Origin: Comamonas antarctica
Lineage (GTDB): Bacteria; Pseudomonadota; Gammaproteobacteria; Burkholderiales; Burkholderiaceae_C
DNA: 64,000 nt
Assembly: GCF_013363755.1 (NCBI RefSeq)
Contig: NZ_CP054840.1
Span: 4,062,001-4,126,000 of the forward strand
Direction of reading: 5' to 3'
The notes below the pieces were generated by a model, which did not search any database, was not told the DNA's origin, and was given only the letters and a program-made list of their open reading frames with translations. The translations under genes were made by a program, and so were the position numbers. This document shows positions 1 to 64,000 of this stretch, piece by piece (position 1 is the stretch's first letter; each line of letters begins with the position of its first letter).

Positions 1-179
1 GCCAGCAGGTGGTGCTGGCGCATGCGGTGGCGCTGGCCGCGCAGCACCTGCCGATCGCGCACATTGCCGCGGAACTGGGCTACACGCCCAGCGCCTTCAG
101 CGCCATGGTGCGGCGCAGCGTGGGCATGACGGCCGCTGCCTTTCTGGGCCAGCACCAACTGCAATCCTCTGGGCGCTGA
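1..179 (+). CDS. AraC-family transcriptional regulator, C-terminal end (partial)
   Basis: The window opens inside this gene; the reading frame starts at base 3 and ends with TGA at 177-179. The visible 58 residues hold the second helix-turn-helix of an AraC/XylS DNA-binding domain: the segment LPIAHIAAELGYTPSAFS is followed by the family's usual FxxxVRRxxGMTAAAF pattern. The effector-binding domain lies outside the window, so the regulated pathway cannot be told. The next gene starts about 140 bases downstream on the same strand and is unrelated. Confidence 0.75.
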   Translation, partial: QQVVLAHAVALAAQHLPIAHIAAELGYTPSAFSAMVRRSVGMTAAAFLGQHQLQSSGR

Positions 180-319
180 AGGACCGCCAGCCTTTGCTGG
201 CAAAAAATGGGAATTCGTCGCAAAAGGTGTCCAGAAGCAAATAAGTGTGCATTCCTGGCCCGAATTCACAAGAATCCCCCCTTCGGAAAAAACCAAAACC
301 ATGAGGGGGGACTCTGTTC

Positions 320-922
320 ATGCACAGGGCTTTATTGCTATGGCCCGCAGCCGCGCTGGCCTTGCTCGGCTGCGCGGCGCACACGCCTGCCGAGCAGCTC
401 GCGCCTGCCAGCGACACAGTGCGGGTCTGCGAAGGCAGCCGCTGCGTCGACCAGCACCGCAGCCACCAGCGCTGGCAACCACCAGCCGCGGATGCCGCGG
501 CCGAACGGCGCCTCGAGGCGCTGAGCCGCCTGGCGGCGCAGGATCCCAAGGCCGCCTACGACCTGGGCCTGCGCCTGCTGCGCGGCGACGGTGTGGCGCG
601 CGACAGCTTCCAGGCCATCGAATGGCTGCGCCAGGCCGGCGACCACGGGCTGGTGGCCGCGCAGCTGGCGCTGGGCCGCATCTACCTGCAGGGCCTGGAG
701 GAAATGGGCCCCGATCCCGCCGAAGCCGAAGCCTGGCTCGGGCGCGCCGCCGCCCAGGGCAACAAGGAGGCGGGCCGGCTGCTGCCGCAAGCCCAGGCCG
801 CCAAGCGCGATGCCCAGGCCGGCTACCAGGTCCGCGCGGCCGAACGCAGCGCCTGGGGCCGCTGGTACGCGGCCGCGCCCTATTACTGGTACTGGGGCGG
901 CGCGGGCTGGATCCTCTACTGA
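320..922 (+). CDS. Sel1-repeat lipoprotein
   Basis: A 200-residue protein with a lipoprotein signal: hydrophobic stretch, then lipobox LLGC at residues 14-17, so the mature protein should be lipid-anchored. Residues about 70-160 carry Sel1/TPR-like helical repeats (A-x-x-LGLRLLRGDGV and LGRIYLQGLEEMGPDPAEAEAWLGRAA), a scaffold for protein-protein contacts. The C-terminus is rich in Tyr and Trp (YYWYWGGAGW). A run of G at 304-309 places a ribosome binding site in front of ATG 320; a longer overlapping frame on the same strand is not coding-like. The function is unknown. The next lipoprotein gene begins 74 bases downstream, so the two may be co-transcribed. Confidence 0.75.
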   Translation: MHRALLLWPAAALALLGCAAHTPAEQLAPASDTVRVCEGSRCVDQHRSHQRWQPPAADAAAERRLEALSRLAAQDPKAAYDLGLRLLRGDGVARDSFQAIEWLRQAGDHGLVAAQLALGRIYLQGLEEMGPDPAEAEAWLGRAAAQGNKEAGRLLPQAQAAKRDAQAGYQVRAAERSAWGRWYAAAPYYWYWGGAGWILY

Positions 923-996
923 CCGCCTGGCGCCCCGCCATCCACCGGGCCGCGCCGCAGCGGCCCTTCCACTGTTTCCATCCACCGAGAATTTCC

Positions 997-1821
997 ATGT
1001 CCAAGATTTCCCTGAGCCTCGCCACGCTTGCCTCCGCACTGCTGCTGTCCGGCTGCGTCACGCCCGGCGGCGGCATGCTGACCGCGGGCAACGCCCCCAC
1101 GGCGGCCAGCGGCGCCGCCGGTGGCGCCACCAGCGTCAACGCCAACGAATCGCTCGAGCGCTGCGATGCGCCGCTGGGCACCATCGCCGTCGACGACGGC
1201 CGCGGCAAGGAGTGGTTTGCCAGCTTCGGCCAGGCCACCCAGGTCACCAACATCGAGCCGCTGATCCGCCTCGCGGTGCAGCAGTCGAATTGCTTCGTGA
1301 TCACCTCCATCGGCAACAACCGCACCGAAAGCCGCCTCAGCGCGATCACCGACAAGCAGCGCAACTCGGGCGAATTCCGCGCCGGCTCCAAGCAGCAAAA
1401 GGGCCAGCGCGTGGCCGCCGACTACTATCTGGAGCCGGCCATCATCATCAACAACGATTCCGTGGGCGGCCTCGCGGCCGGCCTGGGCAGCATGTTCGGC
1501 GGCGCGGCCGGTGCCATTGCCGGCTCGCTGCAAAGCAAGGTCTCGGTGGTCACGATGACCATGTTCGACATCCGTTCGGGCGTGCAGCTGTCGATCTCCG
1601 AGGGCAACGCCACGGCCACCAACTACGGCGCGGCGCTGGGCGCGTTCGGCGGCGGCGCGGCGGGCGGCCTGAGCGGCTTTTCGCGCACGCCCGAAGGCAA
1701 GGCCACGGTCGCCGCCTTCATGGATGCGTACAACAAGATGGTCGTTTCGCTGCGCAACTACAAGGCCCAGGAAGTCAAGGGCGGACTGGGCCGCGGCGGC
1801 CAGCTCAAGGTCGGCAAGTAA
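997..1821 (+). CDS. CsgG-like lipoprotein
   Basis: A 274-residue protein with a signal peptide and lipobox LSGC at residues 16-19. The start at ATG 997 is chosen because it gives a clean lipoprotein signal; the longer open frame reaching upstream to 247 reads through the preceding gene in another frame and is rejected. The body resembles the CsgG/HfaB group of outer-membrane-associated lipoproteins: an early 'GTIAV' strand, a middle segment ending in CFVITS, and two glycine/alanine-rich stretches (residues about 155-175 and 210-230). Curli genes are absent here, so a curli role is not implied. Assignment to the family is moderate, and the function is unknown. Confidence 0.6.
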   Translation: MSKISLSLATLASALLLSGCVTPGGGMLTAGNAPTAASGAAGGATSVNANESLERCDAPLGTIAVDDGRGKEWFASFGQATQVTNIEPLIRLAVQQSNCFVITSIGNNRTESRLSAITDKQRNSGEFRAGSKQQKGQRVAADYYLEPAIIINNDSVGGLAAGLGSMFGGAAGAIAGSLQSKVSVVTMTMFDIRSGVQLSISEGNATATNYGAALGAFGGGAAGGLSGFSRTPEGKATVAAFMDAYNKMVVSLRNYKAQEVKGGLGRGGQLKVGK

Positions 1822-1840
1822 GCCGCCACTGCAATGGACA

Positions 1841-1866
1841 AAGGGCTTCTGCGGAAGCCCTTTTTT
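1841..1866. terminator. Intrinsic terminator between convergent genes
   Basis: Perfect stem GGGCTTC / GAAGCCC with loop TGCG, preceded by AAA and followed by six T. It sits between the plus-strand lipoprotein ending at 1821 and the minus-strand LysR gene ending at 1885, so it can serve both directions. Confidence 0.85.
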
Positions 1867-1884
1867 CATCCGGCAGCGGCGCGC

Positions 1885-2778
1885 TCAATGGTGCGGCGGC
1901 AGCACTTCGCTGAGGTACTTCACCATCGAGGCAATGCGCGCCGATACCGCCGACTGCCGGTAGTACACCGCCTGCACCGGGCGGTCCACGGGCTGCGTGG
2001 CCTCGGCCAGCACTTCCACCAGCCGGCCCTGCGCGCGGTCGGCTCCGGTCATGAAATCGGCCATGCAGGCAATGCCCATGCCATGCAGCGCCAGCTGGCG
2101 CTGCGTCTCGCCGCTGGAGGTGGCAATCGTTGGCTCGATCTGCATCAGCCGGCCATCGGCGCCGCGCACCGGCCAGACGTTGAGGGTATCGGGCTGCGTG
2201 AAGCCTAGCCGTGCATGCTGCGCCAGCTCGCGCGGCGTATGCGGGCAGCCGTGCTGGCTCAGATAGGCCGGGCTCGCCAGCAGCCGCAGCCGCGAATGCC
2301 CCAGCAGCCGGCTGTGCAGCGTTGAATCCTTGAGTTCGCCGATGCGGATCGCCAGGTCCACGCGCCGCTCCAGCAGGTCGATGAAGCCTTCGTTGCTGGT
2401 CAGCACCAGGTCCACATCGGGATGCCGCTGCTTGTAGCCCGGCATCAGCGGCACCAGCACATGCAGCATGTAGGGTGAGGAGGCATCGATGCACAGCGGA
2501 CCGGCCAGGCGCTCGCGGCGCTGCATCAGCCCGTCCTCGGCCACGCGCACCGCCTCGAGAATGCTGCGCGCATCGCGCGCGAAGCCATGGCCTTCGTCGG
2601 TGATGTCCAGCCGCCGCGTGGTGCGCCGCAGCAAGGTGGTCTCGACCTTGGCTTCAAGGCGCGCCAGCAGCCGGCTGGTGGTGGAAACCGGCTGGCCCAG
2701 GTGTTCGGCAGCCGAGGTCAGCGAGCCCGTGTCCACGACCGCCAGGAACACCGTCAGCTCTTCGAGGGTGAAGCGCAT
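1885..2778 (-). CDS. LysR-family transcriptional regulator
   Basis: A 297-residue protein of normal LysR length. Residues 1-60 are the winged helix-turn-helix (MRFTLEELTVFLAVVDTGS, then TSAAEHLGQPVSTTSRLLARLE), followed by a substrate-binding domain with the usual type-II periplasmic-binding fold motifs (SPYMLHVLVPLMPGY, DLVLTSNEGFIDLLERRVDLAIRIG). The start at 2778 is chosen because it begins exactly at the conserved MRF...ELxxF motif; the open frame extends 42 codons further upstream without a credible start. It is divergent from the MFS exporter at 2899 with a 120-bp shared promoter region, a typical arrangement for a regulator and its target. The inducer is unknown. Confidence 0.9.
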   Translation of the reverse strand: MRFTLEELTVFLAVVDTGSLTSAAEHLGQPVSTTSRLLARLEAKVETTLLRRTTRRLDITDEGHGFARDARSILEAVRVAEDGLMQRRERLAGPLCIDASSPYMLHVLVPLMPGYKQRHPDVDLVLTSNEGFIDLLERRVDLAIRIGELKDSTLHSRLLGHSRLRLLASPAYLSQHGCPHTPRELAQHARLGFTQPDTLNVWPVRGADGRLMQIEPTIATSSGETQRQLALHGMGIACMADFMTGADRAQGRLVEVLAEATQPVDRPVQAVYYRQSAVSARIASMVKYLSEVLPPHH

Positions 2779-2898
2779 ATTCGCAGTAAATTCAAAAGTG
2801 TTTTCGAGATTAGACCCTTTTTCGCAAAAGTCGCGCTGCTGATAATCCGCAATCCCTGGGTTCAACCAAGTCCGCCACAAGCGGGACCACAAGATTTC

Positions 2899-4134
2899 AT
2901 GCACGCCTCCACCCCCTCCTCTTCTTCCCCGGCATCGCCAAGCGATGGCCGCAGCGCAACCCTTCCCCTGCTGGCACTGGCCATCGGCGCCTTCGGTATC
3001 GGCACCACCGAGTTCGGCCCGATGGGCATGCTGCCGACGATTGCCGACGGCCTGCAGGTCTCGGTGCCCTCGGCCGGCCTGCTGGTGTCGGCCTATGCCA
3101 TGGGCGTGATGCTGGGCGCGCCGGTCATGACGCTACTGCTGTCGCGCTGGACGCCGCGCAAGGCACTGATCCTGCTGATGGCGATCTTCACCCTCGGCAA
3201 CCTGCTGTCGGCGTTCGCGCCCGGCTACGCCAGCCTGATGCTGGCGCGCGTCATCACCAGCCTGAACCACGGCGCGTTCTTCGGCATCGGCACCGTGGTC
3301 GCGGCCAGCCTGGTGCCACGCGACAAGCAGGCCAGCGCCGTGGCCGCGGTGTTCACCGGCCTCACCATCGCCAACATCGGCGGCGTGCCGGCCGCCACCT
3401 GGATCAGCGAGGCCGTGGGCTGGCGCGAGTCGTTTGCCGCGATCGGCGCGCTGGGCGTGCTGGCCATGGCCTCGCTGGCGTTCGCGCTGCCCAGGGGCAC
3501 GCGCGGCGCGCGCATGGACCTGCGCGCGGAATGGAAGGTGCTGACCCGGCCCACGGTGCTGCAAGGCCTGCTGACGACGGTGCTGGGCTCGGCGGCGATG
3601 TTCTCGCTCTACACCTATATCAACCCGGCGCTCAAGACCTTCAGCGCGGCCTCGCCGGCCTTCATCACCGGCATGCTGGCGCTGTCCGGCGTGGGCTTCA
3701 CCATTGGCAACGCGCTGGGCGGCAAGCTCGCCGACCGTTCGATCGACAAGACCCTCATCGGCTTCCTGGCGCTGGTCACCCTCAGCATGCTGGCCTTCCC
3801 GTGGCTCGCGCAAAGCCAGGCGGGCGCGGCTGCGGGCGTGTTCATCTGGGCCATTGCCGCGTTCGGGCTGGTGCCGCCGGTGCAGATGCGCGTGATGCGC
3901 GCGGCCGTGGAGGCGCCAGGCCTGTCGTCTTCGGTCAACATCGGTGCCTTCAACTTCGGCAATGCGATTGGCGCGGCCGTGGGCGCGGCGGTGCTCAGCG
4001 CCGGCGGGGGCTACGACGCGGTGATGTATGCGGGTGCGGCCTTTGCGCTGCTGGCGCTGTGGCTGGTGTTTCTCGCCATGCGCCGCACGCAGCGTTCGGC
4101 TGCCGCGCTGCAGTGCGGCGCCGGCGCCTGCTGA
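2899..4134 (+). CDS. MFS drug/metabolite exporter, YdhP-like
   Basis: A 411-residue inner-membrane protein with 12 predicted helices. It closely matches the pattern of E. coli YdhP along its length: PLLALAIGAFGIGTTEFGPM at the first helix, GAPVMTLLLSRW, FTLGNLLSAFAPGY, LNHGAFFGIG, NIGGVPAATWISE, PPVQMRVMRAAVEAPGLSSS and NIGAFNFGNAIGAA. The family belongs to the DHA1 group of proton-driven exporters; the E. coli homologue has no firmly known substrate. ATG 2899 is chosen; the longer frame reaching back to 2587 runs through the divergent regulator. It is probably regulated by the adjacent LysR protein. Confidence 0.9.
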   Translation: MHASTPSSSSPASPSDGRSATLPLLALAIGAFGIGTTEFGPMGMLPTIADGLQVSVPSAGLLVSAYAMGVMLGAPVMTLLLSRWTPRKALILLMAIFTLGNLLSAFAPGYASLMLARVITSLNHGAFFGIGTVVAASLVPRDKQASAVAAVFTGLTIANIGGVPAATWISEAVGWRESFAAIGALGVLAMASLAFALPRGTRGARMDLRAEWKVLTRPTVLQGLLTTVLGSAAMFSLYTYINPALKTFSAASPAFITGMLALSGVGFTIGNALGGKLADRSIDKTLIGFLALVTLSMLAFPWLAQSQAGAAAGVFIWAIAAFGLVPPVQMRVMRAAVEAPGLSSSVNIGAFNFGNAIGAAVGAAVLSAGGGYDAVMYAGAAFALLALWLVFLAMRRTQRSAAALQCGAGAC

Positions 4135-4165
4135 GCGCGCGCCTGCTGAAGCTCGCGCCTGCTGA
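4124..4165 (+). repeat. Three-copy direct repeat at the end of the MFS gene
   Basis: The 11-mer GCGCCTGCTGA occurs at 4124-4134, 4139-4149 and 4155-4165. The first copy contains the stop codon of the exporter gene. It looks like a small tandem duplication of the gene's 3' end; no function is apparent. A separate 18-bp GC-only palindrome (4256-4273) follows, without a T-run. Confidence 0.7.
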
Positions 4166-4305
4166 AACGCAGGGCATTGGGACCAGGCACTCCCCTGGCC
4201 CATGCCGCAATGTATTTTCAATTGGCACCAAAGCACCAAGCCTGGGACACTGCAGCGGGGCCGGCCGGCCCCGTTGAAAAATCCATAACAAGCTCTGGAG
4301 ACGCT

Positions 4306-5829
4306 TTGAAAAACCACCAACGCCATTTCCGCCGGGCCACCCACGCGCTGTGCGCACTGGGCCTGGCCACGCTGTCGCAGATCGTGCTGGCGCAGGAGAC
4401 AAAACGCGATGATTTCTACTGGCTCGGCCAGATCAACAAGGCCTCGGCGGTGATCAACACCGAGCAGGGCCTGCTCGACAAGGCCGCCGCGCCGCGCATC
4501 GCCAAGGGCCTGCAAAGCGTGCTGGCCGCGGGCGATGCGCCGGGCGGCAAGCGGCCCGGTTCGGTGATCACCTTCGAGCCGCTGCTGATCGAAGCCGCGG
4601 GCGTCGAGGCCACGCTGCTGCACGCCGGGCGATCGAGCCAGGACATGCTGGCCACGGTGCGCTCGGCCATCCAGCGCGACAACCTGCTGCGCCTGGCGCA
4701 GCAGCTGCGCAGCACGCGCGCCCAGCTGCTGCAGCTGGCGCAGGCCCATGCCGCGACCATCGTGCCGAACTACACCAATGGCGTGGCCGCCCAGCCCAAC
4801 AGCTACGGCCACTATCTGCTGGGCCATCTGGCCGGCTTCGACCGCGACGCGCAGCGCCTGCAGGAAGCGTTCGCGCGGCTGGACCAGTCGGCCATGGGCA
4901 CCACGGTGCTCAACGGCAGCAGCTGGCCGCTCGACCGCGAACGCATGGCGCAGTACCTGGGCTATCCCAAGACCGTGGACAACGCCTACGATGCCGCGCA
5001 GATCCTGGCCGCGGAAATGCCCGCGGAGATCGGCGCCGTGGCCTCCAGCATCGCGCTGCATGTGGGCGCGTTCGTCGAGGACGTGATGGTGCAGTACGCG
5101 CAGCCGCGGCCCTGGATCCTGCTGCGCGAAGGCGATGGCAACACCTATGTCTCGAGCGCCATGCCGCAAAAGCGCAATCCGGGCCTGCTCAACGACACGC
5201 GCAGCAACGCCTCGCGCGTGCTGACGCTGGGCATCGGCCGGCTGATCACCCAGCACAACATTCCGCCGGGCATGAGCGACAGCAAGCCGACGCGCGATTC
5301 CACGGCGGTGGTCGATGCCACGCTGGCCACGCTGCAGTCCTTCGACCGCGTGCTCAAGGGCCTGGTGCTGAGCCCCGAACGCGCGCTCGAGGAACTCAAT
5401 CTGGACTGGACGGCATCGCAGGAAATCGCCGATGTGCTGATGCGCAAATACCAGCTGCCGTTCCGTGTGGGCCACCATTTCTCGTCGGATGTGGTGGGCT
5501 TCGCCAAGGAGCGCGACATCAAGCCCAGCGAGTTCCCCTATGCCGAGGCGCAGCGCCTCTACGCGGCCACCGTGAAGCATGAGATGGGCGTCGAGAACGG
5601 CCGCCTGCCGATGTCCGAAGCCGAGTTCCGCGCCACGCTCGACCCGGTGGCCATCGTGAACAACCGCGTCACGGCCGGCGGCCCGCAGCCCAGGGAAATG
5701 GCGCGCATGATCGGTGCGTCGCAGCAGCGGCTGGCGCAGGAGGCGCAGTGGATTGCCGAGCGCCGCAAGCGCATCGACGGCGCCATGCAGCAACTCGACC
5801 GCGACTTCGCGCGCCTGGCCGCGCAGTAA
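4306..5829 (+). CDS. Exported argininosuccinate-lyase-like enzyme
   Basis: A 507-residue member of the fumarase/aspartase superfamily, closest to argininosuccinate lyase. The TTG at 4306 is chosen: GGAG at 4297-4300 is well spaced and the resulting N-terminus is a signal peptide (basic NHQRHFRR, hydrophobic ALCALGLATLSQIVL, AQ cleavage), absent from cytoplasmic lyases. The superfamily signature SSAMPQKRNP, carrying the catalytic serine, is intact near residue 290. Two motifs depart from argininosuccinate lyase: the substrate loop GRSRND reads GRSSQD, and the GYTH motif with the usual acid/base histidine reads NYTN. The paralogue lies tail to tail 9 bp away. The substrate is unknown; periplasmic elimination of a dicarboxylate-type metabolite is plausible. 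Confidence 0.8.
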   Translation: MKNHQRHFRRATHALCALGLATLSQIVLAQETKRDDFYWLGQINKASAVINTEQGLLDKAAAPRIAKGLQSVLAAGDAPGGKRPGSVITFEPLLIEAAGVEATLLHAGRSSQDMLATVRSAIQRDNLLRLAQQLRSTRAQLLQLAQAHAATIVPNYTNGVAAQPNSYGHYLLGHLAGFDRDAQRLQEAFARLDQSAMGTTVLNGSSWPLDRERMAQYLGYPKTVDNAYDAAQILAAEMPAEIGAVASSIALHVGAFVEDVMVQYAQPRPWILLREGDGNTYVSSAMPQKRNPGLLNDTRSNASRVLTLGIGRLITQHNIPPGMSDSKPTRDSTAVVDATLATLQSFDRVLKGLVLSPERALEELNLDWTASQEIADVLMRKYQLPFRVGHHFSSDVVGFAKERDIKPSEFPYAEAQRLYAATVKHEMGVENGRLPMSEAEFRATLDPVAIVNNRVTAGGPQPREMARMIGASQQRLAQEAQWIAERRKRIDGAMQQLDRDFARLAAQ

Positions 5830-5838
5830 CTCCGCGCG

Positions 5839-7287
5839 CTACCCGGCCGCGCCGGCGGCCAGCCGATCGAAGTCGGCATCCAGCCGCGCCATGCCGGCAT
5901 CGACCTCGCGGCGCCGCGCCTGCACCCAGTCGGCCTGGGCCGCGAGATCGGCCTCGGCCGCGTCCAGCATGCGCTGCATTTCGGCGGGCTGGGGCCCGCC
6001 GCGGGTCCTGCGGCCGAGCACGATGCCCAGCGGATCGAGGGCCGCGCGCAGGGCGGCCTCGCTCAGCGGAAAGAGGCCATTGCCGCCGGGCATTTCGCCG
6101 GCGATGGTTTGCGCGTAGAGGGCCTGCGCGTCGCGGTACGGAAAGTCGCTGGGCCGGATGTCGTGCTGCTTTGCATGGCTCACCATTTCCGACGCGAAAT
6201 GGTGGCCCACGCGGAACGGCAGGCCATGCTCGCGCATCAGCACATCGGCCACTTCCTGCGAGGCCGTCCAGTCGCTGTTGAGCTCTTCGAGCGCGCGCGC
6301 AGCGTTGAGTTCGAGACCGTCGAGAATGCGCGCGAACATGGCCAGCATCTCGCCGGTGCAGCGCAGCACTTCGACATTCTCGGCAACCACCTTGGCATCG
6401 TTCATGCCCGGCGGAATGTTGTGCGCGTGCCAGCTGCGCCCGGCCGCCAGCGCCAGCACGCGCGAGGCCTTGGTGCGGGTGTCGATCAGCAGGCCCGGGT
6501 TGCGCTTTTGCGGCATGGCGCTGGAGACATAGGTGTTGCCCGCGCCTTCGCGCAGCAGGATCCAGGGCCGTGCCTGCGCGTATTGCAGCGTCACGTCCTG
6601 GATGAACGCGCCCACATGCAGCGCCATGGTGCTGACCAGATTTCCGATCTCCACCGGCATCTCGGCGCCATGGATCTGGCCCGCGTCATAGGCGTTGTCG
6701 ACGATGCCATCGAAGCCCAGGTACGCGGCCATGCGTTCGCGGTTCAGCGGCCAGCCCGTGCCGTTGAGCACCGTGGTGCCCATGGGCGACAGGTTCAGCC
6801 GCGCATAGGTCTGCTGCAGCCGCTGCGCGTCGCGCTGCAGGCCCGCCACATGCCCCAGCAGATAGTGGCCATAGCTGTTGGGCTGGGCGGCCACGCCATT
6901 GGTGTAGTTCGGCACGATGGTTGCCGCGTGCTGGCGCGCCATGCCTGCCAGCAGCTGCGCGGTCTGCTGCAACTGGCCGGCAAGGTCCAGCAGTGCGTCG
7001 CGCAGGATCGCGTGGCGCACCGCCACCAGCATGTCCTGGCTGGAACGCCCGGCATGCAGCAGCGTCGCCTCGACGCCTGCGGCCTGGATCAGCAGCGGCT
7101 CGAAAGTGATGACCAGGCTGGGCCGCGCGGCGCCGGGCTCGGCGGCATTCGCCAGCAGCTGGCGCAGGCCCCGCGCGATGCGCGGCGCGACAGCCGGATC
7201 GAGCAGGCCTTCGTCGGTGTTGATGACGGCCGAGGCCTTGTTGATCTGGCCGAGCCAGAAGAAATCGTCGCGCAGGGAAGTGGTCAT
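5839..7287 (-). CDS. Argininosuccinate-lyase-like enzyme, cytoplasmic paralogue
   Basis: About 482 residues, clearly homologous over its whole length to the adjacent exported lyase (shared DDFxWLGQINKASAVINT start, HAGRSSQDM, SSAMPQKRNPGL, LPFRVGHHF) but with no signal peptide. It keeps the catalytic-serine signature and shows the same two substitutions, GRSSQD and NYTN, so these look like features of the subfamily rather than random loss. ATG 7287 aligns with the start of the homology; another ATG at 7311 overlaps the parB stop as TGATG and would add eight residues. No strong ribosome site decides between them. It follows parB on the same strand and may be co-transcribed with it, though a role in partition is not suggested. 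Calling it argH would be unsafe. Confidence 0.8.
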   Translation of the reverse strand: MTTSLRDDFFWLGQINKASAVINTDEGLLDPAVAPRIARGLRQLLANAAEPGAARPSLVITFEPLLIQAAGVEATLLHAGRSSQDMLVAVRHAILRDALLDLAGQLQQTAQLLAGMARQHAATIVPNYTNGVAAQPNSYGHYLLGHVAGLQRDAQRLQQTYARLNLSPMGTTVLNGTGWPLNRERMAAYLGFDGIVDNAYDAGQIHGAEMPVEIGNLVSTMALHVGAFIQDVTLQYAQARPWILLREGAGNTYVSSAMPQKRNPGLLIDTRTKASRVLALAAGRSWHAHNIPPGMNDAKVVAENVEVLRCTGEMLAMFARILDGLELNAARALEELNSDWTASQEVADVLMREHGLPFRVGHHFASEMVSHAKQHDIRPSDFPYRDAQALYAQTIAGEMPGGNGLFPLSEAALRAALDPLGIVLGRRTRGGPQPAEMQRMLDAAEADLAAQADWVQARRREVDAGMARLDADFDRLAAGAAG

Positions 7288-7310
7288 GGAAAGGACATTG
7301 CCGCGCGGCA

Positions 7311-8222
7311 TCAGCCGCGCAGGCGCTCGATCAGCCCGTTGAGTTCCTCGAGCGAGCCGAACTGTATCGACACCTCGCCCATGTCCTGCACCTTGCCGCG
7401 GCGGCGCACTCGCTTCTTCACGCGCACCTCGACCTGGGCCATCAGCAGGTCCGACAGCTCCTCCTCGATGCGCTTGACGTCGCGCGACTTGTCCTTCTTG
7501 CCGGCCGGGGGCTTGGCGCCAAAGTCCTCGCCCATCTTCTTGACCAGCGCCTCGGCTTCGCGCACCGACAGCTTGCGCCCGGCAATCTGGTTGCCGGCCG
7601 TGATCTGCTCGGCCCGCTCCAGCGCCAGCAGCGCGCGCGCATGGCCCATGTCGATGTCGCCGGCCATCAGCATCTCCTGCACCGGCTCGGCCAGGTTCAG
7701 CAGGCGCAGCAGGTTCGATGCGGCCGAGCGCGAACGGCCCACGGACTGCGCCGCCTGCTCGTGCGTCATGCCGAATTCCTTGACCAGCCGCGCCAGGCCT
7801 TGCGCCTCTTCGAGCGGATTCAGGTCCTCGCGCTGGATGTTCTCGATCAGCGCCATCGCCGCCGCGGCCTCGTCGGCGACTTCGCGCACCAGCACCGGCA
7901 CGCTTTCCAGGCCCGCCAGGCGCGCCGCGCGGAAACGCCGTTCGCCGGCAATGATTTCATACTGGCCGGCGTTCGCACCCTTGGCCAGGCGCCGCACCAG
8001 GATCGGCTGCATGATGCCCTGCGCCTTGATGCTTTCGGCCAGTTCGTACAGCGCGCCTTCGTCCATGCGCGTGCGCGGCTGGTACTGGCCGGCCACCATC
8101 TGCTCGAGGCGCAACTCATGCGGCGTGGCGGCGGCGCCGGCCTGCGCCGCCGGCTCCTCGACCTTGGGTCCGAGCAATGCTTCCAGGCCGCGGCCCAGGC
8201 CCTTGGGTTTCTTTGTCACCAT
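7311..8222 (-). CDS. parB: Chromosome partition protein ParB
   Basis: A 303-residue CTPase/clamp that loads on parS and spreads to organise the origin region. It begins with MVTKKPKGLGRGLEALLG, the ParA-contacting N-terminus typical of chromosomal ParB. The N-terminal CTP-binding domain carries the AGERRFRAA motif (about residue 85-95), the helix-turn-helix is MTHEQAAQSVGRSRSAASNLL (about 145-170), and a basic linker (KKDKSRDVKR) leads to the C-terminal dimer domain. It follows the small hydrolase and parA on the same strand, with 4 bp separating it from the hydrolase gene. Two perfect parS sites lie 2.1 and 5.7 kb upstream, within its expected reach. Confidence 0.97.
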   Translation of the reverse strand: MVTKKPKGLGRGLEALLGPKVEEPAAQAGAAATPHELRLEQMVAGQYQPRTRMDEGALYELAESIKAQGIMQPILVRRLAKGANAGQYEIIAGERRFRAARLAGLESVPVLVREVADEAAAAMALIENIQREDLNPLEEAQGLARLVKEFGMTHEQAAQSVGRSRSAASNLLRLLNLAEPVQEMLMAGDIDMGHARALLALERAEQITAGNQIAGRKLSVREAEALVKKMGEDFGAKPPAGKKDKSRDVKRIEEELSDLLMAQVEVRVKKRVRRRGKVQDMGEVSIQFGSLEELNGLIERLRG

Positions 8223-8226
8223 GGCT

Positions 8227-8745
8227 TCAGTCTTTCAAAAGGGTTTGCAGCAGCGCGTCGCCGGCGGCGGGCGTGGGGTCGTCCTGCGCGATGAAGGCCG
8301 CGCCCCAGGCACTGGCCAGGGCTTGTGCGCTTCCCGCCGGCTGGGTGCGCGCGACGACGAGGCTGGGAAAAGGCAGGGGCTGCAGCGCGATCGGCGCCCA
8401 CCCCGGCAGTTGCTCGCGCAGGGCCGGCTGTTCCACGTCGGCGGGCGCGATCAGCAGCGCGGCGCGCACCTGGGCCGCGGCAGGCGAATGCGCGGCCCAC
8501 CAGGCCGCCAGGATGCAGCCCAGGCCGCTGGCCACGAGCACCACGGGAGCCGGCGCATCGACCAGCGTCTCCTGCAGGCGCGCACTCCAGTCGCCGCGCA
8601 GCGGCCGCTGCCAGTCATGCTGCTCGAGCCGCGCATGGCCCAGGGCCTGCCAGTGCGCGAGCCAGGGCTCCTGGCACGCCTGCAGCCCGCCATCGGGCAG
8701 CAGCAGGAGTGCGGGGGTGGAAGAGGAAAACGCGGACACCGGCAT
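8227..8745 (-). CDS. RBBP9/YdeN-like alpha/beta hydrolase, nucleophile apparently lost
   Basis: A 172-residue protein of the small serine-hydrolase family (RBBP9/YdeN type), beginning MPVSAFSSSTPALLLLPDG. Its start overlaps the parA stop as ATGA (8745), and parB starts 4 bp after its stop, so it is translationally embedded between the two partition genes. The nucleophile elbow, normally GHSLG, reads VASGLGC here: by alignment the serine position is glycine, with a serine one residue earlier. The later ARTQPAGSAQALASAWGA segment fits the family's acid-residue region (usually D), again without the expected residue. It is therefore probably a non-catalytic or atypical member. The role is unknown; the location between parA and parB may simply reflect operon structure. 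Confidence 0.7.
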   Translation of the reverse strand: MPVSAFSSSTPALLLLPDGGLQACQEPWLAHWQALGHARLEQHDWQRPLRGDWSARLQETLVDAPAPVVLVASGLGCILAAWWAAHSPAAAQVRAALLIAPADVEQPALREQLPGWAPIALQPLPFPSLVVARTQPAGSAQALASAWGAAFIAQDDPTPAAGDALLQTLLKD

Positions 8746-9515
8746 CACATCGTCTTGATGCGTTCCACCATCTCGCGCGCGAATTCGACAAAGGCCTTGC
8801 TGCCCTTGGCCGACGGATCGAACACCACGCCCGGCACGCCGTAGCTTGGCGCTTCGGCCAGGCGCACATTGCGCGGAATCACGGTGTTGAACACCTTGTC
8901 GCCGAAATGGTCCTTGAGCTGGTCGCTGACCTGCTGCTGCAGCGTGGTGCGGGTGTCGAACATCACACGCAGCAGGCCGATGATCTGCAGGTCCGGATTC
9001 AGGTTGGCATGCACCTGCTTGATGGTGTTGACCAGGTCGGTCAGGCCTTCGAGCGCGAAGTACTCGCACTGCATCGGCACCACCACGCCATTGGCCGCGC
9101 ACAGGCCGTTGAGCGTGAGCATCGACAGGCTGGGCGGGCAGTCGACCAGCACGAAGTCGTAGTCCGCATCGACGGCCGCGAGCGCGCCCTTGAGGCGCTT
9201 GTCGCGGCGGTCGAGGGCCACGAGTTCGACTTCGGCGCCGGTCAGTTCGCGGTTCGCGCCCAGCACGTGGTAGCCGACCTTCTCGGAAAACACCGCGGCT
9301 TCCTGCACCGTGGCGTTTTCCAGCAGCACGTCATAGACCGTGAGCTCGAGGCTGCGCTTGTCCACGCCCGAACCCATGGTGGCGTTGCCCTGCGGGTCCA
9401 TGTCGATGAGCAGCACGCGCTGGCCGATCTTGGCCAGGCCCGCAGCGAGGTTCACGCAGGTGGTGGTCTTGCCGACGCCACCCTTTTGATTGGCAATACA
9501 GAAAATCTTGGCCAT
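8745..9515 (-). CDS. parA: Chromosome partition ATPase ParA
   Basis: A 256-residue deviant-Walker ATPase of the Soj type. The Walker A motif KGGVGKTT is at residues 11-18, Walker A' in LLIDMDPQGNATMGSG about residues 35-50, and VDCPPSLSMLT (Walker B) near residue 125. It lacks the N-terminal DNA-binding extension of plasmid ParA, as expected for a chromosomal protein. It dimerises with ATP on DNA and is stimulated by ParB bound to parS, moving the origin. It is the first gene of a parA-hydrolase-parB series. A LysE-type gene ends 17 bp upstream on the same strand. Confidence 0.97.
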   Translation of the reverse strand: MAKIFCIANQKGGVGKTTTCVNLAAGLAKIGQRVLLIDMDPQGNATMGSGVDKRSLELTVYDVLLENATVQEAAVFSEKVGYHVLGANRELTGAEVELVALDRRDKRLKGALAAVDADYDFVLVDCPPSLSMLTLNGLCAANGVVVPMQCEYFALEGLTDLVNTIKQVHANLNPDLQIIGLLRVMFDTRTTLQQQVSDQLKDHFGDKVFNTVIPRNVRLAEAPSYGVPGVVFDPSAKGSKAFVEFAREMVERIKTM

Positions 9516-9531
9516 AGGGCTTTCGGATAAC

Positions 9532-10146
9532 TTATTTGGAAATGGCCAGCTTGATGCCGAAGCCGATGAGGAAGGTGCCCGCGGTTTTCTCCAGCATCTG
9601 CACCAGGCGCGGGTTGGCGCGCAGGCGGTCGGCCAGCAAGCGCGTGAGCAGGACCACGGCCAGCGAGTACAGCAGCGTCAACGCCGCCACGGTGGCCGCC
9701 ATCAGCGCAAAGGTCGGCAGGCCCTGGTGCGTTGCCGGGTCGACAAACAGCGGAAAGAACGCCATGTAGAAAACAATCGCCTTCGGATTGAGCAAGGTGA
9801 TCAGCGCGCCCTGGCGAAAGTAATGGTGCGGCTGCATCTTCAGCACCGGCGCCGCGCCGGGACGCGCCAGCAGCATGCGCAGACCCAGCCAGGCCAGGTA
9901 GGCCGCGCCCAGCCATTGCAGGGCCGCAAATGCCGCCGGATGCGCGGCCAGCAGCGCCGCCATGCCGGCCACGGCCAGCCACATCAGTACCTGGTCGGCG
10001 GCAATGACGCCGGCGCAGGCCGCCATGCCGGCGCGCACCCCGCCCTGCCCCGTCGACGTGATCAGCGCCAGATTGCCGGGGCCGGGAATCATCAGGAACA
10101 GCACAATGGCAGCGACAAACGCGCCGTAATCAGCAACGCCCAACAT
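9532..10146 (-). CDS. LysE/RhtB-family amino-acid exporter
   Basis: A 204-residue membrane protein with about six helices. It opens with a long hydrophobic segment containing the family motif IPGPGNLALITSTGQGG (residues 20-36), then GAAYLAWLGLRML, and later LLNPKAIVFYMAFFPLFV, all standard for LysE/RhtB translocators, which export amino acids or derivatives such as homoserine lactone. ATG 10146 is chosen because it gives the usual short N-terminus before the first helix; the open frame continues 66 codons upstream without support. It lies between rsmG and parA on the same strand, 16 bp before parA. The substrate cannot be inferred. Confidence 0.88.
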   Translation of the reverse strand: MLGVADYGAFVAAIVLFLMIPGPGNLALITSTGQGGVRAGMAACAGVIAADQVLMWLAVAGMAALLAAHPAAFAALQWLGAAYLAWLGLRMLLARPGAAPVLKMQPHHYFRQGALITLLNPKAIVFYMAFFPLFVDPATHQGLPTFALMAATVAALTLLYSLAVVLLTRLLADRLRANPRLVQMLEKTAGTFLIGFGIKLAISK

Positions 10147-10243
10147 GTTCTTTCCCGGCTCCAAAAGCTTGGAGTTTATGCGAGCCGGGAAAATGCGCAG
10201 CGGCGGCGGCCGCGCGACAGGCTGCGCATGTCGGCAAAAAGCA

Positions 10244-10903
10244 TCAAAGCTTGCGCATCCAGACGATGCAGCGCTCGGCATCGAGCGCCGGAACCTGCAG
10301 CTGTTCCACGTGGAACACGTCCACATCGGCGGGCAGCGCGGCAATCTCGTCAGCCGGGTATTTGCCCTTCATCGCGAACCAGACGCCGTCATCGGCCAAG
10401 GCCGGGCGCGACCAGCTGGTGAAGTCGGGCAGCGAGGCGAACGCGCGGCAGCTGACCACGGCATGCGCCCGGGTCAGCGATTCGACGCGCGCATGGATGC
10501 CATGCAGGTTGCGCAGCTTCAGGCTCACCGCGGCCTGCTGGATGAACGCGGCCTTCTTGGCCACGGTGTCGACGCAGCTCACATCGACCTCGGGGCAGCA
10601 GATCGCAAACACCACGCCGGGCAGGCCGCCGCCCGAGCCGACGTCGAGCAGCGGAATCAGCTGGCCTTCGGCGCGCGGCAGGGTCTGCACATGCTGCTGC
10701 AGCGGCGCGACAGCGGCCAGGCTGTCGAGCAGGTGATGGGTCAGCATCTCCTGCGGATCGCGCACGGCCGTGAGGTTGTAGACCTTGTTCCACTTCTGCA
10801 GCAGCGCCAGGAACTCCAGCAGCAGATCGACCTGGGCCGGTGTCAGCGCCAGGCCCAGTTGCGCGATGCCCTGCTCCAGCGTGGGTCGCAGCGTGGCGCT
10901 CAT
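10244..10903 (-). CDS. rsmG: 16S rRNA (guanine-527-N7)-methyltransferase RsmG (GidB)
   Basis: A 219-residue class I SAM methyltransferase that methylates G527 of 16S rRNA. It shows [26 protein letters not shown] (about residues 38-63), the SAM-binding motif [12 protein letters not shown] (about 85-97), and the family's [17 protein letters not shown]. Its start codon overlaps the mnmG stop as ATGA at 10900-10903, the conserved gidA-gidB coupling. A perfect parS lies inside its coding sequence near the 3' end, so part of this gene has a second role as a partition site. Confidence 0.96.
10302..10317. other. parS site, perfect 16-bp palindrome, inside rsmG
   Basis: The sequence TGTTCCACGTGGAACA is a perfect palindrome and matches the bacterial parS consensus (TGTTNCACGTGNAACA) at every position. 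It lies in the coding region of rsmG, 2.1 kb from parB. ParB is expected to load here. Confidence 0.95.
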
Positions 10904-12873
10904 GCGGCCTCTCCCTTGGCGGCCTGGGCGTTCTGCGCGAAGCCGCGGAAGCCGCCCTTCTTCAGGTGCACCATCAGCAGAGAGATCGTGGCCGGCGTGA
11001 TGCCCGAGATGCGCGAGGCCTGGCCCAGGGTTTCGGGGCGGTGCTTTTGCAGCGTCTGGCGCGCCTCGAACGACAGCGCCGTGACCTGCAGATAGTCGAG
11101 GTCGGCCGGCAGGCGCTGGTGCTCGAGGTGCGCGGCGCGCTCGACCTCGTCCTTCTGGCGGTCGATATAGCCCGCGTACTTGGCGCCGATCTCGACCTGC
11201 TCGATCACCGAATCGCTCAGTTCGCCCAGCGTTTCACGTGAAACAGCAGCCGACTGGTATTTGCCGCCGTCAAGGCTCACCAGCTGTGGATAATTCACAT
11301 CGGGCCGGCGCAGCAACTCGAACAGGCTGTATTCGTGCTCGATGGCCTTGCCCAGCACGCGCTCGGATTCGGCGGCCGGCAGGTTGCGCGGGCTGACCCA
11401 GGTCGACTTCAGGCGCTGGGTCTCGCGCTCCACGGCTTCGCGCTTGCGGCTGAAGGCCTCCCAGCGCGCATCGTCGACCAGGCCCAGGCGGCGGCCGGTT
11501 TCCGTGAGGCGCATGTCGGCGTTGTCTTCGCGCAGCTGCAGCCGGAATTCGGCCCGGCTGGTGAACATGCGGTAGGGCTCGGTCACGCCCTTGGTGATCA
11601 GGTCGTCGACCAGCACGCCCAGGTAGGCCTCGTCGCGGCCCGGAGTCCAGGGCGCGTCGCCGCGCGCCTGCAGCGCCGCGTTCAGGCCGGCAAACAGGCC
11701 TTGCGCCGCGGCCTCTTCGTAGCCGGTCGTGCCGTTGATCTGGCCGGCGAAGAACAGGCCGTTGATCTGCTTGGTCTCGAAGCTGGCCTTGAGCGAGCGC
11801 GGGTCGAAATAATCGTATTCGATCGCATAGCCCGGGCGCAGGATGTGCGCGTTCTCCAGGCCCTTCATCGAGCGCACCAGTTCGTACTGGATGTCGAACG
11901 GCAGGCTGGTCGAGATGCCGTTGGGATAGTACTCGTGCGTGGTCAGGCCTTCGGGCTCGAGAAAGATCTGGTGGCTGTCCTTGTCGGCAAAGCGGTTGAT
12001 CTTGTCCTCGACGCTGGGACAGTAGCGCGGGCCGACGCCCTCGATCTTGCCGGTGAACATCGGGCTGCGGTCGAAACCCGAGCGGATGATGTCATGCGTG
12101 CGCTCGTTGGTGTGCGTGACCCAGCACGGCATCTGTTGCGGGTGCATGGCGGCGTTGCCCATATAGCTGAACACCGGCAGCTCGCCTTCGTTGACGCCGC
12201 CGGGCATGCCGTCGCCAGGCTGCTCCTCGCACTGCGAGAAATCAATGCTGCGGCCGTCGATGCGCGGCGGCGTGCCGGTCTTGAGCCGGCCTTGCGGCAG
12301 CTGCAGTTCCTTGAGCCGCGCCGACAGGCTCACGGCCGGCGGGTCGCCCGCGCGGCCGGCCGCGTAGTTGTTCAGGCCGACATGGATCTTGCCATCGAGG
12401 AAGGTGCCGGCGGTGAGCACCACGGCGCGCGCGCGAAAGCGGATGCCGACCTGGGTCACGGCGCCGACGACGCGCTCGCCTTCGACCATCAGGTCATCGA
12501 CGGCCTGCTGGAACAGCCACAGATTCGACTGGTTCTCGAGCATGCGGCGGATCGCGGCCTTGTAGAGGATGCGGTCGGCCTGGGCGCGCGTGGCGCGCAC
12601 GGCCGGGCCCTTGGAGCTGTTGAGGATGCGGAACTGGATGCCGCCCTCGTCCGTGGCCAGCGCCATGGCGCCGCCCAGCGCATCGACTTCCTTGACCAGA
12701 TGGCCCTTGCCGATGCCGCCGATCGACGGGTTGCAGCTCATCTGGCCCAGCGTCTCGATGTTGTGGGTCAGCAGCAGCGTCTTGCTGCCCATGCGGGCAG
12801 CCGCCAGCGCCGCCTCGGTGCCGGCGTGGCCTCCGCCTACGACGATGACATCAAATTCTTGGGGATACAACAT
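10900..12873 (-). CDS. mnmG: tRNA uridine-34 carboxymethylaminomethyl enzyme MnmG (GidA)
   Basis: A 657-residue FAD enzyme that, with MnmE, modifies U34 of certain tRNAs. The FAD-binding motif [21 protein letters not shown] is at residues 9-29; [47 protein letters not shown] and the C-terminal [19 protein letters not shown] are family hallmarks. ATG 12873 is chosen because it places [15 protein letters not shown] at the start; the longer frame has an unlikely 41-residue leader. It is the first gene of the mnmG-rsmG pair. The coding region also contains one near-perfect parS (11230) and one perfect DnaA box (11285-11293). Confidence 0.97.
11230..11245. other. parS-like site inside mnmG (one mismatch)
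   Basis: CGTTTCACGTGAAACA differs from TGTTTCACGTGAAACA only at the first base. The 14-bp core is a perfect palindrome. The site is within mnmG and 0.9 kb from the perfect site in rsmG. Binding is likely but may be weaker. Confidence 0.75.
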
Positions 12874-13108
12874 GCAAAAACTCCGGGGCCGGGGTTTGTT
12901 CACCGGCCCATAATCTTTTCGCAGCGCGCCTGCGCCGGCCCGCACGGCGGAAGGCCCCTGTAGCCATCCTTGCGGGAGAACCCGCAATTTTCCCACTTTT
13001 GCGTTTTTTTCGCCGCCTGTCCCCGGGCGACCCTGAAAACCGCCTGACGGCGGTCAGCGCCTGCGGCGCAGCGTTAGCATGGAATGTCCATCACTCCATT
13101 GCAAAACC

Positions 13109-13714
13109 ATGAAGCTCTACTACAGCCCCGGCGCCTGTTCGCTGTCCCCGCAAATCGTGCTGCAGGAATCGGGCCTGGCCTATGAACCCGTGCTGGCCAG
13201 CACCAAGACCCATCAGCTGGCCGATGGCACCGACTTCTACACCATCAACCCGCTGGGCTATGTGCCCGTGCTCGAACTCGACAACGGTGCGCGCCTGCGC
13301 GAAGGCCCGGCCATCGTGCAATACATTGCCGACCAGGCGCCCGAGAAGAACCTGGCCCCGGCCAACGGCAGCTTCGAGCGCTATCAGCTGCAGCAATGGC
13401 TCAACTTCATCGGCACCGAAATCCACAAGGGCTTCGGTCCGATGTTCAAGCCGGACACGCCCGAGAACTACAAGCCGATCGCGCTGGCGGCCCTGAGCAA
13501 GCGCATGCAGTGGGTGGACGGGCAGCTGGCCGGCAAGAGCTATCTGCTGGGCGAGCAGTTCAGCGTTGCCGATGCGTATTTCTTCACGGTGTCGCGTTGG
13601 AGCGGATTTGTCGGGCTCGATCTGTCGGGCATGCCCAATATCCGCGCGTTCCAGGAGCGCATGGAACAGCGCCCAGCGGTGCAGGCGGCGCTGAAGATCG
13701 AAGCGAAGAAATAA
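13109..13714 (+). CDS. gst: Glutathione S-transferase, beta class (GstA-like)
   Basis: A 201-residue protein that conjugates or reduces substrates with glutathione in the cytoplasm. It opens with MKLYYSPGACSLSPQIVLQESG, which carries the beta-class cysteine (Cys10) in the PGACS motif; NPLGYVPVLELDNG and LREGPAIVQYIADQ form the glutathione-binding thioredoxin-fold half, and an all-helical C-terminal half ends with the usual SVADAYFFTVSRW and NIRAFQERMEQRPAVQAAL. ATG 13109 starts at the conserved MKLYY; an in-frame ATG 10 codons earlier lacks support. It is monocistronic: mnmG is divergent upstream and a repeat follows downstream. Confidence 0.93.
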   Translation: MKLYYSPGACSLSPQIVLQESGLAYEPVLASTKTHQLADGTDFYTINPLGYVPVLELDNGARLREGPAIVQYIADQAPEKNLAPANGSFERYQLQQWLNFIGTEIHKGFGPMFKPDTPENYKPIALAALSKRMQWVDGQLAGKSYLLGEQFSVADAYFFTVSRWSGFVGLDLSGMPNIRAFQERMEQRPAVQAALKIEAKK

Positions 13715-13736
13715 CTCCGAAGGGCTCGCTTGAGGG

Positions 13737-13790
13737 CAGGCCGTTCATCCTTCGCCAGGTAGCCCTGCGCCAGGCTCAGGACGAACGGGA
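13737..13790. repeat. Dispersed palindromic repeat, copy 1
   Basis: Contains CCGTTCATCCTTCG and, after a 19-bp loop, CAGGCTCAGGACGAACGG, which can pair as an imperfect hairpin. It belongs to the same family as copies near 20.2, 29.3, 49.0 and 58.2 kb. It is intergenic, downstream of gst. Confidence 0.75.
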
Positions 13791-13897
13791 TTTGGCTGTT
13801 GGCTCGCCCCCCCGTTGGCCGTGAGCTTGCCCGCGCGGCCCGGCCGAAGGGCCTGAGCTTATTGCAGGCCCGTCAAAGGACCTCTTGGCCTGTCCTC

Positions 13898-13913
13898 TGT
13901 TCCACGTGGAACA
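13898..13913. other. parS site, perfect 16-bp palindrome, intergenic
   Basis: TGTTCCACGTGGAACA again, a perfect consensus parS, about 90 bp before the Old Yellow Enzyme gene. It is 5.7 kb from parB. Confidence 0.95.
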
Positions 13914-14005
13914 CGCCCCTCCCCCGTCCGCCAAGAACAGCGGACAGACAGGATGAACCAGGTCTGCTAAGGTTTTTGCTTGTCCGCAACGCAAGAAAGC
14001 ACTTC

Positions 14006-15124
14006 ATGCCCACCCTGTTCGATCCTGTCAAAGCCGGCAAGCTGCAATTGCCCAACCGCATCGCCATGGCGCCGCTGACGCGCAATCGCTCGCCTGAAGC
14101 CATTCCCACGGAACTGACCGCCACCTACTACGCGCAGCGCGCCAGCGCCGGCCTGCTGATCAGCGAGGCCACGGCCATCAGCCAGCAGGGCCAGGGCTAC
14201 GCCGATGTGCCCGGCCTCTACGGCTCGGAGCAGCTCGAAGGCTGGAAGCGCGTGACCGATGCCGTGCATGAAGCCGGCGGGCGCATCGTGACCCAGCTGT
14301 GGCACGTGGGCCGGATCTCGCATGAATCGCTGCAGCCGGACCAGCAGGCGCCCGTGGCGCCGTCGGCCATCACGGCCAAATCCAAGACCTATCTGATCGA
14401 CGCCGAGACCGGCAAGGGCCATTTCGCGCCCACCTCGGCGCCGCGCGCGCTCGACCCCACCGAGCTGCCGGGAATCGTCCACAGCTTCGTGGTCGCGGCG
14501 CGCAACGCGGTGCAGACCGCCGGGTTCGACGGCGTGGAAATCCATGCCGCCAACGGCTACCTGCTCGACCAGTTCCTCAAGACCGGCGCCAACCAGCGCA
14601 CCGACGACTACGGCGGCAGCATCGCCAACCGCGCGCGCCTGCTGCTCGAGGTGACGCGTGCGGTGGCCGATGCCATCGGCGGCGAGCGCACCGGCATCCG
14701 CCTGTCGCCCGTGACGCCCGCCAACGACATCGTCGACGATGATCCGCAGCCGCTGTTCGAGCATGTGGTGCGCGAACTCGCGAAGCTGGACCTGGCCTAT
14801 ATGCACATCATCGAAGGCGCGACCGGCGGCCCGCGCGACCTGCCCGAGCGCCCGTTCGACTATGCCGCGCTGCAATCGGCCTACCGCAGCGCGGGCGGCC
14901 AGGGCGCATGGATGGTCAACAACGGCTACGACCGCGAAGCTGCCATCGACGCCGTGGCCCGCGGCCATGCCGACATCGTGGCCTTCGGCAAGGCCTTCAT
15001 CTCCAACCCCGACCTGGTGCATCGGCTGCACGACGACCTGCCGCTCGCGCCCTGGGACCAGAGCACCTTCTATGGCGGCGGCGCCAAGGGCTATACGGAC
15101 TACCCGCGCTACGGCGCCAAGTAA
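14006..15124 (+). CDS. Old Yellow Enzyme-family FMN ene-reductase (NemA-like)
   Basis: A 372-residue TIM-barrel flavoenzyme that reduces activated C=C bonds (N-ethylmaleimide, nitrate esters, enones) with NAD(P)H. Visible hallmarks: LFDPVKAGKLQLPNRIAMAPLTRNR at the start, QLWHVGRISH, the ligand-binding pair in EIHAANGYLLDQFLK (H and N, about residues 179-182), NQRTDDYGGSIANRARLLLEV, and ADIVAFGKAFISNPDLV for FMN phosphate binding. ATG 14006 matches the family start. It stands alone, between a parS site and a strong terminator, and no regulator gene is adjacent. Confidence 0.93.
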   Translation: MPTLFDPVKAGKLQLPNRIAMAPLTRNRSPEAIPTELTATYYAQRASAGLLISEATAISQQGQGYADVPGLYGSEQLEGWKRVTDAVHEAGGRIVTQLWHVGRISHESLQPDQQAPVAPSAITAKSKTYLIDAETGKGHFAPTSAPRALDPTELPGIVHSFVVAARNAVQTAGFDGVEIHAANGYLLDQFLKTGANQRTDDYGGSIANRARLLLEVTRAVADAIGGERTGIRLSPVTPANDIVDDDPQPLFEHVVRELAKLDLAYMHIIEGATGGPRDLPERPFDYAALQSAYRSAGGQGAWMVNNGYDREAAIDAVARGHADIVAFGKAFISNPDLVHRLHDDLPLAPWDQSTFYGGGAKGYTDYPRYGAK

Positions 15125-15138
15125 GGCCCGCAGAATGC

Positions 15139-15172
15139 AAAAAGCCCATGGCCGCGAGGCCATGGGCTTTTT
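15139..15172. terminator. Strong intrinsic terminator
   Basis: Stem AAGCCCATGGCC / GGCCATGGGCTT with loop GCGA, flanked by AAA and TTTTT. It lies between the Old Yellow Enzyme gene and the convergent chemotaxis receptor. Confidence 0.92.
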
Positions 15173-15291
15173 TATTTTGCCGCCGGACCGCCGGATGGCC
15201 GGCCCCGCCCAAGGCAAGATGCGCCCCCTTGGGGTGGCCCGCATAGGGGCAGCGACCCACACGCAGTGGGGAAGCGTGGGGGCTTTTTGCT

Positions 15292-16974
15292 TCAGGCGCT
15301 GATCAGCGGCCGGCTCGGCGCGGCCGTCACCAGTGCCGGCTCGACCGGCTGGGCCGACTGCGGCGTCTGGCCTGCGGCATAGCCGACCGCGGCACGCATC
15401 ATGCCGGTGTCGTTGGCCAGGCGGAACTGGCTCACGACCTGGGCCAGGCGTGCGGCCTGCTCGCGCAGCGACTGCGCAGCCGCGGCCGATTGCTCGACCA
15501 GCGCCGCGTTCTGCTGCGTCATCTGGTCGATATCGCCCACGGCCTGGTTCACCTGGCCAATGCCCGACGACTGTTCGCCCGAGGCCGCGGTGATCTCGCC
15601 AATGATGTCGCCCACGCGCTGCACGCTGCTGACGATCTCCTGCATGGCCTTGCCCGCATCCTCGACCTGGCGCACGCCGCCGCCCACGGCCTGTTCGCTG
15701 CTCTGGATCAGCGCCTTGATCTCGCTGGCGGCCTGCGCAGAGCGCTGGGCCAGGTTGCGTACCTCGCCGGCCACCACGGCAAAGCCGCGGCCTTGCTCGC
15801 CCGCGCGTGCGGCTTCCACCGCCGCGTTCAGCGCCAGGATGTTGGTCTGGAAGGCAATCGAATCGATCAGGCCGATGATGTCGCCGATCTTGCGGCTCGA
15901 GGCGGTGATTTCCTGCATGCTGACCACGGCCTGCTGCACGATCTGGCCGCCCTGCGTGGCCGTGCCCGAAGCCGAGGCCGAGAGCTGGTTGGCAAGCTGC
16001 GAAGACGAGGCGGTCTGCTGCACCGTCGAGGTCAGCTGCGACAGCGAGGCCACGGTTTCCTGCAGGTTGCTCGCGGTCTGCTCGGTACGCGCCGACAGGT
16101 CTTCGTTGCCCGAAGCGATTTCCTGGCTGGCCGTGGCAATGTTGCCGCTGGCATCGCGCACCTGGCGCACCATGGTGCTCAGGCCGTCCTGCATTTCCTC
16201 CAGCGAGCGCTGCAGCTCGGCGACTTCATCGCGGCCGACGATCTCGGTGCGCTGCGACAGGTCGCCCTGCGCGATCGCACGCGTGGTCTCGCGCACCCGC
16301 TCCAGCGGACGGCAGATCGAGACCATGTTCAGCAGCGTCAGCGGCACCACCAGCAGGATGGCAATCGCCACCGCCAGCACGAACAGCCACTGCGTCTGGT
16401 CGGCCACGGCCTGCTCCTGCGCGATCAATGCGTCCACCTGGCTGTTGAGCAGCTTTTCCAGCTCGACCATGGTCTTGTCGGCCTCGGCAAACTCGGCCAT
16501 GGCGTTGGCGCCCATGCGATTGGCAATGGTCGCGGTGTCGTAGCCGCCGGCTTCGAGCTGGCGCGCCACATGCTGGAACTTCTGGCTGTAGCTGTCCAGG
16601 CGCGCCAGCACGCTGGTGATCAGCGCCTTGTCCGCGTCCTCGCCGCCGGTGAGGAAACGGCCGCCAATGCTTTTCGCATTCTCGAGGCCCTGGTTCCATT
16701 CGCCCTGGGCCTTGCGCACCGCTTCGGGACGCTCGTACTGGATGATCATGTCCTTTTCGGCCAGGCGCACATCGGCCATCGATTTGCGCAGGTCCACCAA
16801 GTGGCGCAGCTTGGTATGCGACTGGTCGATGAACTGCTGGCTCATGTCATGGATGCGCAGCATCCCCCACATACCCGCACCGCCGAGCAGCGCGAGCAGC
16901 GTCAGCACCATCACAATCGCGCCAACCATCCGCATCCGGATGGTGGCCATCCGCATGAGCACCAAAACATTCAT
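15292..16974 (-). CDS. Methyl-accepting chemotaxis protein
   Basis: A 560-residue inner-membrane chemoreceptor. Order: first membrane helix about residues 15-36 ([22 protein letters not shown]); a periplasmic four-helix-bundle ligand domain about 37-190; second membrane helix about 192-212 ([19 protein letters not shown]); HAMP domain about 213-268; then the cytoplasmic signalling hairpin, with the highly conserved tip region [20 protein letters not shown] and [19 protein letters not shown]. The C-terminal tail is Ala/Pro-rich and lacks an NWETF CheR-docking pentapeptide. The ligand is unknown. No che genes are nearby, so it should join a receptor array encoded elsewhere. Confidence 0.95.
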
Positions 16975-17068
16975 GATCTATCGTCCTCTCACTGACAGGC
17001 AAACTGCGGAGTTCCGCAGGAACAAAATGTTGCAGTTTGCCAGAGGTCGAAGAAAAGTAGCCCATGGT

Positions 17069-19327
17069 TTAGCGGGTATATGCGGTCTTTTTCAACAACA
17101 AGGCATTGGTCATGACCGTCACCGAGCTCAGGGCCATGGCCGCCCCGGCCACCACCGGGCTCAGATAGCCCAGTGCCGCGAGCGGAATCCCGGCCACGTT
17201 GAACGCAAAAGCCCAGAACAGGTTCTGCCGGATCTTGGCCACGGTGCGCCGCGAAAGGTCCAGCGCCTGCGCCACCAGCCGCGGGTCGCCGCGCATCAGC
17301 GTGATGCCGGCCGCGTGCATGGCCACGTCGGTGCCGTTGCCCATGGCCATACCGACATCGGCCGCCGCCAGCGCGGGCGCGTCGTTCACGCCATCGCCCA
17401 CCATGGCCACGATGCGGCCGCCCTGGCCCGCATCGCGCAGGCGCGCAATCTGCGCGGCCTTGTCGGCCGGCAGCACCTCGGCCAGCACCTCGCCTTGATC
17501 GGGGTCAAGCCCCAGGCGCCGCGCCATCGCCTGCGCCGCGCCGCGGTTGTCGCCCGAGACCATCACGGTGCGCAAACCGCGGGCCTTGAGTTCGGCCAGC
17601 GCCTCGGCCGCACCGGGCTTGGGCTCATCGCCAAAGCCCAGCAACGCGCGCAGTTCGAGGCCCTGGGCGCTGCGCTCGGCGACGGCCGAGACCGTCGCGC
17701 CGTCCTGCTGCCACTGCGCCGCGGCCTCGGCCCAGGGTGCGGCATCCAGGCCGCGCAATTCCAGCTCGCGCATCCAGCGCAGGCTGCCGATCAGCAGTTC
17801 GCTGCCCTGGGCCCGACCCTCGGTGCCGCGCCCTGCCACGGCGCGCACCTGCTCAGGTGTGGCGACCTCCAGCTGCCGCGCCTGCGCGGCCTGCATCACG
17901 GCACGCGCCAGCGGATGTTCGCTGCCGCTTTGCACGCTGGCCACGCGTGCCAGCAGCGCATTCTCGTCGGTGCCGGGCAGCGCCATGAAGCGCGTCAACT
18001 GCGGCTTGCCCTGGGTCAGCGTGCCGGTCTTGTCGAAGGCCACGGTGTCGACGCGGTGGGCCAGCTCCAGCGTCTGCGCATCCTTGATCAGGATGCCCTG
18101 CTTCGCGGCCACGCCCGTGCCGGCCATGATGGCCGTGGGCGTGGCCAGCCCGAGCGCGCAGGGACAGGCGATGACCAGCACCGCGACCGCATGGATCAGC
18201 GCCTCTTCGGCGGGCGCGCCAGCCAGCAGCCAGCCCACGAGCGTGACCAGCGCAATGCCCAGCACCACCGGCACGAACACCGCCGCGACCTTGTCCACGA
18301 GCCGCTGAATCGGCGCCTTGCCCGCCTGCGCATCCTCGACCAGCCGGATGATGCGCGCCAGCACGGTCTCGTTGCCGACGGCCTGCACCTCGAGCACGAT
18401 GCGGCCCTCGCCATTGATCGAGCCGCCGGTCAACGCATCGCCGGTTTCACGTGAAACCGGCAGCGGTTCGCCGGTCAGCATCGACTCATCGACCTGGGTA
18501 TGGCCTTCGCGCAGCACACCATCGACGGGAATGCGCTCGCCCGGGCGCACCACGATGCGGTCGCCGAGCATCACTTCGGCCACGGGCACATCGACCTCGC
18601 CATCGCGGCCCAGCAGGTGCGCGGTGTCGGGGCGCAGCGCATGCAACGCGCGGATGGCCTCGGTGGTCTGGCGCTTGGCGCGGCCTTCGAGCCACTTGCC
18701 CAGCATCACCAGCGTGATCACCACCGCCGACGCCTCGAAGTACAGATGCGGCTCGGTGCCGGACGGTGCCGTGAGCCACAGCCACATCGACAGGCCCCAG
18801 CCCGCCGAAGTGCCCAGTGCCACCAGCAGATCCATATTGCCCGTGCCCGCCTTGAGCGCATGCCAGCCGGCCTTGTAAAAGCGCGCGCCCAGCACGAACT
18901 GCACCGGTGTTGCCAGCACGAACTGCAGCCACGCCGGCAGCATCCAGTGCGCGCCCCAGAGCATGCCGACCATGGGCAGCACCAGCGGCAGCGACAACGC
19001 AATGCCCAGCGCCACCGGGCCGAACCCTGCCCAGGCCGAGACCTGCTGCGGCGGCCCGTCGGCCGATAACGGGTGCGGCTCATAGCCGGCGTCGCGCACG
19101 GCGCGCATCAGCCGGGCCTGCGTCTGCGCCGCGGTCTGGCCGGCATCGGCCTTGACCTGCACGCGCACGCTTTCGGTCGCCAGGTTGACCGAGGCCTGCG
19201 CCACGCCCGGTACGCGCTGCAGGGCGCGCTCGACACGGCCGACGCAACTGGCGCAGGTCATGCCGGATACGCCAAAGTCCACGTCGCTGAGCGTGGGGCC
19301 TGGAGGAGGAGTCGACGAGGTATTCAT
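17069..19327 (-). CDS. copA: Copper-exporting P1B-type ATPase CopA
   Basis: A 752-residue inner-membrane ATPase that exports Cu(I). One N-terminal heavy-metal domain with GMTCASC (about residues 21-27), eight expected helices, ion-site motif [10 protein letters not shown] in the sixth helix, phosphorylation motif [19 protein letters not shown] in the actuator domain, SEHPLA in the nucleotide domain and [17 protein letters not shown] at the hinge. ATG 19327 is chosen because it lies just after a CueR-type operator; an ATG nine codons earlier falls inside that operator. copZ and cueR are divergent across a 150-bp regulatory region. The coding sequence carries one parS-like palindrome. Confidence 0.96.
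18443..18458. other. parS-like palindrome inside copA (two end mismatches)
   Basis: GGTTTCACGTGAAACC keeps the 14-bp parS core GTTTCACGTGAAAC but has G and C in place of the outer T and A. It sits in a 20-bp perfect palindrome (18441-18460). It may be a weak ParB site. Confidence 0.55.
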
Positions 19328-19341
19328 GGCCCAGAGGTTAA

Positions 19342-19362
19342 ACCTTGACGTCATGTGAAGGT
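19342..19362 (-). promoter_or_regulatory. CueR-type operator for copA
   Basis: ACCTTGACGTCATGTGAAGGT: a 21-bp dyad with ACCTT/AAGGT arms, the layout of MerR-family copper operators, lying 15 bp before the copA start. Read on the minus strand it is preceded by TTG, giving the TTGACC -35 element used by CueR promoters. Confidence 0.8.
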
Positions 19363-19405
19363 CAAGCCTACTGCCCTGTGGACATGTGGATAACTACGGT
19401 GCTTG

Positions 19406-19426
19406 ACCTTCTCATGGTGTTAAGGT
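19406..19426 (+). promoter_or_regulatory. CueR-type operator for copZ-cueR
   Basis: ACCTTCTCATGGTGTTAAGGT: the same 21-bp dyad with ACCTT/AAGGT arms, overlapped by a TTGACC -35 element at 19404-19409. It faces the copZ gene, so copA and copZ-cueR should respond together to copper. Confidence 0.8.
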
Positions 19427-19483
19427 TCATCATGGCTTCCATGGCGCATCGGGCGCCAAAAGTTATCCACAGGAATGAGCGCT

Positions 19484-19678
19484 ATGCAACATGTATTTGA
19501 AGTCCAGGGAATGACCTGCGGCCACTGCGAAAAGGCCGTGACCCAAGCCGTGCAACGCATCGATGCCCACGCCAGCGTGCAGATCGATCGCGGCCAGAAC
19601 CGCGTGGTGGTCGACAGCAGCGCAGACCCGGCGGCGCTGCGGGCCGCGATCGAGGAAGAAGGCTACCAGGTGGCTTGA
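19484..19678 (+). CDS. copZ: Copper chaperone CopZ
   Basis: A 64-residue heavy-metal-associated protein that carries Cu(I) in the cytoplasm to CopA. The metal motif GMTCGHC lies at about residues 8-14, followed by the ferredoxin-like pattern EKAVTQAVQRIDAHASVQID and a C-terminal LRAAIEEEGYQVA. ATG 19484 is preferred because AGGA at 19471-19474 is then spaced nine bases away; an ATG at 19475 directly abuts that AGGA. It is downstream of its own CueR-type operator, and cueR follows 53 bases later. Confidence 0.93.
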   Translation: MQHVFEVQGMTCGHCEKAVTQAVQRIDAHASVQIDRGQNRVVVDSSADPAALRAAIEEEGYQVA

Positions 19679-19731
19679 GCGCCACGCCAATGGCCACAAG
19701 CATTTCACATCTTCCCAGCAGAGTTATCCAC

Positions 19732-20166
19732 ATGCCGTCAACACTGTCATCCACACCGCAATGGCCGGTGGCCATTGGCGAAGCGGCGCGCCGCGCGGGC
19801 GTGTCGGCGCGCATGCTGCGCCACTACGAAGGCCTGGGCCTGCTGGCGCGCGTGGCGCGCAGCGACAGCGGCTACCGCCAATACAGCGAAGCCGATGTGC
19901 ATGTGCTGCGCTTCATCCGCCGCAGCCGCGACCTGGGGTTCTCGATCGAGGAAATCACCACCCTGCTGGGCCTGTGGCAGGACCAGGAGCGCACCAGCGC
20001 CAGCGTCAAGCAGATTGCCCAGGCGCATATCGACACCCTGTCCGAGCGCATCGCCGCGATGCAGGCCATGCAGCGCAGCCTGCAGTCGCTGGTGCAGTGC
20101 TGCCATGGCGACGACCGGCCGGATTGCCCGATATTGGACGATCTGGCGGCCGCGGATGAAGTGTGA
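19732..20166 (+). CDS. cueR: Copper-responsive MerR-family regulator CueR
   Basis: A 144-residue MerR-family activator that twists copA and copZ promoters when it binds Cu(I). The winged helix is AIGEAARRAGVSARMLRHYEGLGLL (about residues 12-36), then a dimerisation coiled coil, and a C-terminal metal loop CCHGDDRPDCPIL with the two cysteines spaced as in CueR (Cys-x7-Cys), which separates it from mercury or lead regulators. ATG 19732 is chosen; the frame is open further upstream into copZ but without a ribosome site. It probably belongs to a copZ-cueR transcript and controls both operators upstream. Confidence 0.92.
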   Translation: MPSTLSSTPQWPVAIGEAARRAGVSARMLRHYEGLGLLARVARSDSGYRQYSEADVHVLRFIRRSRDLGFSIEEITTLLGLWQDQERTSASVKQIAQAHIDTLSERIAAMQAMQRSLQSLVQCCHGDDRPDCPILDDLAAADEV

Positions 20167-20168
20167 GG

Positions 20169-20334
20169 CAGAGCACCTTGAGCCTGCCTCGCCGGCCGCG
20201 TCGAAGGGCCTGAGCTGCTCCCCATTTTGAAGACAGGACGTTCATGGTTCGACGGGCTCACCACGAACGGGGGGATACCGTTCGCCCTGAGCCTGCCTCG
20301 CCGGCCGCGTCGAAGGATGAACGTCCTGCCGTCA
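20169..20334. repeat. Dispersed palindromic repeat, compound copy 2
   Basis: Contains two near-identical segments (CCTTGAGCCTGCCTCGCC... and CCCTGAGCCTGCCTCGCC...), each followed by GGCCGCGTCGAAGG, together with GGACGTTCATGGTTCG and GGATGAACGTCC. These can form long imperfect hairpins. It fills the gap between cueR and the convergent TetR gene and probably ends transcription of neither by itself. Confidence 0.7.
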
Positions 20335-20343
20335 AGCCATGCG

Positions 20344-20988
20344 CTAGCGCCTCAACACCCCCGCCAGCAGCGTCTTCAGACATTGCTGCGCCACTTCTTC
20401 CGGCGAATACTCCCCACCCGCCTGATACCACCGCCCTATCCAGCTCAGCGCGCCGCCGATCACGAAAGCCGCCATCTTTGGATCACAGGGCGCGAGGCTG
20501 CCTTCCTGCACGCCCTGGGCCACCAGCCGGCGGAATTCATGGTCGATCGCGGCCTTGATGCGCCGCAGCTCGGCGCGATTGCTTGCCGAGATCTGCTCGT
20601 CGCCGACGCGGATCAGGCACATGCCGAAGTCCTGCGTGACGATGCGCGCATACACCTGCATGCAGGCCGTGAGCTGGTCGAGCGCGGTGCCGCCCGCGCT
20701 GCGTGAGGCCTCGATGCCATCGAGCATCAGCTGCAGCCCCTGGCGCACGCAGCCCAGCAGGATCTCCTCCTTGTTCTTCACGTAGTAGTACAGCGTCGGT
20801 TTGCTCACACCCAGCCGCGCGGCAATGTCGTCAAGCGAAGTGGCGTGATAGCCGCGCTCGTTGAACAGCTGCGCGGCCGCCGACAGCACGGCCTGGCGCT
20901 TGGCCTCGCGCTGCTGCGGGCGGTGCTGCGTGGCGGGCCACAGCGGCTCTTCATCGAGGCTGTCTTCGGGGTGCAGGGAGGTCTTCAT
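20344..20988 (-). CDS. TetR-family transcriptional regulator
   Basis: A 214-residue TetR repressor. The N-terminal domain has AVLSAAAQLFNERGYHATS and LDDIAARLGVSKPTLYYYVKNKEE (helix-turn-helix, about residues 30-75), followed by an all-helical ligand domain. The start at 20988 is preferred because GGAA precedes it by six bases; ATG 21000 in the same frame would add four residues. It is divergent from the LIV-type transporter/acyl-CoA ligase operon and a perfect 14-bp palindrome lies between them, so it probably represses that operon and itself. The ligand is probably an acyl-CoA or the transported acid, by analogy with such clusters. Confidence 0.88.
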   Translation of the reverse strand: MKTSLHPEDSLDEEPLWPATQHRPQQREAKRQAVLSAAAQLFNERGYHATSLDDIAARLGVSKPTLYYYVKNKEEILLGCVRQGLQLMLDGIEASRSAGGTALDQLTACMQVYARIVTQDFGMCLIRVGDEQISASNRAELRRIKAAIDHEFRRLVAQGVQEGSLAPCDPKMAAFVIGGALSWIGRWYQAGGEYSPEEVAQQCLKTLLAGVLRR

Positions 20989-21060
20989 CGGTGTTTCCAT
21001 GGGTGGCGGGAAAGTCCCGATGCCTCGGCCTGAGGTCGCCAACCAGAATCCTACTCGTGG

Positions 21061-21074
21061 GTAGACCAGTCTAC
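21061..21074. promoter_or_regulatory. Candidate TetR operator
   Basis: GTAGACCAGTCTAC: perfect 6-2-6 palindrome in the divergent region, 50 bp before the transporter operon and 73 bp before the TetR gene. It is the only perfect palindrome of this size seen in that gap. Confidence 0.6.
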
Positions 21075-21123
21075 GCACCCCAGGTCACTAGTCCGGTTCG
21101 CACAAACCCGCAGAAGAAGGCCG

Positions 21124-21981
21124 ATGGAGACACACACCACAGGCAGCGCCGCTGCCCCCCTGCTGCAGGTCGATGGCATCACGCTGGCGTTTGGCGGCGT
21201 CAAGGCGCTCAATGGCGTGGGTTTTGCCGTCCAGCCGGGCTCGATCACCGCCGTGATCGGCCCGAACGGCGCGGGCAAGACCTCGCTGTTCAACACCATC
21301 TCCGGTTTTTACCGGCCCAATCAGGGCCGGATCCTGTTCGAGGGCGCTGACATCAGCCAGGTGCACGCGCCGCAGCGCGCCAAGCTCGGCCTGGGCCGCA
21401 GCTTCCAGAACATCGCGCTGTTCCGCGGCATGACAGTGCTCGACAACATCAAGCTCGGCCGCCATGCGCACCTCAAGACCCACGTGCTCGATGCGCTGTT
21501 CTACCTGGGCCGCGCGCGCCGCGAGGAGGCCGCGCTGCGCGCCGAGATCGAGGAGCGCATCATCGACTTCCTCGAGATCGACCATATCCGCCACGCGCCG
21601 GTCGCGGCCCTGCCCTACGGCCTGCAAAAGCGCGTCGAAATGGCCCGCGCGCTGGCCATGCAGCCCAAGGTGCTGATGCTCGACGAACCCGTGGCCGGCA
21701 TGAACCGCGAGGAAACCGAGGACATGGCGCGCTTCATTCTCGATGTGCGCGCCGAATGGGGCGTCACGGTGCTCATGGTCGAACACGACATGGGCATGGT
21801 CATGGACCTGTCCGACCATGTGGTGGTGCTGAACTTCGGCCAGGTCATTGCCCAGGGCACGCCGGCCCAGGTCCAGGCGGACCCCGAGGTGATCCGCGCC
21901 TATCTGGGTTCCGGCGATGTCGGCGACCTGCGCCAGCGGCTGCATGCGGGCCTGCAAGGCGCTGCCGCGGAAGGATCATGA
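21124..21981 (+). CDS. ABC transporter ATPase, LivG-type
   Basis: A 285-residue cytoplasmic ATPase of the hydrophobic amino acid uptake (HAAT) family. Walker A GPNGAGKT at about residues 43-50, Q-loop in RSFQNIALFRGM, signature LPYGLQKRVEMARAL (degenerate at LSGGQ, as is common in LivG) and Walker B VLMLDEPVAGM, with the C-terminal LivG extension. It is first in a run of five transporter genes and its stop overlaps the next start as ATGA. With the LivF-type partner it should drive import through the two permeases. The adjacent acyl-CoA ligase suggests the substrate is a carboxylic acid rather than leucine, but this is inference. Confidence 0.93.
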   Translation: METHTTGSAAAPLLQVDGITLAFGGVKALNGVGFAVQPGSITAVIGPNGAGKTSLFNTISGFYRPNQGRILFEGADISQVHAPQRAKLGLGRSFQNIALFRGMTVLDNIKLGRHAHLKTHVLDALFYLGRARREEAALRAEIEERIIDFLEIDHIRHAPVAALPYGLQKRVEMARALAMQPKVLMLDEPVAGMNREETEDMARFILDVRAEWGVTVLMVEHDMGMVMDLSDHVVVLNFGQVIAQGTPAQVQADPEVIRAYLGSGDVGDLRQRLHAGLQGAAAEGS

Positions 21982-22859
21982 TGGACTGGGCCTACCTGTT
22001 TGAAATCAGCCTCACGGGCCTGGCCAGCGGCGGCCTTTATGCCCTCGCGGCGCTGGCCTTCGTCATGGTCTACAAGGCCACGCGCGTGGTGAACATCGCC
22101 ATCGGCGAGATCCTGATGGTCGGCGCGTATCTGTTCTTCACCTTCTCGGCGAGCCTGGCGCTGCCGCTGTGGCTTGCGATCCCGGCCGCGGTGCTGTGCT
22201 GCGGGCTGCTGGGCGCGGTCATCGAACGGACCATCATCCGCCCGCTGCTGGGCGAGCCGCCGATCTCGGTGTTCATGGTCACCGTGGGCCTGGCCTCGGT
22301 GCTGGTGGGCCTGGTGGAGATGATCTGGACCGCCGACCAGCGCCGCCTGCCCGACTTCATGCCCACGCAGCCGATCATGATCGGCGAAGCCTTTCTCGCG
22401 CCCAAGATCTTCTGGGGCGCGGTGATTGCCGTGGTGTTCATTGCCGCGGTGCTGCTGGTGCTGCGCTTTTGGCGCGGCGGCGTCGCGCTGCGCGCCACCG
22501 CGTCGGACCAGGCCGCGGCCTATTCCATGGGCATCAACGTGCCGCGCGTGTTCTCGCTGGCCTGGGTGGTCTCGGCCATGATTGCCGCGGTCTCGGGAAT
22601 CATCGTCGGCTCGATCGGCGGCATCTCGTCGTCGATGGGCGTGTTCGGGCTGTCGGTGCTGGTGGTGGTGATCGTCGGCGGACTCGACAGCGTGCTCGGC
22701 GCGCTGCTCGGCGGGCTGTTCATCGGCCTGATCGAGGCGCTGGCTGGCGCCTACCTCGGCGGCGAATACAAGCTGCTGAGCACCTTCATCATGCTGGTCA
22801 TCGTGCTCATGATCCGGCCCTACGGCCTGTTCGGCACGCGTGAAATCGAGAGGCTGTAG
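21978..22859 (+). CDS. ABC transporter permease, LivH-type
   Basis: A 293-residue inner-membrane permease with about eight helices. It opens with LTGLASGGLYALAALAFVMVYKATRVVNIAIGEILMVGAY, the LivH hallmark, and contains ATASDQAAAYSMGINVPRVF, the cytoplasmic coupling segment that contacts the ATPases, followed by GLDSVLGALLGGLFIGLIEAL. The start ATG 21978 overlaps the ATPase stop. The LivM-type partner starts two bases after this gene's stop, so the pair is tightly coupled. Confidence 0.93.
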   Translation: MMDWAYLFEISLTGLASGGLYALAALAFVMVYKATRVVNIAIGEILMVGAYLFFTFSASLALPLWLAIPAAVLCCGLLGAVIERTIIRPLLGEPPISVFMVTVGLASVLVGLVEMIWTADQRRLPDFMPTQPIMIGEAFLAPKIFWGAVIAVVFIAAVLLVLRFWRGGVALRATASDQAAAYSMGINVPRVFSLAWVVSAMIAAVSGIIVGSIGGISSSMGVFGLSVLVVVIVGGLDSVLGALLGGLFIGLIEALAGAYLGGEYKLLSTFIMLVIVLMIRPYGLFGTREIERL

Positions 22860-22861
22860 TC

Positions 22862-23899
22862 ATGCGCATCGGCACCCTCAAGCAAAGCTATGTCGCCGAC
22901 GCGGCGCTGTTCGACTCGCGCACGCAGAAGGTCTGGCTGGCCGTCGCGGGCGCGCTGCTGCTGCTGTTTCCATTCATGGCCAGCGACTACTGGCTGTATC
23001 TGGCCTGCCTGGTCAGCATCAACGTGGCGAGCGCCACGGGCCTCAACATCCTCACCGGCTACACCGGCCTGGTGAGCCTGGGCCAGGCGGCCTTCATGGG
23101 CCTGGGTGCCTACACCGTGGCGATTCTCGAAACCCGGCTGGGCACGCCCTTCCTGCTCAATCTGCTGGCCGGCGGCATCGTCGCCATGCTGGGCGGGCTG
23201 GTGGTCGGCATCCCCTCGCTGCGCGTCAAGGGGCTGTACCTCGCCATCGCCACGATCGCCGCTTCGTTCATTGCCCACTTCCTGTTTGCCAACCTGGCAT
23301 TCACCGACGGCACCACGGGCATCTCGATGCCGCCCGCCAAGTTCTTCGGCGTTCCGCTCGACACCTCGTTTCGCCTCTATTGGGTGATCGTGCCGATCAC
23401 GCTGCTGCTGCTGCTGGGCGCGGCCAATCTGTTTCGCACGCGCATCGGCCGGGCCTTCATTGCGATCCGCGACCGCGACATCTCGGCCGAGGTGCTGGGC
23501 ATCCCGCTGCTGCGCTACAAGCTGCTGTCGTTCGGCCTGTCGTCGTTCTACGCGGGCGTGGCGGGCGGGCTCTGGGCGTATTTCTTCCGCGTGGTCACGC
23601 CCGAGAGCTTTCCGCTCTTGATGTCGATCTTCTTCCTGGCCGCGATCATCGTCGGCGGCATGGGCTCCATCCTCGGCGGCATCCTGGGCGCGGCGTTCAT
23701 GACCATGGTGCCCGAGCTGCTCAAGCTGGTGGTCGACCTGCTGCCCGGCGGCAGCGAGCTCACGGTGTTCCTGTCGCCGGTGCGCACCATCGTCTTCGGC
23801 CTGCTGATCATTGGTTTTCTGGTGTTCGAGCCGCTGGGGCTCGCAGAAGTGTGGCGGCGCATTCGCCGCTTTTTCCACCTGTGGCCTTTCCGCAATTGA
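22862..23899 (+). CDS. ABC transporter permease, LivM-type
   Basis: A 345-residue inner-membrane permease with about ten helices. Hallmarks: SINVASATGLNILTGYTGLVSLGQAAFMGLGAYT, GLYLAIATIAASFIAHFLFAN, the coupling segment AIRDRDISAEVLGIPLLRYKL and AAIIVGGMGSILGGILGAAF. It pairs with the LivH-type subunit encoded directly upstream. The substrate-binding protein gene follows after 33 bases. Confidence 0.93.
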   Translation: MRIGTLKQSYVADAALFDSRTQKVWLAVAGALLLLFPFMASDYWLYLACLVSINVASATGLNILTGYTGLVSLGQAAFMGLGAYTVAILETRLGTPFLLNLLAGGIVAMLGGLVVGIPSLRVKGLYLAIATIAASFIAHFLFANLAFTDGTTGISMPPAKFFGVPLDTSFRLYWVIVPITLLLLLGAANLFRTRIGRAFIAIRDRDISAEVLGIPLLRYKLLSFGLSSFYAGVAGGLWAYFFRVVTPESFPLLMSIFFLAAIIVGGMGSILGGILGAAFMTMVPELLKLVVDLLPGGSELTVFLSPVRTIVFGLLIIGFLVFEPLGLAEVWRRIRRFFHLWPFRN

Positions 23900-23932
23900 G
23901 CGGCAGCGCCCTGTCATCGACGAGGAACAAGC

Positions 23933-25114
23933 ATGCAACAGAACCTGACTTCGCAGCGCCGCCGCTCGCTGCTGCTGGCCGCCGGGGCCAGCCTTGCCGC
24001 GCCGCTGGCCGCGCAGGCCCAGACCGGTGGCGAGGACATCGTCATCGGCGGCTCGATTCCCATGACCGGCGTGTTTGCGTTTGCCGGCGTGGGCATCAAC
24101 CTGGGCATCGGCGACTACGTGAAGATGGTCAACGACGCGGGCGGCATCAAGGGCCGCAAGCTGCGCTACGTACCCGAGGACACGGGCTACAAGGTCGACG
24201 TCTCGGTCGCGGCCTACAAGAAGCTCACCAGCCAGAACAGGATCAACCTCTACTACGGCGACTCGACCGGCTTCTCGAAAACCATCAACCCCGAACTCGA
24301 CCGCAACGGCAACATCCTGATGGCCGGCGCCTCGTTCGCCACCGAGCTCAACGACCCGAAGAAGTACCCGAACCAGTTCCTCGTCGGCCCCGATTACACC
24401 GAGATGTTCGGCATCCTGCTCAAGCACATCGCCAAGGAAAAGCCCGGCGCCAAGGTGGCCTTCGTCTACTCCGATTCCGAGTTCGGCCGCGACCCGATCG
24501 AGGCCAGCGAGGCGATGGCCAAGAAGCTGGGCCTCACGGTGCCGATCAAGCTGATGACGCCCGCGGGCAGCGTCGACGTCTCGACCGAGGTCATCAAGCT
24601 GCGCCGCGCCGCGCCCGACTACACCATCTTCCACGGCTACATCCTTGCGCCCATCCCCGAGTTCGTGACCCAGGGCAAGCAGATGGGCATGACCAGCAAG
24701 TGGATGGGCACGTTCTGGACCATGGACAGCTCCACCGTCATGAAGATGGGCCCGGCCGGCGACGGCTTCATGGGCGTCATGCCCTACCGCTACTACTACG
24801 ACACTTCGGCCCCCGCGCCCACGCTGGACAGGATCCGCAAGCTGCGCCCCGAATACCAGAGCACGGCCTACCTGCAGGGCTATCTCGCGGCGATGCTGTT
24901 CGTCGAATCGGCCAAACGCTGCCTCGATGCGGGCAAGCCGCTGAACGGCCCGAACCTCAAGGCCGCGCTCAACAGCCTCAAGGACTTCGACACCGGCGGC
25001 CTGATCGGCGTGCCGATCACCATCCGCGGCAATTCGATTCCCGTGGGCCGGGTCTACCGCGCCGACATGAAGGCGCAGAAGATGGTGCCGGCCTCGGACT
25101 GGATCGCGCTCTGA
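23933..25114 (+). CDS. Periplasmic substrate-binding protein of LIV-type ABC transporter
   Basis: A 393-residue protein with a signal peptide: QRRRSLLLAAGASLAAPLAAQAQ gives a twin-arginine-like or Sec signal with AQA cleavage near residue 29. The mature part is a type-I periplasmic binding fold: IVIGGSIPMTGVFAFAGVGIN at the first strand, VKMVNDAGGIKGRKLRYVPEDTGY, and AFVYSDSEFGRDPIEASEAM. This matches the Peripla_BP_6 group that binds amino acids, aromatic acids or other small acids. Lying inside the operon between permease and second ATPase genes, it delivers the substrate to this importer. The ligand cannot be read from sequence. Confidence 0.92.
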   Translation: MQQNLTSQRRRSLLLAAGASLAAPLAAQAQTGGEDIVIGGSIPMTGVFAFAGVGINLGIGDYVKMVNDAGGIKGRKLRYVPEDTGYKVDVSVAAYKKLTSQNRINLYYGDSTGFSKTINPELDRNGNILMAGASFATELNDPKKYPNQFLVGPDYTEMFGILLKHIAKEKPGAKVAFVYSDSEFGRDPIEASEAMAKKLGLTVPIKLMTPAGSVDVSTEVIKLRRAAPDYTIFHGYILAPIPEFVTQGKQMGMTSKWMGTFWTMDSSTVMKMGPAGDGFMGVMPYRYYYDTSAPAPTLDRIRKLRPEYQSTAYLQGYLAAMLFVESAKRCLDAGKPLNGPNLKAALNSLKDFDTGGLIGVPITIRGNSIPVGRVYRADMKAQKMVPASDWIAL

Positions 25115-25130
25115 CACCGGGAACGCGCGC

Positions 25131-25958
<828 letters not shown>

Positions 25959-25962
25959 GAAT

Positions 25963-25978
25963 TGTTCCACATGAAACA
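25963..25978. other. parS-like sequence across the acyl-CoA ligase start codon
   Basis: TGTTCCACATGAAACA matches the parS consensus except for one central base (A instead of G), which creates the ATG start codon at 25971. It may be a weak ParB site, or chance. Confidence 0.45.
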
Positions 25979-27797
25979 TTCCGCCTCTCTTCCCCCGCTG
26001 CCCAACCGCACCCTGCCGCAGCAGTTGCGCGAACTCGCGCGCAGCCAGCCCGCACGCATTGCGATCCGGCAAAAGAATTTCGGCATCTGGCAGCCCGTGA
26101 CCTGGGCCGGCTACTACCAGCGCGCCGCGCATTTCGCGCTGGGCCTGCATGCGCTGGGCCTGCGCGCGGGCGGCCACATGGGCGTCATTGCCGAGAACCG
26201 CCTCGAATGGGTGCTCGCGCAGATGGGCTGCGGCCTGATCGGCGCGGTCACCGTGGGCGTCTATCCCACCAGTCCGAGCAACGAAGTGGCCTATGTGGTC
26301 GCGCATGCCGATATCGAGATCATGGTCTGCGAGGACCAGGAGCAGGTCGACAAGCTGCTGGCCGCGCGCGCCAGCCTGCCGCGCCTGGCGCATATCGTGG
26401 TCATGGAGACCAAGGGCCTGCGCAGCTACTCCGACGAGGAGCGCGCACTGATCACGCCGTTTGCCGAGGTCGAGGCCCATGGGCACGCGGCCTGGCATGA
26501 CCAGCAGCCGCTGATCGACCAGGCGCTGGCGCAGCAGTCGCCCGAAGACATCGCGCTGATGATCTACACCTCGGGTTCGACCGGCAAGCCCAAGGGCGCG
26601 ATGATTTCCTGGCGCAACATCCGCGGCGTGGCGCCGGGCATCATCGAACGCCTGCAGCTCAGCTCGCAAACGCGCCACCTGTCGTACCTGCCGCTGTGCC
26701 ATGTCGCCGAGCAGATGCTGACCACCTTCGTGCCGATCTACCTGGGCTCGCAGGTGCACTTCGGCGAGTCGGTACGCACCGTGCAGGAAGACCTGCGCGA
26801 AGTCGCGCCCAGCATGTTCCTCGGCGTGCCGCGGATCTGGGAAAAGATGCATGCCAGCCTGAGCATCAAGCGCCACGAGGCCGGCCGCTGGCAGCGCCGG
26901 CTGATGGACCACGCCATGGCCGCCTGCACGCCGCTGGCCGACAAGCCGCGCGCGCAATGGCGCCTGGGCGAGCGCCTCAGCTATGGCTGCTGGTACTGGC
27001 TGGTGCTGCGTGCGCTGCAGAACTTCCTGGGCCTGCGCTGCGTCGAGGTCGCGCTCACCGGCGCGGCGCCGATCCCGGCCGAGGTCGTGCGCTACTTCCG
27101 CGTGCTGGGCATTCCGCTGATCGAGGTCTACGGCCTGACCGAGTCGAGCGGCATGGTGCTGGGCCACCGGCTCGACCAGGTGATTCCCGGCACCGTCGGC
27201 CAGCCGATCGCAGGTGTCGAATGGCGGCTGGCCGACAACGGCGAGCTGCAGATCCGCGGCGAGATGGTGTTCGCGGGCTACTACCGCAACCCCGAAGCCA
27301 CGGCGGCCACGCTGCAAGGCGGCTGGTTGCACACCGGCGACGTGGTGCGCGAGGAGCAGGGCCAGCTGAAGATCGTCGACCGGCTCAAGGACATCATGAT
27401 CACCGCCGGCGGCAAGAACCTCACGCCCTCCGAGATCGAGAACGCGATGAAGGCCAGCCCCTACATCAAGGAATGCGTGATCGTTGCCGAGGGCCGCAAG
27501 TTCGTCGCCGCGCTGGTCATGCTCGACGCCGAGACCGTGGGCCAGTGGGCGCAGTCGCGGCGCATTCCGTTCACCCACTTCCGCTCGCTGGCCGAGCACC
27601 CCGAAGTGCTGGCGCTGATCGACAACGAGATCGCCGAGCGCAACCAGCGCCTGGCCCAGGTCGCGCAGATCCGCCGCTTCCATCTGCTGACCAAGGAGCT
27701 GGACCATGACGACGGCGAGGTCACGGCGACGATGAAGGTGCGCCGCGCGAGCATCTACCATGCCTACAACGCCGAGATCGAGGCGCTGTACCAATGA
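25971..27797 (+). CDS. Long-chain acyl-CoA ligase (AMP-forming)
   Basis: A 608-residue cytoplasmic or membrane-associated enzyme that activates a carboxylic acid to its CoA thioester through an acyl-AMP. Visible motifs: YTSGSTGKPKGAM (about residues 197-209), YGLTESSGM, the FAA1-type GYYRNPEATAATL, GWLHTGDVV and DRLKDIMITAGGKNLTPSEIEN with the conserved lysine-bearing loop. ATG 25971 is used; a TTG three codons earlier has no room for a ribosome site. It follows the ABC transporter by 12 bases, so imported acid would be activated directly. The length fits the FAA1-like class (about 600 residues) rather than short aromatic-acid ligases. Confidence 0.92.
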   Translation: MKHSASLPPLPNRTLPQQLRELARSQPARIAIRQKNFGIWQPVTWAGYYQRAAHFALGLHALGLRAGGHMGVIAENRLEWVLAQMGCGLIGAVTVGVYPTSPSNEVAYVVAHADIEIMVCEDQEQVDKLLAARASLPRLAHIVVMETKGLRSYSDEERALITPFAEVEAHGHAAWHDQQPLIDQALAQQSPEDIALMIYTSGSTGKPKGAMISWRNIRGVAPGIIERLQLSSQTRHLSYLPLCHVAEQMLTTFVPIYLGSQVHFGESVRTVQEDLREVAPSMFLGVPRIWEKMHASLSIKRHEAGRWQRRLMDHAMAACTPLADKPRAQWRLGERLSYGCWYWLVLRALQNFLGLRCVEVALTGAAPIPAEVVRYFRVLGIPLIEVYGLTESSGMVLGHRLDQVIPGTVGQPIAGVEWRLADNGELQIRGEMVFAGYYRNPEATAATLQGGWLHTGDVVREEQGQLKIVDRLKDIMITAGGKNLTPSEIENAMKASPYIKECVIVAEGRKFVAALVMLDAETVGQWAQSRRIPFTHFRSLAEHPEVLALIDNEIAERNQRLAQVAQIRRFHLLTKELDHDDGEVTATMKVRRASIYHAYNAEIEALYQ

Positions 27798-27948
27798 GTG
27801 CCCTGCCCCGCCGGTGACAGGGCCGGCGCCCGCGTTCCTGCACAATGGCAGGTGTTTCGGGCGTGGGCGCTGGCGAACGATCCGCGCACCGGCATCGATG
27901 CACTTCCTTCAGCCAGCCAGTCCGCCGCACCGGCCCATGGCTGCATAG

Positions 27949-27957
27949 TTATCCACA
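27949..27957 (+). other. DnaA box upstream of the thiolase gene
   Basis: Perfect TTATCCACA ten bases before the thiolase ATG; it runs straight into the AGGA that serves as its ribosome binding site. Confidence 0.55.
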
Positions 27958-27967
27958 GGACCAGGCC

Positions 27968-29155
27968 ATGACCACTCGCGAGATTTTTGTCGTCAGCAGC
28001 GCACGCACCGCCATCGGCACCTTTGGCGGCAGTCTGAAAGACGTGCCCAACACCCAGCTGGCCACCACGGCCGTCAAGGCCGCGATCGAACGCTCGGGCC
28101 TCGATCCCGCGGCCATCGGCCATGTGGTCATCGGCAATGTGATTCCCACCGACACCAAGGACGCCTACCTGAGCCGCGTCGCGGCCATCGACGCGGGCTG
28201 CCCGATCGAGACCCCGGCGTTCAACGTCAACCGCCTTTGCGGCTCGGGCCTGCAGGCGATCGTCTCGGCGGCCCAGGCCATCACGCTGGGCGACTGCGAC
28301 GTGGCCGTGGGCGGCGGCTCCGAATCCATGAGCCGCGGCCCGTATTTCGACACCGCCGCGCGCTGGGGCGCACGCATGGGCGACGCCAAGAGCATCGACT
28401 ACATGCTGGGCATCCTGCACGACCCCTGGCAGAAGATGCACATGGGCATCACCGCCGAAAACGTCGCCACGCGCTACCGGATCTCCCGCGAGCAGCAGGA
28501 CCAGCTGGCGCTGCAGAGCCAGCAGCGCGCGGCCGCGGCCATCGAGGCCGGTTACTTCAAGGAGCAGATCGTTCCCGTCGAGATCGCCACGCGCAAGGGC
28601 CCGGTGCGGTTCGACACCGACGAGCATGTGCGCGGCAACACCTCGCTTGAAGTGCTGGCCGGCATGAAACCGGCATTCCAGAAGGACGGCGGCAGCGTGA
28701 CCGCGGGCAATGCCTCGGGCCTCAACGACGGCGCGGCCGCCGTGGTGCTGGTCGCTGGCGACCGCCTGGCCAGCCTCAACGCCAAGCCGCTGGCGCGCCT
28801 GGTCGGCTATGCGCACGCCGGCGTCGAGCCCGCCTACATGGGCATCGGCCCCGTGCCGGCCACGCAGAAGGTGCTGGCCCGCACCGGCCTGAAGATCACC
28901 GACATGGACGTGATCGAAGCCAACGAAGCCTTTGCCGCCCAGGCCTGCGCCGTGATCCAGGAACTGGGCCTCGATCCCGCCAAGGTCAACCCCAACGGCT
29001 CGGGCATCTCCCTGGGCCACCCCGTGGGCGCCACCGGCGCCATCATCACCACCAAGGCGATCGCCGAGCTGCACCGCACGCGCGGGCGCTATGCGCTGGT
29101 GACGATGTGCATCGGGGGTGGGCAAGGCATCGCGGCGATTTTTGAACGGGTGTAA
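27968..29155 (+). CDS. Acetyl-CoA acetyltransferase / beta-ketothiolase
   Basis: A 395-residue thiolase, cleaving or condensing acetyl-CoA units (fatty-acid degradation, or acetoacetyl-CoA for polyhydroxybutyrate). The nucleophilic cysteine is in NRLCGSGLQA (about residue 90), with NEAFAAQA, the histidine in GHPVGATGA and the second cysteine in CIGGGQG near the C-terminus; all catalytic residues are present. It resembles the BktB/PhaA group, but symbols are withheld because substrate chain length cannot be told. ATG 27968 has AGGA nine bases upstream. It follows the acyl-CoA ligase by 170 bases and may share its transcript; activation then thiolysis fits one pathway. Confidence 0.93.
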   Translation: MTTREIFVVSSARTAIGTFGGSLKDVPNTQLATTAVKAAIERSGLDPAAIGHVVIGNVIPTDTKDAYLSRVAAIDAGCPIETPAFNVNRLCGSGLQAIVSAAQAITLGDCDVAVGGGSESMSRGPYFDTAARWGARMGDAKSIDYMLGILHDPWQKMHMGITAENVATRYRISREQQDQLALQSQQRAAAAIEAGYFKEQIVPVEIATRKGPVRFDTDEHVRGNTSLEVLAGMKPAFQKDGGSVTAGNASGLNDGAAAVVLVAGDRLASLNAKPLARLVGYAHAGVEPAYMGIGPVPATQKVLARTGLKITDMDVIEANEAFAAQACAVIQELGLDPAKVNPNGSGISLGHPVGATGAIITTKAIAELHRTRGRYALVTMCIGGGQGIAAIFERV

Positions 29156-29268
29156 ATACAGCCCCAAGTTCGCCCACTTCGTGTGGCTCTCCTGGGGGGC
29201 AAGGCCCCCCACCGCGTTTTGCCTTGGGGGGGCCGCCCAGGCCGGTCCCAAGGCAAAACCAACTTCCC

Positions 29269-29306
29269 GTTCGTCCTGAGCTGCGTCGAAGGATGAACGT
29301 CCTGCC
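29269..29306. repeat. Dispersed palindromic repeat, copy 3
   Basis: Compact copy: CGTTCGTCCTGAGC, GTCGAAGGATGAACG and trailing TCCTGCC. Complementary ends (CGTTC.TCCT / AGGAT.GAACG type) form a hairpin. It lies between the thiolase stop and a terminator. Confidence 0.8.
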
Positions 29307-29314
29307 CTCCAAAT

Positions 29315-29342
29315 AAAAAGAGCCGCATCCAGCGGCTCTTTT
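29315..29342. terminator. Intrinsic terminator between convergent genes
   Basis: Stem AAAAGAGCCGC / GCGGCTCTTTT with loop ATCCA; works in both directions for the thiolase (plus) and rdgC (minus). Confidence 0.88.
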
Positions 29343-29357
29343 CACATTCAAGGCGTC

Positions 29358-30404
29358 TCAGAACGGCGCCGACTCCGGATCCGTATCTTCCGGCGCTTCC
29401 TTGGGGCCGGTCACCGCCACCAGCGGCGCCTTGGTCTTGGCGGCCGCCATGCGCACGCCCAGCACCTCGGCCGGCGCGGGTTTGTCCAGCGCCGCGGGCA
29501 GGCCTTCGCCCAGTGCCGTGCGCCCTTCCCCGCCCAGGGCCTCGATCAGGTCGGGCAGCAGCCGGCTGAGTTCGCCCGTGGCAATCGCCACATCGGCATC
29601 AAAACCGCCATCGTCCTTGGACTGGCCGTCGAACACCGTTTCCAGGAACGTGATCTTCTTGACCTGCAGGCCTTCGGTCAGCAGCAGCGACACACGGTCG
29701 TCCCAGGTCAGGGCCAGCTTGGTCGGCAGCTTGCCGGCCTCGATATGCGCCTTGACCTCCTCGATGTCCAGCGGATGGCGCGCATAGCGCACCACCGACT
29801 TGGCCTCGTCGGCGCTCTTGAGTTCACATTCCTGGTCGATGGTGAAGCCCACGGGCGGCTCCTGGCTGGAGAGCCAGTGCGCCATGGCGGCCTGGGCCGC
29901 GGTCTGCGTGTCGAGCAGCGCCACGGCAAAGCCCGGCAGGCCGTCGACCAGCAGCGTCACGACTTCATCGGCCCGTGTCTGGCTGCCGGTGTCGAGCACC
30001 AGAAAGCGTGCCTCGGGATCGATCCAGATCCACATGCCACCCTGCTTGGTGAACGCCATCGGCAGCAGGTCGAGCTTGGCTTCGTCCTTGAGCTCCTGCT
30101 TTTCCTTCTTGCCCGGCTTGCGGCCCGAGCTGCGCTCGATGGCATCGGCCTTTTCCTGCACCTTGCGGTTGAGCACGCTGGCCGGCAGCATCTTGCTTTC
30201 GCTCATGAAGCGCAGGATCCACTGCCCGCCCACCGACTCGGCAAACAGGCCTTCGCCCTCCCCGCGCGGCTGCACCCAGCCCGCCGAACGCTCCTGCGTT
30301 GCGCCACATTCGGTGAACGGCGTGCGCGCCAGCGCTTCCTCCACCTGCTCCAAGGTGCCCTGCCATTGCTCGCCAATGCGGTACACGATCATGTTCTTGA
30401 ACAT
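29358..30404 (-). CDS. rdgC: Recombination-associated protein RdgC
   Basis: A 348-residue nucleoid-associated, ring-forming DNA-binding protein that limits RecA filament action. It starts MFKNMIVYRIG and shows ECGATQERSAGWVQPRG, ESKMLPASVLNRKVQEKA, GRKPGKKEKQELKDEAKLDLLPMAF and DPEARFLVLDTGS, all RdgC hallmarks. The C-terminus is about 40 residues longer than the E. coli protein (303 residues) and Ala/Pro-rich. ATG 30404 is chosen with AAAGG upstream; a TTG two codons earlier is less likely. It is monocistronic, terminated at its 3' end. Confidence 0.95.
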   Translation of the reverse strand: MFKNMIVYRIGEQWQGTLEQVEEALARTPFTECGATQERSAGWVQPRGEGEGLFAESVGGQWILRFMSESKMLPASVLNRKVQEKADAIERSSGRKPGKKEKQELKDEAKLDLLPMAFTKQGGMWIWIDPEARFLVLDTGSQTRADEVVTLLVDGLPGFAVALLDTQTAAQAAMAHWLSSQEPPVGFTIDQECELKSADEAKSVVRYARHPLDIEEVKAHIEAGKLPTKLALTWDDRVSLLLTEGLQVKKITFLETVFDGQSKDDGGFDADVAIATGELSRLLPDLIEALGGEGRTALGEGLPAALDKPAPAEVLGVRMAAAKTKAPLVAVTGPKEAPEDTDPESAPF

Positions 30405-30699
30405 TCCCAACCTTTACTCATGCAGCAAAAGCGCCTGCCCACGGCCTGCGCGTCTGCCCGGTGGTGCCCCGCACCACGCTGATTGATATGAAATTGATAG
30501 CTTGCGGTGCAAACCATACAAGGCTTGCGCACCCCTCGCGCGGTAAAAAAAGGTTTCACGACCGCGCCGCAACTTGGCACTACTTTACACAGCATCACGC
30601 AGTCCACATGTGCGCGATACATGGTCCGCGCAAACTTGCCTCCAACGCTGAAGTTTTTCCCTTGCAGCGTGTTCATCCACCCAAGAAAGGACCAGCTCC

Positions 30700-31287
30700 A
30701 TGGCTATTTTCCAACGCACCCTGACCGCCACCGCTGCCGCAGCCACCGTCTTTGCCGCGCTGGCCATGCCGGTGTGGGCCCAGTCGCCGGCCGCACCCGC
30801 TGCCGCGCCCACTACGGCCGTCGAAGCCGCGCCGCGCACCGGTCCTGCCCACGGCCCGGGCCAGCGCCCGCACGACCGTGCCGCCCATGAAAAGCGCATG
30901 GCCGAGAAAGCGCAGAAATTCCAGGCCGCACTGCAGCTGACCGAAGCCCAGCAAGCCGGCTGGAACAGCTACCGCGAGGCCATGAAGCCCGTGCGCCCGA
31001 CGAAGCCGCTGGACCGCGAAGGCTTTGCCAAGCTGACCACGCCGCAGCGTATCGACCTGATGCAGCAAAAGCGCGCCGAGCGCAATGCCCAGGCCGAGCG
31101 CCGCGCCGAAGCCACCAAGGCCTTCTACGCCACGCTCACGCCGGCACAGCAAAAGACCTTTGATGCCGAAACCCTGCGCCATGGCCCCCACGGCAAGCGC
31201 CACGGCCACGGCCCCCACGGCCCGCATGGCAAGCACCATGCGCCTGGTGAAGGCAAAGGTCCGGCAGCGGCACCCGCAGCCAAGTAA
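30700..31287 (+). CDS. Periplasmic Spy/CpxP-like protein with His-rich tail
   Basis: A 195-residue secreted protein. Signal peptide with AAATVFAALAMPVWAQS, cleavage after WAQ near residue 27. The body has two LTxxQ motifs, LTEAQQ (about residue 85) and LTPAQQ (about residue 148), characteristic of the Spy/CpxP fold, a periplasmic chaperone or stress sensor. The tail after residue 160 contains seven or more histidines in repeated GPHG / GKHH units, suggesting metal binding. The upstream 295-bp gap with rdgC holds a divergent promoter region but no recognised operator. A terminator follows. Confidence 0.82.
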   Translation: MAIFQRTLTATAAAATVFAALAMPVWAQSPAAPAAAPTTAVEAAPRTGPAHGPGQRPHDRAAHEKRMAEKAQKFQAALQLTEAQQAGWNSYREAMKPVRPTKPLDREGFAKLTTPQRIDLMQQKRAERNAQAERRAEATKAFYATLTPAQQKTFDAETLRHGPHGKRHGHGPHGPHGKHHAPGEGKGPAAAPAAK

Positions 31288-31327
31288 ACCGCTGCACGCG
31301 GGCCCTGCCGGGCCCGCCATCCACAGG

Positions 31328-31352
31328 AAAGCAGGCTTTGGCCTGCTTTTTT
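31328..31352 (+). terminator. Intrinsic terminator of the Spy-like gene
   Basis: Stem AAAGCAGGC / GCCTGCTTT around TTTG, followed by a run of T. Confidence 0.85.
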
Positions 31353-31499
31353 GCGTACCCGCGTTTTCCGTCAAGTAGGACCAAAGTCCCATTATTTTTT
31401 CCACGAACGACAGGATGCGGCAATTGCTTTCAACCCATGCGTTTCCAATTACCTACACTTGTTTAAAAGCGTAATTGATCCGTCCACAGGAGTTGTTCG

Positions 31500-32075
31500 A
31501 TGCATTTGAAAATCAGCCGGCGTTTCGTCAACACATGGGCTGCCGGCGCTCTGTGCCTGGCAAGCTGGGGCACCCAGGCCCAGCCCGTCTTCAACGACCA
31601 TTCCCCGAGCTGGTATGCCCAGGCCGCGGTTGCGAGCAATGATGCCTATACCGCCAGCCTGGGCGCGACGCTGCCCTGGCGCCAGTGGACATATGCGCTG
31701 GGTTCTGGCCAAGTCACCGGCCACTGGGACCTGTTTGCCAGCTACTGGTCAAGCCGCATGGCGAATGATGACCGGCAACGCAACTATGTCTTCGGCGTTG
31801 TGCCAACGTTGCGCTGGCGTGGCGACCAGGGGCAATCGCCCTGGTTTGCCCAGGTGGGCAGTGGCTTGTCACTTGCCACCGAACTCTATCAATCGGGCGA
31901 CAAGCGCTTCAGCACGCGCTACAACTTTGCCACGCATCTGGCTGTCGGCACCAACTTCGGTGCCCAGCGCGAACACGAACTGATGCTGCGCCTCGAGCAT
32001 TACTCCAATGCCGGCATCAAAAAGCCCAATCCCGGAGAGAACTTCCTGCAGCTGCGCTACGCCAGGAAATTTTGA
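31500..32075 (+). CDS. pagL: Lipid A 3-O-deacylase PagL
   Basis: A 191-residue outer-membrane beta-barrel that removes the 3-O acyl chain of lipid A. Signal peptide (residues 1-27, cleavage after GTQAQ), then short alternating barrel strands (WYAQAAVASNDAYTASLGATLPW and WDLFASYWSS). The catalytic site motif EHYSNAGI contains the His-Ser pair, about residues 164-171, and the protein ends in an aromatic residue (RKF), the barrel assembly signal. The order and spacing match PagL (E. coli itself lacks it; known in Salmonella and Bordetella). It ends just before the origin-like region, with a terminator 54 bases downstream. Confidence 0.88.
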   Translation: MHLKISRRFVNTWAAGALCLASWGTQAQPVFNDHSPSWYAQAAVASNDAYTASLGATLPWRQWTYALGSGQVTGHWDLFASYWSSRMANDDRQRNYVFGVVPTLRWRGDQGQSPWFAQVGSGLSLATELYQSGDKRFSTRYNFATHLAVGTNFGAQREHELMLRLEHYSNAGIKKPNPGENFLQLRYARKF

Positions 32076-32128
32076 CGCAAGCAAGTTATCCACAGCGGTA
32101 GCCGCAAAAACGGAAATCGCTGACGAAC

Positions 32129-32154
32129 AACCGCCCGCCAGGGCGGTTTTTTTT
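32129..32154 (+). terminator. Intrinsic terminator after pagL
   Basis: Stem CCGCCC / GGGCGG with loop GCCA and a tail of eight T. It separates pagL transcription from the origin-like region. Confidence 0.9.
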
Positions 32155-32326
32155 GGGCTTTTCACCCTGTGGATAAACCTGTTCTCAAAAACTGCATATC
32201 TTTTGACTTATCCACAAGATGCCCGGTGACCGGAAAGTTATGCCCAAAACGCCTGCAGCAGCAACCGCCCTTGGACCACATGCTTTGCGTCAACGCAAGC
32301 CGTTGATATACAAGGAAAATCATGAG

Positions 32327-32364
32327 TTATCCACAATATTCCTCGGCTTCTACTACTACGACTA
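32327..32364 (+). other. Unwinding module 1: DnaA box plus DnaA-trio-like tract
   Basis: DnaA box at 32327-32335, 12-bp spacer, then TTCTACTACTACGACTA at 32348-32364, whose complement reads as repeated 3'-GAT-5' trinucleotides (DnaA-trios). TTTAAAAATAG follows, suited to melting. Confidence 0.8.
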
Positions 32365-32609
32365 TTTAAAAATAGAACTACTAGGAACAACAACCGCGCG
32401 CAAATTTTGGGCAGCATCGCGGCGGCACATGAACAACCCATCCCATGCTTTCAGCCGAAATCCAAGAAGGAAAAATGAACACATGCATCGCAAGCCACTG
32501 GAAATTCATCCTGCAAAAAAGTTGTTCACTATTAATTTAGTAGCAAGAAACTGTTGTTATACCTAGCAATTCATGCCTTATCTGTGTAAAAAACAACATA
32601 CACAAAGCT

Positions 32610-32676
32610 TGTGGATATCTAAATATCAAGCGTTTGCTTATCCACAGGAAGCTCAATTCGGTGGAAGTTATCCACT
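32610..32676. other. DnaA boxes around an IHF consensus site
   Basis: Reverse box TGTGGATAT (32610-32618), IHF-like TATCAAGCGTTTG (32624-32636), forward TTATCCACA (32638-32646) and TTATCCACT (32668-32676). A bend between boxes would bring them together, as in other gamma/beta-proteobacterial origins. Confidence 0.7.
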
Positions 32677-32756
32677 TTTGGCGTACATCCGGAACATGGC
32701 TTCACGCACAGGCTTGAGAAATGCGCAACCCATTGAGTTGACACAGGAAAGTCAGG

Positions 32757-32794
32757 TTATCCACAGCGGCGGCCGGGTTCTACTACTACGACTA
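32757..32794 (+). other. Unwinding module 2: DnaA box plus DnaA-trio-like tract
   Basis: DnaA box at 32757-32765, a 12-bp all-GC spacer (GCGGCGGCCGGG), then the same 17-bp TTCTACTACTACGACTA at 32778-32794, followed by AATTTTTCCTAG. The GC-rich spacer followed by the trio-like tract matches the published basal unwinding layout best. Confidence 0.85.
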
Positions 32795-32800
32795 ATTTTT

Positions 32801-33542
32801 CCTAGTGAAATAAATGAACAACCAGGAGCGCAGTCGGGACAACCCCGGGAAACGGGTAATCCAGGCAAATCCGTCTTGCATCCAGAAGCGAAAAGGCGCA
32901 AAGTTCGAAGCTCGAAACGGTCATCCGGCAGAAAAACGCGGGCCTGCACGGAGAAAACGCGAAGAATTGGGGAAAACCGTTGTGGCGAGCACTGGAAACG
33001 CATGGTTGTCCACAAGTTGTTTCAAAACTTGTGGAAATAGCCGCCGCAGCGCTGCGCAAAACGGCTAAGTTGTTGATTTCGTTGATTGTTCAAATTATTT
33101 CAACGCGCCGTCATGGTTTCCGGGTTTGTGGTAACCCGGTTACATCACTGGGCGTCCAGGTGCAATGGCGTTCATGCGGTCGTCTGTGCAGAGGAAAACG
33201 AAGCCGATCAGCCCAGGCAGGCATGGGCCGGCACAGCGCTTTTGGGCAAAAGCGCGAAGCAAGGAGACAAGAGGCTGCCGTGACATCTGCCAGGCGCGCT
33301 GAAAGCCTCAGGAAGGGCTTGTGTGGTCGTCAAGCACCCTGAGGGTCAGGAAGACGGTTGGAAGGCCTGGAAGGCTTCCTGAGGTGCCATGCGGCCACGC
33401 TTGCGTTGCATGGGTGCAGTGCAACGGGAACGCACGGCAAATGCGCCTGGGATGGCTTGATGCCGCGTCCGAGGTGCTTGCACGACCGGGACACGCGCAG
33501 CGGCAGTCAGGACGCGTCGTATGCCGGATATCGCCACCGAAC
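32801..33542. other. Gene-free stretch right of the origin-like region
   Basis: No convincing gene, repeat or RNA is seen. A few weaker boxes occur (TTGTCCACA at 33006, one mismatch). Short open frames here lack family features and ribosome sites. The base composition drifts back to GC-rich toward the dinG end. Confidence 0.6.
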
Positions 33543-35705
33543 CTACCGGGGCAGCCGCTTTTCAAGCGCAAACGGCGGCAGGCCATTGAGCAGCCGCTGG
33601 CCGTAGCTGGTGCGCACCAGACGCTTGTCGTAACAGTAGACGAATGCGCGGTCTTCCTCGGTGCGGATGGCGCGGCCGACCCACTGTGCCAGGCGGATGG
33701 CCGTGGCTGGCACCACCAGTTCGCTGAACGGGTCCCTGCCGGCGCTGCGCAGCCATTCCGCCCGGGCCTCACCCACAGGATCGTCAGGCGGCGCAAAGGG
33801 CAGCTTGGTGATGAACAGCGACTCGCACAGTGCCCCCGGAAGGTCGAGGCCTTCGCCGAAAGACTGCATGCCAAAGATGATCGACGGCTGGCCGTTGGCG
33901 ACCCGCTCGCGGTGCAGCGACAGCAACTGGGCCCGCGGCATGGCCGTCTGCACCAGCACACTGGCGCGCATGGCAGTGGAAAGGGCATCGACCGCCTGGC
34001 GCATCTGCTCGCGCGAGGTGAACAGCACCAGTGCGCCAGACTCGACACGTGCCAGGTCGTGCAGCAGCGCATCGACCATCTCGACGGTGAAGGCACTTGC
34101 CTGGCGCGGATCGGCATGCGTCTCGGCGGCCACGAAGATGCCCTGGGCGGAATAGTCAAATGGGCTGGGCACTTCCAGCGTGGTCACCGCAGCATCGCCA
34201 TGCAGGCCCGACTCGCGCAGGAAGAAGTCGAATTGTCCACAGCTTGTGAGTGTCGCGGAAGTCAGCACGGCACCCCGCACCTGCGACCACAGATGGCGGC
34301 GCAAAGTGGCTCCCGGGAGCAGCGGGCTGGCATGCGCCTTGACCACGATGAATTCGCCATCTGTCTCCAACGTGAACCATTTTGCGTTGGGAACATACTG
34401 TTTGTCGTCATCTTCCGAGGGCTGCTGCAACAGTAACTGGGCAGTGTCATAGACTGCTTCCAGCCTCGGAGCCAGTGCGCCGACCTGTGCGTACATTGTG
34501 GATAACCTGCGCGCTTCTTCCGGTTTGTCGCGGATCTCGGCACGCAGCGCCTTGGAGATCGCACGCAGCGCATCGAGAAACCCGTTGGCATGGTGCGAGG
34601 CCTGGGCCAGTGGCTCGAGCAGCGCTTCGGGCAGGATGCCGCGCGCTGCCCGCACGCGTGCCGGACCCCAGCTGTCGCGCTGCGACTTGAGTTCGTCGCC
34701 ATAGAAATCCATGACCAGCCGGGCCAGATCCTGCAGCGTCTGGCGCAGGTGGCCGGAGTGGCCAGGCACATCGGCGATCTCTTCGACTTCCAGCAGCGTG
34801 CCCACGCGCAGCGCGCGGCTCGCGAGCTTGTCGATCCAGCCCAGGCGGCTCAGGTCCAGTGCGCACGCAAACTGGGCCAGCGCGGTGGCCGGGAGGTGGT
34901 GGGCTTCATCCAGGACCAGCAGGCAGTTGTCCAGTTCGGGCAGAAGGCGTGCGCCCAGCGAGGACAGCAGCAGATCGTGGTTGGCGACGATGACCTGGGC
35001 CGCGACCATCGACTTGCGGCGCTCGTAATAGGTACAGCTGTCGAAAGTCGGGCAGTGCTTGCCGGTGCAGGAACTGGACTCTGCCGCCACCGGGCTCCAG
35101 GCTTCGGGTTCGGGCGGAGTCGCGAGCGAGTCGCGGTCGCCGTCCCAGACGCCGGTGGCCATCGCATCGGCCATGCTGGCATAGAACTGCATGCGCGCCT
35201 GCAACTCCTGCGCGGGACGCGCGCGCGCCGCGGCTTCTTCCTCGGCAAACAGATCGTCGCCTTCGTCATGCGCTTCGCCCGTGCCGGCAAGACGCTCCAG
35301 CTTGAGCTTGCAGACAAACCGCCCACGGCCCTTGGCCAGCGCGAACTTGAACGGTTGCTCGAGTTGCGCGGCCAACGCCGGCAGGTCCTTGTTGACCAGC
35401 TGTTCCTGCAAGGCCACGGTGGCCGTAGAAATCAGCACGCGCGTGCCGCGCGCCAGCGCCAACGTGATCGCCGGAATGCTGTAGGCCAGGGATTTTCCAA
35501 CCCCCGTACCCGCCTGGACCACGGCAATGGCGCGTTCGGGCGCTTCGGCATCGTCGTCGACCTTGCCGAGCTGAGCCGCACTGAACGTGGCCGCGACCTG
35601 GCCCGCCATGCGCCGCTGGCCCTCGCGGCTGCGGAACCCGGGGATGGATGCGACGACATCATCAAACGATTCAAGGCCCAACTGGGCCCACTTTTGCTGA
35701 GACAT
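33543..35705 (-). CDS. dinG: ATP-dependent DNA helicase DinG
   Basis: A 720-residue superfamily 2 XPD-like 5'-3' helicase that resolves R-loops and G-quadruplex-type structures. Walker A AGTGVGKS is near residue 65, four cysteines of the 4Fe-4S cluster are present (RFVCKLKLE near 150, then CTGKHC and SCTYYERR near 215-230), DEAHH box near residue 265, and the C-terminal helicase lobe ends with RLAQWVGRAIRTEEDRAF near residue 670. It is flanked on both sides by DnaA-box-bearing gaps. One perfect DnaA box (34497-34505) and one near box (34233) lie inside the gene. It is transcribed toward the origin-like region. Confidence 0.95.
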   Translation of the reverse strand: MSQQKWAQLGLESFDDVVASIPGFRSREGQRRMAGQVAATFSAAQLGKVDDDAEAPERAIAVVQAGTGVGKSLAYSIPAITLALARGTRVLISTATVALQEQLVNKDLPALAAQLEQPFKFALAKGRGRFVCKLKLERLAGTGEAHDEGDDLFAEEEAAARARPAQELQARMQFYASMADAMATGVWDGDRDSLATPPEPEAWSPVAAESSSCTGKHCPTFDSCTYYERRKSMVAAQVIVANHDLLLSSLGARLLPELDNCLLVLDEAHHLPATALAQFACALDLSRLGWIDKLASRALRVGTLLEVEEIADVPGHSGHLRQTLQDLARLVMDFYGDELKSQRDSWGPARVRAARGILPEALLEPLAQASHHANGFLDALRAISKALRAEIRDKPEEARRLSTMYAQVGALAPRLEAVYDTAQLLLQQPSEDDDKQYVPNAKWFTLETDGEFIVVKAHASPLLPGATLRRHLWSQVRGAVLTSATLTSCGQFDFFLRESGLHGDAAVTTLEVPSPFDYSAQGIFVAAETHADPRQASAFTVEMVDALLHDLARVESGALVLFTSREQMRQAVDALSTAMRASVLVQTAMPRAQLLSLHRERVANGQPSIIFGMQSFGEGLDLPGALCESLFITKLPFAPPDDPVGEARAEWLRSAGRDPFSELVVPATAIRLAQWVGRAIRTEEDRAFVYCYDKRLVRTSYGQRLLNGLPPFALEKRLPR

Positions 35706-36658
35706 TGAGAGCGAAATGGGCCGCCGCTTCAGGCGGCAGCAGAGATTAATAAGAAATAAAACACTGATATGTATTGAATAAGATGTTAAATCTTATGTTT
35801 TTTGCCTTACATATCGTGTTTGGAAGCGATGTGAAACATGGGTTTTCAGCCTTCCACGGCGTATTGCTGTGTATTTTCGCAGGTCTGGGAATTCTGTGGA
35901 TAAGCGCGGATAAGTTTTATGCGGCGCCGGGAGGTTTGCATTTATCCACAGGCTGAGTGGCGAAGACCGGGGCTCAAGCGCTGTGCATATCCCTGTGGGC
36001 AGGCCTATGGATCTGCGGTGTATTCATGGAAAAAACCGTTTGACGACAGTCGCATGGATCACCTGTACACAGATTGTCCAGAATCGCCGTTGGAATCGGC
36101 ACGCCGTGCAGATGATGGCTCTGCTGTCTTATCCACAGCAGGCAAGGCGCCCGGCAGGGCCAGCCTGTGCATAGCAATGCGTGCGACTTGAGGCGCTGCG
36201 CATTGGCGCAAGGTCCTGTCAGCGTCATGGGGGCGACTGGACATGATTGCTTAAAAAACAAGCAAAAAAACGGCGATTGCGCTGTTTCCCATATCAGTGG
36301 GGCGCCTGTTTTCCTAAAAAATCGCTGCTCTTGCTATCCAATTAATAGCAATAGGTACATGCGAGTTAAGGGTAAACACCCGAAAATGATGAAAACGATG
36401 GCTCGAACCGTTCTTTCGTCGCGTGAACCCCTGTCAAAGCGCTTTGTAATTTTTCATATCTTCGCCAATGGCCCTTAGGGCAGCATTCCCAAAGCTGTCG
36501 GCGCATTGCAACAAAGTGTTAGCGCAAGGCGTTTCTATGACAAATTAACCGTTGGATTCCCGTTTCCATCGTCCTGGCCTGCGCTGCGCCATCGATAGGC
36601 TGGCGCAACGTCTTGTATCTGCAATGCAACCGGTAAAAGCGTCAACAAGGCCCTTCAC
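35706..36658. other. 953-bp gene-free gap with three perfect DnaA boxes
   Basis: TTATCCACA occurs at 35942 and 36129 (forward) and as its complement at 35895. The first 120 bases and the segment 36240-36480 are AT-rich. It should contain promoters for dinG (minus) and the GGDEF gene (plus), but no clear promoter, terminator or repeat can be assigned. Short open frames here are not supported. Confidence 0.7.
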
Positions 36659-37900
36659 ATGCCTGCCCTGCCCCCGACTCCACCTGCGACGCACAACGCT
36701 GAGCGAGCCTGTCGGCGCGAACTGCAGGTCCGCAGCCGCTGGCTGCGTTTTGCGCCGGATGTGGAGCAGCAGTTCCGGCAATTCCTGCGGCAGACCCAAT
36801 CCGATAACTTCCTGGCCTGCATCGTGGTGGGCCTGGTGTTGTGGCTGGGTGTGGTGGGCTGGGACGTACTGCGCTACCGGGAGTATTTCCAGGGCACGGC
36901 TGTTGAGAGCCACTATCTTTTGACCATCGTGCCGGCGCGCCTCGTGAGCCTGCTGATGCTGGGGGGACTGATGCTGGCCGCGCGGCGCTTGCCCGACCAT
37001 TGGCTGCCCGCGGCCGGCCTGGCCACGATTGCCGCCTATGGCATCTGTGGCTATGTGACCGGCTACTTCTATTTGCTGACCGGCAAGGGCGACGCCATGG
37101 CCCTGTCCATCCTGATCCTGATGACGGTACTGCTTCCCTGCGGCATGACACTGCGCCAGACGCTGCCGGTCAGCATGGTGTTGATTGCGGCCTACTGGAC
37201 CGTTGCCTGGCAGTGGCTGCCGTCCGCACAATGGGTGTCCTTTCGCGCGACCGCCAGCCTGCTGATGGTCTGCATGGGCATGATGGCGTTTGCCGCCTAC
37301 CTGCGCGAACGCGATGCACGCGCGCAGTTCCTGCGGCACCGGCTGCTGGATTGGGAGGCCGCGCATGATCCACTCACGGGACTGGCCAACCGGCGCAGCT
37401 TCCAGCGGCATTTCGAGATCTGTCTGGCGCAGGCGCAGCGCGAAGGCGCGACGCTGATGCTCGCCATCCTGGATCTCGACCACTTCAAGCTCTATAACGA
37501 CCACTATGGGCACAAGGCCGGCGACCGGGCGCTGCAGCAGGTCGCCCTGGTGCTCGGGCATTACGCCGCGCGGCCCATGGACCTGGCCATCCGCCTGGGC
37601 GGCGAGGAATTCGGCCTGCTGAGCTATGCCGACGATGCGCAGGCGCTGCGCCAGCGCATGCAACATCTGCTGGCGCAGCTCGAAGGCTTGCAGATCATCC
37701 ATGCGCATTCACCCACTGCGCTGTGGCTCACTGCCAGCATCGGCATTGCGCAGGCCGATGCGTCTGCCACCACCGAAAGCCTGTTCCTGCAGGCGGATGC
37801 CCAGCTCTACCGTGCCAAGAGAACGGGCCGCAACCGGGTCTGCGGGTTGGAACTTCCGGTGGCACAGCCCGGCATCAAGCCTGTGGAGACAACGATTTGA
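36659..37900 (+). CDS. Membrane-bound diguanylate cyclase (GGDEF)
   Basis: A 413-residue protein. Residues about 50-215 hold six hydrophobic helices of a membrane sensor region (for example FLACIVVGLVLWLGVVGW and VPARLVSLLMLGGLMLAA). The C-terminal GGDEF domain begins DPLTGLANRRSF; the active-site loop reads GGEEF (about residues 313-317), a fully active variant, and an inhibitory I-site RPMD stands five residues before it. It makes c-di-GMP, which often promotes surface polysaccharide production; the polysaccharide locus begins directly downstream, so a link is possible. ATG 36659 is accepted; no strong ribosome site is visible. Confidence 0.9.
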   Translation: MPALPPTPPATHNAERACRRELQVRSRWLRFAPDVEQQFRQFLRQTQSDNFLACIVVGLVLWLGVVGWDVLRYREYFQGTAVESHYLLTIVPARLVSLLMLGGLMLAARRLPDHWLPAAGLATIAAYGICGYVTGYFYLLTGKGDAMALSILILMTVLLPCGMTLRQTLPVSMVLIAAYWTVAWQWLPSAQWVSFRATASLLMVCMGMMAFAAYLRERDARAQFLRHRLLDWEAAHDPLTGLANRRSFQRHFEICLAQAQREGATLMLAILDLDHFKLYNDHYGHKAGDRALQQVALVLGHYAARPMDLAIRLGGEEFGLLSYADDAQALRQRMQHLLAQLEGLQIIHAHSPTALWLTASIGIAQADASATTESLFLQADAQLYRAKRTGRNRVCGLELPVAQPGIKPVETTI

Positions 37901-38269
37901 GCGGGGAGCTCCGCCGCGAAAACACTGCTGTATGTAAGCTCGGACAGAGCAATTAGCGAAGTTTTCGAGAAGGTGGGTGTTACCGAAGGCAAAAGGCGCG
38001 CGTGGCCTACGTTCGCGGCGCGGGGTTCCCGTATCATGCGCCGATTCAGCCGCACGGCGGTCAGGATGGCTCTGTGCCCCTCCCGCCAGCCCCTGCCTGC
38101 GCCAAGCGGGTCGCGGGATCTGCCTGCGCCATGGCTTGACGCAAGGCCGCGCGGGCATGCGGGTCGTTGACAACATACCCTAAAATTCCCCACGCAACGG
38201 GCAGATCTGCCGGCAGCAGAAATCGATGAATTCAAGTGCCAGTCTATACCACTGGGCCGATAGGAAATA
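37901..38269. other. 369-bp gap before the polyketide synthase gene
   Basis: Must contain the promoter of the PKS unit. TTGACA (38167) and TAAAAT (38181) are present but only 8 bp apart, so they do not form a standard promoter. No JUMPstart/ops element and no terminator were found. Confidence 0.5.
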
Positions 38270-41200
38270 ATGAAAAAGCGCGTCGCAATCATAGGTCTAT
38301 CCTTTAGATTCCCCAGTACCAATACCGACCAATACTGGACAGACCTGCTCGACGGGCGTGATCTGGTGACCGAGGTCGAATCCTCGCGATGGGCCAAGGA
38401 CGGTTTTCTTCACCCCGACAAGAACCATCCCGGCAGCAGCTACACGTTTGCCGCCGGTTCGGTCGGTGATGTTTCCCTGTTCGATGCCGGTTTCTTCGGC
38501 ATCTCGCCGCGCGAAGCCGCGCTGATGGACCCGCAGCAGCGCCTGCTGCTCGAAATGAGCTGGGAAGCGCTTGAAAACGCGGGCATCAAGCCGTCGACGC
38601 TGCGCGGCAGCCAGTGCGGCGTGTTCATCGGCATTGCCAGCGCCGACTATGCCTACCGCCTGTCGGAAGACCTGTCCGCCATCGACTCCTCGGTGGCCAC
38701 GGGCAATACCGCGAGCATTGCCGCCAACCGCATTTCCTATGTGCTCGACCTGCAGGGCCCGAGCATGGCCATCGACACCGCCTGTTCCTCGTCGATGGTG
38801 GCCTTCCACCAGGCCTGCCGTTCCATCGTGACGGGTGAAACCACCCAGGCGCTGGCCGGCGGGGTCAGCCTGCATCTGCATCCCTACGGCTTCATCACCT
38901 TCTCCAAGGCCACGATGCTGTCCAAGCGCGGCCGCTGCAACGTGTTCGATGCCGCGGGCGACGGCTACGTACGCTCCGAAGGCGGCGGCATGTTCGTGCT
39001 CAAGGACTATGACCAGGCGGTGGCCGATGGCGACCAGATCCTGGCCGTCGTCGCCAACACCGCGGTCAATACCGACGGCCGCAAGACCGGCCTTACGGTG
39101 CCCAGCCCCAAGGTGCAGTCGGCGTTGCTGCAGCGGGCCTACAGCCAGGCCGGCATCGACCCGGCGGAAATCGACTATGTCGAGGCGCACGGCACCGGCA
39201 CGGCGGTGGGCGATCCGATCGAGGCGCGCGCCATTGGCGATGCGCTGGGCAAGCGCCGTCCCAAGGACAAGCCGCTGCTGATCGGCTCGGTCAAGAGCAA
39301 CATGGGCCACCTGGAGGCCGCTTCGGGCATTGCGGGGCTGGTCAAGGCCCTGCATTGCATCCAGCATCGCGTGGTACCGGCCACGATCGGCATCAAGACG
39401 CTGAACCCTAAGATCGAGTTCGACGACTGGAACATCGAGGTTGCCACCGAAGCGCGCGCGCTCAAGCCCACGGGCAAGCTGATTGTCGGCATCAACTCGT
39501 TTGGCTTTGGCGGCGCCAATGCCCACGTCATTCTGGAAAGCCATGAACCGGCACCCGTGCCGGCGCACGAGATTCCGGTCGGCGCGCCGGCGCCGTTCAT
39601 CGTGTCGGGCAAGGACACGGCGGCGCTGAAGGCTGCGGCACGCGAATTTGCCGACTTCGTGCAGGAACAACCGGCAACGGCGCTCTACGACATTGCATAC
39701 AACGCGGCTTTCCGCCGCGAGCGCCATGATCACTGCGCCGTGGTCGAAGGCGCGAGCGCCGTTGCCGTGGCACAGGCGCTGCGCGACTTCGCCGACGATG
39801 CATCGACCTCCACGCAGGTGGAATCGGGCACGGCGCTGGCCAAGGCCCAGGGTCCGGTGTTCATCTACTCGGGCAATGGCTCGCAGTGGGCCGGAATGGG
39901 CAAGCGCCTGCTCGAGGAGTCGCCCGTATTCAAGGCGGCAATTCAGCAGGTCGATGCAATCTTCCGCCGCCATTCGCCCGACTCGCTGGAAGCCGAACTC
40001 GCGGGCCGCAATGGCGACGGCCGCTATGAATTCACCGAAGTCGCGCAGCCGGCGCTGTTTGCGCTGCAGGTCGGCGTGACGCAGATGTTGCGCCACCGCG
40101 GTGTGGCACCCGTGGCCGTGGCCGGCCACAGCGTGGGCGAGGTCGCTGCGGCCTGGGCTTCGGGCGCATTGAGCCTGGAAGACGCGGTCGAAGTGATCTT
40201 CCAGCGCAGCCGCCTGCAGGGCACGACCAAGGGCAAGGGCGAGATGACCGCCGTGGGCCTGGGCCATGCGGCCGCCGAGGCCGTGCTGGCAGAACTGGCG
40301 CTGGCGCCGGGCGTGGTCATTGCCGGCATGAACAGCTCGCGCGGCGTGACCGTTGCCGGCGACCCGGCCTTGCTGACCCAGCTCGAAGCGGTGCTGACCC
40401 AGCGCGGCGTGTTCAACCGCCGGCTGGCGCTGGACTACGCCTTCCACAGTCCGGCAATGGACGAGATCGAAGCCGGAGTGCGTGCCACGCTGGCGGGCTT
40501 GAAGCCCGGCGCCACGCGCGTGCCGTTCTACTCCACCGTGAGCGGCGCGCTGCTCGACGGCACGGCGCTCGATGCCGAGTACTGGTGGCACAACATCCGC
40601 CAGCCGGTGCTGTTCGAGCAGGCCATGCAGCAGATTCTCGCCACCGGTGCGAACGTGTTCATCGAGGTCGGCCCGCATGCCGTGCTGCGCAGCTACATCA
40701 ACGACTGCCTCAAGGACCAGTCGGCCGAGGGCCGGGTCATTGCCACGCTGGCGCGCGGCGACGATTCCGCCCAGCGCGTCTGGGGCGCAAGCGCCCAGGC
40801 ACTGATCAGCGGCGTCGACATCGACTGGCAGCAGCTGTTCCCCACCGTCGGCAACTTCGTGCAGCTGCCGTACTACCCGTGGCAGCGCGAGCGCCACTGG
40901 CATCCGGTCACGGCGCAGTCGCTGGGATTGCTCGACCGGCACAAGGTCCATCCGCTGCTGGGCTACGCGCTGCAGCAGCAGGTGCTGACCTGGGAGAACC
41001 AGCTCGACACCCGGCGCATCCCGATGCTGGCCGACCACGTGGTGGGCGACACCATCATCTTCCCCGGCACCGGCTTTGGCGAACTTGCGCTGGCCGCGGC
41101 GCTGCTGTGGCAGCCGGGCACGCTGGCCGAGGTCGAAGAGCTCGAGATCCGCGCGCCGCTGCTGCTGAGCGAGAGCAGCGCCAAGATCGTGCGCGTGGCC

Positions 41201-44200
41201 ATCGATCCCCAGGACGGCAGCCTGACGGTGAAGGGCCGCGAGGTCGGCAGCACCGACCCATGGACGCTGCACACCGTCGGCCGCATCCTGCGCGAACCCC
41301 GCGACGGCCTGCTGCGCCAGGATGCGCCGGTGCTGCCCACGCGCCAGCCCGACTTCAGCGGCGCCAGCCACGCGGCGCTGACCGAAGCCGCGGGCCTGGG
41401 CTATGGCCCGGCGTTCCAGTGCATCGACTTCGGCTGGGTCGATGGCGGCTCGGCCCTGGCGGTGCTGAAGATGCCGCAAAGCATCGAGGCCGAACTGGCG
41501 CAGACCCATCTGCATCCCGCTGTGCTGGACTGCACCTTCCAGCTGATCATCCAGCTGCTCAAGGACGACATGGGCGTGCATGAGGGCGTGACCTTCATCC
41601 CCACCAAGATGGGCCGCATCAGCTTCCGCGCCAGCCAGGCCCAGCCGGGCTTCGCGCGCGTCACGCTGCTGCGCCGCACGGCGCATTCGCTGAGCGCCGA
41701 ATTCACCGTGTTCGACACCGAAGGCGTGCCGATCGCCACCGTCAAGGAAGCGCGCTTTCGCAGCATCCGTCTGAGCAAGAACGCGGCCGACCGGCTGCGC
41801 TTCCTCGACTACCACGGCATTCCGCAGCCGCACCCGCTGGCCGCCGCCGCGGCCCCGGCCATTGCATTTGAAAGCGTGCATGCCGCGCTGGCCGAACTGG
41901 CCCGGCGCTCGGCGCTCACCGGCTCGCTGCGCCGCTATTGCGAGGAGGTCGACCCTCTGCTCGACAGCTTGTGCAGCCGCTATACCCGCGAGGCCCTGCA
42001 GCGCCTGTCGGCCGACGGCCGCACGCTGCCGCAGCAGCAAGTGCTGGCGCTGCAATCCGCCCATCCCGAGATCGCGCCGTTCCTCGCGCATCTGCTGCTG
42101 CTGGCCGGCGACGACCAGGCCGTGGTGCAGACCGACGCCGGCTGGGAGCTGGTGCCGGGCGATGAGGACCAGGCTTCGGCCGAAGACATCTGGAACAGCC
42201 TCGTTGCGGACTATCCCGACTACTTCCAGATCGTGCATTCGGTCGGCCGCATCGGCATGCACCTGTCCGAGCTGCTCGACGGCAGCGTGACGCTGGACAA
42301 GGTCTGCCCGCGCGAGACCTCGCTGGTCACGCTGCTGCGCCAGGCACTGGGCGCGCGCAGCAAGCAGCGCATCGGCCACACGCTGCAGGAGCTGATTGCG
42401 CAGGGCCTGCGCGAGCTGCCCGAAGGCCAGCGCCTGCGCATCGTCGAAGTCAGCGAAGGCGCGCCCTCGTTTGCGCTGGATGCCTGCCTGGGCCTCGATG
42501 CAGACCGCGCCGACTATGCGTTTGCCACGACCTCCTCGGCCACGCTCGAGGAAGTCGCGCGGCTGCAGGAGCAGTTCCCGCACATCGATGCGCGCCTGAT
42601 CGGCGGCGCGGCGGGCGCGGCGCCCGTGTCCGGCTGCCAGCTGGCCATCGTCACGCTGGACTTCGGCACCGTGGCCGAGGCCGTGGCCGCGCTGGAATAT
42701 GCGCGTTCGTGCCTGGCGCCCGGCGGCTCGCTGATCGTTGCCGGCCAGCATGGCGCGCGCTGGGTCGACTTCGTGTTCGGCGCGCAGCGCCAGCACTGGT
42801 CGCTGCTGGAAAACGGCAGCTGGATGTCCAGCCAGCGCACGCTGCAGTTCTGGCAGCAGCAGCTCCAGCAGCTGGGCTTTGCCGGCACCGACCTGTTCGA
42901 GCTGTCGCCCGACACCTTGTCCGGCCCCTATCTGCTGCTGGCGCAGCAAGCCAAGCCCGCGCAGCAGCCGGCAGCAAGCACCAAGCGCGCGCCGCGCAGC
43001 TGGATCCTGCTGGCCGATGAGAAGGGCGTTTCGGCGCAATTGTCCGACCAGCTGGTCAAGCAGCTGCAGGCGCGCGGCGACATGGTCGTGCAGGCCGGCC
43101 CGGGCGACACCGCGGCCATTGAAACCCTGCTGCGCACCACCACCGCCAGCTACGGCAAGCTGGACGGCATCGTGCACCTGGCCGGCATTGCCAGCCCGGC
43201 GACCGAAGCCGAGGCGGTGCTGGAGCAGCAGGTCGCGCGCTGCGCGCTGGCTGCGGCCATCGTCCAGGCCTGCGAGGCCACGTCGACCAACACCACCTGC
43301 TGGCTCGTGACCCAGGCGGGCGCCAGCGACATGCTGCCCCATGCCACGGCCACGCCGGTGCAGGATGCGGCGCTGTGGGGCTTCGGCCGCACGCTGATCA
43401 ACGAAGCCTCGGACTGCGCCGTGCGCCTGGTCGACATCGAGAGCACCCAGGCGCTGGACAGCGTCGTCGCCGCGCTGGCCCAGGAGCTCGAGCAGCCCGA
43501 CGCCGAGCAGGAAGTGATTCTGACGCGCGCCGGTGCGCGCTATGTGCCGCGCCTGCGCCTCGAGGAGCGCCCGCAGGTGCGCCAGGAGATCGATTCGCCG
43601 ACCATCCGCCTGGCCTTCCAGTACCCGGGCCAGCTGCGCAACCTGCGCTGGGAAGCGCACCCGCGCGCCGTGCTGGGCCAGGGCGAGATCGAGGTCGACG
43701 TGCGCGCCACGGGCCTCAACTTCCGCGACGTGATGTATGCGCTGGGCCTGCTGTCCGACGAAGCCATCGAGAACGGTTTCGCGGGCCCGACCCTGGGCCT
43801 GGAGTTCTCGGGCGTGGTGACTGCCGTGGCCGACCCGGACTGCGGCTATGCGCCCGGCGACCTGGTCGTGGGCTTCGGCCCGTCGAGCTTCGGCAACCGC
43901 GTGGTCACCCAGGCCAGCGCGATCTCGCTGATCCCGCCCGAAATCTCGCTCGAGGCCGCGGCCACGATTCCCAGCACCTTCTTCACCGTCTACTACGCGC
44001 TGCACCACCTCGCGCGCCTGCAGCCCGGCGAGAAGGTGCTGATCCACGGCGCGGCCGGCGGCGTGGGCATTGCCGCGATCCAGCTGGCCAAGTGGATAGG
44101 CGCCGAGATCTACGTCACGGCCGGCTCGGACGAGAAGCGCGACTTCCTGCGCCAGCAGGGCATCGACCACATCTACGACTCGCGCAGCCTGGCGTTTGCC

Positions 44201-45871
44201 GACGACATCCTGGCCGCGACCGGCGGCAAGGGCGTGGACGTGGTGCTGAACTCGCTCGCGGGCGAGGCCATCAACCGCAACTTCCGCGTGCTCAAGCCCT
44301 TCGGCCGCTTCCTCGAACTGGGCAAGCGCGACTTCTACGAGAACACCAAGATCGGCCTGCGCCCGTTCCGCAACAACATCAGCTACTTCGGCATCGATGC
44401 CGACCAGCTGATGCAGTCGCGCCCCGAGCTCACGCGCAGCCTGTTCGCGGAAATGATGACGTTGTTCACCGAAGGCGTGCTGCACCCGCTGCCCTACCAT
44501 GTGTTCGACGCCAACGACATCGTCGAGGCGTTCCGCTACATGCAGCAGGCGCGCCAGATCGGCAAGATCGTCGTCACCTACAACAACGCCATCGGCCAGA
44601 TCCACACGCCCGCGCCCACGGCCGCCAAGCCACTGGAAATCGCGGCCGACGGCAGCTACCTGGTGACCGGCGGCCTGGGCGGCTTCGGCCTGCGCACGGC
44701 CGAATGGCTCGCCAGCAAGGGTGCGCGCCACCTGCTGCTGATCAGCCGCAGCGGCCCGAGCGCCGACGCCGCGAAGCAGGCGATTGCACGCCTGGAGCAG
44801 CAAGGCGTCACGGTGCATGCCGCGGCCTGCGACATCACCGACCGCCAGGCGCTCGCGGCGCTGCTGGCCGAAACCGCCAAGACCATGCCGCCGCTGAAGG
44901 GCATCGTGCATGCGGCGACGGTCATCAACGACGGTCTGATCCGCAACATGGATGCCGCGCAGATCCGCAGCGTGCTGGCTCCCAAGGCCATGGGCGCGCA
45001 GCACCTGCACGAGCTGACGCTGGAGACGGCGCTGGACTTCTTCGTGATGTTCTCCTCGGCCACCACGCTGTTCGGCAACCCGGGCCAGGGCAATTACGTG
45101 GCGGCCAATGCCTGCCTCGAAGCACTGGCCAAGTACCGCCGCGCCAACAGCCTGGCCGCGACCTGCGTGCGCTGGGGCGCGATCGACGACGTCGGTTTCC
45201 TCGCGCGCAACGAGAAGATCAAGGACGCGCTGCAGGGCCGCATGGGCGGCTCGGCGCTGAACTCGACCATCGCGCTCGACGCGCTGGAAAGCCTGCTGAC
45301 CACCGGCCAGTCGGGCCTGGGCATCATGGAACTGGACTGGAAGGCGCTCGCGCGTTTCCTGCCCAGCGCCGGCAGCCCCAAGTTCAGCGAACTGGCGCGC
45401 GATGCGATGGACAACGACGGCGACGAGGAGGATTCGGGCGACATCCAGCGCGTGCTGGCCGAACTCTCCGATGCCGAGTTGCAGACCACGCTGACCGACA
45501 TGATCAAGGCCGAGGTCGGCGAGATCCTGCGCGTGTCGCCCGACAAGATCGACCCGAATCGCTCGATCTACGACATGGGCCTGGACTCGCTGATGGGCGT
45601 CGAGCTGGTGGTGGCGCTGGAAGGCCGTTTCGGCATTCAGCTGTCGGTCATGGCACTGAGCCAGAGCCCGACCATCACCAAGCTGGCCGAACGCATCGGC
45701 CTGCAGCTCAAGGGCAGCGACGAGGCAGGCGCCGCGCCGGCCGAAAGCCAGGTGCTGGCGCAGACCAGGCAATTGATGGCGCAGCATGGCTCCGACGTCT
45801 CGGCGGAGTCCGTTGCCAGCCTGGCGCAGGACATTGAATCTCAAGGCACGGCCGCAAGGATGATCCACTAA
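38270..45871 (+). CDS. Reducing type I polyketide synthase, RkpA-like (capsule lipid synthesis)
   Basis: A 2,533-residue multidomain enzyme. Order: ketosynthase (1-430; DTACSSSM near 165, HGTGT and NMGHLEAASG); acyltransferase (520-830; GHSVGEVAAAW near 618); dehydratase (905-1180; DHVVGDTIIFPG near 922, LHPAVLDCTF near 1080); a degenerate methyltransferase-like part (1210-1560; IVEVSEGAPS where a glycine-rich SAM motif is expected); a structural ketoreductase half (1573-1760); enoylreductase (1780-2110; HGAAGGVGIAAIQLAK); ketoreductase (2125-2330; TGGLGGFG, GNYVAANA); carrier domain (Ser in GLDSLMG, near 2438). No thioesterase. Length and order match rhizobial RkpA, so it should build a long saturated acyl chain. 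TAATG joins it to the next gene. Confidence 0.9.
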   Translation: MKKRVAIIGLSFRFPSTNTDQYWTDLLDGRDLVTEVESSRWAKDGFLHPDKNHPGSSYTFAAGSVGDVSLFDAGFFGISPREAALMDPQQRLLLEMSWEALENAGIKPSTLRGSQCGVFIGIASADYAYRLSEDLSAIDSSVATGNTASIAANRISYVLDLQGPSMAIDTACSSSMVAFHQACRSIVTGETTQALAGGVSLHLHPYGFITFSKATMLSKRGRCNVFDAAGDGYVRSEGGGMFVLKDYDQAVADGDQILAVVANTAVNTDGRKTGLTVPSPKVQSALLQRAYSQAGIDPAEIDYVEAHGTGTAVGDPIEARAIGDALGKRRPKDKPLLIGSVKSNMGHLEAASGIAGLVKALHCIQHRVVPATIGIKTLNPKIEFDDWNIEVATEARALKPTGKLIVGINSFGFGGANAHVILESHEPAPVPAHEIPVGAPAPFIVSGKDTAALKAAAREFADFVQEQPATALYDIAYNAAFRRERHDHCAVVEGASAVAVAQALRDFADDASTSTQVESGTALAKAQGPVFIYSGNGSQWAGMGKRLLEESPVFKAAIQQVDAIFRRHSPDSLEAELAGRNGDGRYEFTEVAQPALFALQVGVTQMLRHRGVAPVAVAGHSVGEVAAAWASGALSLEDAVEVIFQRSRLQGTTKGKGEMTAVGLGHAAAEAVLAELALAPGVVIAGMNSSRGVTVAGDPALLTQLEAVLTQRGVFNRRLALDYAFHSPAMDEIEAGVRATLAGLKPGATRVPFYSTVSGALLDGTALDAEYWWHNIRQPVLFEQAMQQILATGANVFIEVGPHAVLRSYINDCLKDQSAEGRVIATLARGDDSAQRVWGASAQALISGVDIDWQQLFPTVGNFVQLPYYPWQRERHWHPVTAQSLGLLDRHKVHPLLGYALQQQVLTWENQLDTRRIPMLADHVVGDTIIFPGTGFGELALAAALLWQPGTLAEVEELEIRAPLLLSESSAKIVRVAIDPQDGSLTVKGREVGSTDPWTLHTVGRILREPRDGLLRQDAPVLPTRQPDFSGASHAALTEAAGLGYGPAFQCIDFGWVDGGSALAVLKMPQSIEAELAQTHLHPAVLDCTFQLIIQLLKDDMGVHEGVTFIPTKMGRISFRASQAQPGFARVTLLRRTAHSLSAEFTVFDTEGVPIATVKEARFRSIRLSKNAADRLRFLDYHGIPQPHPLAAAAAPAIAFESVHAALAELARRSALTGSLRRYCEEVDPLLDSLCSRYTREALQRLSADGRTLPQQQVLALQSAHPEIAPFLAHLLLLAGDDQAVVQTDAGWELVPGDEDQASAEDIWNSLVADYPDYFQIVHSVGRIGMHLSELLDGSVTLDKVCPRETSLVTLLRQALGARSKQRIGHTLQELIAQGLRELPEGQRLRIVEVSEGAPSFALDACLGLDADRADYAFATTSSATLEEVARLQEQFPHIDARLIGGAAGAAPVSGCQLAIVTLDFGTVAEAVAALEYARSCLAPGGSLIVAGQHGARWVDFVFGAQRQHWSLLENGSWMSSQRTLQFWQQQLQQLGFAGTDLFELSPDTLSGPYLLLAQQAKPAQQPAASTKRAPRSWILLADEKGVSAQLSDQLVKQLQARGDMVVQAGPGDTAAIETLLRTTTASYGKLDGIVHLAGIASPATEAEAVLEQQVARCALAAAIVQACEATSTNTTCWLVTQAGASDMLPHATATPVQDAALWGFGRTLINEASDCAVRLVDIESTQALDSVVAALAQELEQPDAEQEVILTRAGARYVPRLRLEERPQVRQEIDSPTIRLAFQYPGQLRNLRWEAHPRAVLGQGEIEVDVRATGLNFRDVMYALGLLSDEAIENGFAGPTLGLEFSGVVTAVADPDCGYAPGDLVVGFGPSSFGNRVVTQASAISLIPPEISLEAAATIPSTFFTVYYALHHLARLQPGEKVLIHGAAGGVGIAAIQLAKWIGAEIYVTAGSDEKRDFLRQQGIDHIYDSRSLAFADDILAATGGKGVDVVLNSLAGEAINRNFRVLKPFGRFLELGKRDFYENTKIGLRPFRNNISYFGIDADQLMQSRPELTRSLFAEMMTLFTEGVLHPLPYHVFDANDIVEAFRYMQQARQIGKIVVTYNNAIGQIHTPAPTAAKPLEIAADGSYLVTGGLGGFGLRTAEWLASKGARHLLLISRSGPSADAAKQAIARLEQQGVTVHAAACDITDRQALAALLAETAKTMPPLKGIVHAATVINDGLIRNMDAAQIRSVLAPKAMGAQHLHELTLETALDFFVMFSSATTLFGNPGQGNYVAANACLEALAKYRRANSLAATCVRWGAIDDVGFLARNEKIKDALQGRMGGSALNSTIALDALESLLTTGQSGLGIMELDWKALARFLPSAGSPKFSELARDAMDNDGDEEDSGDIQRVLAELSDAELQTTLTDMIKAEVGEILRVSPDKIDPNRSIYDMGLDSLMGVELVVALEGRFGIQLSVMALSQSPTITKLAERIGLQLKGSDEAGAAPAESQVLAQTRQLMAQHGSDVSAESVASLAQDIESQGTAARMIH

Positions 45872-47220
45872 TGACACGCAAGGGACTCCCGGGCCTGACC
45901 GCCCAGATCAAGGACAAGCTGATCCAGCAGGCGCTCGAGCGCCGGCTGCGCCATGCCGAGCAGGGCAGCCAGGTGGCCGCGCCCGCGCCGGCAGCGGCTG
46001 GCGAGGTGCAGGTGGCCGAGCAGCATTACAGCTTCCGCCTGCATCCCGGCTACCAGCAGATCCGCATCATCAACGACGGCGCCGCACGGCTGGGCATCGG
46101 CAGCCCGTTCTTCAAGCTGCATGACGGCACGGCCGGTGCGGTGACGCAGATCGCGGGCCGCGAATACGTCAACTATTCGAGCTACAACTACCTGGGCATG
46201 TCGGGCAACGCCGAAGTGGCGGGCGCGGCCAAGGCCGCCATCGACCAGTACGGCACGTCGGTGTCGGCCAGCCGGCTGGTGTCGGGCGAGCGTCCCATCC
46301 ACCGCCAGCTCGAGCAGGCCATCGCCAAGGCCTACGGTGTCGATGACGCCATTGCCATGGTCAGCGGGCACGCGGCCAACGTCACCACCATCGGCCACCT
46401 GTTCGGTCCCAAGGACCTGGTGCTGCATGACGAGCTGATCCACAACAGCGTGGTGCAGGGCATCCTGCTGTCGGGCGCGCGCCGCCTGCCGTTTCCGCAC
46501 AACGACTGGGCCGCGCTCGACGCGATCCTGACCGAGCAGCGCGGCCAGTTCGAGCGCGTGCTGGTGGTGCTCGAAGGCATCTACAGCATGGACGGCGACT
46601 ACCCCGACCTGCCGCGCTTCGTCGAGATCAAGCGCCGGCACAAGGTGTTCCTGATGGTCGACGAGGCGCACTCGTTCGGCGTCATGGGCAAGACCGGCCT
46701 GGGCATACGCGAGCACTTCGGCCTGTCCGGGGGCGACGTCGATATCTGGATGGGCACGTTGAGCAAGGCGCTGGCGGGCTGCGGCGGCTACATTGCCGGC
46801 GAAACCGCGCTGATCGAGCACCTGAAGTTCCTCGCGCCGGGCTTTCTCTACAGCGTTGGCATGCCGCCGCCCGTGGCCGCGGCCTCGCTGGCCGCATTGC
46901 AGCTGATGTTCGCGCAACCCGAGCGCGTGAGCGCATTGCAGCAGCGCGGCCAGTTCTTCCTGGAGCAGGCGCGCGCCGGCGGCATCGACACCGGCACCAG
47001 CACCGGCCTGGCGGTCATTCCCGCCATCATCGGCAGCTCGGTCAAGGCCGCGCGCCTGTCGGCGGCGCTGTTCGAGCGCGGCATCAACGTCCAGCCCATC
47101 CTCTACCCCGCGGTGCCCGAGAAATCGGCGCGGCTGCGTTTCTTCGTGTCCTGCGAACACAGCGAGGCGCAGATCCGCGCCACCGTCGACGCGCTGGTCG
47201 AAGAATCCCGCCGTCTCTGA
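45871..47220 (+). CDS. AONS-family alpha-oxoamine synthase, RkpG-like
   Basis: A 449-residue PLP enzyme of the 8-amino-7-oxononanoate / serine palmitoyltransferase family, which condenses an acyl thioester with an amino acid and releases CO2. PLP-binding motifs: HDELIHNSVVQG, VDEAHSFGVMGKTG, and GTLSKALAGCGGYIAG with the Schiff-base lysine (about residue 298). It carries a 70-residue N-terminal extension ahead of the AONS core. The start overlaps the PKS stop (TAATG), so the PKS carrier-bound acyl chain is the likely substrate. Rhizobial rkpG lies next to rkpA in the same way. The product could be an amino-ketone lipid, but this is inference. Confidence 0.88.
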   Translation: MTRKGLPGLTAQIKDKLIQQALERRLRHAEQGSQVAAPAPAAAGEVQVAEQHYSFRLHPGYQQIRIINDGAARLGIGSPFFKLHDGTAGAVTQIAGREYVNYSSYNYLGMSGNAEVAGAAKAAIDQYGTSVSASRLVSGERPIHRQLEQAIAKAYGVDDAIAMVSGHAANVTTIGHLFGPKDLVLHDELIHNSVVQGILLSGARRLPFPHNDWAALDAILTEQRGQFERVLVVLEGIYSMDGDYPDLPRFVEIKRRHKVFLMVDEAHSFGVMGKTGLGIREHFGLSGGDVDIWMGTLSKALAGCGGYIAGETALIEHLKFLAPGFLYSVGMPPPVAAASLAALQLMFAQPERVSALQQRGQFFLEQARAGGIDTGTSTGLAVIPAIIGSSVKAARLSAALFERGINVQPILYPAVPEKSARLRFFVSCEHSEAQIRATVDALVEESRRL

Positions 47221-47226
47221 GCGCGC

Positions 47227-48066
47227 ATGGCAAGAGGCGTGCTGGAGGTCGCCGCGCAGCTGCTGGCGCTGCTGCGCCAGCCGCGGCCGCCCAGCACGCA
47301 GCAGCCGTATCCGCGGCTGCGCAATTTCATCCTCGATGTGATGGCCGAGGGCCGGCGCAAGAACACCATCAACCTGCTGTTCGAAGCCGAGGTCGCGCCC
47401 ATGCGCCGGCACCTGGCGGCGCATGCCGGGCGCGTGTCGCTGACCAGCTACATCGCGCGCTCGCTGGCCTGCGCGGTCAACGAGAACCGCGCCATGCATG
47501 CCTACCGGCATGGCAAGAGCCGGCTCACGCTGTTTGAAGACATCGACCTGGCCTTCATGGTCGAGCGCGACATCGGCGGCGCATCGATGCCGGTGAACTA
47601 CATCGTGCGCGCCGCGCAGCGCAAGCCCGCGGCCGCGATCCATGCCGAGCTGCAGGCGGCAAAGCAGGCGCCGCTGGGGCAGGGCGGGCCGATGCCGGCC
47701 ATCGAGAAGTTCTTTTTCGAACTGCCGCGGCCGCTGCGGCGCATCGTCTGGTTCTTCATCCGGCGCGACCCGGCCATGTTCAAGGACCTGGTCGGCACGG
47801 TGGGCATCACCTCGATGGGCATGCATGCGCAGGGCGCGGCGCTGATCCTGCCGATCACGCCAATGACGCTGACGCTGTCGATCGGCGCGATCAGCCGCCG
47901 ACTGGTGCTCGAAGACGGCCAGCCCGTGGAGCGCGAATTCATCCAGCTGAACCTGGGCGCCGACCACGACATCATCGATGGCGCGCCGCTGATGCGCTTT
48001 TCCACCCGCTTCAAGGCCATGCTGGAAGCCGGCTGCGCACTCGAGCCGCTGACCCTTGGCAATTAG
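47227..48066 (+). CDS. E2-type acyltransferase (2-oxoacid dehydrogenase acyltransferase fold), no lipoyl domain
   Basis: A 279-residue protein with only the catalytic, chloramphenicol-acetyltransferase-like domain of E2 enzymes. The active-site motif HDIIDGAPLMRF (the HxxxDG signature) is near the C-terminus, and NTINLLFEAEVAPMRRHLA and DIDLAFMVERDIGG match the fold. It has no lipoyl or E1/E3-binding domain, so it is not part of a dehydrogenase complex. It begins 6 bp after the AONS gene and ends the unit. It probably transfers an acyl group onto the lipid made by the upstream enzymes; the acceptor is unknown. Confidence 0.75.
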   Translation: MARGVLEVAAQLLALLRQPRPPSTQQPYPRLRNFILDVMAEGRRKNTINLLFEAEVAPMRRHLAAHAGRVSLTSYIARSLACAVNENRAMHAYRHGKSRLTLFEDIDLAFMVERDIGGASMPVNYIVRAAQRKPAAAIHAELQAAKQAPLGQGGPMPAIEKFFFELPRPLRRIVWFFIRRDPAMFKDLVGTVGITSMGMHAQGAALILPITPMTLTLSIGAISRRLVLEDGQPVEREFIQLNLGADHDIIDGAPLMRFSTRFKAMLEAGCALEPLTLGN

Positions 48067-48136
48067 TGGTTACGCAGTATTACGAACAGGCAAGCTTGGA
48101 TTTCAGGCCTACACTGCCACCACTCAAAAAAGACAG

Positions 48137-48156
48137 CGCCGCGCATGCGGCGTTTT
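48137..48156 (+). terminator. Candidate terminator of the PKS unit
   Basis: Stem CGCCGC / GCGGCG with loop GCAT, followed by only four T. It lies between the acyltransferase stop and the terC start. Confidence 0.55.
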
Positions 48157-48180
48157 CGCATTCATAACAGTGGAGTAACA

Positions 48181-48864
48181 ATGGAGTTTCTGAATACCGC
48201 CGATTTTTGGATCGGCCTGGTGAAGATCGTCTGGATCAACATCATTCTTTCTGGCGACAACGCCGTCGTCATCGCCCTCGCAGCCCGTTCGCTGCCTCCT
48301 GAACAGCAGAAGAAAGCCATCATGTTCGGCTCCGGCGCGGCCGTGGTGCTGCGCATCGTGCTCACGGTGGTGGCCGCCAAGCTGCTCGAGCTGTCCTTCC
48401 TGCAGATCATCGGCGGCGTGCTGCTGCTGTGGATCGGCTACCAGCTGCTGTCCGGCGGCGATGAGGAAGAGGGCCATGGCAAGGGCAACGGCTCGATGTT
48501 CGCGGCCATCCGCACCATCCTGATTGCCGATCTGGTGATGAGCCTGGACAACGTGATTGCCGTCGCCGCCACGGCGCAGGGCAACATGGTCCTGCTGATC
48601 CTCGGCCTGGCAATCAGCATTCCGCTGGTGATCTTCGGCTCGACGCTGATGATCAAGCTGATGGAACGCTTCCCCGTCATCATCACGCTGGGTGCGGCGC
48701 TGATCGGCTGGGTCGGCGGCGAAACCGTCGTCAACGACAACCTGCTGCATGGCTACACCATGGCCCATCCCTGGCTGCACTATGTCGCCGCCGCCGCCGG
48801 CGCCGTGCTGGTCGTCGGCCTGGGCAAGCTGTCCCAGGCGCGCGCCGCCAAGGCCCAGGCCTGA
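48181..48864 (+). CDS. TerC-family integral membrane protein
   Basis: A 227-residue protein with about seven helices. It opens WIGLVKIVWINIILSGDNAVVIALAARSLP, the TerC hallmark with the acidic GDN triad, and has a second acidic motif in LIADLVMSLDNVIAVAATA. The family includes YjbE/Alx-type metal (mainly manganese) exporters. GGAG at 48172 supports ATG 48181. It sits on the same strand between the two halves of the capsule locus with terminators on both sides, so it may be an independent gene. No manganese riboswitch was recognised upstream. Confidence 0.9.
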   Translation: MEFLNTADFWIGLVKIVWINIILSGDNAVVIALAARSLPPEQQKKAIMFGSGAAVVLRIVLTVVAAKLLELSFLQIIGGVLLLWIGYQLLSGGDEEEGHGKGNGSMFAAIRTILIADLVMSLDNVIAVAATAQGNMVLLILGLAISIPLVIFGSTLMIKLMERFPVIITLGAALIGWVGGETVVNDNLLHGYTMAHPWLHYVAAAAGAVLVVGLGKLSQARAAKAQA

Positions 48865-48909
48865 TACGACGCGTCAACGCCAGGGTGTGAGTCTCTGGCC
48901 GTTGGAATG

Positions 48910-48940
48910 AAAAACGCACTGCCTTGGCAGTGCGTTTTTT
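48910..48940. terminator. Strong terminator between terC and the capsule minus-strand genes
   Basis: Stem AAAACGCACTGCC / GGCAGTGCGTTTT with loop TT and flanking A and T runs; can act in both directions. Confidence 0.92.
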
Positions 48941-48948
48941 GTTTGTGA

Positions 48949-49042
48949 GGACAGGACATTCATGCTTCGACGTGACCGCTCACCACGAACGCAAACAACC
49001 GTTCGTCCTGAGCCCGTCGAAGAATGAACGTCCTGCCCTCCA
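48949..49042. repeat. Dispersed palindromic repeat, copy 4
   Basis: Contains GGACATTCATGCTTCG, CGTTCGTCCTGAGC, CGTCGAAGAATGAACG and TCCTGCCCTCCAAG; the last part is nearly identical to copy 3. It lies between a terminator and the 3' end of the sulfatase-superfamily gene. Confidence 0.8.
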
Positions 49043-49047
49043 AGATC

Positions 49048-50559
49048 TTAGCGGCGCAGCCCCATCGCCGCCAACACCACATCCCCCAGCTCCTCGACCC
49101 GCAGCTCCACCTTTTCCCCTGCACCCGGAACCCCATTGCGCCACACGAAGTAATCCGTTTTCCCATCCGGCTCCTGCATCGCCTTGTACACCTGCGGCAG
49201 GATGGGCACATGGTCGCCATACCAGCACAGCCAGCCGGGCGTGGCCATGGATTGCAGCTGGTCGCGCAGCATCGCGGCCATGCGGTCGGCGTTGCGCAGG
49301 TGGCGCAGGTAGATCGTCAGATCGCCGCAGCCCGCGGGTGGCGCCTGCGCATACAGCTGTTCCACATCCTGCGCCTGCGGCTTCTCCAGGTGCAGCGGGC
49401 CATGGTTCTCCATGGTGATCACGAACACGAAAAGCGGCTGGCTCGACGCCTGCCGCAGCAGGGCGCAGACCTTCTCGGCCAGGGCCACGTCGCCGATGTA
49501 AGGCCCGGTCTTCTCCACATCGCGGAAGCTCTCGATATCGATGAATTCATCGAAACCGAGTTGCGGGTAGACCAGGTGGCGCGTGTAGAAACTCGCGTGG
49601 TACGGGTGCACGCAGACCGTGCGGTAGCCGAGCTGGCGCAGCTGGCCGGCAATCGTCGGCACGCCCTGGCGCGCCAGCTTGCGGTAGGGATTGAAGCGGT
49701 GCACGCCCAGCGCCGCGGCGCTCAGCCCGGAGAGAAACGCAAACTCGGTGCGTACGGTGTTCGCGCCCCAGGCCGCGACCTCGACCTGGCTCTGGCACAC
49801 CGCCGATGCCTGCAGCGCATCGAAAGTCTGCAGCACTTCGGGGCGGATGCCGGCATACAGCCGCCGCGCATCGAAAAACGACTCGCTCTGCACCACCACC
49901 AGATTCGGCAGCGGGGTGCCCTCGGCAGGCGCTGCCATGTCGGCCTGCGCCGCGGGCAGCGGGTGGTGCCGGCGCTCTTCCTGCGCATAGCGCCACAGGC
50001 TGGCCAGCAGGCCCAGCTGGCGCAGGTCCTCCTGCGGCACGAAGCCCACGGGCAGATGCTGGCGGCTGCCCCACCACAGCAGCGCGCCCGCGCCCAGCGC
50101 CAGCGCCGCCACCATGCCGAAGAACGCCGCCAGCGGCATGGAAGCGCTGAGCGCCGGCTCGAAATGCAGGCCGCCATAGAAGGCCGCGCCAAAGCCCGCG
50201 ACGGCCAGCGCCGCGCGCGCCTTGCCCAGGAAGGGCAGGTACAGGCGCGGGTGCTTCAGCGCATCGAGGAAGTATTCGAAGTCCTGGTAGATGAAAGGCT
50301 CGCGCAGCGAGTGGAACTTGGCGTTGTTGACCAGCACCACGAACAGCTGGAACGCCAGCACGATGGCCATCGCAAACCACGGCCGGTGGAACACCGCCAG
50401 CTCGAAGCAAAACAGCAGCAGCCACAGCGCGACATGGAGGGCGCTGGCCGCCGCCGGTCGCCGCCAGCAGGGCAGGGGCCGGGGCTGCACCGCGGGCTCC
50501 AGCGCAAACGACAGCAGCAGGCCCAGGCCCACGGGCCAGGCCAGCGCGCTCCAGGGCAT
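49048..50559 (-). CDS. LtaS/sulfatase-superfamily membrane protein, RkpI-position
   Basis: A 503-residue membrane protein. The N-terminal half has several hydrophobic helices; the C-terminal half is an alkaline-phosphatase/sulfatase-superfamily domain of the LtaS type: NLVVVQSESFFD, GANTVRTEFAFLSGLS (Thr at the nucleophile position of LtaS's G-x-T-S-x-x-E-F motif), VITMENHGPL and CWYGDHVP for metal binding. Such enzymes transfer phosphoglycerol or phosphoethanolamine onto surface glycans. ATG 50559 is used; a GTG at 50571, overlapping the upstream gene, is possible. Same-strand neighbours are an SDR and kps genes, the arrangement of the rhizobial rkpHIJ region. Its target could be the capsule or its lipid. 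Confidence 0.78.
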   Translation of the reverse strand: MPWSALAWPVGLGLLLSFALEPAVQPRPLPCWRRPAAASALHVALWLLLFCFELAVFHRPWFAMAIVLAFQLFVVLVNNAKFHSLREPFIYQDFEYFLDALKHPRLYLPFLGKARAALAVAGFGAAFYGGLHFEPALSASMPLAAFFGMVAALALGAGALLWWGSRQHLPVGFVPQEDLRQLGLLASLWRYAQEERRHHPLPAAQADMAAPAEGTPLPNLVVVQSESFFDARRLYAGIRPEVLQTFDALQASAVCQSQVEVAAWGANTVRTEFAFLSGLSAAALGVHRFNPYRKLARQGVPTIAGQLRQLGYRTVCVHPYHASFYTRHLVYPQLGFDEFIDIESFRDVEKTGPYIGDVALAEKVCALLRQASSQPLFVFVITMENHGPLHLEKPQAQDVEQLYAQAPPAGCGDLTIYLRHLRNADRMAAMLRDQLQSMATPGWLCWYGDHVPILPQVYKAMQEPDGKTDYFVWRNGVPGAGEKVELRVEELGDVVLAAMGLRR

Positions 50560-50563
50560 GGCT

Positions 50564-51328
50564 TCAGCCACGGTAGCCGATCAGCCGCAGGATGCGTTCC
50601 GAGATCGCTGGCGGCAGCACCGACAGCCACCAGGTGCCGAAGTTCAGCGGAAACGGGAAGCTGATGCGCGGCCGGTTGCGCTCGAGCCCGCGCCGGATGC
50701 AGCGCACGGCCTTGTCGGCGGGCCAAAGAAACGGCTTGGGGCCGGGCATGTCGTGGCACATCTGCGACTCCACATACCCCGGCATCACCACGTTCACGCG
50801 CACGCCCTCGGGCGCGAGCCAGCCGCGCAAGGCCTCGCCATAGACCTTGACCGCGGCCTTGCTGGCGCAGTAGCTGGGCGTCACCGGCAGGCCGAAATAC
50901 GCGGCCAGCGAACTGATCAGCGCGATCTGCCCGGCGCCGCGCGCGCGCATCGAGGGCAGCACGCCATCGACGGTCGCCATGGCCGCCAGCAGATTCACGT
51001 CGATCAGCGCCTCGATATCTTCCCAGCGCTCGCCCGCGCCATCGGGGCCGATGTTGGTGTTCACTCCGGCGTTGACGATCAGCAGATCGACCTGCTCCTG
51101 CGAACACACTTCGCGCAGCCAGGCGGCCAGCGCCGGGCGGTCGCGCACATCGAGCACCTGGGTCAGCACGCGCGCGCCGCGCGCCTGCGCAAAAGCCGCC
51201 TGCTCGGCCAGCCGCGGCGCATTGCGGCCCTGCAGGATCAGCGTGTTGCCGGGTTCGGCATACGACTCCACCAGCGCGCCGCCAATGCCCCCAGTGGCGC
51301 CGGTGATCAATACAGTGCGTGGCGTCAT
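50564..51328 (-). CDS. Short-chain dehydrogenase/reductase, RkpH-like
   Basis: A 254-residue NAD(P)-dependent SDR. TGATGGIGGAL binds the cofactor (about residues 9-19), NAGVNTN follows, catalytic Ser is in LISSLAAYFG and catalytic Tyr/Lys in YCASKAAVKVYGEALR (about residues 155-170). ATG 51328 is chosen because GGAGG is seven bases upstream and it overlaps the kpsS stop as ATGA; an in-frame ATG at 51334 abuts the ribosome site. Next to kpsS, kpsC and an rkpA/rkpG-like unit, it is the counterpart of RkpH and probably reduces the 3-keto group of the AONS product. Confidence 0.87.
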   Translation of the reverse strand: MTPRTVLITGATGGIGGALVESYAEPGNTLILQGRNAPRLAEQAAFAQARGARVLTQVLDVRDRPALAAWLREVCSQEQVDLLIVNAGVNTNIGPDGAGERWEDIEALIDVNLLAAMATVDGVLPSMRARGAGQIALISSLAAYFGLPVTPSYCASKAAVKVYGEALRGWLAPEGVRVNVVMPGYVESQMCHDMPGPKPFLWPADKAVRCIRRGLERNRPRISFPFPLNFGTWWLSVLPPAISERILRLIGYRG

Positions 51329-52554
51329 AGCCATTCCTCCAGGGGTGAGCGCTCGGCGGCCAGCAGCCGGCGGCTGCCCGCCACGGCCAATGCAATGCCG
51401 TCGCGGCAATAGAAGCCACCGTTGACCTGCGTCGTGTGGATCACGGTGTTGCGGAAATGCGTGAACAGCGCCGCGTCGGGCGGCGTGCCGTTGCGCCAGA
51501 AATCGTCCAGCGTGCCCTGGAAGGTGAGCCCGGGCAGGTGGTAGATCGGGTTGCTCAGCGCCAGCGTCGGGCAGTTCAGGCCCAGCGAACTCGCGCCCAC
51601 GGTGCTGTTCACCGTGACCGTACCGCGCGCATGCGAGAGCAGGGCGTCGAGATTGCCGGTTTCGATGTAATCCACGCGGCCCGCCACATCGTAGTGCGCG
51701 GCCAGGCGGCGGATGGTGCGCGCATGCTGGTCGAGCCCGATGTCCAGCGGGTGGTTCTTGATGACCAGCCGGCTTTGTGCCGGCGCGTGGCGCGCAAACG
51801 AGGCCAGCACATACTCGATCACCTCGGCCATGTCGTTGAACATCGAATGCTCGCGGATCTGCGCATCGCTGCCCAGCTGCAGCGGCAGCACGTAGAACGG
51901 CGTGGCGTCGCGCAGCAGGCCCTGGATCAACGCGTCGTCGCGCGGCGCGTGGTAGCGCAGCATCGGCAGGCGGCGCGCATAGCCTGCGTATTCCGTGGCG
52001 GCGCTGACCGGCGCATGGGTGCGGTAGCGCGGAAACGCCACGGGGTTCCAGAAGCCCGCCGAGTGGTAGGCGATGTCATGCATGGCGCGGATGCGAAACG
52101 GCGAGACGAACGGCTGCACGGGCGCCGGCGCGGGCAGTCGGCGGCCCACATCGGCAAACCAGTTCGGATCGCGCGGCAGCAGCGAGTGCGTGTTGACGCC
52201 GTCGCGCTCGAGCGTGACCCAGTGCGGGCGGAAGTAGCCTTCCTCGAACACATGGGTGCGAATGCCCAGGGCCTGGCCATGCGCCACGGCGGGGCGGTGC
52301 ACCGGCCGGCAGTCGCCAAACAGCACCTGGTCAGTAATGCCCAGCGTGCGGTACTTCTGGTCGAGAAAATCCTGCAGGTCGGCCAGCCGGCCGCGGTAGT
52401 TCGATGCCGAACGCCCGCCCCAGTAGAGCCAGTCGCCGGCATTGAAATTGATCTTGTGGACCTGGTGGCCGTCGGCCTTCAGACCATCGGCCAGGCGCAG
52501 GAAAAAGGGCGAACACACGCCCTGCAGCAACAGAAAAGAACGCACCCGACTCAT
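51325..52554 (-). CDS. kpsS: Capsule polysaccharide Kdo transferase KpsS-like
   Basis: A 409-residue member of the KpsS/KpsC (Capsule_synth) family, cytoplasmic and membrane-associated. Visible: FLLLQGVCSPFFLRLADGLKADGH at the N-terminus, WPYWGG-like DWLYWGGR, VFEEGYFRPHWVTLERDG, FYVLPLQLGSD, KNHPLD, and the C-terminal TVNSTVGASSLGLNCPTLALS. In E. coli KpsS adds the first Kdo of the linker on lysophosphatidylglycerol. ATG 52554 overlaps the kpsC stop as ATGA; the open frame extends 27 codons further but starts at the conserved MSRVRSFLLLQG here. Confidence 0.9.
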   Translation of the reverse strand: MSRVRSFLLLQGVCSPFFLRLADGLKADGHQVHKINFNAGDWLYWGGRSASNYRGRLADLQDFLDQKYRTLGITDQVLFGDCRPVHRPAVAHGQALGIRTHVFEEGYFRPHWVTLERDGVNTHSLLPRDPNWFADVGRRLPAPAPVQPFVSPFRIRAMHDIAYHSAGFWNPVAFPRYRTHAPVSAATEYAGYARRLPMLRYHAPRDDALIQGLLRDATPFYVLPLQLGSDAQIREHSMFNDMAEVIEYVLASFARHAPAQSRLVIKNHPLDIGLDQHARTIRRLAAHYDVAGRVDYIETGNLDALLSHARGTVTVNSTVGASSLGLNCPTLALSNPIYHLPGLTFQGTLDDFWRNGTPPDAALFTHFRNTVIHTTQVNGGFYCRDGIALAVAGSRRLLAAERSPLEEWL

Positions 52555-53600
52555 CGAACCCCCACCACCTGCCGCAGCACCACCCGAAACAACTTGCGCC
52601 ACCAGGGCAGCTTGCCGCCATCCCGTTCGCGCCACGCCACCAGTTCATCCAACGCCTGCTCCGGCTCCAGCTGGCCGCTGCCGGTGCGGCTCAGATACAC
52701 CGGATAGCCAATCAACGCCCCGGCCACCAGCTCGTCCAGCGCCAGGCGCCGCGTGCGGCGCACATTGGGCAGCATGTCCTGCGTCAGGCCCCAGCCCGAA
52801 TAAAAGGGCTGCCCATGGCAGGTCACGGCCTTGCCGCGCAGCAGGGCCTCGAAGCCCGCCAGCGAGGTCAGCACATGCACCCAGTCCACGGCCATCAGCA
52901 GATCGCCCATCGGCGCATGCTCGACCACCTCGTCGCACCAGCGCAGCGCCTCCTGCTCGTCCGCGCCACGCGCGCGCAGCCCGGCCAGCACATCGGGGTG
53001 CGGCTTGTAGACCAGATAGGCATCGGGGTGGGCCGCGCGCGCCGCCTGCAGCAGCGCCATGTTCGAGCGGATGCCCGGCGCGCCGTAGGCCAGCGAGGCA
53101 TCGCTTTCGACCTGCCCCGGCACCAGCACCACGCTGGCCGCAGCCGCGGGCCGCTGCCAGCGCTGGCCGCCGGTGTTGTACTTGGTCAGGCCCTGGGCCA
53201 CCACGCGCTCGCGCAGCCGCGCCGCGCGCTGCACCGTGGCGGCATCGAACGGCATGGTCGACAGCAGATGCTCGAGATCGGAAGGGCGCGTGGCGTCGTA
53301 GTAGATGCCGCGGCCATCGACCACCCATGACATCGGCCGGATCAGATCGACACCCAGGCCCACCGAGCGCAGGAATCCATCCTCAATCCGCAGCACGCGC
53401 ACGCCTGCCGCCAACTCGCCGCCAAACGGCTTCATGCCCCAGGCGGCCAGCACCCCGCCCGCCGGCACCTCGGCCACGCTGGAAACGAACACCACGCGCG
53501 ACCGCGGGAAGCACTGGCGCACGGCGGAGCGTTTCCAGGCAGAAAAATCTAGCGCATGCACGACGGGGAAGGCAAATGGCTCAGGGCTTTGCGGCAACAC
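52551..53600 (-). CDS. kpsC: Capsule polysaccharide Kdo transferase KpsC-like, single module
   Basis: A 349-residue protein, about half of E. coli KpsC (675 residues, two repeated modules). The single module is complete: RIEDGFLRSVGLG, YYDATRPSDLE, PGQVESDASLAYG, YKPHPDVLAGLR, and the strongly conserved LTSLAGFEALLRGKAVTCHGQPFYSGWGL. KpsC extends the poly-Kdo linker by alternating linkages, one per module, so a one-module protein should add one type of linkage. The start is uncertain: GTG 53600 overlaps the preceding gene by 20 bp and no other start precedes the conserved region. RkpJ of rhizobia is the same family. Confidence 0.83.
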   Translation of the reverse strand: MLPQSPEPFAFPVVHALDFSAWKRSAVRQCFPRSRVVFVSSVAEVPAGGVLAAWGMKPFGGELAAGVRVLRIEDGFLRSVGLGVDLIRPMSWVVDGRGIYYDATRPSDLEHLLSTMPFDAATVQRAARLRERVVAQGLTKYNTGGQRWQRPAAAASVVLVPGQVESDASLAYGAPGIRSNMALLQAARAAHPDAYLVYKPHPDVLAGLRARGADEQEALRWCDEVVEHAPMGDLLMAVDWVHVLTSLAGFEALLRGKAVTCHGQPFYSGWGLTQDMLPNVRRTRRLALDELVAGALIGYPVYLSRTGSGQLEPEQALDELVAWRERDGGKLPWWRKLFRVVLRQVVGVR

Positions 53601-54750
53601 GCAACTGCTCCATCAACGCCTCGACCTGCTGGAAATGCGCCTGCCAGGTGGGCAGCGCCAAGCCGCCCATCTTGCGGCACTGACCGCGCCGCATCTCGCT
53701 GTGCGGCTGTGCGTATTCCACCACCAGCTGCGCCCAGCGGCGCCCGTCGAGCGGATCGGCATATTCGGGGATGTCGCCAGCGATTTCACGGAAAGCCGGC
53801 AGATCGCTGGCAATGACCGGCACGCCCAGCGCCAGGGCCTCGGCCAGCGGCATGCCGTAGCCTTCGGCAAACGTGGGAAACAGCAGCGCCTGCGAATGGC
53901 CCAGCCAGGTCGCCAGTTCGGCATCGCTGCAGCCGGCCTGCTGGAAGACAAACCCCTTGAGCACCTCGCAGCGCTCGAGCATGTCCATCACGTTGTCGCA
54001 GAGCCAGCCGCGCTGGCCCACGATCACCAGCCGCGGCGCCGCCTCGCCCAGGCGCTCGATCAGCTGGCGCCACAGCTGCAGCATCAGCCAGTGGTTCTTG
54101 CGCGGCTCGATGGTGCCCAGCATCACGAAGTAGGGCGCCTCCATCGGTCGCTGGGGCGCCGGCGCGGGCAGCTGCGCCGGCGCCAGCAGGGCGACCGCGG
54201 TGGCGGGCAGGGGCATGCCCGACGACTGGGCATAGGCCGCGAACTCGGCCAGCGTCGCCGCCGAATTGGCAATGACGCCATGGCCGGTGCGCAGCATGGT
54301 GTTCATGCGCACGCCATGGCGGCCGGTCTCGCCGGGCCGGCAGTATTCGGGATGCGACACCGGAATCAGGTCATGCACGAAATACAGCGGCTTGAGCGCC
54401 GAACGCTGCAGGAACTGCGCGTACTGCGGCTTTTCCAGGCCGTTGTGCCCGGTGTTGAAGAAAAAGCGTGGCCGCGAAAATTGCCGCCCCACGCTGCGTA
54501 CAAATGCCTTGGCCACGGCGCGCCGCACCAGGGCATTGAAGCCGTGCCCCGGTTTCGGCAGCGCCGCGAAAAGCCGCTCCGAGTCCGCCTCGGACAGCTC
54601 TATCCACTGCCCGGCAAAACGCACCAGTGCCGTCGCACGGTCGCCAAAGTGGCGCACGTATTCCAGGCTCACGCGGTCCACGCCCGTGGGCAGGCGGCCT
54701 TGCATGGCCCTGTCCACCAGGCGGGTCACATCGATCAATGACTCACGCAT
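53581..54750 (-). CDS. GT4-type glycosyltransferase
   Basis: A 389-residue retaining glycosyltransferase of GT-B fold. It begins MRESLIDVTRLVDRAMQGRLPTGVDRVSLEYVRHFG, like bacterial mannosyl/rhamnosyltransferases, and has FVMLGTIEPRKNHWLMLQLW, LVIVGQRGWL, and the donor-binding EX7E segment PTFAEGYGMPLAEALALGVPVIASDL. ATG 54750 has GGAGG eight bases upstream. It lies between kpsC and the outer-membrane export gene in a minus-strand run, so it should add a repeat-unit or linker sugar. The donor is probably GDP-mannose or GDP-6-deoxymannose given the locus. Confidence 0.88.
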   Translation of the reverse strand: MRESLIDVTRLVDRAMQGRLPTGVDRVSLEYVRHFGDRATALVRFAGQWIELSEADSERLFAALPKPGHGFNALVRRAVAKAFVRSVGRQFSRPRFFFNTGHNGLEKPQYAQFLQRSALKPLYFVHDLIPVSHPEYCRPGETGRHGVRMNTMLRTGHGVIANSAATLAEFAAYAQSSGMPLPATAVALLAPAQLPAPAPQRPMEAPYFVMLGTIEPRKNHWLMLQLWRQLIERLGEAAPRLVIVGQRGWLCDNVMDMLERCEVLKGFVFQQAGCSDAELATWLGHSQALLFPTFAEGYGMPLAEALALGVPVIASDLPAFREIAGDIPEYADPLDGRRWAQLVVEYAQPHSEMRRGQCRKMGGLALPTWQAHFQQVEALMEQLRVAAKP

Positions 54751-54785
54751 GGAGCCACCTCCCAACTACAAAAGCAGGCAGCAAG

Positions 54786-56000
54786 TTACCTGGTCACGCT
54801 GATGAGGTTGGCCACCGGGTAGATGGTCGAGAAGATCACGTTGAGGAACTTCTGCAGTTCGGCTGCGGGAGCATTCGAGACATACAGCAGGTCCTTGTCC
54901 TTCATCGGAAAGCTCTGCGCCACGAAGAAAGTCGCGGGGTCACGCAGATTCATTCGGTAGATGACCGGCACCTTGCCCTCGGGCGTGGTCGCCACGGTCT
55001 TGCCCTGCAGATCCAGCGCCGCGGGCGACTCGAGGCGGAAGATGAACACGCCCTGGGCATCGGCGCGCATGTCCTGCACACCCCCCACGCGCGCCAGCGC
55101 CTGCGCCAGCGAAATGCCTTGCGCCTCGAAGTTCAGTTCTTCGTTCTTGCCGGTGGCACCCAGTGCGGTGAAGCTCAAGGGCTGGAACAGCGAAGTCACG
55201 ACATCGCCGGGCTGCAGCACGATGTTCTGGCGCGGGTCGCGGATGATGGTGTCCAGCGGCAGGGCCTGCACCTGGGTGCCGCGTGTCAGCTGCAGCGTCA
55301 TCTTGTTGACCGGCTGGCGCGTGCCGCCGGCCGCGGCCAACGCGTCGAGCAGCCGTTCGCCACGCGCCGTCAGCGGCATGCGCGTGCTGTTGGCGACTTC
55401 GCCCACCACCGTGACATTGGCAGTGTTGTTGCGGATCATGCGCACCAGCACCTGCGGCTGGTTGGCCTTGCCCTTGAGGCGCTGGATGATCTCGGTCTCG
55501 ATCTGCTGCGGCGTCCGTCCGGCCGCCATGATCTGGCCTGCAAACGGAATATTGACGCTGCCGTTGCTGTTGACCATCTGCTCGGGCAGGGCCGTGACAC
55601 GTGTCGTCGAAGGGCCGCCTCGCGGGTCGATCGCACCGCTGCCAAACAGCGCCGCGGGCGGTGCTTCCCACACAGAGACTTCGATCACGTCGCCCGCGCC
55701 AATCACATAGCCGGATTGCGCCGTGGCATCAAAGACTTCCGAGAACAGGCTTTGCCGCTGGCTGGCCAGCACGCGGCGTGCGACCGTGTCATTGACTTCG
55801 ACGATCTGGATGCCCATGTCTTCGGGGTTTGCCACCGCCTCTTCGACCTGTTTTGTACTGGGACCGGAGGTGGGCAGCCAGGTGGGCGCTGTGGAGCAGG
55901 CGCTCAACACGGCCACCGCGCCTGACGCAATCAGCATGCGCAAGGTCGTGGAGCGCGCCGTGGAAGCGGCAGGTTTTGCATTCATATGTTCAGTCATCAT
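54786..56000 (-). CDS. Outer-membrane polysaccharide export (OPX) lipoprotein
   Basis: About 404 residues. Lipobox LSAC near residue 35, after a long basic N-region, then the Poly_export domain (YVIGAGDVIEVSVWEAP) and soluble ligand-binding beta-grasp domains (VTVVGEVANSTRMPL, and a second in SLAQALARVGGVQ), ending with a C-terminal segment VIFSTIYPVANLISVTR that would form the outer-membrane helix. The family (Wza, KpsD, CtrA) makes the outer-membrane channel for capsule. The start is uncertain among ATG 56000, 55997 and 55985. The inner-membrane partner (Wzc/KpsE) and ABC exporter genes are not in the window; they are expected beyond the right edge. Confidence 0.9.
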   Translation of the reverse strand: MMTEHMNAKPAASTARSTTLRMLIASGAVAVLSACSTAPTWLPTSGPSTKQVEEAVANPEDMGIQIVEVNDTVARRVLASQRQSLFSEVFDATAQSGYVIGAGDVIEVSVWEAPPAALFGSGAIDPRGGPSTTRVTALPEQMVNSNGSVNIPFAGQIMAAGRTPQQIETEIIQRLKGKANQPQVLVRMIRNNTANVTVVGEVANSTRMPLTARGERLLDALAAAGGTRQPVNKMTLQLTRGTQVQALPLDTIIRDPRQNIVLQPGDVVTSLFQPLSFTALGATGKNEELNFEAQGISLAQALARVGGVQDMRADAQGVFIFRLESPAALDLQGKTVATTPEGKVPVIYRMNLRDPATFFVAQSFPMKDKDLLYVSNAPAAELQKFLNVIFSTIYPVANLISVTR

Positions 56001-56024
56001 GTTTATCACTTGCTTCGCTGGTGG

Positions 56025-57158
56025 TCAGCTGCTCTTGCCAGCCACCTGCCGATAGACATCAATTGTCCGATCGACACAGCGGCTCCACGTAAAATTCCGC
56101 GCCTTTGCCAAGCCTGTTTCCCTGGCAGCGGCACGCCAGCCCTCATCACACAGACTGGCATGAATGCCCAGGCTCAACGCATCGATATCATCCGAATCGA
56201 CCAGCCGCGCCGCGCCCTGCGTCACCTCGGGAAGTGAAGTGAAGATGGAAGTCACCACTGGCACGCCCGAGGCCATGGCTTCAAGCACCGGCAGGCCGAA
56301 ACCTTCATAGATCGACGGGTAGACAAATGCCTGGGCACCTGCATACAGCGCGGGCAGATCGGCCTCAGGCACGAAGCCCAGATAGCGCAGCCAGCCTTGC
56401 GCCGCCAAACGTTCGATTGTCGCGTGTAACCCATCACTGAGCCAGCCCGCGCCGCCCACCAGCACCAAGGGGTATTGTTCACGCACTGCCGCGGGCAGGC
56501 TTTCATAGGCCTGCAGCAGGTTGGCAATCTTCTTGCGTGGCTCTAGTGTGGACACACACAAGGCATAGCGTTTGAAGCCCAGGCCGTAGCGCGACAGGCA
56601 TGGCTCGAGCTCAACTTCCGAGGCTGGCGCGAACTGAGGCGACACCCCCAGATGCACTGCGGTAATCTTTTCCGCGGGCCAGCCCAGAAATTCCATGACT
56701 TCGCGCCGCGTCGCCTCGGAATCTGTGATCAGATGACTTGCACGCGCCATCGACGCCTTGAAATCGCGCTCGAAGTGCCGGATGCGTTCGATGGGATGCG
56801 TTTCGGGATATTTGAATACCGACAGGTCATGCACGGTGGCCACGCCCGCCTCGGCGCAGGCCGGCAGGAAGAAGTTCGGACCGTGGAACAACCGGTCACG
56901 GCAAATGGCAGAGTTGCGCCAGTCGCGCAGCCAGCGCGGAGGCTTGACGCTGACCAAGGGCTTCTTCTTTGTCGATGCCGATGCAGGCGTCTTGAGCAGG
57001 CGTGCCGGCTCGTCTATCCAGCGCCCTCCGTGGTAAAACCGCATCTCCTGCAATTGGCCTTTCATGGGAAGCCTCTGCGCCAACTCCCAGGTATAGCGCC
57101 CGATCCCTGTGAGGTGGGGGGACAGGGCCTCCACCGACAAGACCAACTTCAAATCCAC
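56025..57158 (-). CDS. GT4-type glycosyltransferase (mannosyltransferase-like)
   Basis: A 377-residue GT-B enzyme. It opens LSVEALSPHLTGIGRYTWELAQRLP, a MtfB/mannosyltransferase-like start with the GIGRY acceptor loop; ATVHDLSVFKYPETHP and HLITDSEATRREVMEFLG precede the C-terminal lobe with CVSTLEPRKKIANLLQAYESLP and PSIYEGFGLPVLEAMASGVPVV. The start is GTG 57158, with GGAGG eight bases upstream; no ATG is present near. It is three bases from the end of the reductase gene upstream and 24 bp before the OPX gene. It probably transfers a mannose or D-rhamnose unit. Confidence 0.88.
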   Translation of the reverse strand: MDLKLVLSVEALSPHLTGIGRYTWELAQRLPMKGQLQEMRFYHGGRWIDEPARLLKTPASASTKKKPLVSVKPPRWLRDWRNSAICRDRLFHGPNFFLPACAEAGVATVHDLSVFKYPETHPIERIRHFERDFKASMARASHLITDSEATRREVMEFLGWPAEKITAVHLGVSPQFAPASEVELEPCLSRYGLGFKRYALCVSTLEPRKKIANLLQAYESLPAAVREQYPLVLVGGAGWLSDGLHATIERLAAQGWLRYLGFVPEADLPALYAGAQAFVYPSIYEGFGLPVLEAMASGVPVVTSIFTSLPEVTQGAARLVDSDDIDALSLGIHASLCDEGWRAAARETGLAKARNFTWSRCVDRTIDVYRQVAGKSS

Positions 57159-57161
57159 GCC

Positions 57162-58061
57162 TCACGCCTCCAGCATCCAGCGCAAGGTATCGCGCAATGC
57201 AATCTCCGGCACTTCGCCCACCACCGCGTCCAGCTTCGCGCGGCTGCCCACCAGTGTCTTCACTTCGTTCTGGCGCACGAACGCCGGGTTCACGCGCACC
57301 TCGAAGTCATGTCCCGAGATCTCGCGTGCCATGTTCAGCACATCATTCAACGACCATGCCTGGCCTGAGCACACGTTGAAAGTCTGGCCGACGGCAGCCG
57401 GCGCTTCAAGCAGGCGGCGGTACGATTGAACGACGTTGCGCACGTCGGAAAAATCGCGCTCCACATCGATGTTGCCCAACTCGATCAGCGGAGCGCGGCG
57501 GCGTACATGGCTGATGATCTTGGGAATCAGGAAATTGTCGGCCTGGCCCACGCCGGTGTAGTTGAACGGCCGCACCGTGATCAGCGGGAGGCGATCGGCG
57601 TAAAGACGTGCCGCATATTCCATGGCCAGCTTGCTGACGGCATAGTCATTGGCAGGCGCGGGCGGGGTGTTCTCATCGAGCACGCCACCCACGGAGTTGC
57701 CATAGACATTCGCACTGCTGGCAAGCAGCACTGCATCGAGGGGAGCGTTGGACTGGGCCAGGACTTCCAGCAGGTTGCGCGTGCCCACCAGGTTGGTGCG
57801 GTAAATGGCTTCCACATCGCCATGCGCGACGAATGCAATGGCTGCCAGATGCACCACTTTATGCGGCTGCACTTCCTGTACCACTTTCGCCAGGCTGGCA
57901 GCATCCGACAGATCGGCCGCATGCAGCGCGCTTACGCCTTCGACATTCCCAGCCGCGGCATTGCGCACCAATCCATGCACTTCATAGCCTGCGCGCTGCA
58001 GTTCCACGGCCAGGTAGCGGCCGGTAAATCCGTCCGCGCCGGTCACCAAAATCTTCTTCAT
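57162..58061 (-). CDS. NAD-dependent sugar reductase, GDP-6-deoxy-D-mannose reductase (Rmd)-like
   Basis: A 299-residue extended SDR. ILVTGADGFTGRYLAVELQ binds NAD(P), VVHLAAIAFVAHGD and SSANVYGNS follow, catalytic YAVSKLAMEY, and the Rmd-type tail RPFNYTGVGQADNFLIPKII, LGNIDVERDFSDVRNVV and TFNVCSGQAWSLNDVLNM. Rmd reduces the 4-keto intermediate made by Gmd to GDP-D-rhamnose; gmd lies in the same gene run (62196). GDP-fucose synthesis would need a different (epimerase/reductase) enzyme, which is not seen. ATG 58061 has AGAGGC upstream. Other 4-reductases of the family cannot be excluded. Confidence 0.75.
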   Translation of the reverse strand: MKKILVTGADGFTGRYLAVELQRAGYEVHGLVRNAAAGNVEGVSALHAADLSDAASLAKVVQEVQPHKVVHLAAIAFVAHGDVEAIYRTNLVGTRNLLEVLAQSNAPLDAVLLASSANVYGNSVGGVLDENTPPAPANDYAVSKLAMEYAARLYADRLPLITVRPFNYTGVGQADNFLIPKIISHVRRRAPLIELGNIDVERDFSDVRNVVQSYRRLLEAPAAVGQTFNVCSGQAWSLNDVLNMAREISGHDFEVRVNPAFVRQNEVKTLVGSRAKLDAVVGEVPEIALRDTLRWMLEA

Positions 58062-58393
58062 CAATGTGCCTCTTGCTGTGTAGTGCATGGAATCAGGCTC
58101 GGCGCCTTGGCGGCATCTAAACCCGGCCCTCTGTTCCAACTTCTGTTGTGAGTGGAAGCGTTGGAGAAAAACGTACTGTCAAAACCAACCAGAGCACATT
58201 CTTCGATATTCAGCGCGACAATCGTTCGTCCTGAGCTTGTCGAAGGATGAACGGCCAGTTCAATCGTCCGCCGAAATTATTTCCTGGAATGACCAGTTGC
58301 TCCCAAGACTCCCCTGGATGCTCATAGCACTGCGTGCGGCATTGTGCCGGCAACCCACGCGGTCCACAGGTAACAAGCACGCAACAGATGCAG
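58062..58393. other. 332-bp gap with dispersed palindromic repeat, copy 5
   Basis: Separates the Rmd-like gene from the mutase. The repeat at 58223-58254 reads CGTTCGTCCTGAGC, TTGTCGAAGGATGAACG, a near-perfect hairpin. The rest shows no gene, clear promoter or terminator. This gap may break the transcript. Confidence 0.7.
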
Positions 58394-59929
58394 TCATGCG
58401 GGCCGCCAGCCCGCCAGGACACTCAGCGCCGCAGCGTTGATCTGCGCGGCCCGCGCTGCGGTAGACGCCTCGGTATAGCAACGCAGCTCAGGCGCGTTCC
58501 CCGAAGGACGCAGATGAATCACTTCCTCATTGGCAAAGGTTGCGCGCAGCCCATCGGTGGCATCCAGTCCGATCACGGTACCCGATACCTCGCCAAACAC
58601 CTGCTCGAATGCCTGGCGCTGCTCGGCCTCGTTACCCGATTGCAGTGCAGCCAAGCGTTCCTGGCTCAATGCCGTAGGGAAATTTTGGATACGGTCGCTG
58701 CAGGTGAAACGGGGGGGCAGGGCAGCGAGCAATGCCGATACCGGGCAGGCCTTGGCCCGCGCGCTGGCCAGCACCGCCAGCATCGGCAGCACCGCATCGC
58801 GCGTGGGCAGCGGTGCGAGCTCCCGGCCTGCCGCCTGCATGGGACTCATCAGCAGGAAGCCGCCATTGGCCTCATAGCCGCAAACCCCCTGCCGGCCTTG
58901 CTTCAGCGCCGATTCCATGGCCTCGATCACATAGGGCGACCCAATGCGCGTGCGCGCCGTGTGCGCAAACCAGCCGGACTTTTCCAGCGCGGTATTGCTG
59001 CTGACCGGCGTCGCCACGCATTGCGCGTTCAGATAGTGGGCGCAGAGGATGCCCAGCACATCGCCGCGCAGCCATTCGCCATGCTCGTCGGCGATCAGGG
59101 GGCGGTCGGAGTCGCCATCCGTCGAAAGAATGGCATCCAGCTTGTGCTCGGCAGCCCATTGGCGCGCCAGCGCTACGTCTTCCGGGCGCACCGCTTCGGT
59201 GTCTACAGGAATGAAGGTGGCCGAGCGGCCCAGCACCTTGACCTCGGCACCCAGCGCTTCGCACAGCGCCACCAGAATGTCGCGCCCCACCGCCGAGTGC
59301 TGGTACACCCCCACGCGCATGCCGCTCAACGAACCGGCGCCAAAGAAGTCCACATAGCGCTGGATATAGGCGCCGGTCACATCCACAGCCTCTGGCAGTG
59401 CCTTGGGCTGGCGCAGCGCGCCAGCCTCGTCGAAATCGCCTGTACGCAGGTCGATCTGCTGGGCCTTCATGCCCGCTTCATCGGGCTTCAAAACTTCGCC
59501 CGCAACGCGATTGAATTTGATGCCGTTGCGGTCGTCGGGAATATGGCTGCCCGTCACCATCAGCGACGGGATCTTCAGCGAAAAGGCGTGAAGCGCCAGA
59601 GCCGGAGAAGGTACAAAACCACAGAACACAGCGATGCCACCCTGCGCTTCGATTGCGGCTGCGCAAGCCGCCAGAATGCGAGGCGTACTGGGGCGCAGGT
59701 CACCAGCGAGAGCCACCGATTTGCCGGGAGCGAACTCGCCCAGACTCGTCATGTGCTGCAAGAAGCCAGCCGTGTAGGCAAAGCAGACCGCATCGGTCAT
59801 GGCCACTACCGGGCCGCGGGCACCACTGGTGCCGAATGCCACGCCGCTTTGAACCATCAAATCACTGATGTTGACGGATTGCGTGGAGAGGTGTGAGCTT
59901 ACTGCAATGGTTGACATCGTGTTGTTCAT
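58394..59929 (-). CDS. Phosphomannomutase/phosphoglucomutase family enzyme
   Basis: A 511-residue alpha-D-phosphohexomutase. The phosphoserine loop reads TGSHIPDDRNGIKF (Ser near residue 122; the usual motif is TASHNP), the metal loop DGDSDRPL, the sugar-binding GYEANGG and the phosphate-binding RPSGNAPELR are all present. It should interconvert mannose-6-P and mannose-1-P, feeding GDP-mannose for gmd; no guanylyltransferase gene is seen in the window. It overlaps no neighbour; cysC lies 42 bp upstream. ATG 59929 is used; ATG 59917 is possible. Confidence 0.87.
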   Translation of the reverse strand: MNNTMSTIAVSSHLSTQSVNISDLMVQSGVAFGTSGARGPVVAMTDAVCFAYTAGFLQHMTSLGEFAPGKSVALAGDLRPSTPRILAACAAAIEAQGGIAVFCGFVPSPALALHAFSLKIPSLMVTGSHIPDDRNGIKFNRVAGEVLKPDEAGMKAQQIDLRTGDFDEAGALRQPKALPEAVDVTGAYIQRYVDFFGAGSLSGMRVGVYQHSAVGRDILVALCEALGAEVKVLGRSATFIPVDTEAVRPEDVALARQWAAEHKLDAILSTDGDSDRPLIADEHGEWLRGDVLGILCAHYLNAQCVATPVSSNTALEKSGWFAHTARTRIGSPYVIEAMESALKQGRQGVCGYEANGGFLLMSPMQAAGRELAPLPTRDAVLPMLAVLASARAKACPVSALLAALPPRFTCSDRIQNFPTALSQERLAALQSGNEAEQRQAFEQVFGEVSGTVIGLDATDGLRATFANEEVIHLRPSGNAPELRCYTEASTAARAAQINAAALSVLAGWRPA

Positions 59930-59971
59930 ATGAATTTCAAGTCAACGAATATATTTTTCACAAAGAGAATG

Positions 59972-60580
59972 CTATATATTTTCAACAATGCCACGCGATT
60001 TCAATAATTGAAGCACTTTATCAACGCATTCTTCTATCGAAGAGCTATAAGTGTCGACAAGAAGGTCTGGAGCATCTGGCTTTTCGTAAGGAGAAGAAAT
60101 GCCAGTGAAATTTTTTATTTCACCGAGCCGTGCTTTTTTGTAGAGCCCCTTGACATCTCTTTTTTCACAAATTTCTAAAGGGCAATTGCAGAAGATTTCA
60201 AGATAATCACCATGAGGCAAGATTGAGCGCACACGCTCACGATCGGACCGAAAAGGTGAAATGAAAGCTGTGAGCGTGATAACACCAGCCTCTAAGAATA
60301 ATTTCGCTGTTTCGCCTACGCGTCGAATGTTTTCAATGCGATCTTTTTCCGAAAAGCCCAGGTCACCACATAGGCCATGACGGACATTGTCTCCATCCAG
60401 CACGAACGTCCTTCTTGCTGCAATATGCAAGCGTTCCTCAACAGCATGGGCTAACGTCGACTTGCCGGAACCCGAAAGACCGGTGAACCATATCAAGGCG
60501 CTTCTATGTGAGTTCAGTTCTTCTCGCCGTCTGCGGCTAACCGTGGCTTGGTGCCACAACACGTCGGTGGATTTAAGCAT
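59972..60580 (-). CDS. cysC: Adenylylsulfate (APS) kinase CysC
   Basis: A 202-residue kinase that phosphorylates APS to PAPS, the sulfate donor for sulfotransferases. Walker [10 protein letters not shown] at residues 34-42, [22 protein letters not shown] for APS binding, [13 protein letters not shown] and the mobile-lid [22 protein letters not shown]. The length matches E. coli CysC (201). ATG 60580 overlaps the upstream sulfotransferase by 8 bp, so the two are translationally coupled. No cysD, cysN or cysH is nearby, so this copy seems dedicated to glycan sulfation rather than assimilation. The DNA is AT-richer than the window's average. Confidence 0.94.
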
Positions 60581-62174
60581 TGGGTTCTTTGATCTCAATA
60601 GTATGCTGTGCAGCTGAAAAACCATTTTCCTCAAACCAGGCAACTGATTCTTGAACAAGTGTCAGCACCAAGATGAATGAACCTGTTTCATTGGGGGCCT
60701 CGACTCTTAGCTCTCCAGTTCGAACTGTGTTGGGCTTAAATCCACCATCCGGAATTGCGCTACGCAAGCCATTAGAAAGAAATATCTCTCCATTCGATTT
60801 CAACCAATGGTATGAAAAACTAATTGGAAGATAAGTGTCTCCTTGCCAGATGCAGTCACTGGAGTTTGATACCTCTACTTTGATGCATGTTGACTCGCCA
60901 GCTGTAAGTTGTTCTGGAGGATTTATGGCTCGGAGGAAACCAGCATGGTTGGAAACAATGGTAGGTACCAATGCGTTCTTGGTTTTTGCTACGCTGAGGG
61001 CGGCAGGAAGATAGGAATGACCGCTGAACATGTTGTCTTTGGGATGCACTACATCAAAACCGTAAAGTACATCCTGCCAGAAAACATCTTTTAATCCTTG
61101 AGGCAGTCTTTCAGAAAATGAAAGACCCGCAGTATACTTTCCAATCGGAAGATCCGCTATGACATAATGGCTAATTCGATAGTATCCAGCACCCATCAAT
61201 GGATAGCTGTGACCTAGTGCCGTGCTGGTGGTTTCGAAAGCCTTATTTCCGACGGAATCAAAAATGTGAATGCCAATTTCGAAGTTTGTCATCTCCCTGT
61301 TCAAGGAGATGTCAATGTCGAAGGTCATCAGTTGACCTGGTGTGAATTCACCGCCTTCTCGTACTGTTGCTGATGATATTCTCAGGTCGACTGTCGAAGT
61401 GTTGCGATAGTGTTTTCTCTCATGCTTGGTTAACTGGTATTTAATGAGAGATTCATTCTGAGGTGGCTCCTCTACGTCAGGGGAATTCTTCCAGGCCACT
61501 ACCATTTCAAAAAGACGAATATCAAGGCGATTGAGGGCGACAATTCTCTCACGCATATCAGACGAAAGTTCATTCATCTGAGGCCGTTGCTTTGTGATGT
61601 TAACGCCTTTTAATTTTTCAGGAGCTGAGACTCCGATCAACGTGGCGGTGTCTGAAAGAAATCCTGGAATATTATCGTAAAGGCCGACAACATCATATTG
61701 TTTTATGACGGAAAAAGCATGTTCTATCTTCTTTTCGTCGCTCTCATCTGATATTCCTCCAATACGAGAGAAATGCTCTACATATCCATTGCTGATGCGT
61801 GGATTCAGCGAAATATCTCCATTGTTAATAAACTCCAAGCAGGCTTTCCTCAAGAAAGGCAGTTGTGCATCTGTATGGTTATTAACAACGAAATATAGCC
61901 AGGATACTATTCTATCGATAGGGTCGCGAAATAGCGTGATATATTGATAACGAGGATCCAGAGTCTCGCCATATTGAAAATGGACATGCGCGCTGATTAC
62001 TGAGTATGCTCCCCCATAATTTCTTATAAGGTCTGAGTGTTCACCAATCAAGTTAGGTGTCACGCATCCTGTTCCTAGCTCAGAAATCAGCCAAGCGTTA
62101 ATTGCTTGTCCTGCCGTTTTCGGGAGATGATCAAATATCAGTCGACCCGAATAGGCCTTTTTACGGAACGTCAT
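60573..62174 (-). CDS. Sulfotransferase fused to a Wzt-C-like carbohydrate domain and an Ig-like domain
   Basis: A 533-residue, three-part protein. Residues 1-225 are a sulfotransferase of the heparan 2-O-sulfotransferase-like family: the 5'-phosphosulfate loop [10 protein letters not shown] (16-25, with K19) and the 3'-phosphate motif [12 protein letters not shown] (81-92). Residues about 260-390 ([19 protein letters not shown] to [18 protein letters not shown]) look like the C-terminal beta-sandwich of Wzt, which recognises the end of O-antigen or capsule chains. Residues about 395-533 form an Ig-like domain ([27 protein letters not shown]). It overlaps cysC, so donor and transferase are made together. 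Domain calls 2 and 3 rest on motif recognition only. Confidence 0.78.
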
Positions 62175-62195
62175 GTCGTCAGCAATAATTTTCGT

Positions 62196-63245
<1,050 letters not shown>

Positions 63246-64000
63246 TTAGGAAATTCGACGATTGGCGCTTATCACGATTTTGTCAAGTGCAATGTTGATC
63301 TGACCGCCTGTGATAATCTGGATTTCGAAATTGATGATGGGCTTATCTATTGAAAAATTGATTTCTTTCAATGTGGAACCTGATCTTGGAACGGAAATAT
63401 ATTCAATGCTATGTGATCCATCAGTATGCTTTAAAAAAACATCCATTACATCCGCACTATTCGTGTCGCTGCAGTTGCCTGTGATCTTTAGATTATAACT
63501 GTTGGATGCCAAACCGATGTATGGGCCAAAGAGTAGAACACCTTCGCGACCATCGGTTGCGACTGTATTCCCAATGCGAGTTCCTACTACACTACGGAAA
63601 CTTTTATCGATCGCATCGAATGTTAATTTTATTCCATAAAACTCGTTGATTTCCCGAAATGATCCAATCAGGAAGTTAATTTGTTTGGACAAGTTCTTGT
63701 AATCATGCGAGTCCAACCATAGCTGACGCCTGATAATCGACTTCTTCAATGTGGCATCACCAGTCTTCACGATGTTTTCCACATTTGTTAGAGCCGCTGC
63801 AATGTCCTCGATGGAAGTGGATTTTGCTTTTATCACCAAGTCATCGATGTCACGGAAGATGTTCAGCGGCGTGACAAGTACCAGCTTTTTAGAAGCCAGT
63901 CCCAGCCTGATGGCACCACTAGCCGACTCTCCGGTTTCCTGATATGGATAAACAACGACGTCTGATTTGGAAAGATAACCTAGGCTCTCCTCGTCCGATA
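63246..64000 (-). CDS. Glycosyltransferase with C-terminal beta-sandwich (partial, N-terminus beyond window)
   Basis: The frame is open to the right edge, so at least 250 residues of the C-terminus are visible. A first in-frame start-like codon is TTG 63839, but coding continues upstream: LGYLSKSDVVVYPYQETGES, then SGAIRLGLASKKLVLVTPLNIF and RDIDD are visible, a GT4-type donor-binding lobe (with the E-S-A-S-G segment). Residues after about position 63,640 (downward) are a beta-rich region (LKITGNCSDTNSADVMDVFLKHTDGS) with a conserved closing strand. It ends 15 bp before gmd. Composition is AT-rich. The N-terminal half and exact family are out of view. Confidence 0.7.
   Translation of the reverse strand, partial: SDEESLGYLSKSDVVVYPYQETGESASGAIRLGLASKKLVLVTPLNIFRDIDDLVIKAKSTSIEDIAAALTNVENIVKTGDATLKKSIIRRQLWLDSHDYKNLSKQINFLIGSFREINEFYGIKLTFDAIDKSFRSVVGTRIGNTVATDGREGVLLFGPYIGLASNSYNLKITGNCSDTNSADVMDVFLKHTDGSHSIEYISVPRSGSTLKEINFSIDKPIINFEIQIITGGQINIALDKIVISANRRIS

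Follow-up and report, generated by a model that had tools for sequence, protein, structure and literature searches.

A candidate replication origin with two tandem DnaA-trio units in Comamonas antarctica and its relatives

Does the intergenic region between pagL and dinG in Comamonas antarctica serve as the chromosomal origin of replication, and what would two complete copies of an unwinding sequence do there? The region lies in a stretch of 64,000 nucleotides (the window; C1:4,062,001-4,126,000 of an assembly of 5.03 Mb in three contigs, genome label G000), for which an initial annotation had proposed an oriC with two tandem unwinding modules. The basal unwinding system (BUS) to which these modules were likened consists of a DnaA box, a spacer and repeated DnaA-trios, as outlined for Bacillus subtilis and others (PMC8287927; PMC6669920).

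Anatomy of the two units

The candidate is flanked by pagL, encoding a lipid A 3-O-deacylase (31500..32075, + strand; PF09411, E=6e-32), and by a dinG-type helicase gene (33543..35705, - strand; PF13307 and PF06733) on the side to which the trios point. The placement beside pagL and dinG, and away from dnaA, is thus as initially described; dnaA lies about 113 kb away, taking the contig C1 as a closed circle. Perfect TTATCCACA boxes start at 32086(+), 32168(-), 32208(+), 32327(+), 32638(+) and 32757(+), and boxes with one mismatch at 32610(-) and 32668(+), which are exactly the six perfect and two near-perfect boxes in 0.7 kb counted before. The combination TTATCCACA-N12-TTCTACTACTACGACTA is present twice on the same strand, 430 bp apart. 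The 17-mer TTCTACTACTACGACTA has exactly two occurrences in the window, both on the + strand, and their starts at 32348 and 32778, each 12 bp past a perfect box, agree with the first description in every detail.

A module had been described as a box with a trio tract. Both parts are present, but the duplicated unit is longer, about 230 bp, and also takes in an inverted box, a box at -119, a weak box and an IHF-like site. We refer to the tandem copies as unit A, on the pagL side, and unit B, on the dinG side. Counted from the main box (0), each holds an inverted box (-159 in A, -147 in B), a box (-119), a weak box (-89), an IHF-like site (-31) and five DnaA-trios. These internal offsets are fixed across 38 distinct paired loci, that is, pairs inside the fetched stretches after removal of identical sequences.

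Unit A begins with a perfect inverted box at 32168..32176 (- strand, offset -159), and 37 of the 38 paired loci have an inverted box at -158/-159. The perfect box at 32208..32216 (+, offset -119) corresponds to a + box at -117 to -119 in all 38. It is followed by the weak box-like TTATGCCCA, with two mismatches, at 32238..32246 (+, offset -89), within the conserved element AAGTTRTCCC that is common to both units near -92. The IHF consensus WATCAANNNNTTR, reported initially between two of the boxes, is indeed an exact match at 32296..32308 (- strand, where it reads TATCAACGGCTTG; offset -31). The main box of unit A is perfect (32327..32335, +, offset 0; at most one mismatch in 35/38 paired loci) and leads to the trio tract at 32348..32364 (+), whose bottom strand reads 3'-GAT GAT GAT GCT GAT-5'.

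Unit B repeats this order with an inverted box carrying one mismatch (32610..32618, -, offset -147; inverted box at -146/-147 in 34/38 paired loci), a perfect box (32638..32646, +, offset -119; + box at -118 to -120 in 37/38), the weak box TTATCCACT (32668..32676, +, offset -89), an IHF-like site with one mismatch at the same offset as in unit A (32726..32738, -, offset -31), a perfect main box (32757..32765, +, offset 0; at most one mismatch in 38/38) and a trio tract (32778..32794, +) that is identical to the 17-mer of unit A. The IHF-like site is kept better in unit A than in unit B: with up to one mismatch it is found in 34/34 A units (25 exact) vs 20/33 B units (4 exact). Upstream of unit A there is an extra box at 32086..32094 (+, offset -241), which some relatives have at -240/-241 (L030, L087, L090, L101, L109).

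Both trio tracts run into low-stability DNA of the kind expected at the unwinding region of an oriC. In unit A the AT-rich run spans 32365..32407, and the 60-mer from 32348 ranks within the lowest 0.9% of the window by stability (0.35% when 58-64 kb is left out); in unit B the run spans 32795..32837, and the 60-mer from 32778 falls in the least stable 1.6% (0.51% outside 58-64 kb). The AT-rich runs noted after each 17-mer are therefore real, but they are not the least stable DNA of the locus: its weakest 60-mer, at 32515, lies between the units and not at either trio tract. Small conserved islands were seen at about 32527-32546 and 33007-33026 (+200 and +680 from the unit A box), the latter overlapping TTGTCCACA at 33006.

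The oriC of Escherichia coli also has an IHF site near the box that borders the unwinding region and does not adjoin dnaA. The candidate resembles it in the IHF site near the main box and in the missing dnaA neighbor, and differs from it in that E. coli has a single unwinding region. A BUS calls for a box followed, within about 16 bp, by at least three trios. Here both units have five trios, the fourth being GCT, after a 14-bp spacer, and the bottom-strand pattern fits the published system as the initial annotation had suggested. The shared features are the box, the spacer (with a published peak around 10-13 bp), the 3'-GAT-5' repeats on one strand and the AT-rich run beyond, and the difference is that two complete copies are present in one origin (features of the system as outlined in PMC8287927).

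Position of the candidate origin in the chromosome

DnaA boxes are strongly concentrated around this region. With up to one mismatch there are 25 in the window vs a mean of 3.56 in shuffled sequences, about a 7-fold excess, and none of 100 shuffles reached 25. Of the 32 perfect boxes in the 5.03-Mb genome, 15 are in this 64-kb window; a reversed-pattern control gave 6 genome-wide. The cluster of 8 boxes (at most one mismatch) in 715 bp is what an oriC should show, and in the 847 kb of C1 scanned in 100-bp steps the locus has the highest density per 715-bp window, 7 vs 4 for the next best. In two complete congeners, G004 and G030, the same locus is the densest box region of the stretches scanned.

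Other box clusters were seen in the window. Three perfect boxes lie past the 5' end of dinG (35895-36137), and five boxes with up to one mismatch are near the same dinG end in G004 (21.5-22.0 kb) and G030 (29.1-29.5 kb); possibly this is a conserved satellite cluster or reflects control of dinG by DnaA. Three perfect boxes and one with a single mismatch at 19385-19755 surround small genes which, by reading alone, resemble those for a heavy-metal-binding protein and a MerR-type regulator. Searches with a 90-position profile built from 58 units, several of them from the genus, found no unit in these clusters (19.4-19.8 kb and 35.9-36.1 kb).

Loci of the datA/DARS type have DnaA boxes with an IHF site and lack an unwinding element. 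The boxes and the IHF site would equally suit a DnaA-titration or regulatory locus of that kind, which is not an origin. We give this reading a very slim chance, since the conserved trio tracts lead into low-stability DNA, two relatives have their sampled skew minimum here, and the scanned sequence holds no box cluster of higher density.

GC skew had been proposed as a check, and a minimum elsewhere, for example beside dnaA, as evidence against the locus. In G004 and G030, in sampled sequence at 4-kb steps, the minima are at 24.0 kb and 32.0 kb and the units at 24.8-25.3 kb and 32.6-33.1 kb, respectively; coverage was gap-free for about 140 kb either side of the contig start in G004, and the left side was sampled with gaps in G030. 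The genome under study behaved differently. Sampled 20-kb stretches of G000 had positive skew at 0.25-1.75 Mb and negative skew at 2.0-4.0 Mb, and cumulative skew reached a local minimum at the pair (4.095 Mb, -2320), with the lowest sampled value 40 kb away, at about 4.135 Mb (-2717). A displaced minimum is thus seen in weak form in G000 and not in the two congeners.

This lowest value would favor an active origin elsewhere, near 4.135 Mb or at dnaA. Gene order offers a partial explanation of the discrepancy. The window genes up to dinG (the rdgC-dinG neighborhood) show synteny with 22-42 kb of G004 and 30-59 kb of G030, and open reading frames from 36 kb onward are unmatched in the fetched stretches of these genomes, except for one gene region at 48 kb whose match is at least about 100 kb away from the pair. 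Because frames past 36 kb showed no counterpart beside the pair in the stretches fetched from G004 and G030, genes appear to have been inserted between the origin and dnaA, and window DNA at 36000-64000 is probably added DNA. Leaving out the blocks at 4.100-4.125 Mb, a subtraction for which the synteny comparison reached 4.126 Mb, brings the 4.135 Mb value to -2265 and moves the minimum to 4.095 Mb by a thin margin. A gene read as that of a large polyketide synthase (38270-45871) and the AT-rich DNA at 58-64 kb were not found near the pair in the fetched G004 and G030 stretches.

The dnaA side was considered as well. At its start C1 adjoins the 3' end of dnaA, and its far end holds dnaN and gyrB (the latter two named by reading the sequence); C1 is therefore most probably a single circle opened between dnaA and dnaN. 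The dnaA-rpmH gap has one perfect box and one with a single mismatch, the profile found no unit in this gap, and no perfect box occurs from 36.1 kb of the window to 4.171 Mb of C1. These observations, together with the unmatched genes past 36 kb, make an origin at dnaA or near 4.135 Mb very improbable in our view.

A partial unit-like sequence was seen between dnaN and gyrB (L027, C1:4205513-4205554), a box followed by TTTACTACC with E=0.0015. It is perhaps a relic of a dnaA-side origin, as other families show weak matches 1.4-1.7 kb from the contig start, where those contigs are assumed to start at dnaA. DnaA-family matches besides dnaA also exist in the genome; our guess is that these are IstB-type helper genes.

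The locus is very probably the chromosomal oriC. Skew in two congeners, synteny and the conservation of both modules give comparative support to the proposed origin with two tandem unwinding modules, at which melting is predicted.

Occurrence, conservation and age of the pair

Are two units a peculiarity of this genome? Whole-region BLAST was too insensitive for this question (12/61 genomes, including its own) and was replaced by a spaced pattern, TTDTCMACA-N15-TACTAYKAC, then by the profile. The spaced pattern was found in 40 of 53 genomes of the genus set, which holds Comamonas and Delftia species, and twice in 26 of these 40; in the family it was found in 99/399 genomes, and the reversed-pattern control gave 0 matches in both sets. 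It had been suggested to look for both 17-mers in related genomes. The paired pattern is widely kept: with two mismatches allowed, a same-strand pair 392-439 bp apart is present in 39/53 genus genomes (the reversed control also matches at this tolerance, up to 5 times per genome, at positions that were not listed).

The profile identified at least one unit in 52/53 genus genomes and at least two in 44/53, with the second copy in G067 being partial and several genus units matching by construction because the profile was built from them; nine of the 53 have fewer than two. Whole-genome counts over 250 family genomes gave a single unit in 145 and at least two in 91, including 12 with three or more, for a total of 236 with a unit; none was detected in 14. 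Several of the multi-unit genomes have their copies on different contigs or many kb apart. These numbers do not agree with the initial view that two-module origins are uncommon, as 44/53 congeneric genomes and 91/250 family genomes have at least two units somewhere. At the level of the order, 120/299 genomes gave a profile match, many of them weak. Genus, family and order counts all used stricter filters that lose weak matches, and completeness was at least 98% for family and at least 95% for order genomes. In family f8, two or three units were found in 9/10 genomes listed, which is not a rate because the listing omits some genomes without a match. Two partial matches each were seen in records named Massilia, Herbaspirillum and Janthinobacterium, and these names suggest that f8 is Oxalobacteraceae.

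Identical 17-mers in one genome could also be produced by a recent duplication or by coding sequence, and CTACTACTACGACTA could encode a Tyr-rich run. We give next to no weight to such an artefact. Spacings of 428, 429, 430, 437, 438 and 439 bp break a reading frame, and units A and B share only 46% identity over 275 bp in the genome of the window. Across genomes, identity is higher between A units (0.556) and between B units (0.522) than between A and B of one genome (0.443), in a comparison of 34 A and 33 B units that, like the IHF-site counts above, was made after five named loci and loci with short flanks were dropped. When 58 units were placed on a tree, the A/B labels could be explained by 6 changes (19.5 in shuffles), with 27/55 inner branches being weak and two B units (C. 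testosteroni and C. terrae) sitting among A units; the two kinds thus mostly group across species, each with its own orthologues. Conservation forms two plateaus, at -160 to +75 and +280 to +495, and is lower between them (32 loci, after dropping six named loci and those with short flanks). From the identities, the tree and the two plateaus, the identical 17-mers point to constraint on an old duplication and not to a recent copy. By these comparisons the units were duplicated long ago, and each copy is conserved.

The same anatomy can be recognized outside the genus. Among 103 units, an undercount because L222-L300 from the order level were pooled with the genus set that was excluded, 67 have a + box at -119/-118, and the positions of inverted boxes show maxima at -159 to -155 and -147 to -144. 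The inverted-box peak is independent of the search because the search model held the -119 box and not the inverted box.

Roles of the two units

Our preferred reading, with a probability of roughly 0.6, is that this oriC consists of two complete tandem units, either of which can nucleate initiation. If the known DnaA-trio mechanism applies to the computed anatomy, conserved in both units and located by skew in two relatives, then DnaA would load onto the boxes of each unit and IHF would introduce a bend some 25 bp away from the main box. A DnaA filament would be guided from the main box over the 14-bp spacer onto the five bottom-strand trios, and on these trios it would melt the adjacent AT-rich run. 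Binding of DnaA and IHF, melting and the independence of the units would all follow by analogy with that mechanism, and initiation from either unit would give the origin a built-in redundancy. The two units have the same orientation, so the opposite strand is not simply supplied by the second copy; a redundant origin, or one with a raised chance of initiating, is a more plausible reading than an origin with one unit for each fork.

Natural variants of the pair help to weigh the roles of its two halves. In G018, G031, G014 and G020 (L309-L312), unit A has kept its boxes without trios, and a complete unit B lies 348-349 bp away. These four related genomes have lost the upstream trios and retained the boxes, so two melting sites are not required. 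They agree with a reading in which unit B alone melts and unit A is an accessory array for loading DnaA, like the non-melting half of a bipartite origin; in C. difficile, a clear trio and melting were described in oriC2 only (PMC7561715, in the part available). For the candidate we regard this as unlikely, though worth keeping in mind, because the trio tract of unit A is recognizable in the 39/53 genus genomes with the pair and its IHF-like site is kept better than that of unit B. One tract can suffice, as the relatives without upstream trios show, and unit A may be mainly a loading array elsewhere too.

A further reading is that both units must open together, and that two bubbles separated by 430 bp join to form a single large one which takes both helicases. 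It would suit the narrow range of 392-439 bp seen in 39 genomes of the genus, the fact that both units are conserved, and the low-stability DNA between them, which includes the weakest 60-mer. We find it improbable, as spacing in the family varies from 372 bp to 3.3 kb (tree set) and is about 9 kb for G080 and G300, some genomes have just a single unit, and the trios are on the same strand in both units and so would not by themselves serve both strands. Helical phasing of the spacing, suggested by clusters near 418, 428 and 438 bp, was dropped because it fits neither the distance of 348-349 bp in the trio-less genomes nor the varied distances elsewhere.

The family also has wider arrangements of the units. 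Paenacidovorax caeni has two genes (Pfam Gate and LTXXQ) between its units. In G080 and G300, which belong to one genus, the units are those about 9 kb apart, and G080 has a third unit 20 kb further. Cumulative skew in these two genomes bottoms at the first unit and is near-flat to the second, in 8-kb steps with noise as large as the effect; this is as expected if the interval is copied in either direction and is suggestive only. Three f8 genomes (L305, L306 and L307) have three units each. In G374, the skew minimum of the fetched 60 kb is at 36 kb, near the unit at 37.2 kb and not those at 41.8 and 42.6 kb. Units of opposite orientation, about 0.4 kb to 20 kb apart, vs the tandem order here, were seen in G384, G234 and G317; those in G384 are about 20.5 kb apart, with the skew minimum at the edge of the fetched stretch. 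In L035 (G011; 1474-1534), a complete unit faces a trio-like tract on the opposite strand that has no DnaA box (up to one mismatch) before it.

Bipartite origins are known from B. subtilis, Helicobacter pylori and Clostridioides difficile, where dnaA splits the two halves and the unwinding region is in one half (PMC7561715, PMC8235120, as far as their available text describes). In common with these origins, the candidate has two DnaA-box clusters acting as one origin region. It differs in that both halves have trios and are 430 bp apart in one intergenic region, with dnaA about 113 kb off, so neither the split by dnaA nor the restriction of unwinding to one half applies; the four genomes of L309-L312 do fit the latter. 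A BUS survey may have passed over second copies, which would have gone unreported because the survey program is described as reducing almost all genomes to one candidate each (PMC8287927). Titles and abstract openings in the open-access collection searched gave, among the matches listed, no pointer to a two-unit architecture.

Ralstonia pickettii 12D belongs to the order Burkholderiales. Its entry among the putative double oriCs of Gao 2015 is a pair at hemE and dnaA, hundreds of kb apart (PMC4403523). The table has four entries with box clusters beside replication genes, which share with our candidate the presence of more than one origin-like element per chromosome and differ from it in that the available text makes no mention of trios (PMC4403523).

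A broader extension, that both units are independently active and that many chromosomes of the family have twin or triple origins, in some genera split by whole genes, is tentative and in our estimate rather doubtful. The findings bear on the working view of one initiation site per bacterial chromosome, and they suggest that a common architecture can stay hidden when a survey retains just one unwinding site for each genome. They also touch on two open questions, how two helicases are loaded at an origin and how much origin sequence is needed. A family with one, two or three units, together with its trio-less relatives, is a natural experiment on helicase loading and on the sequence that an origin needs.
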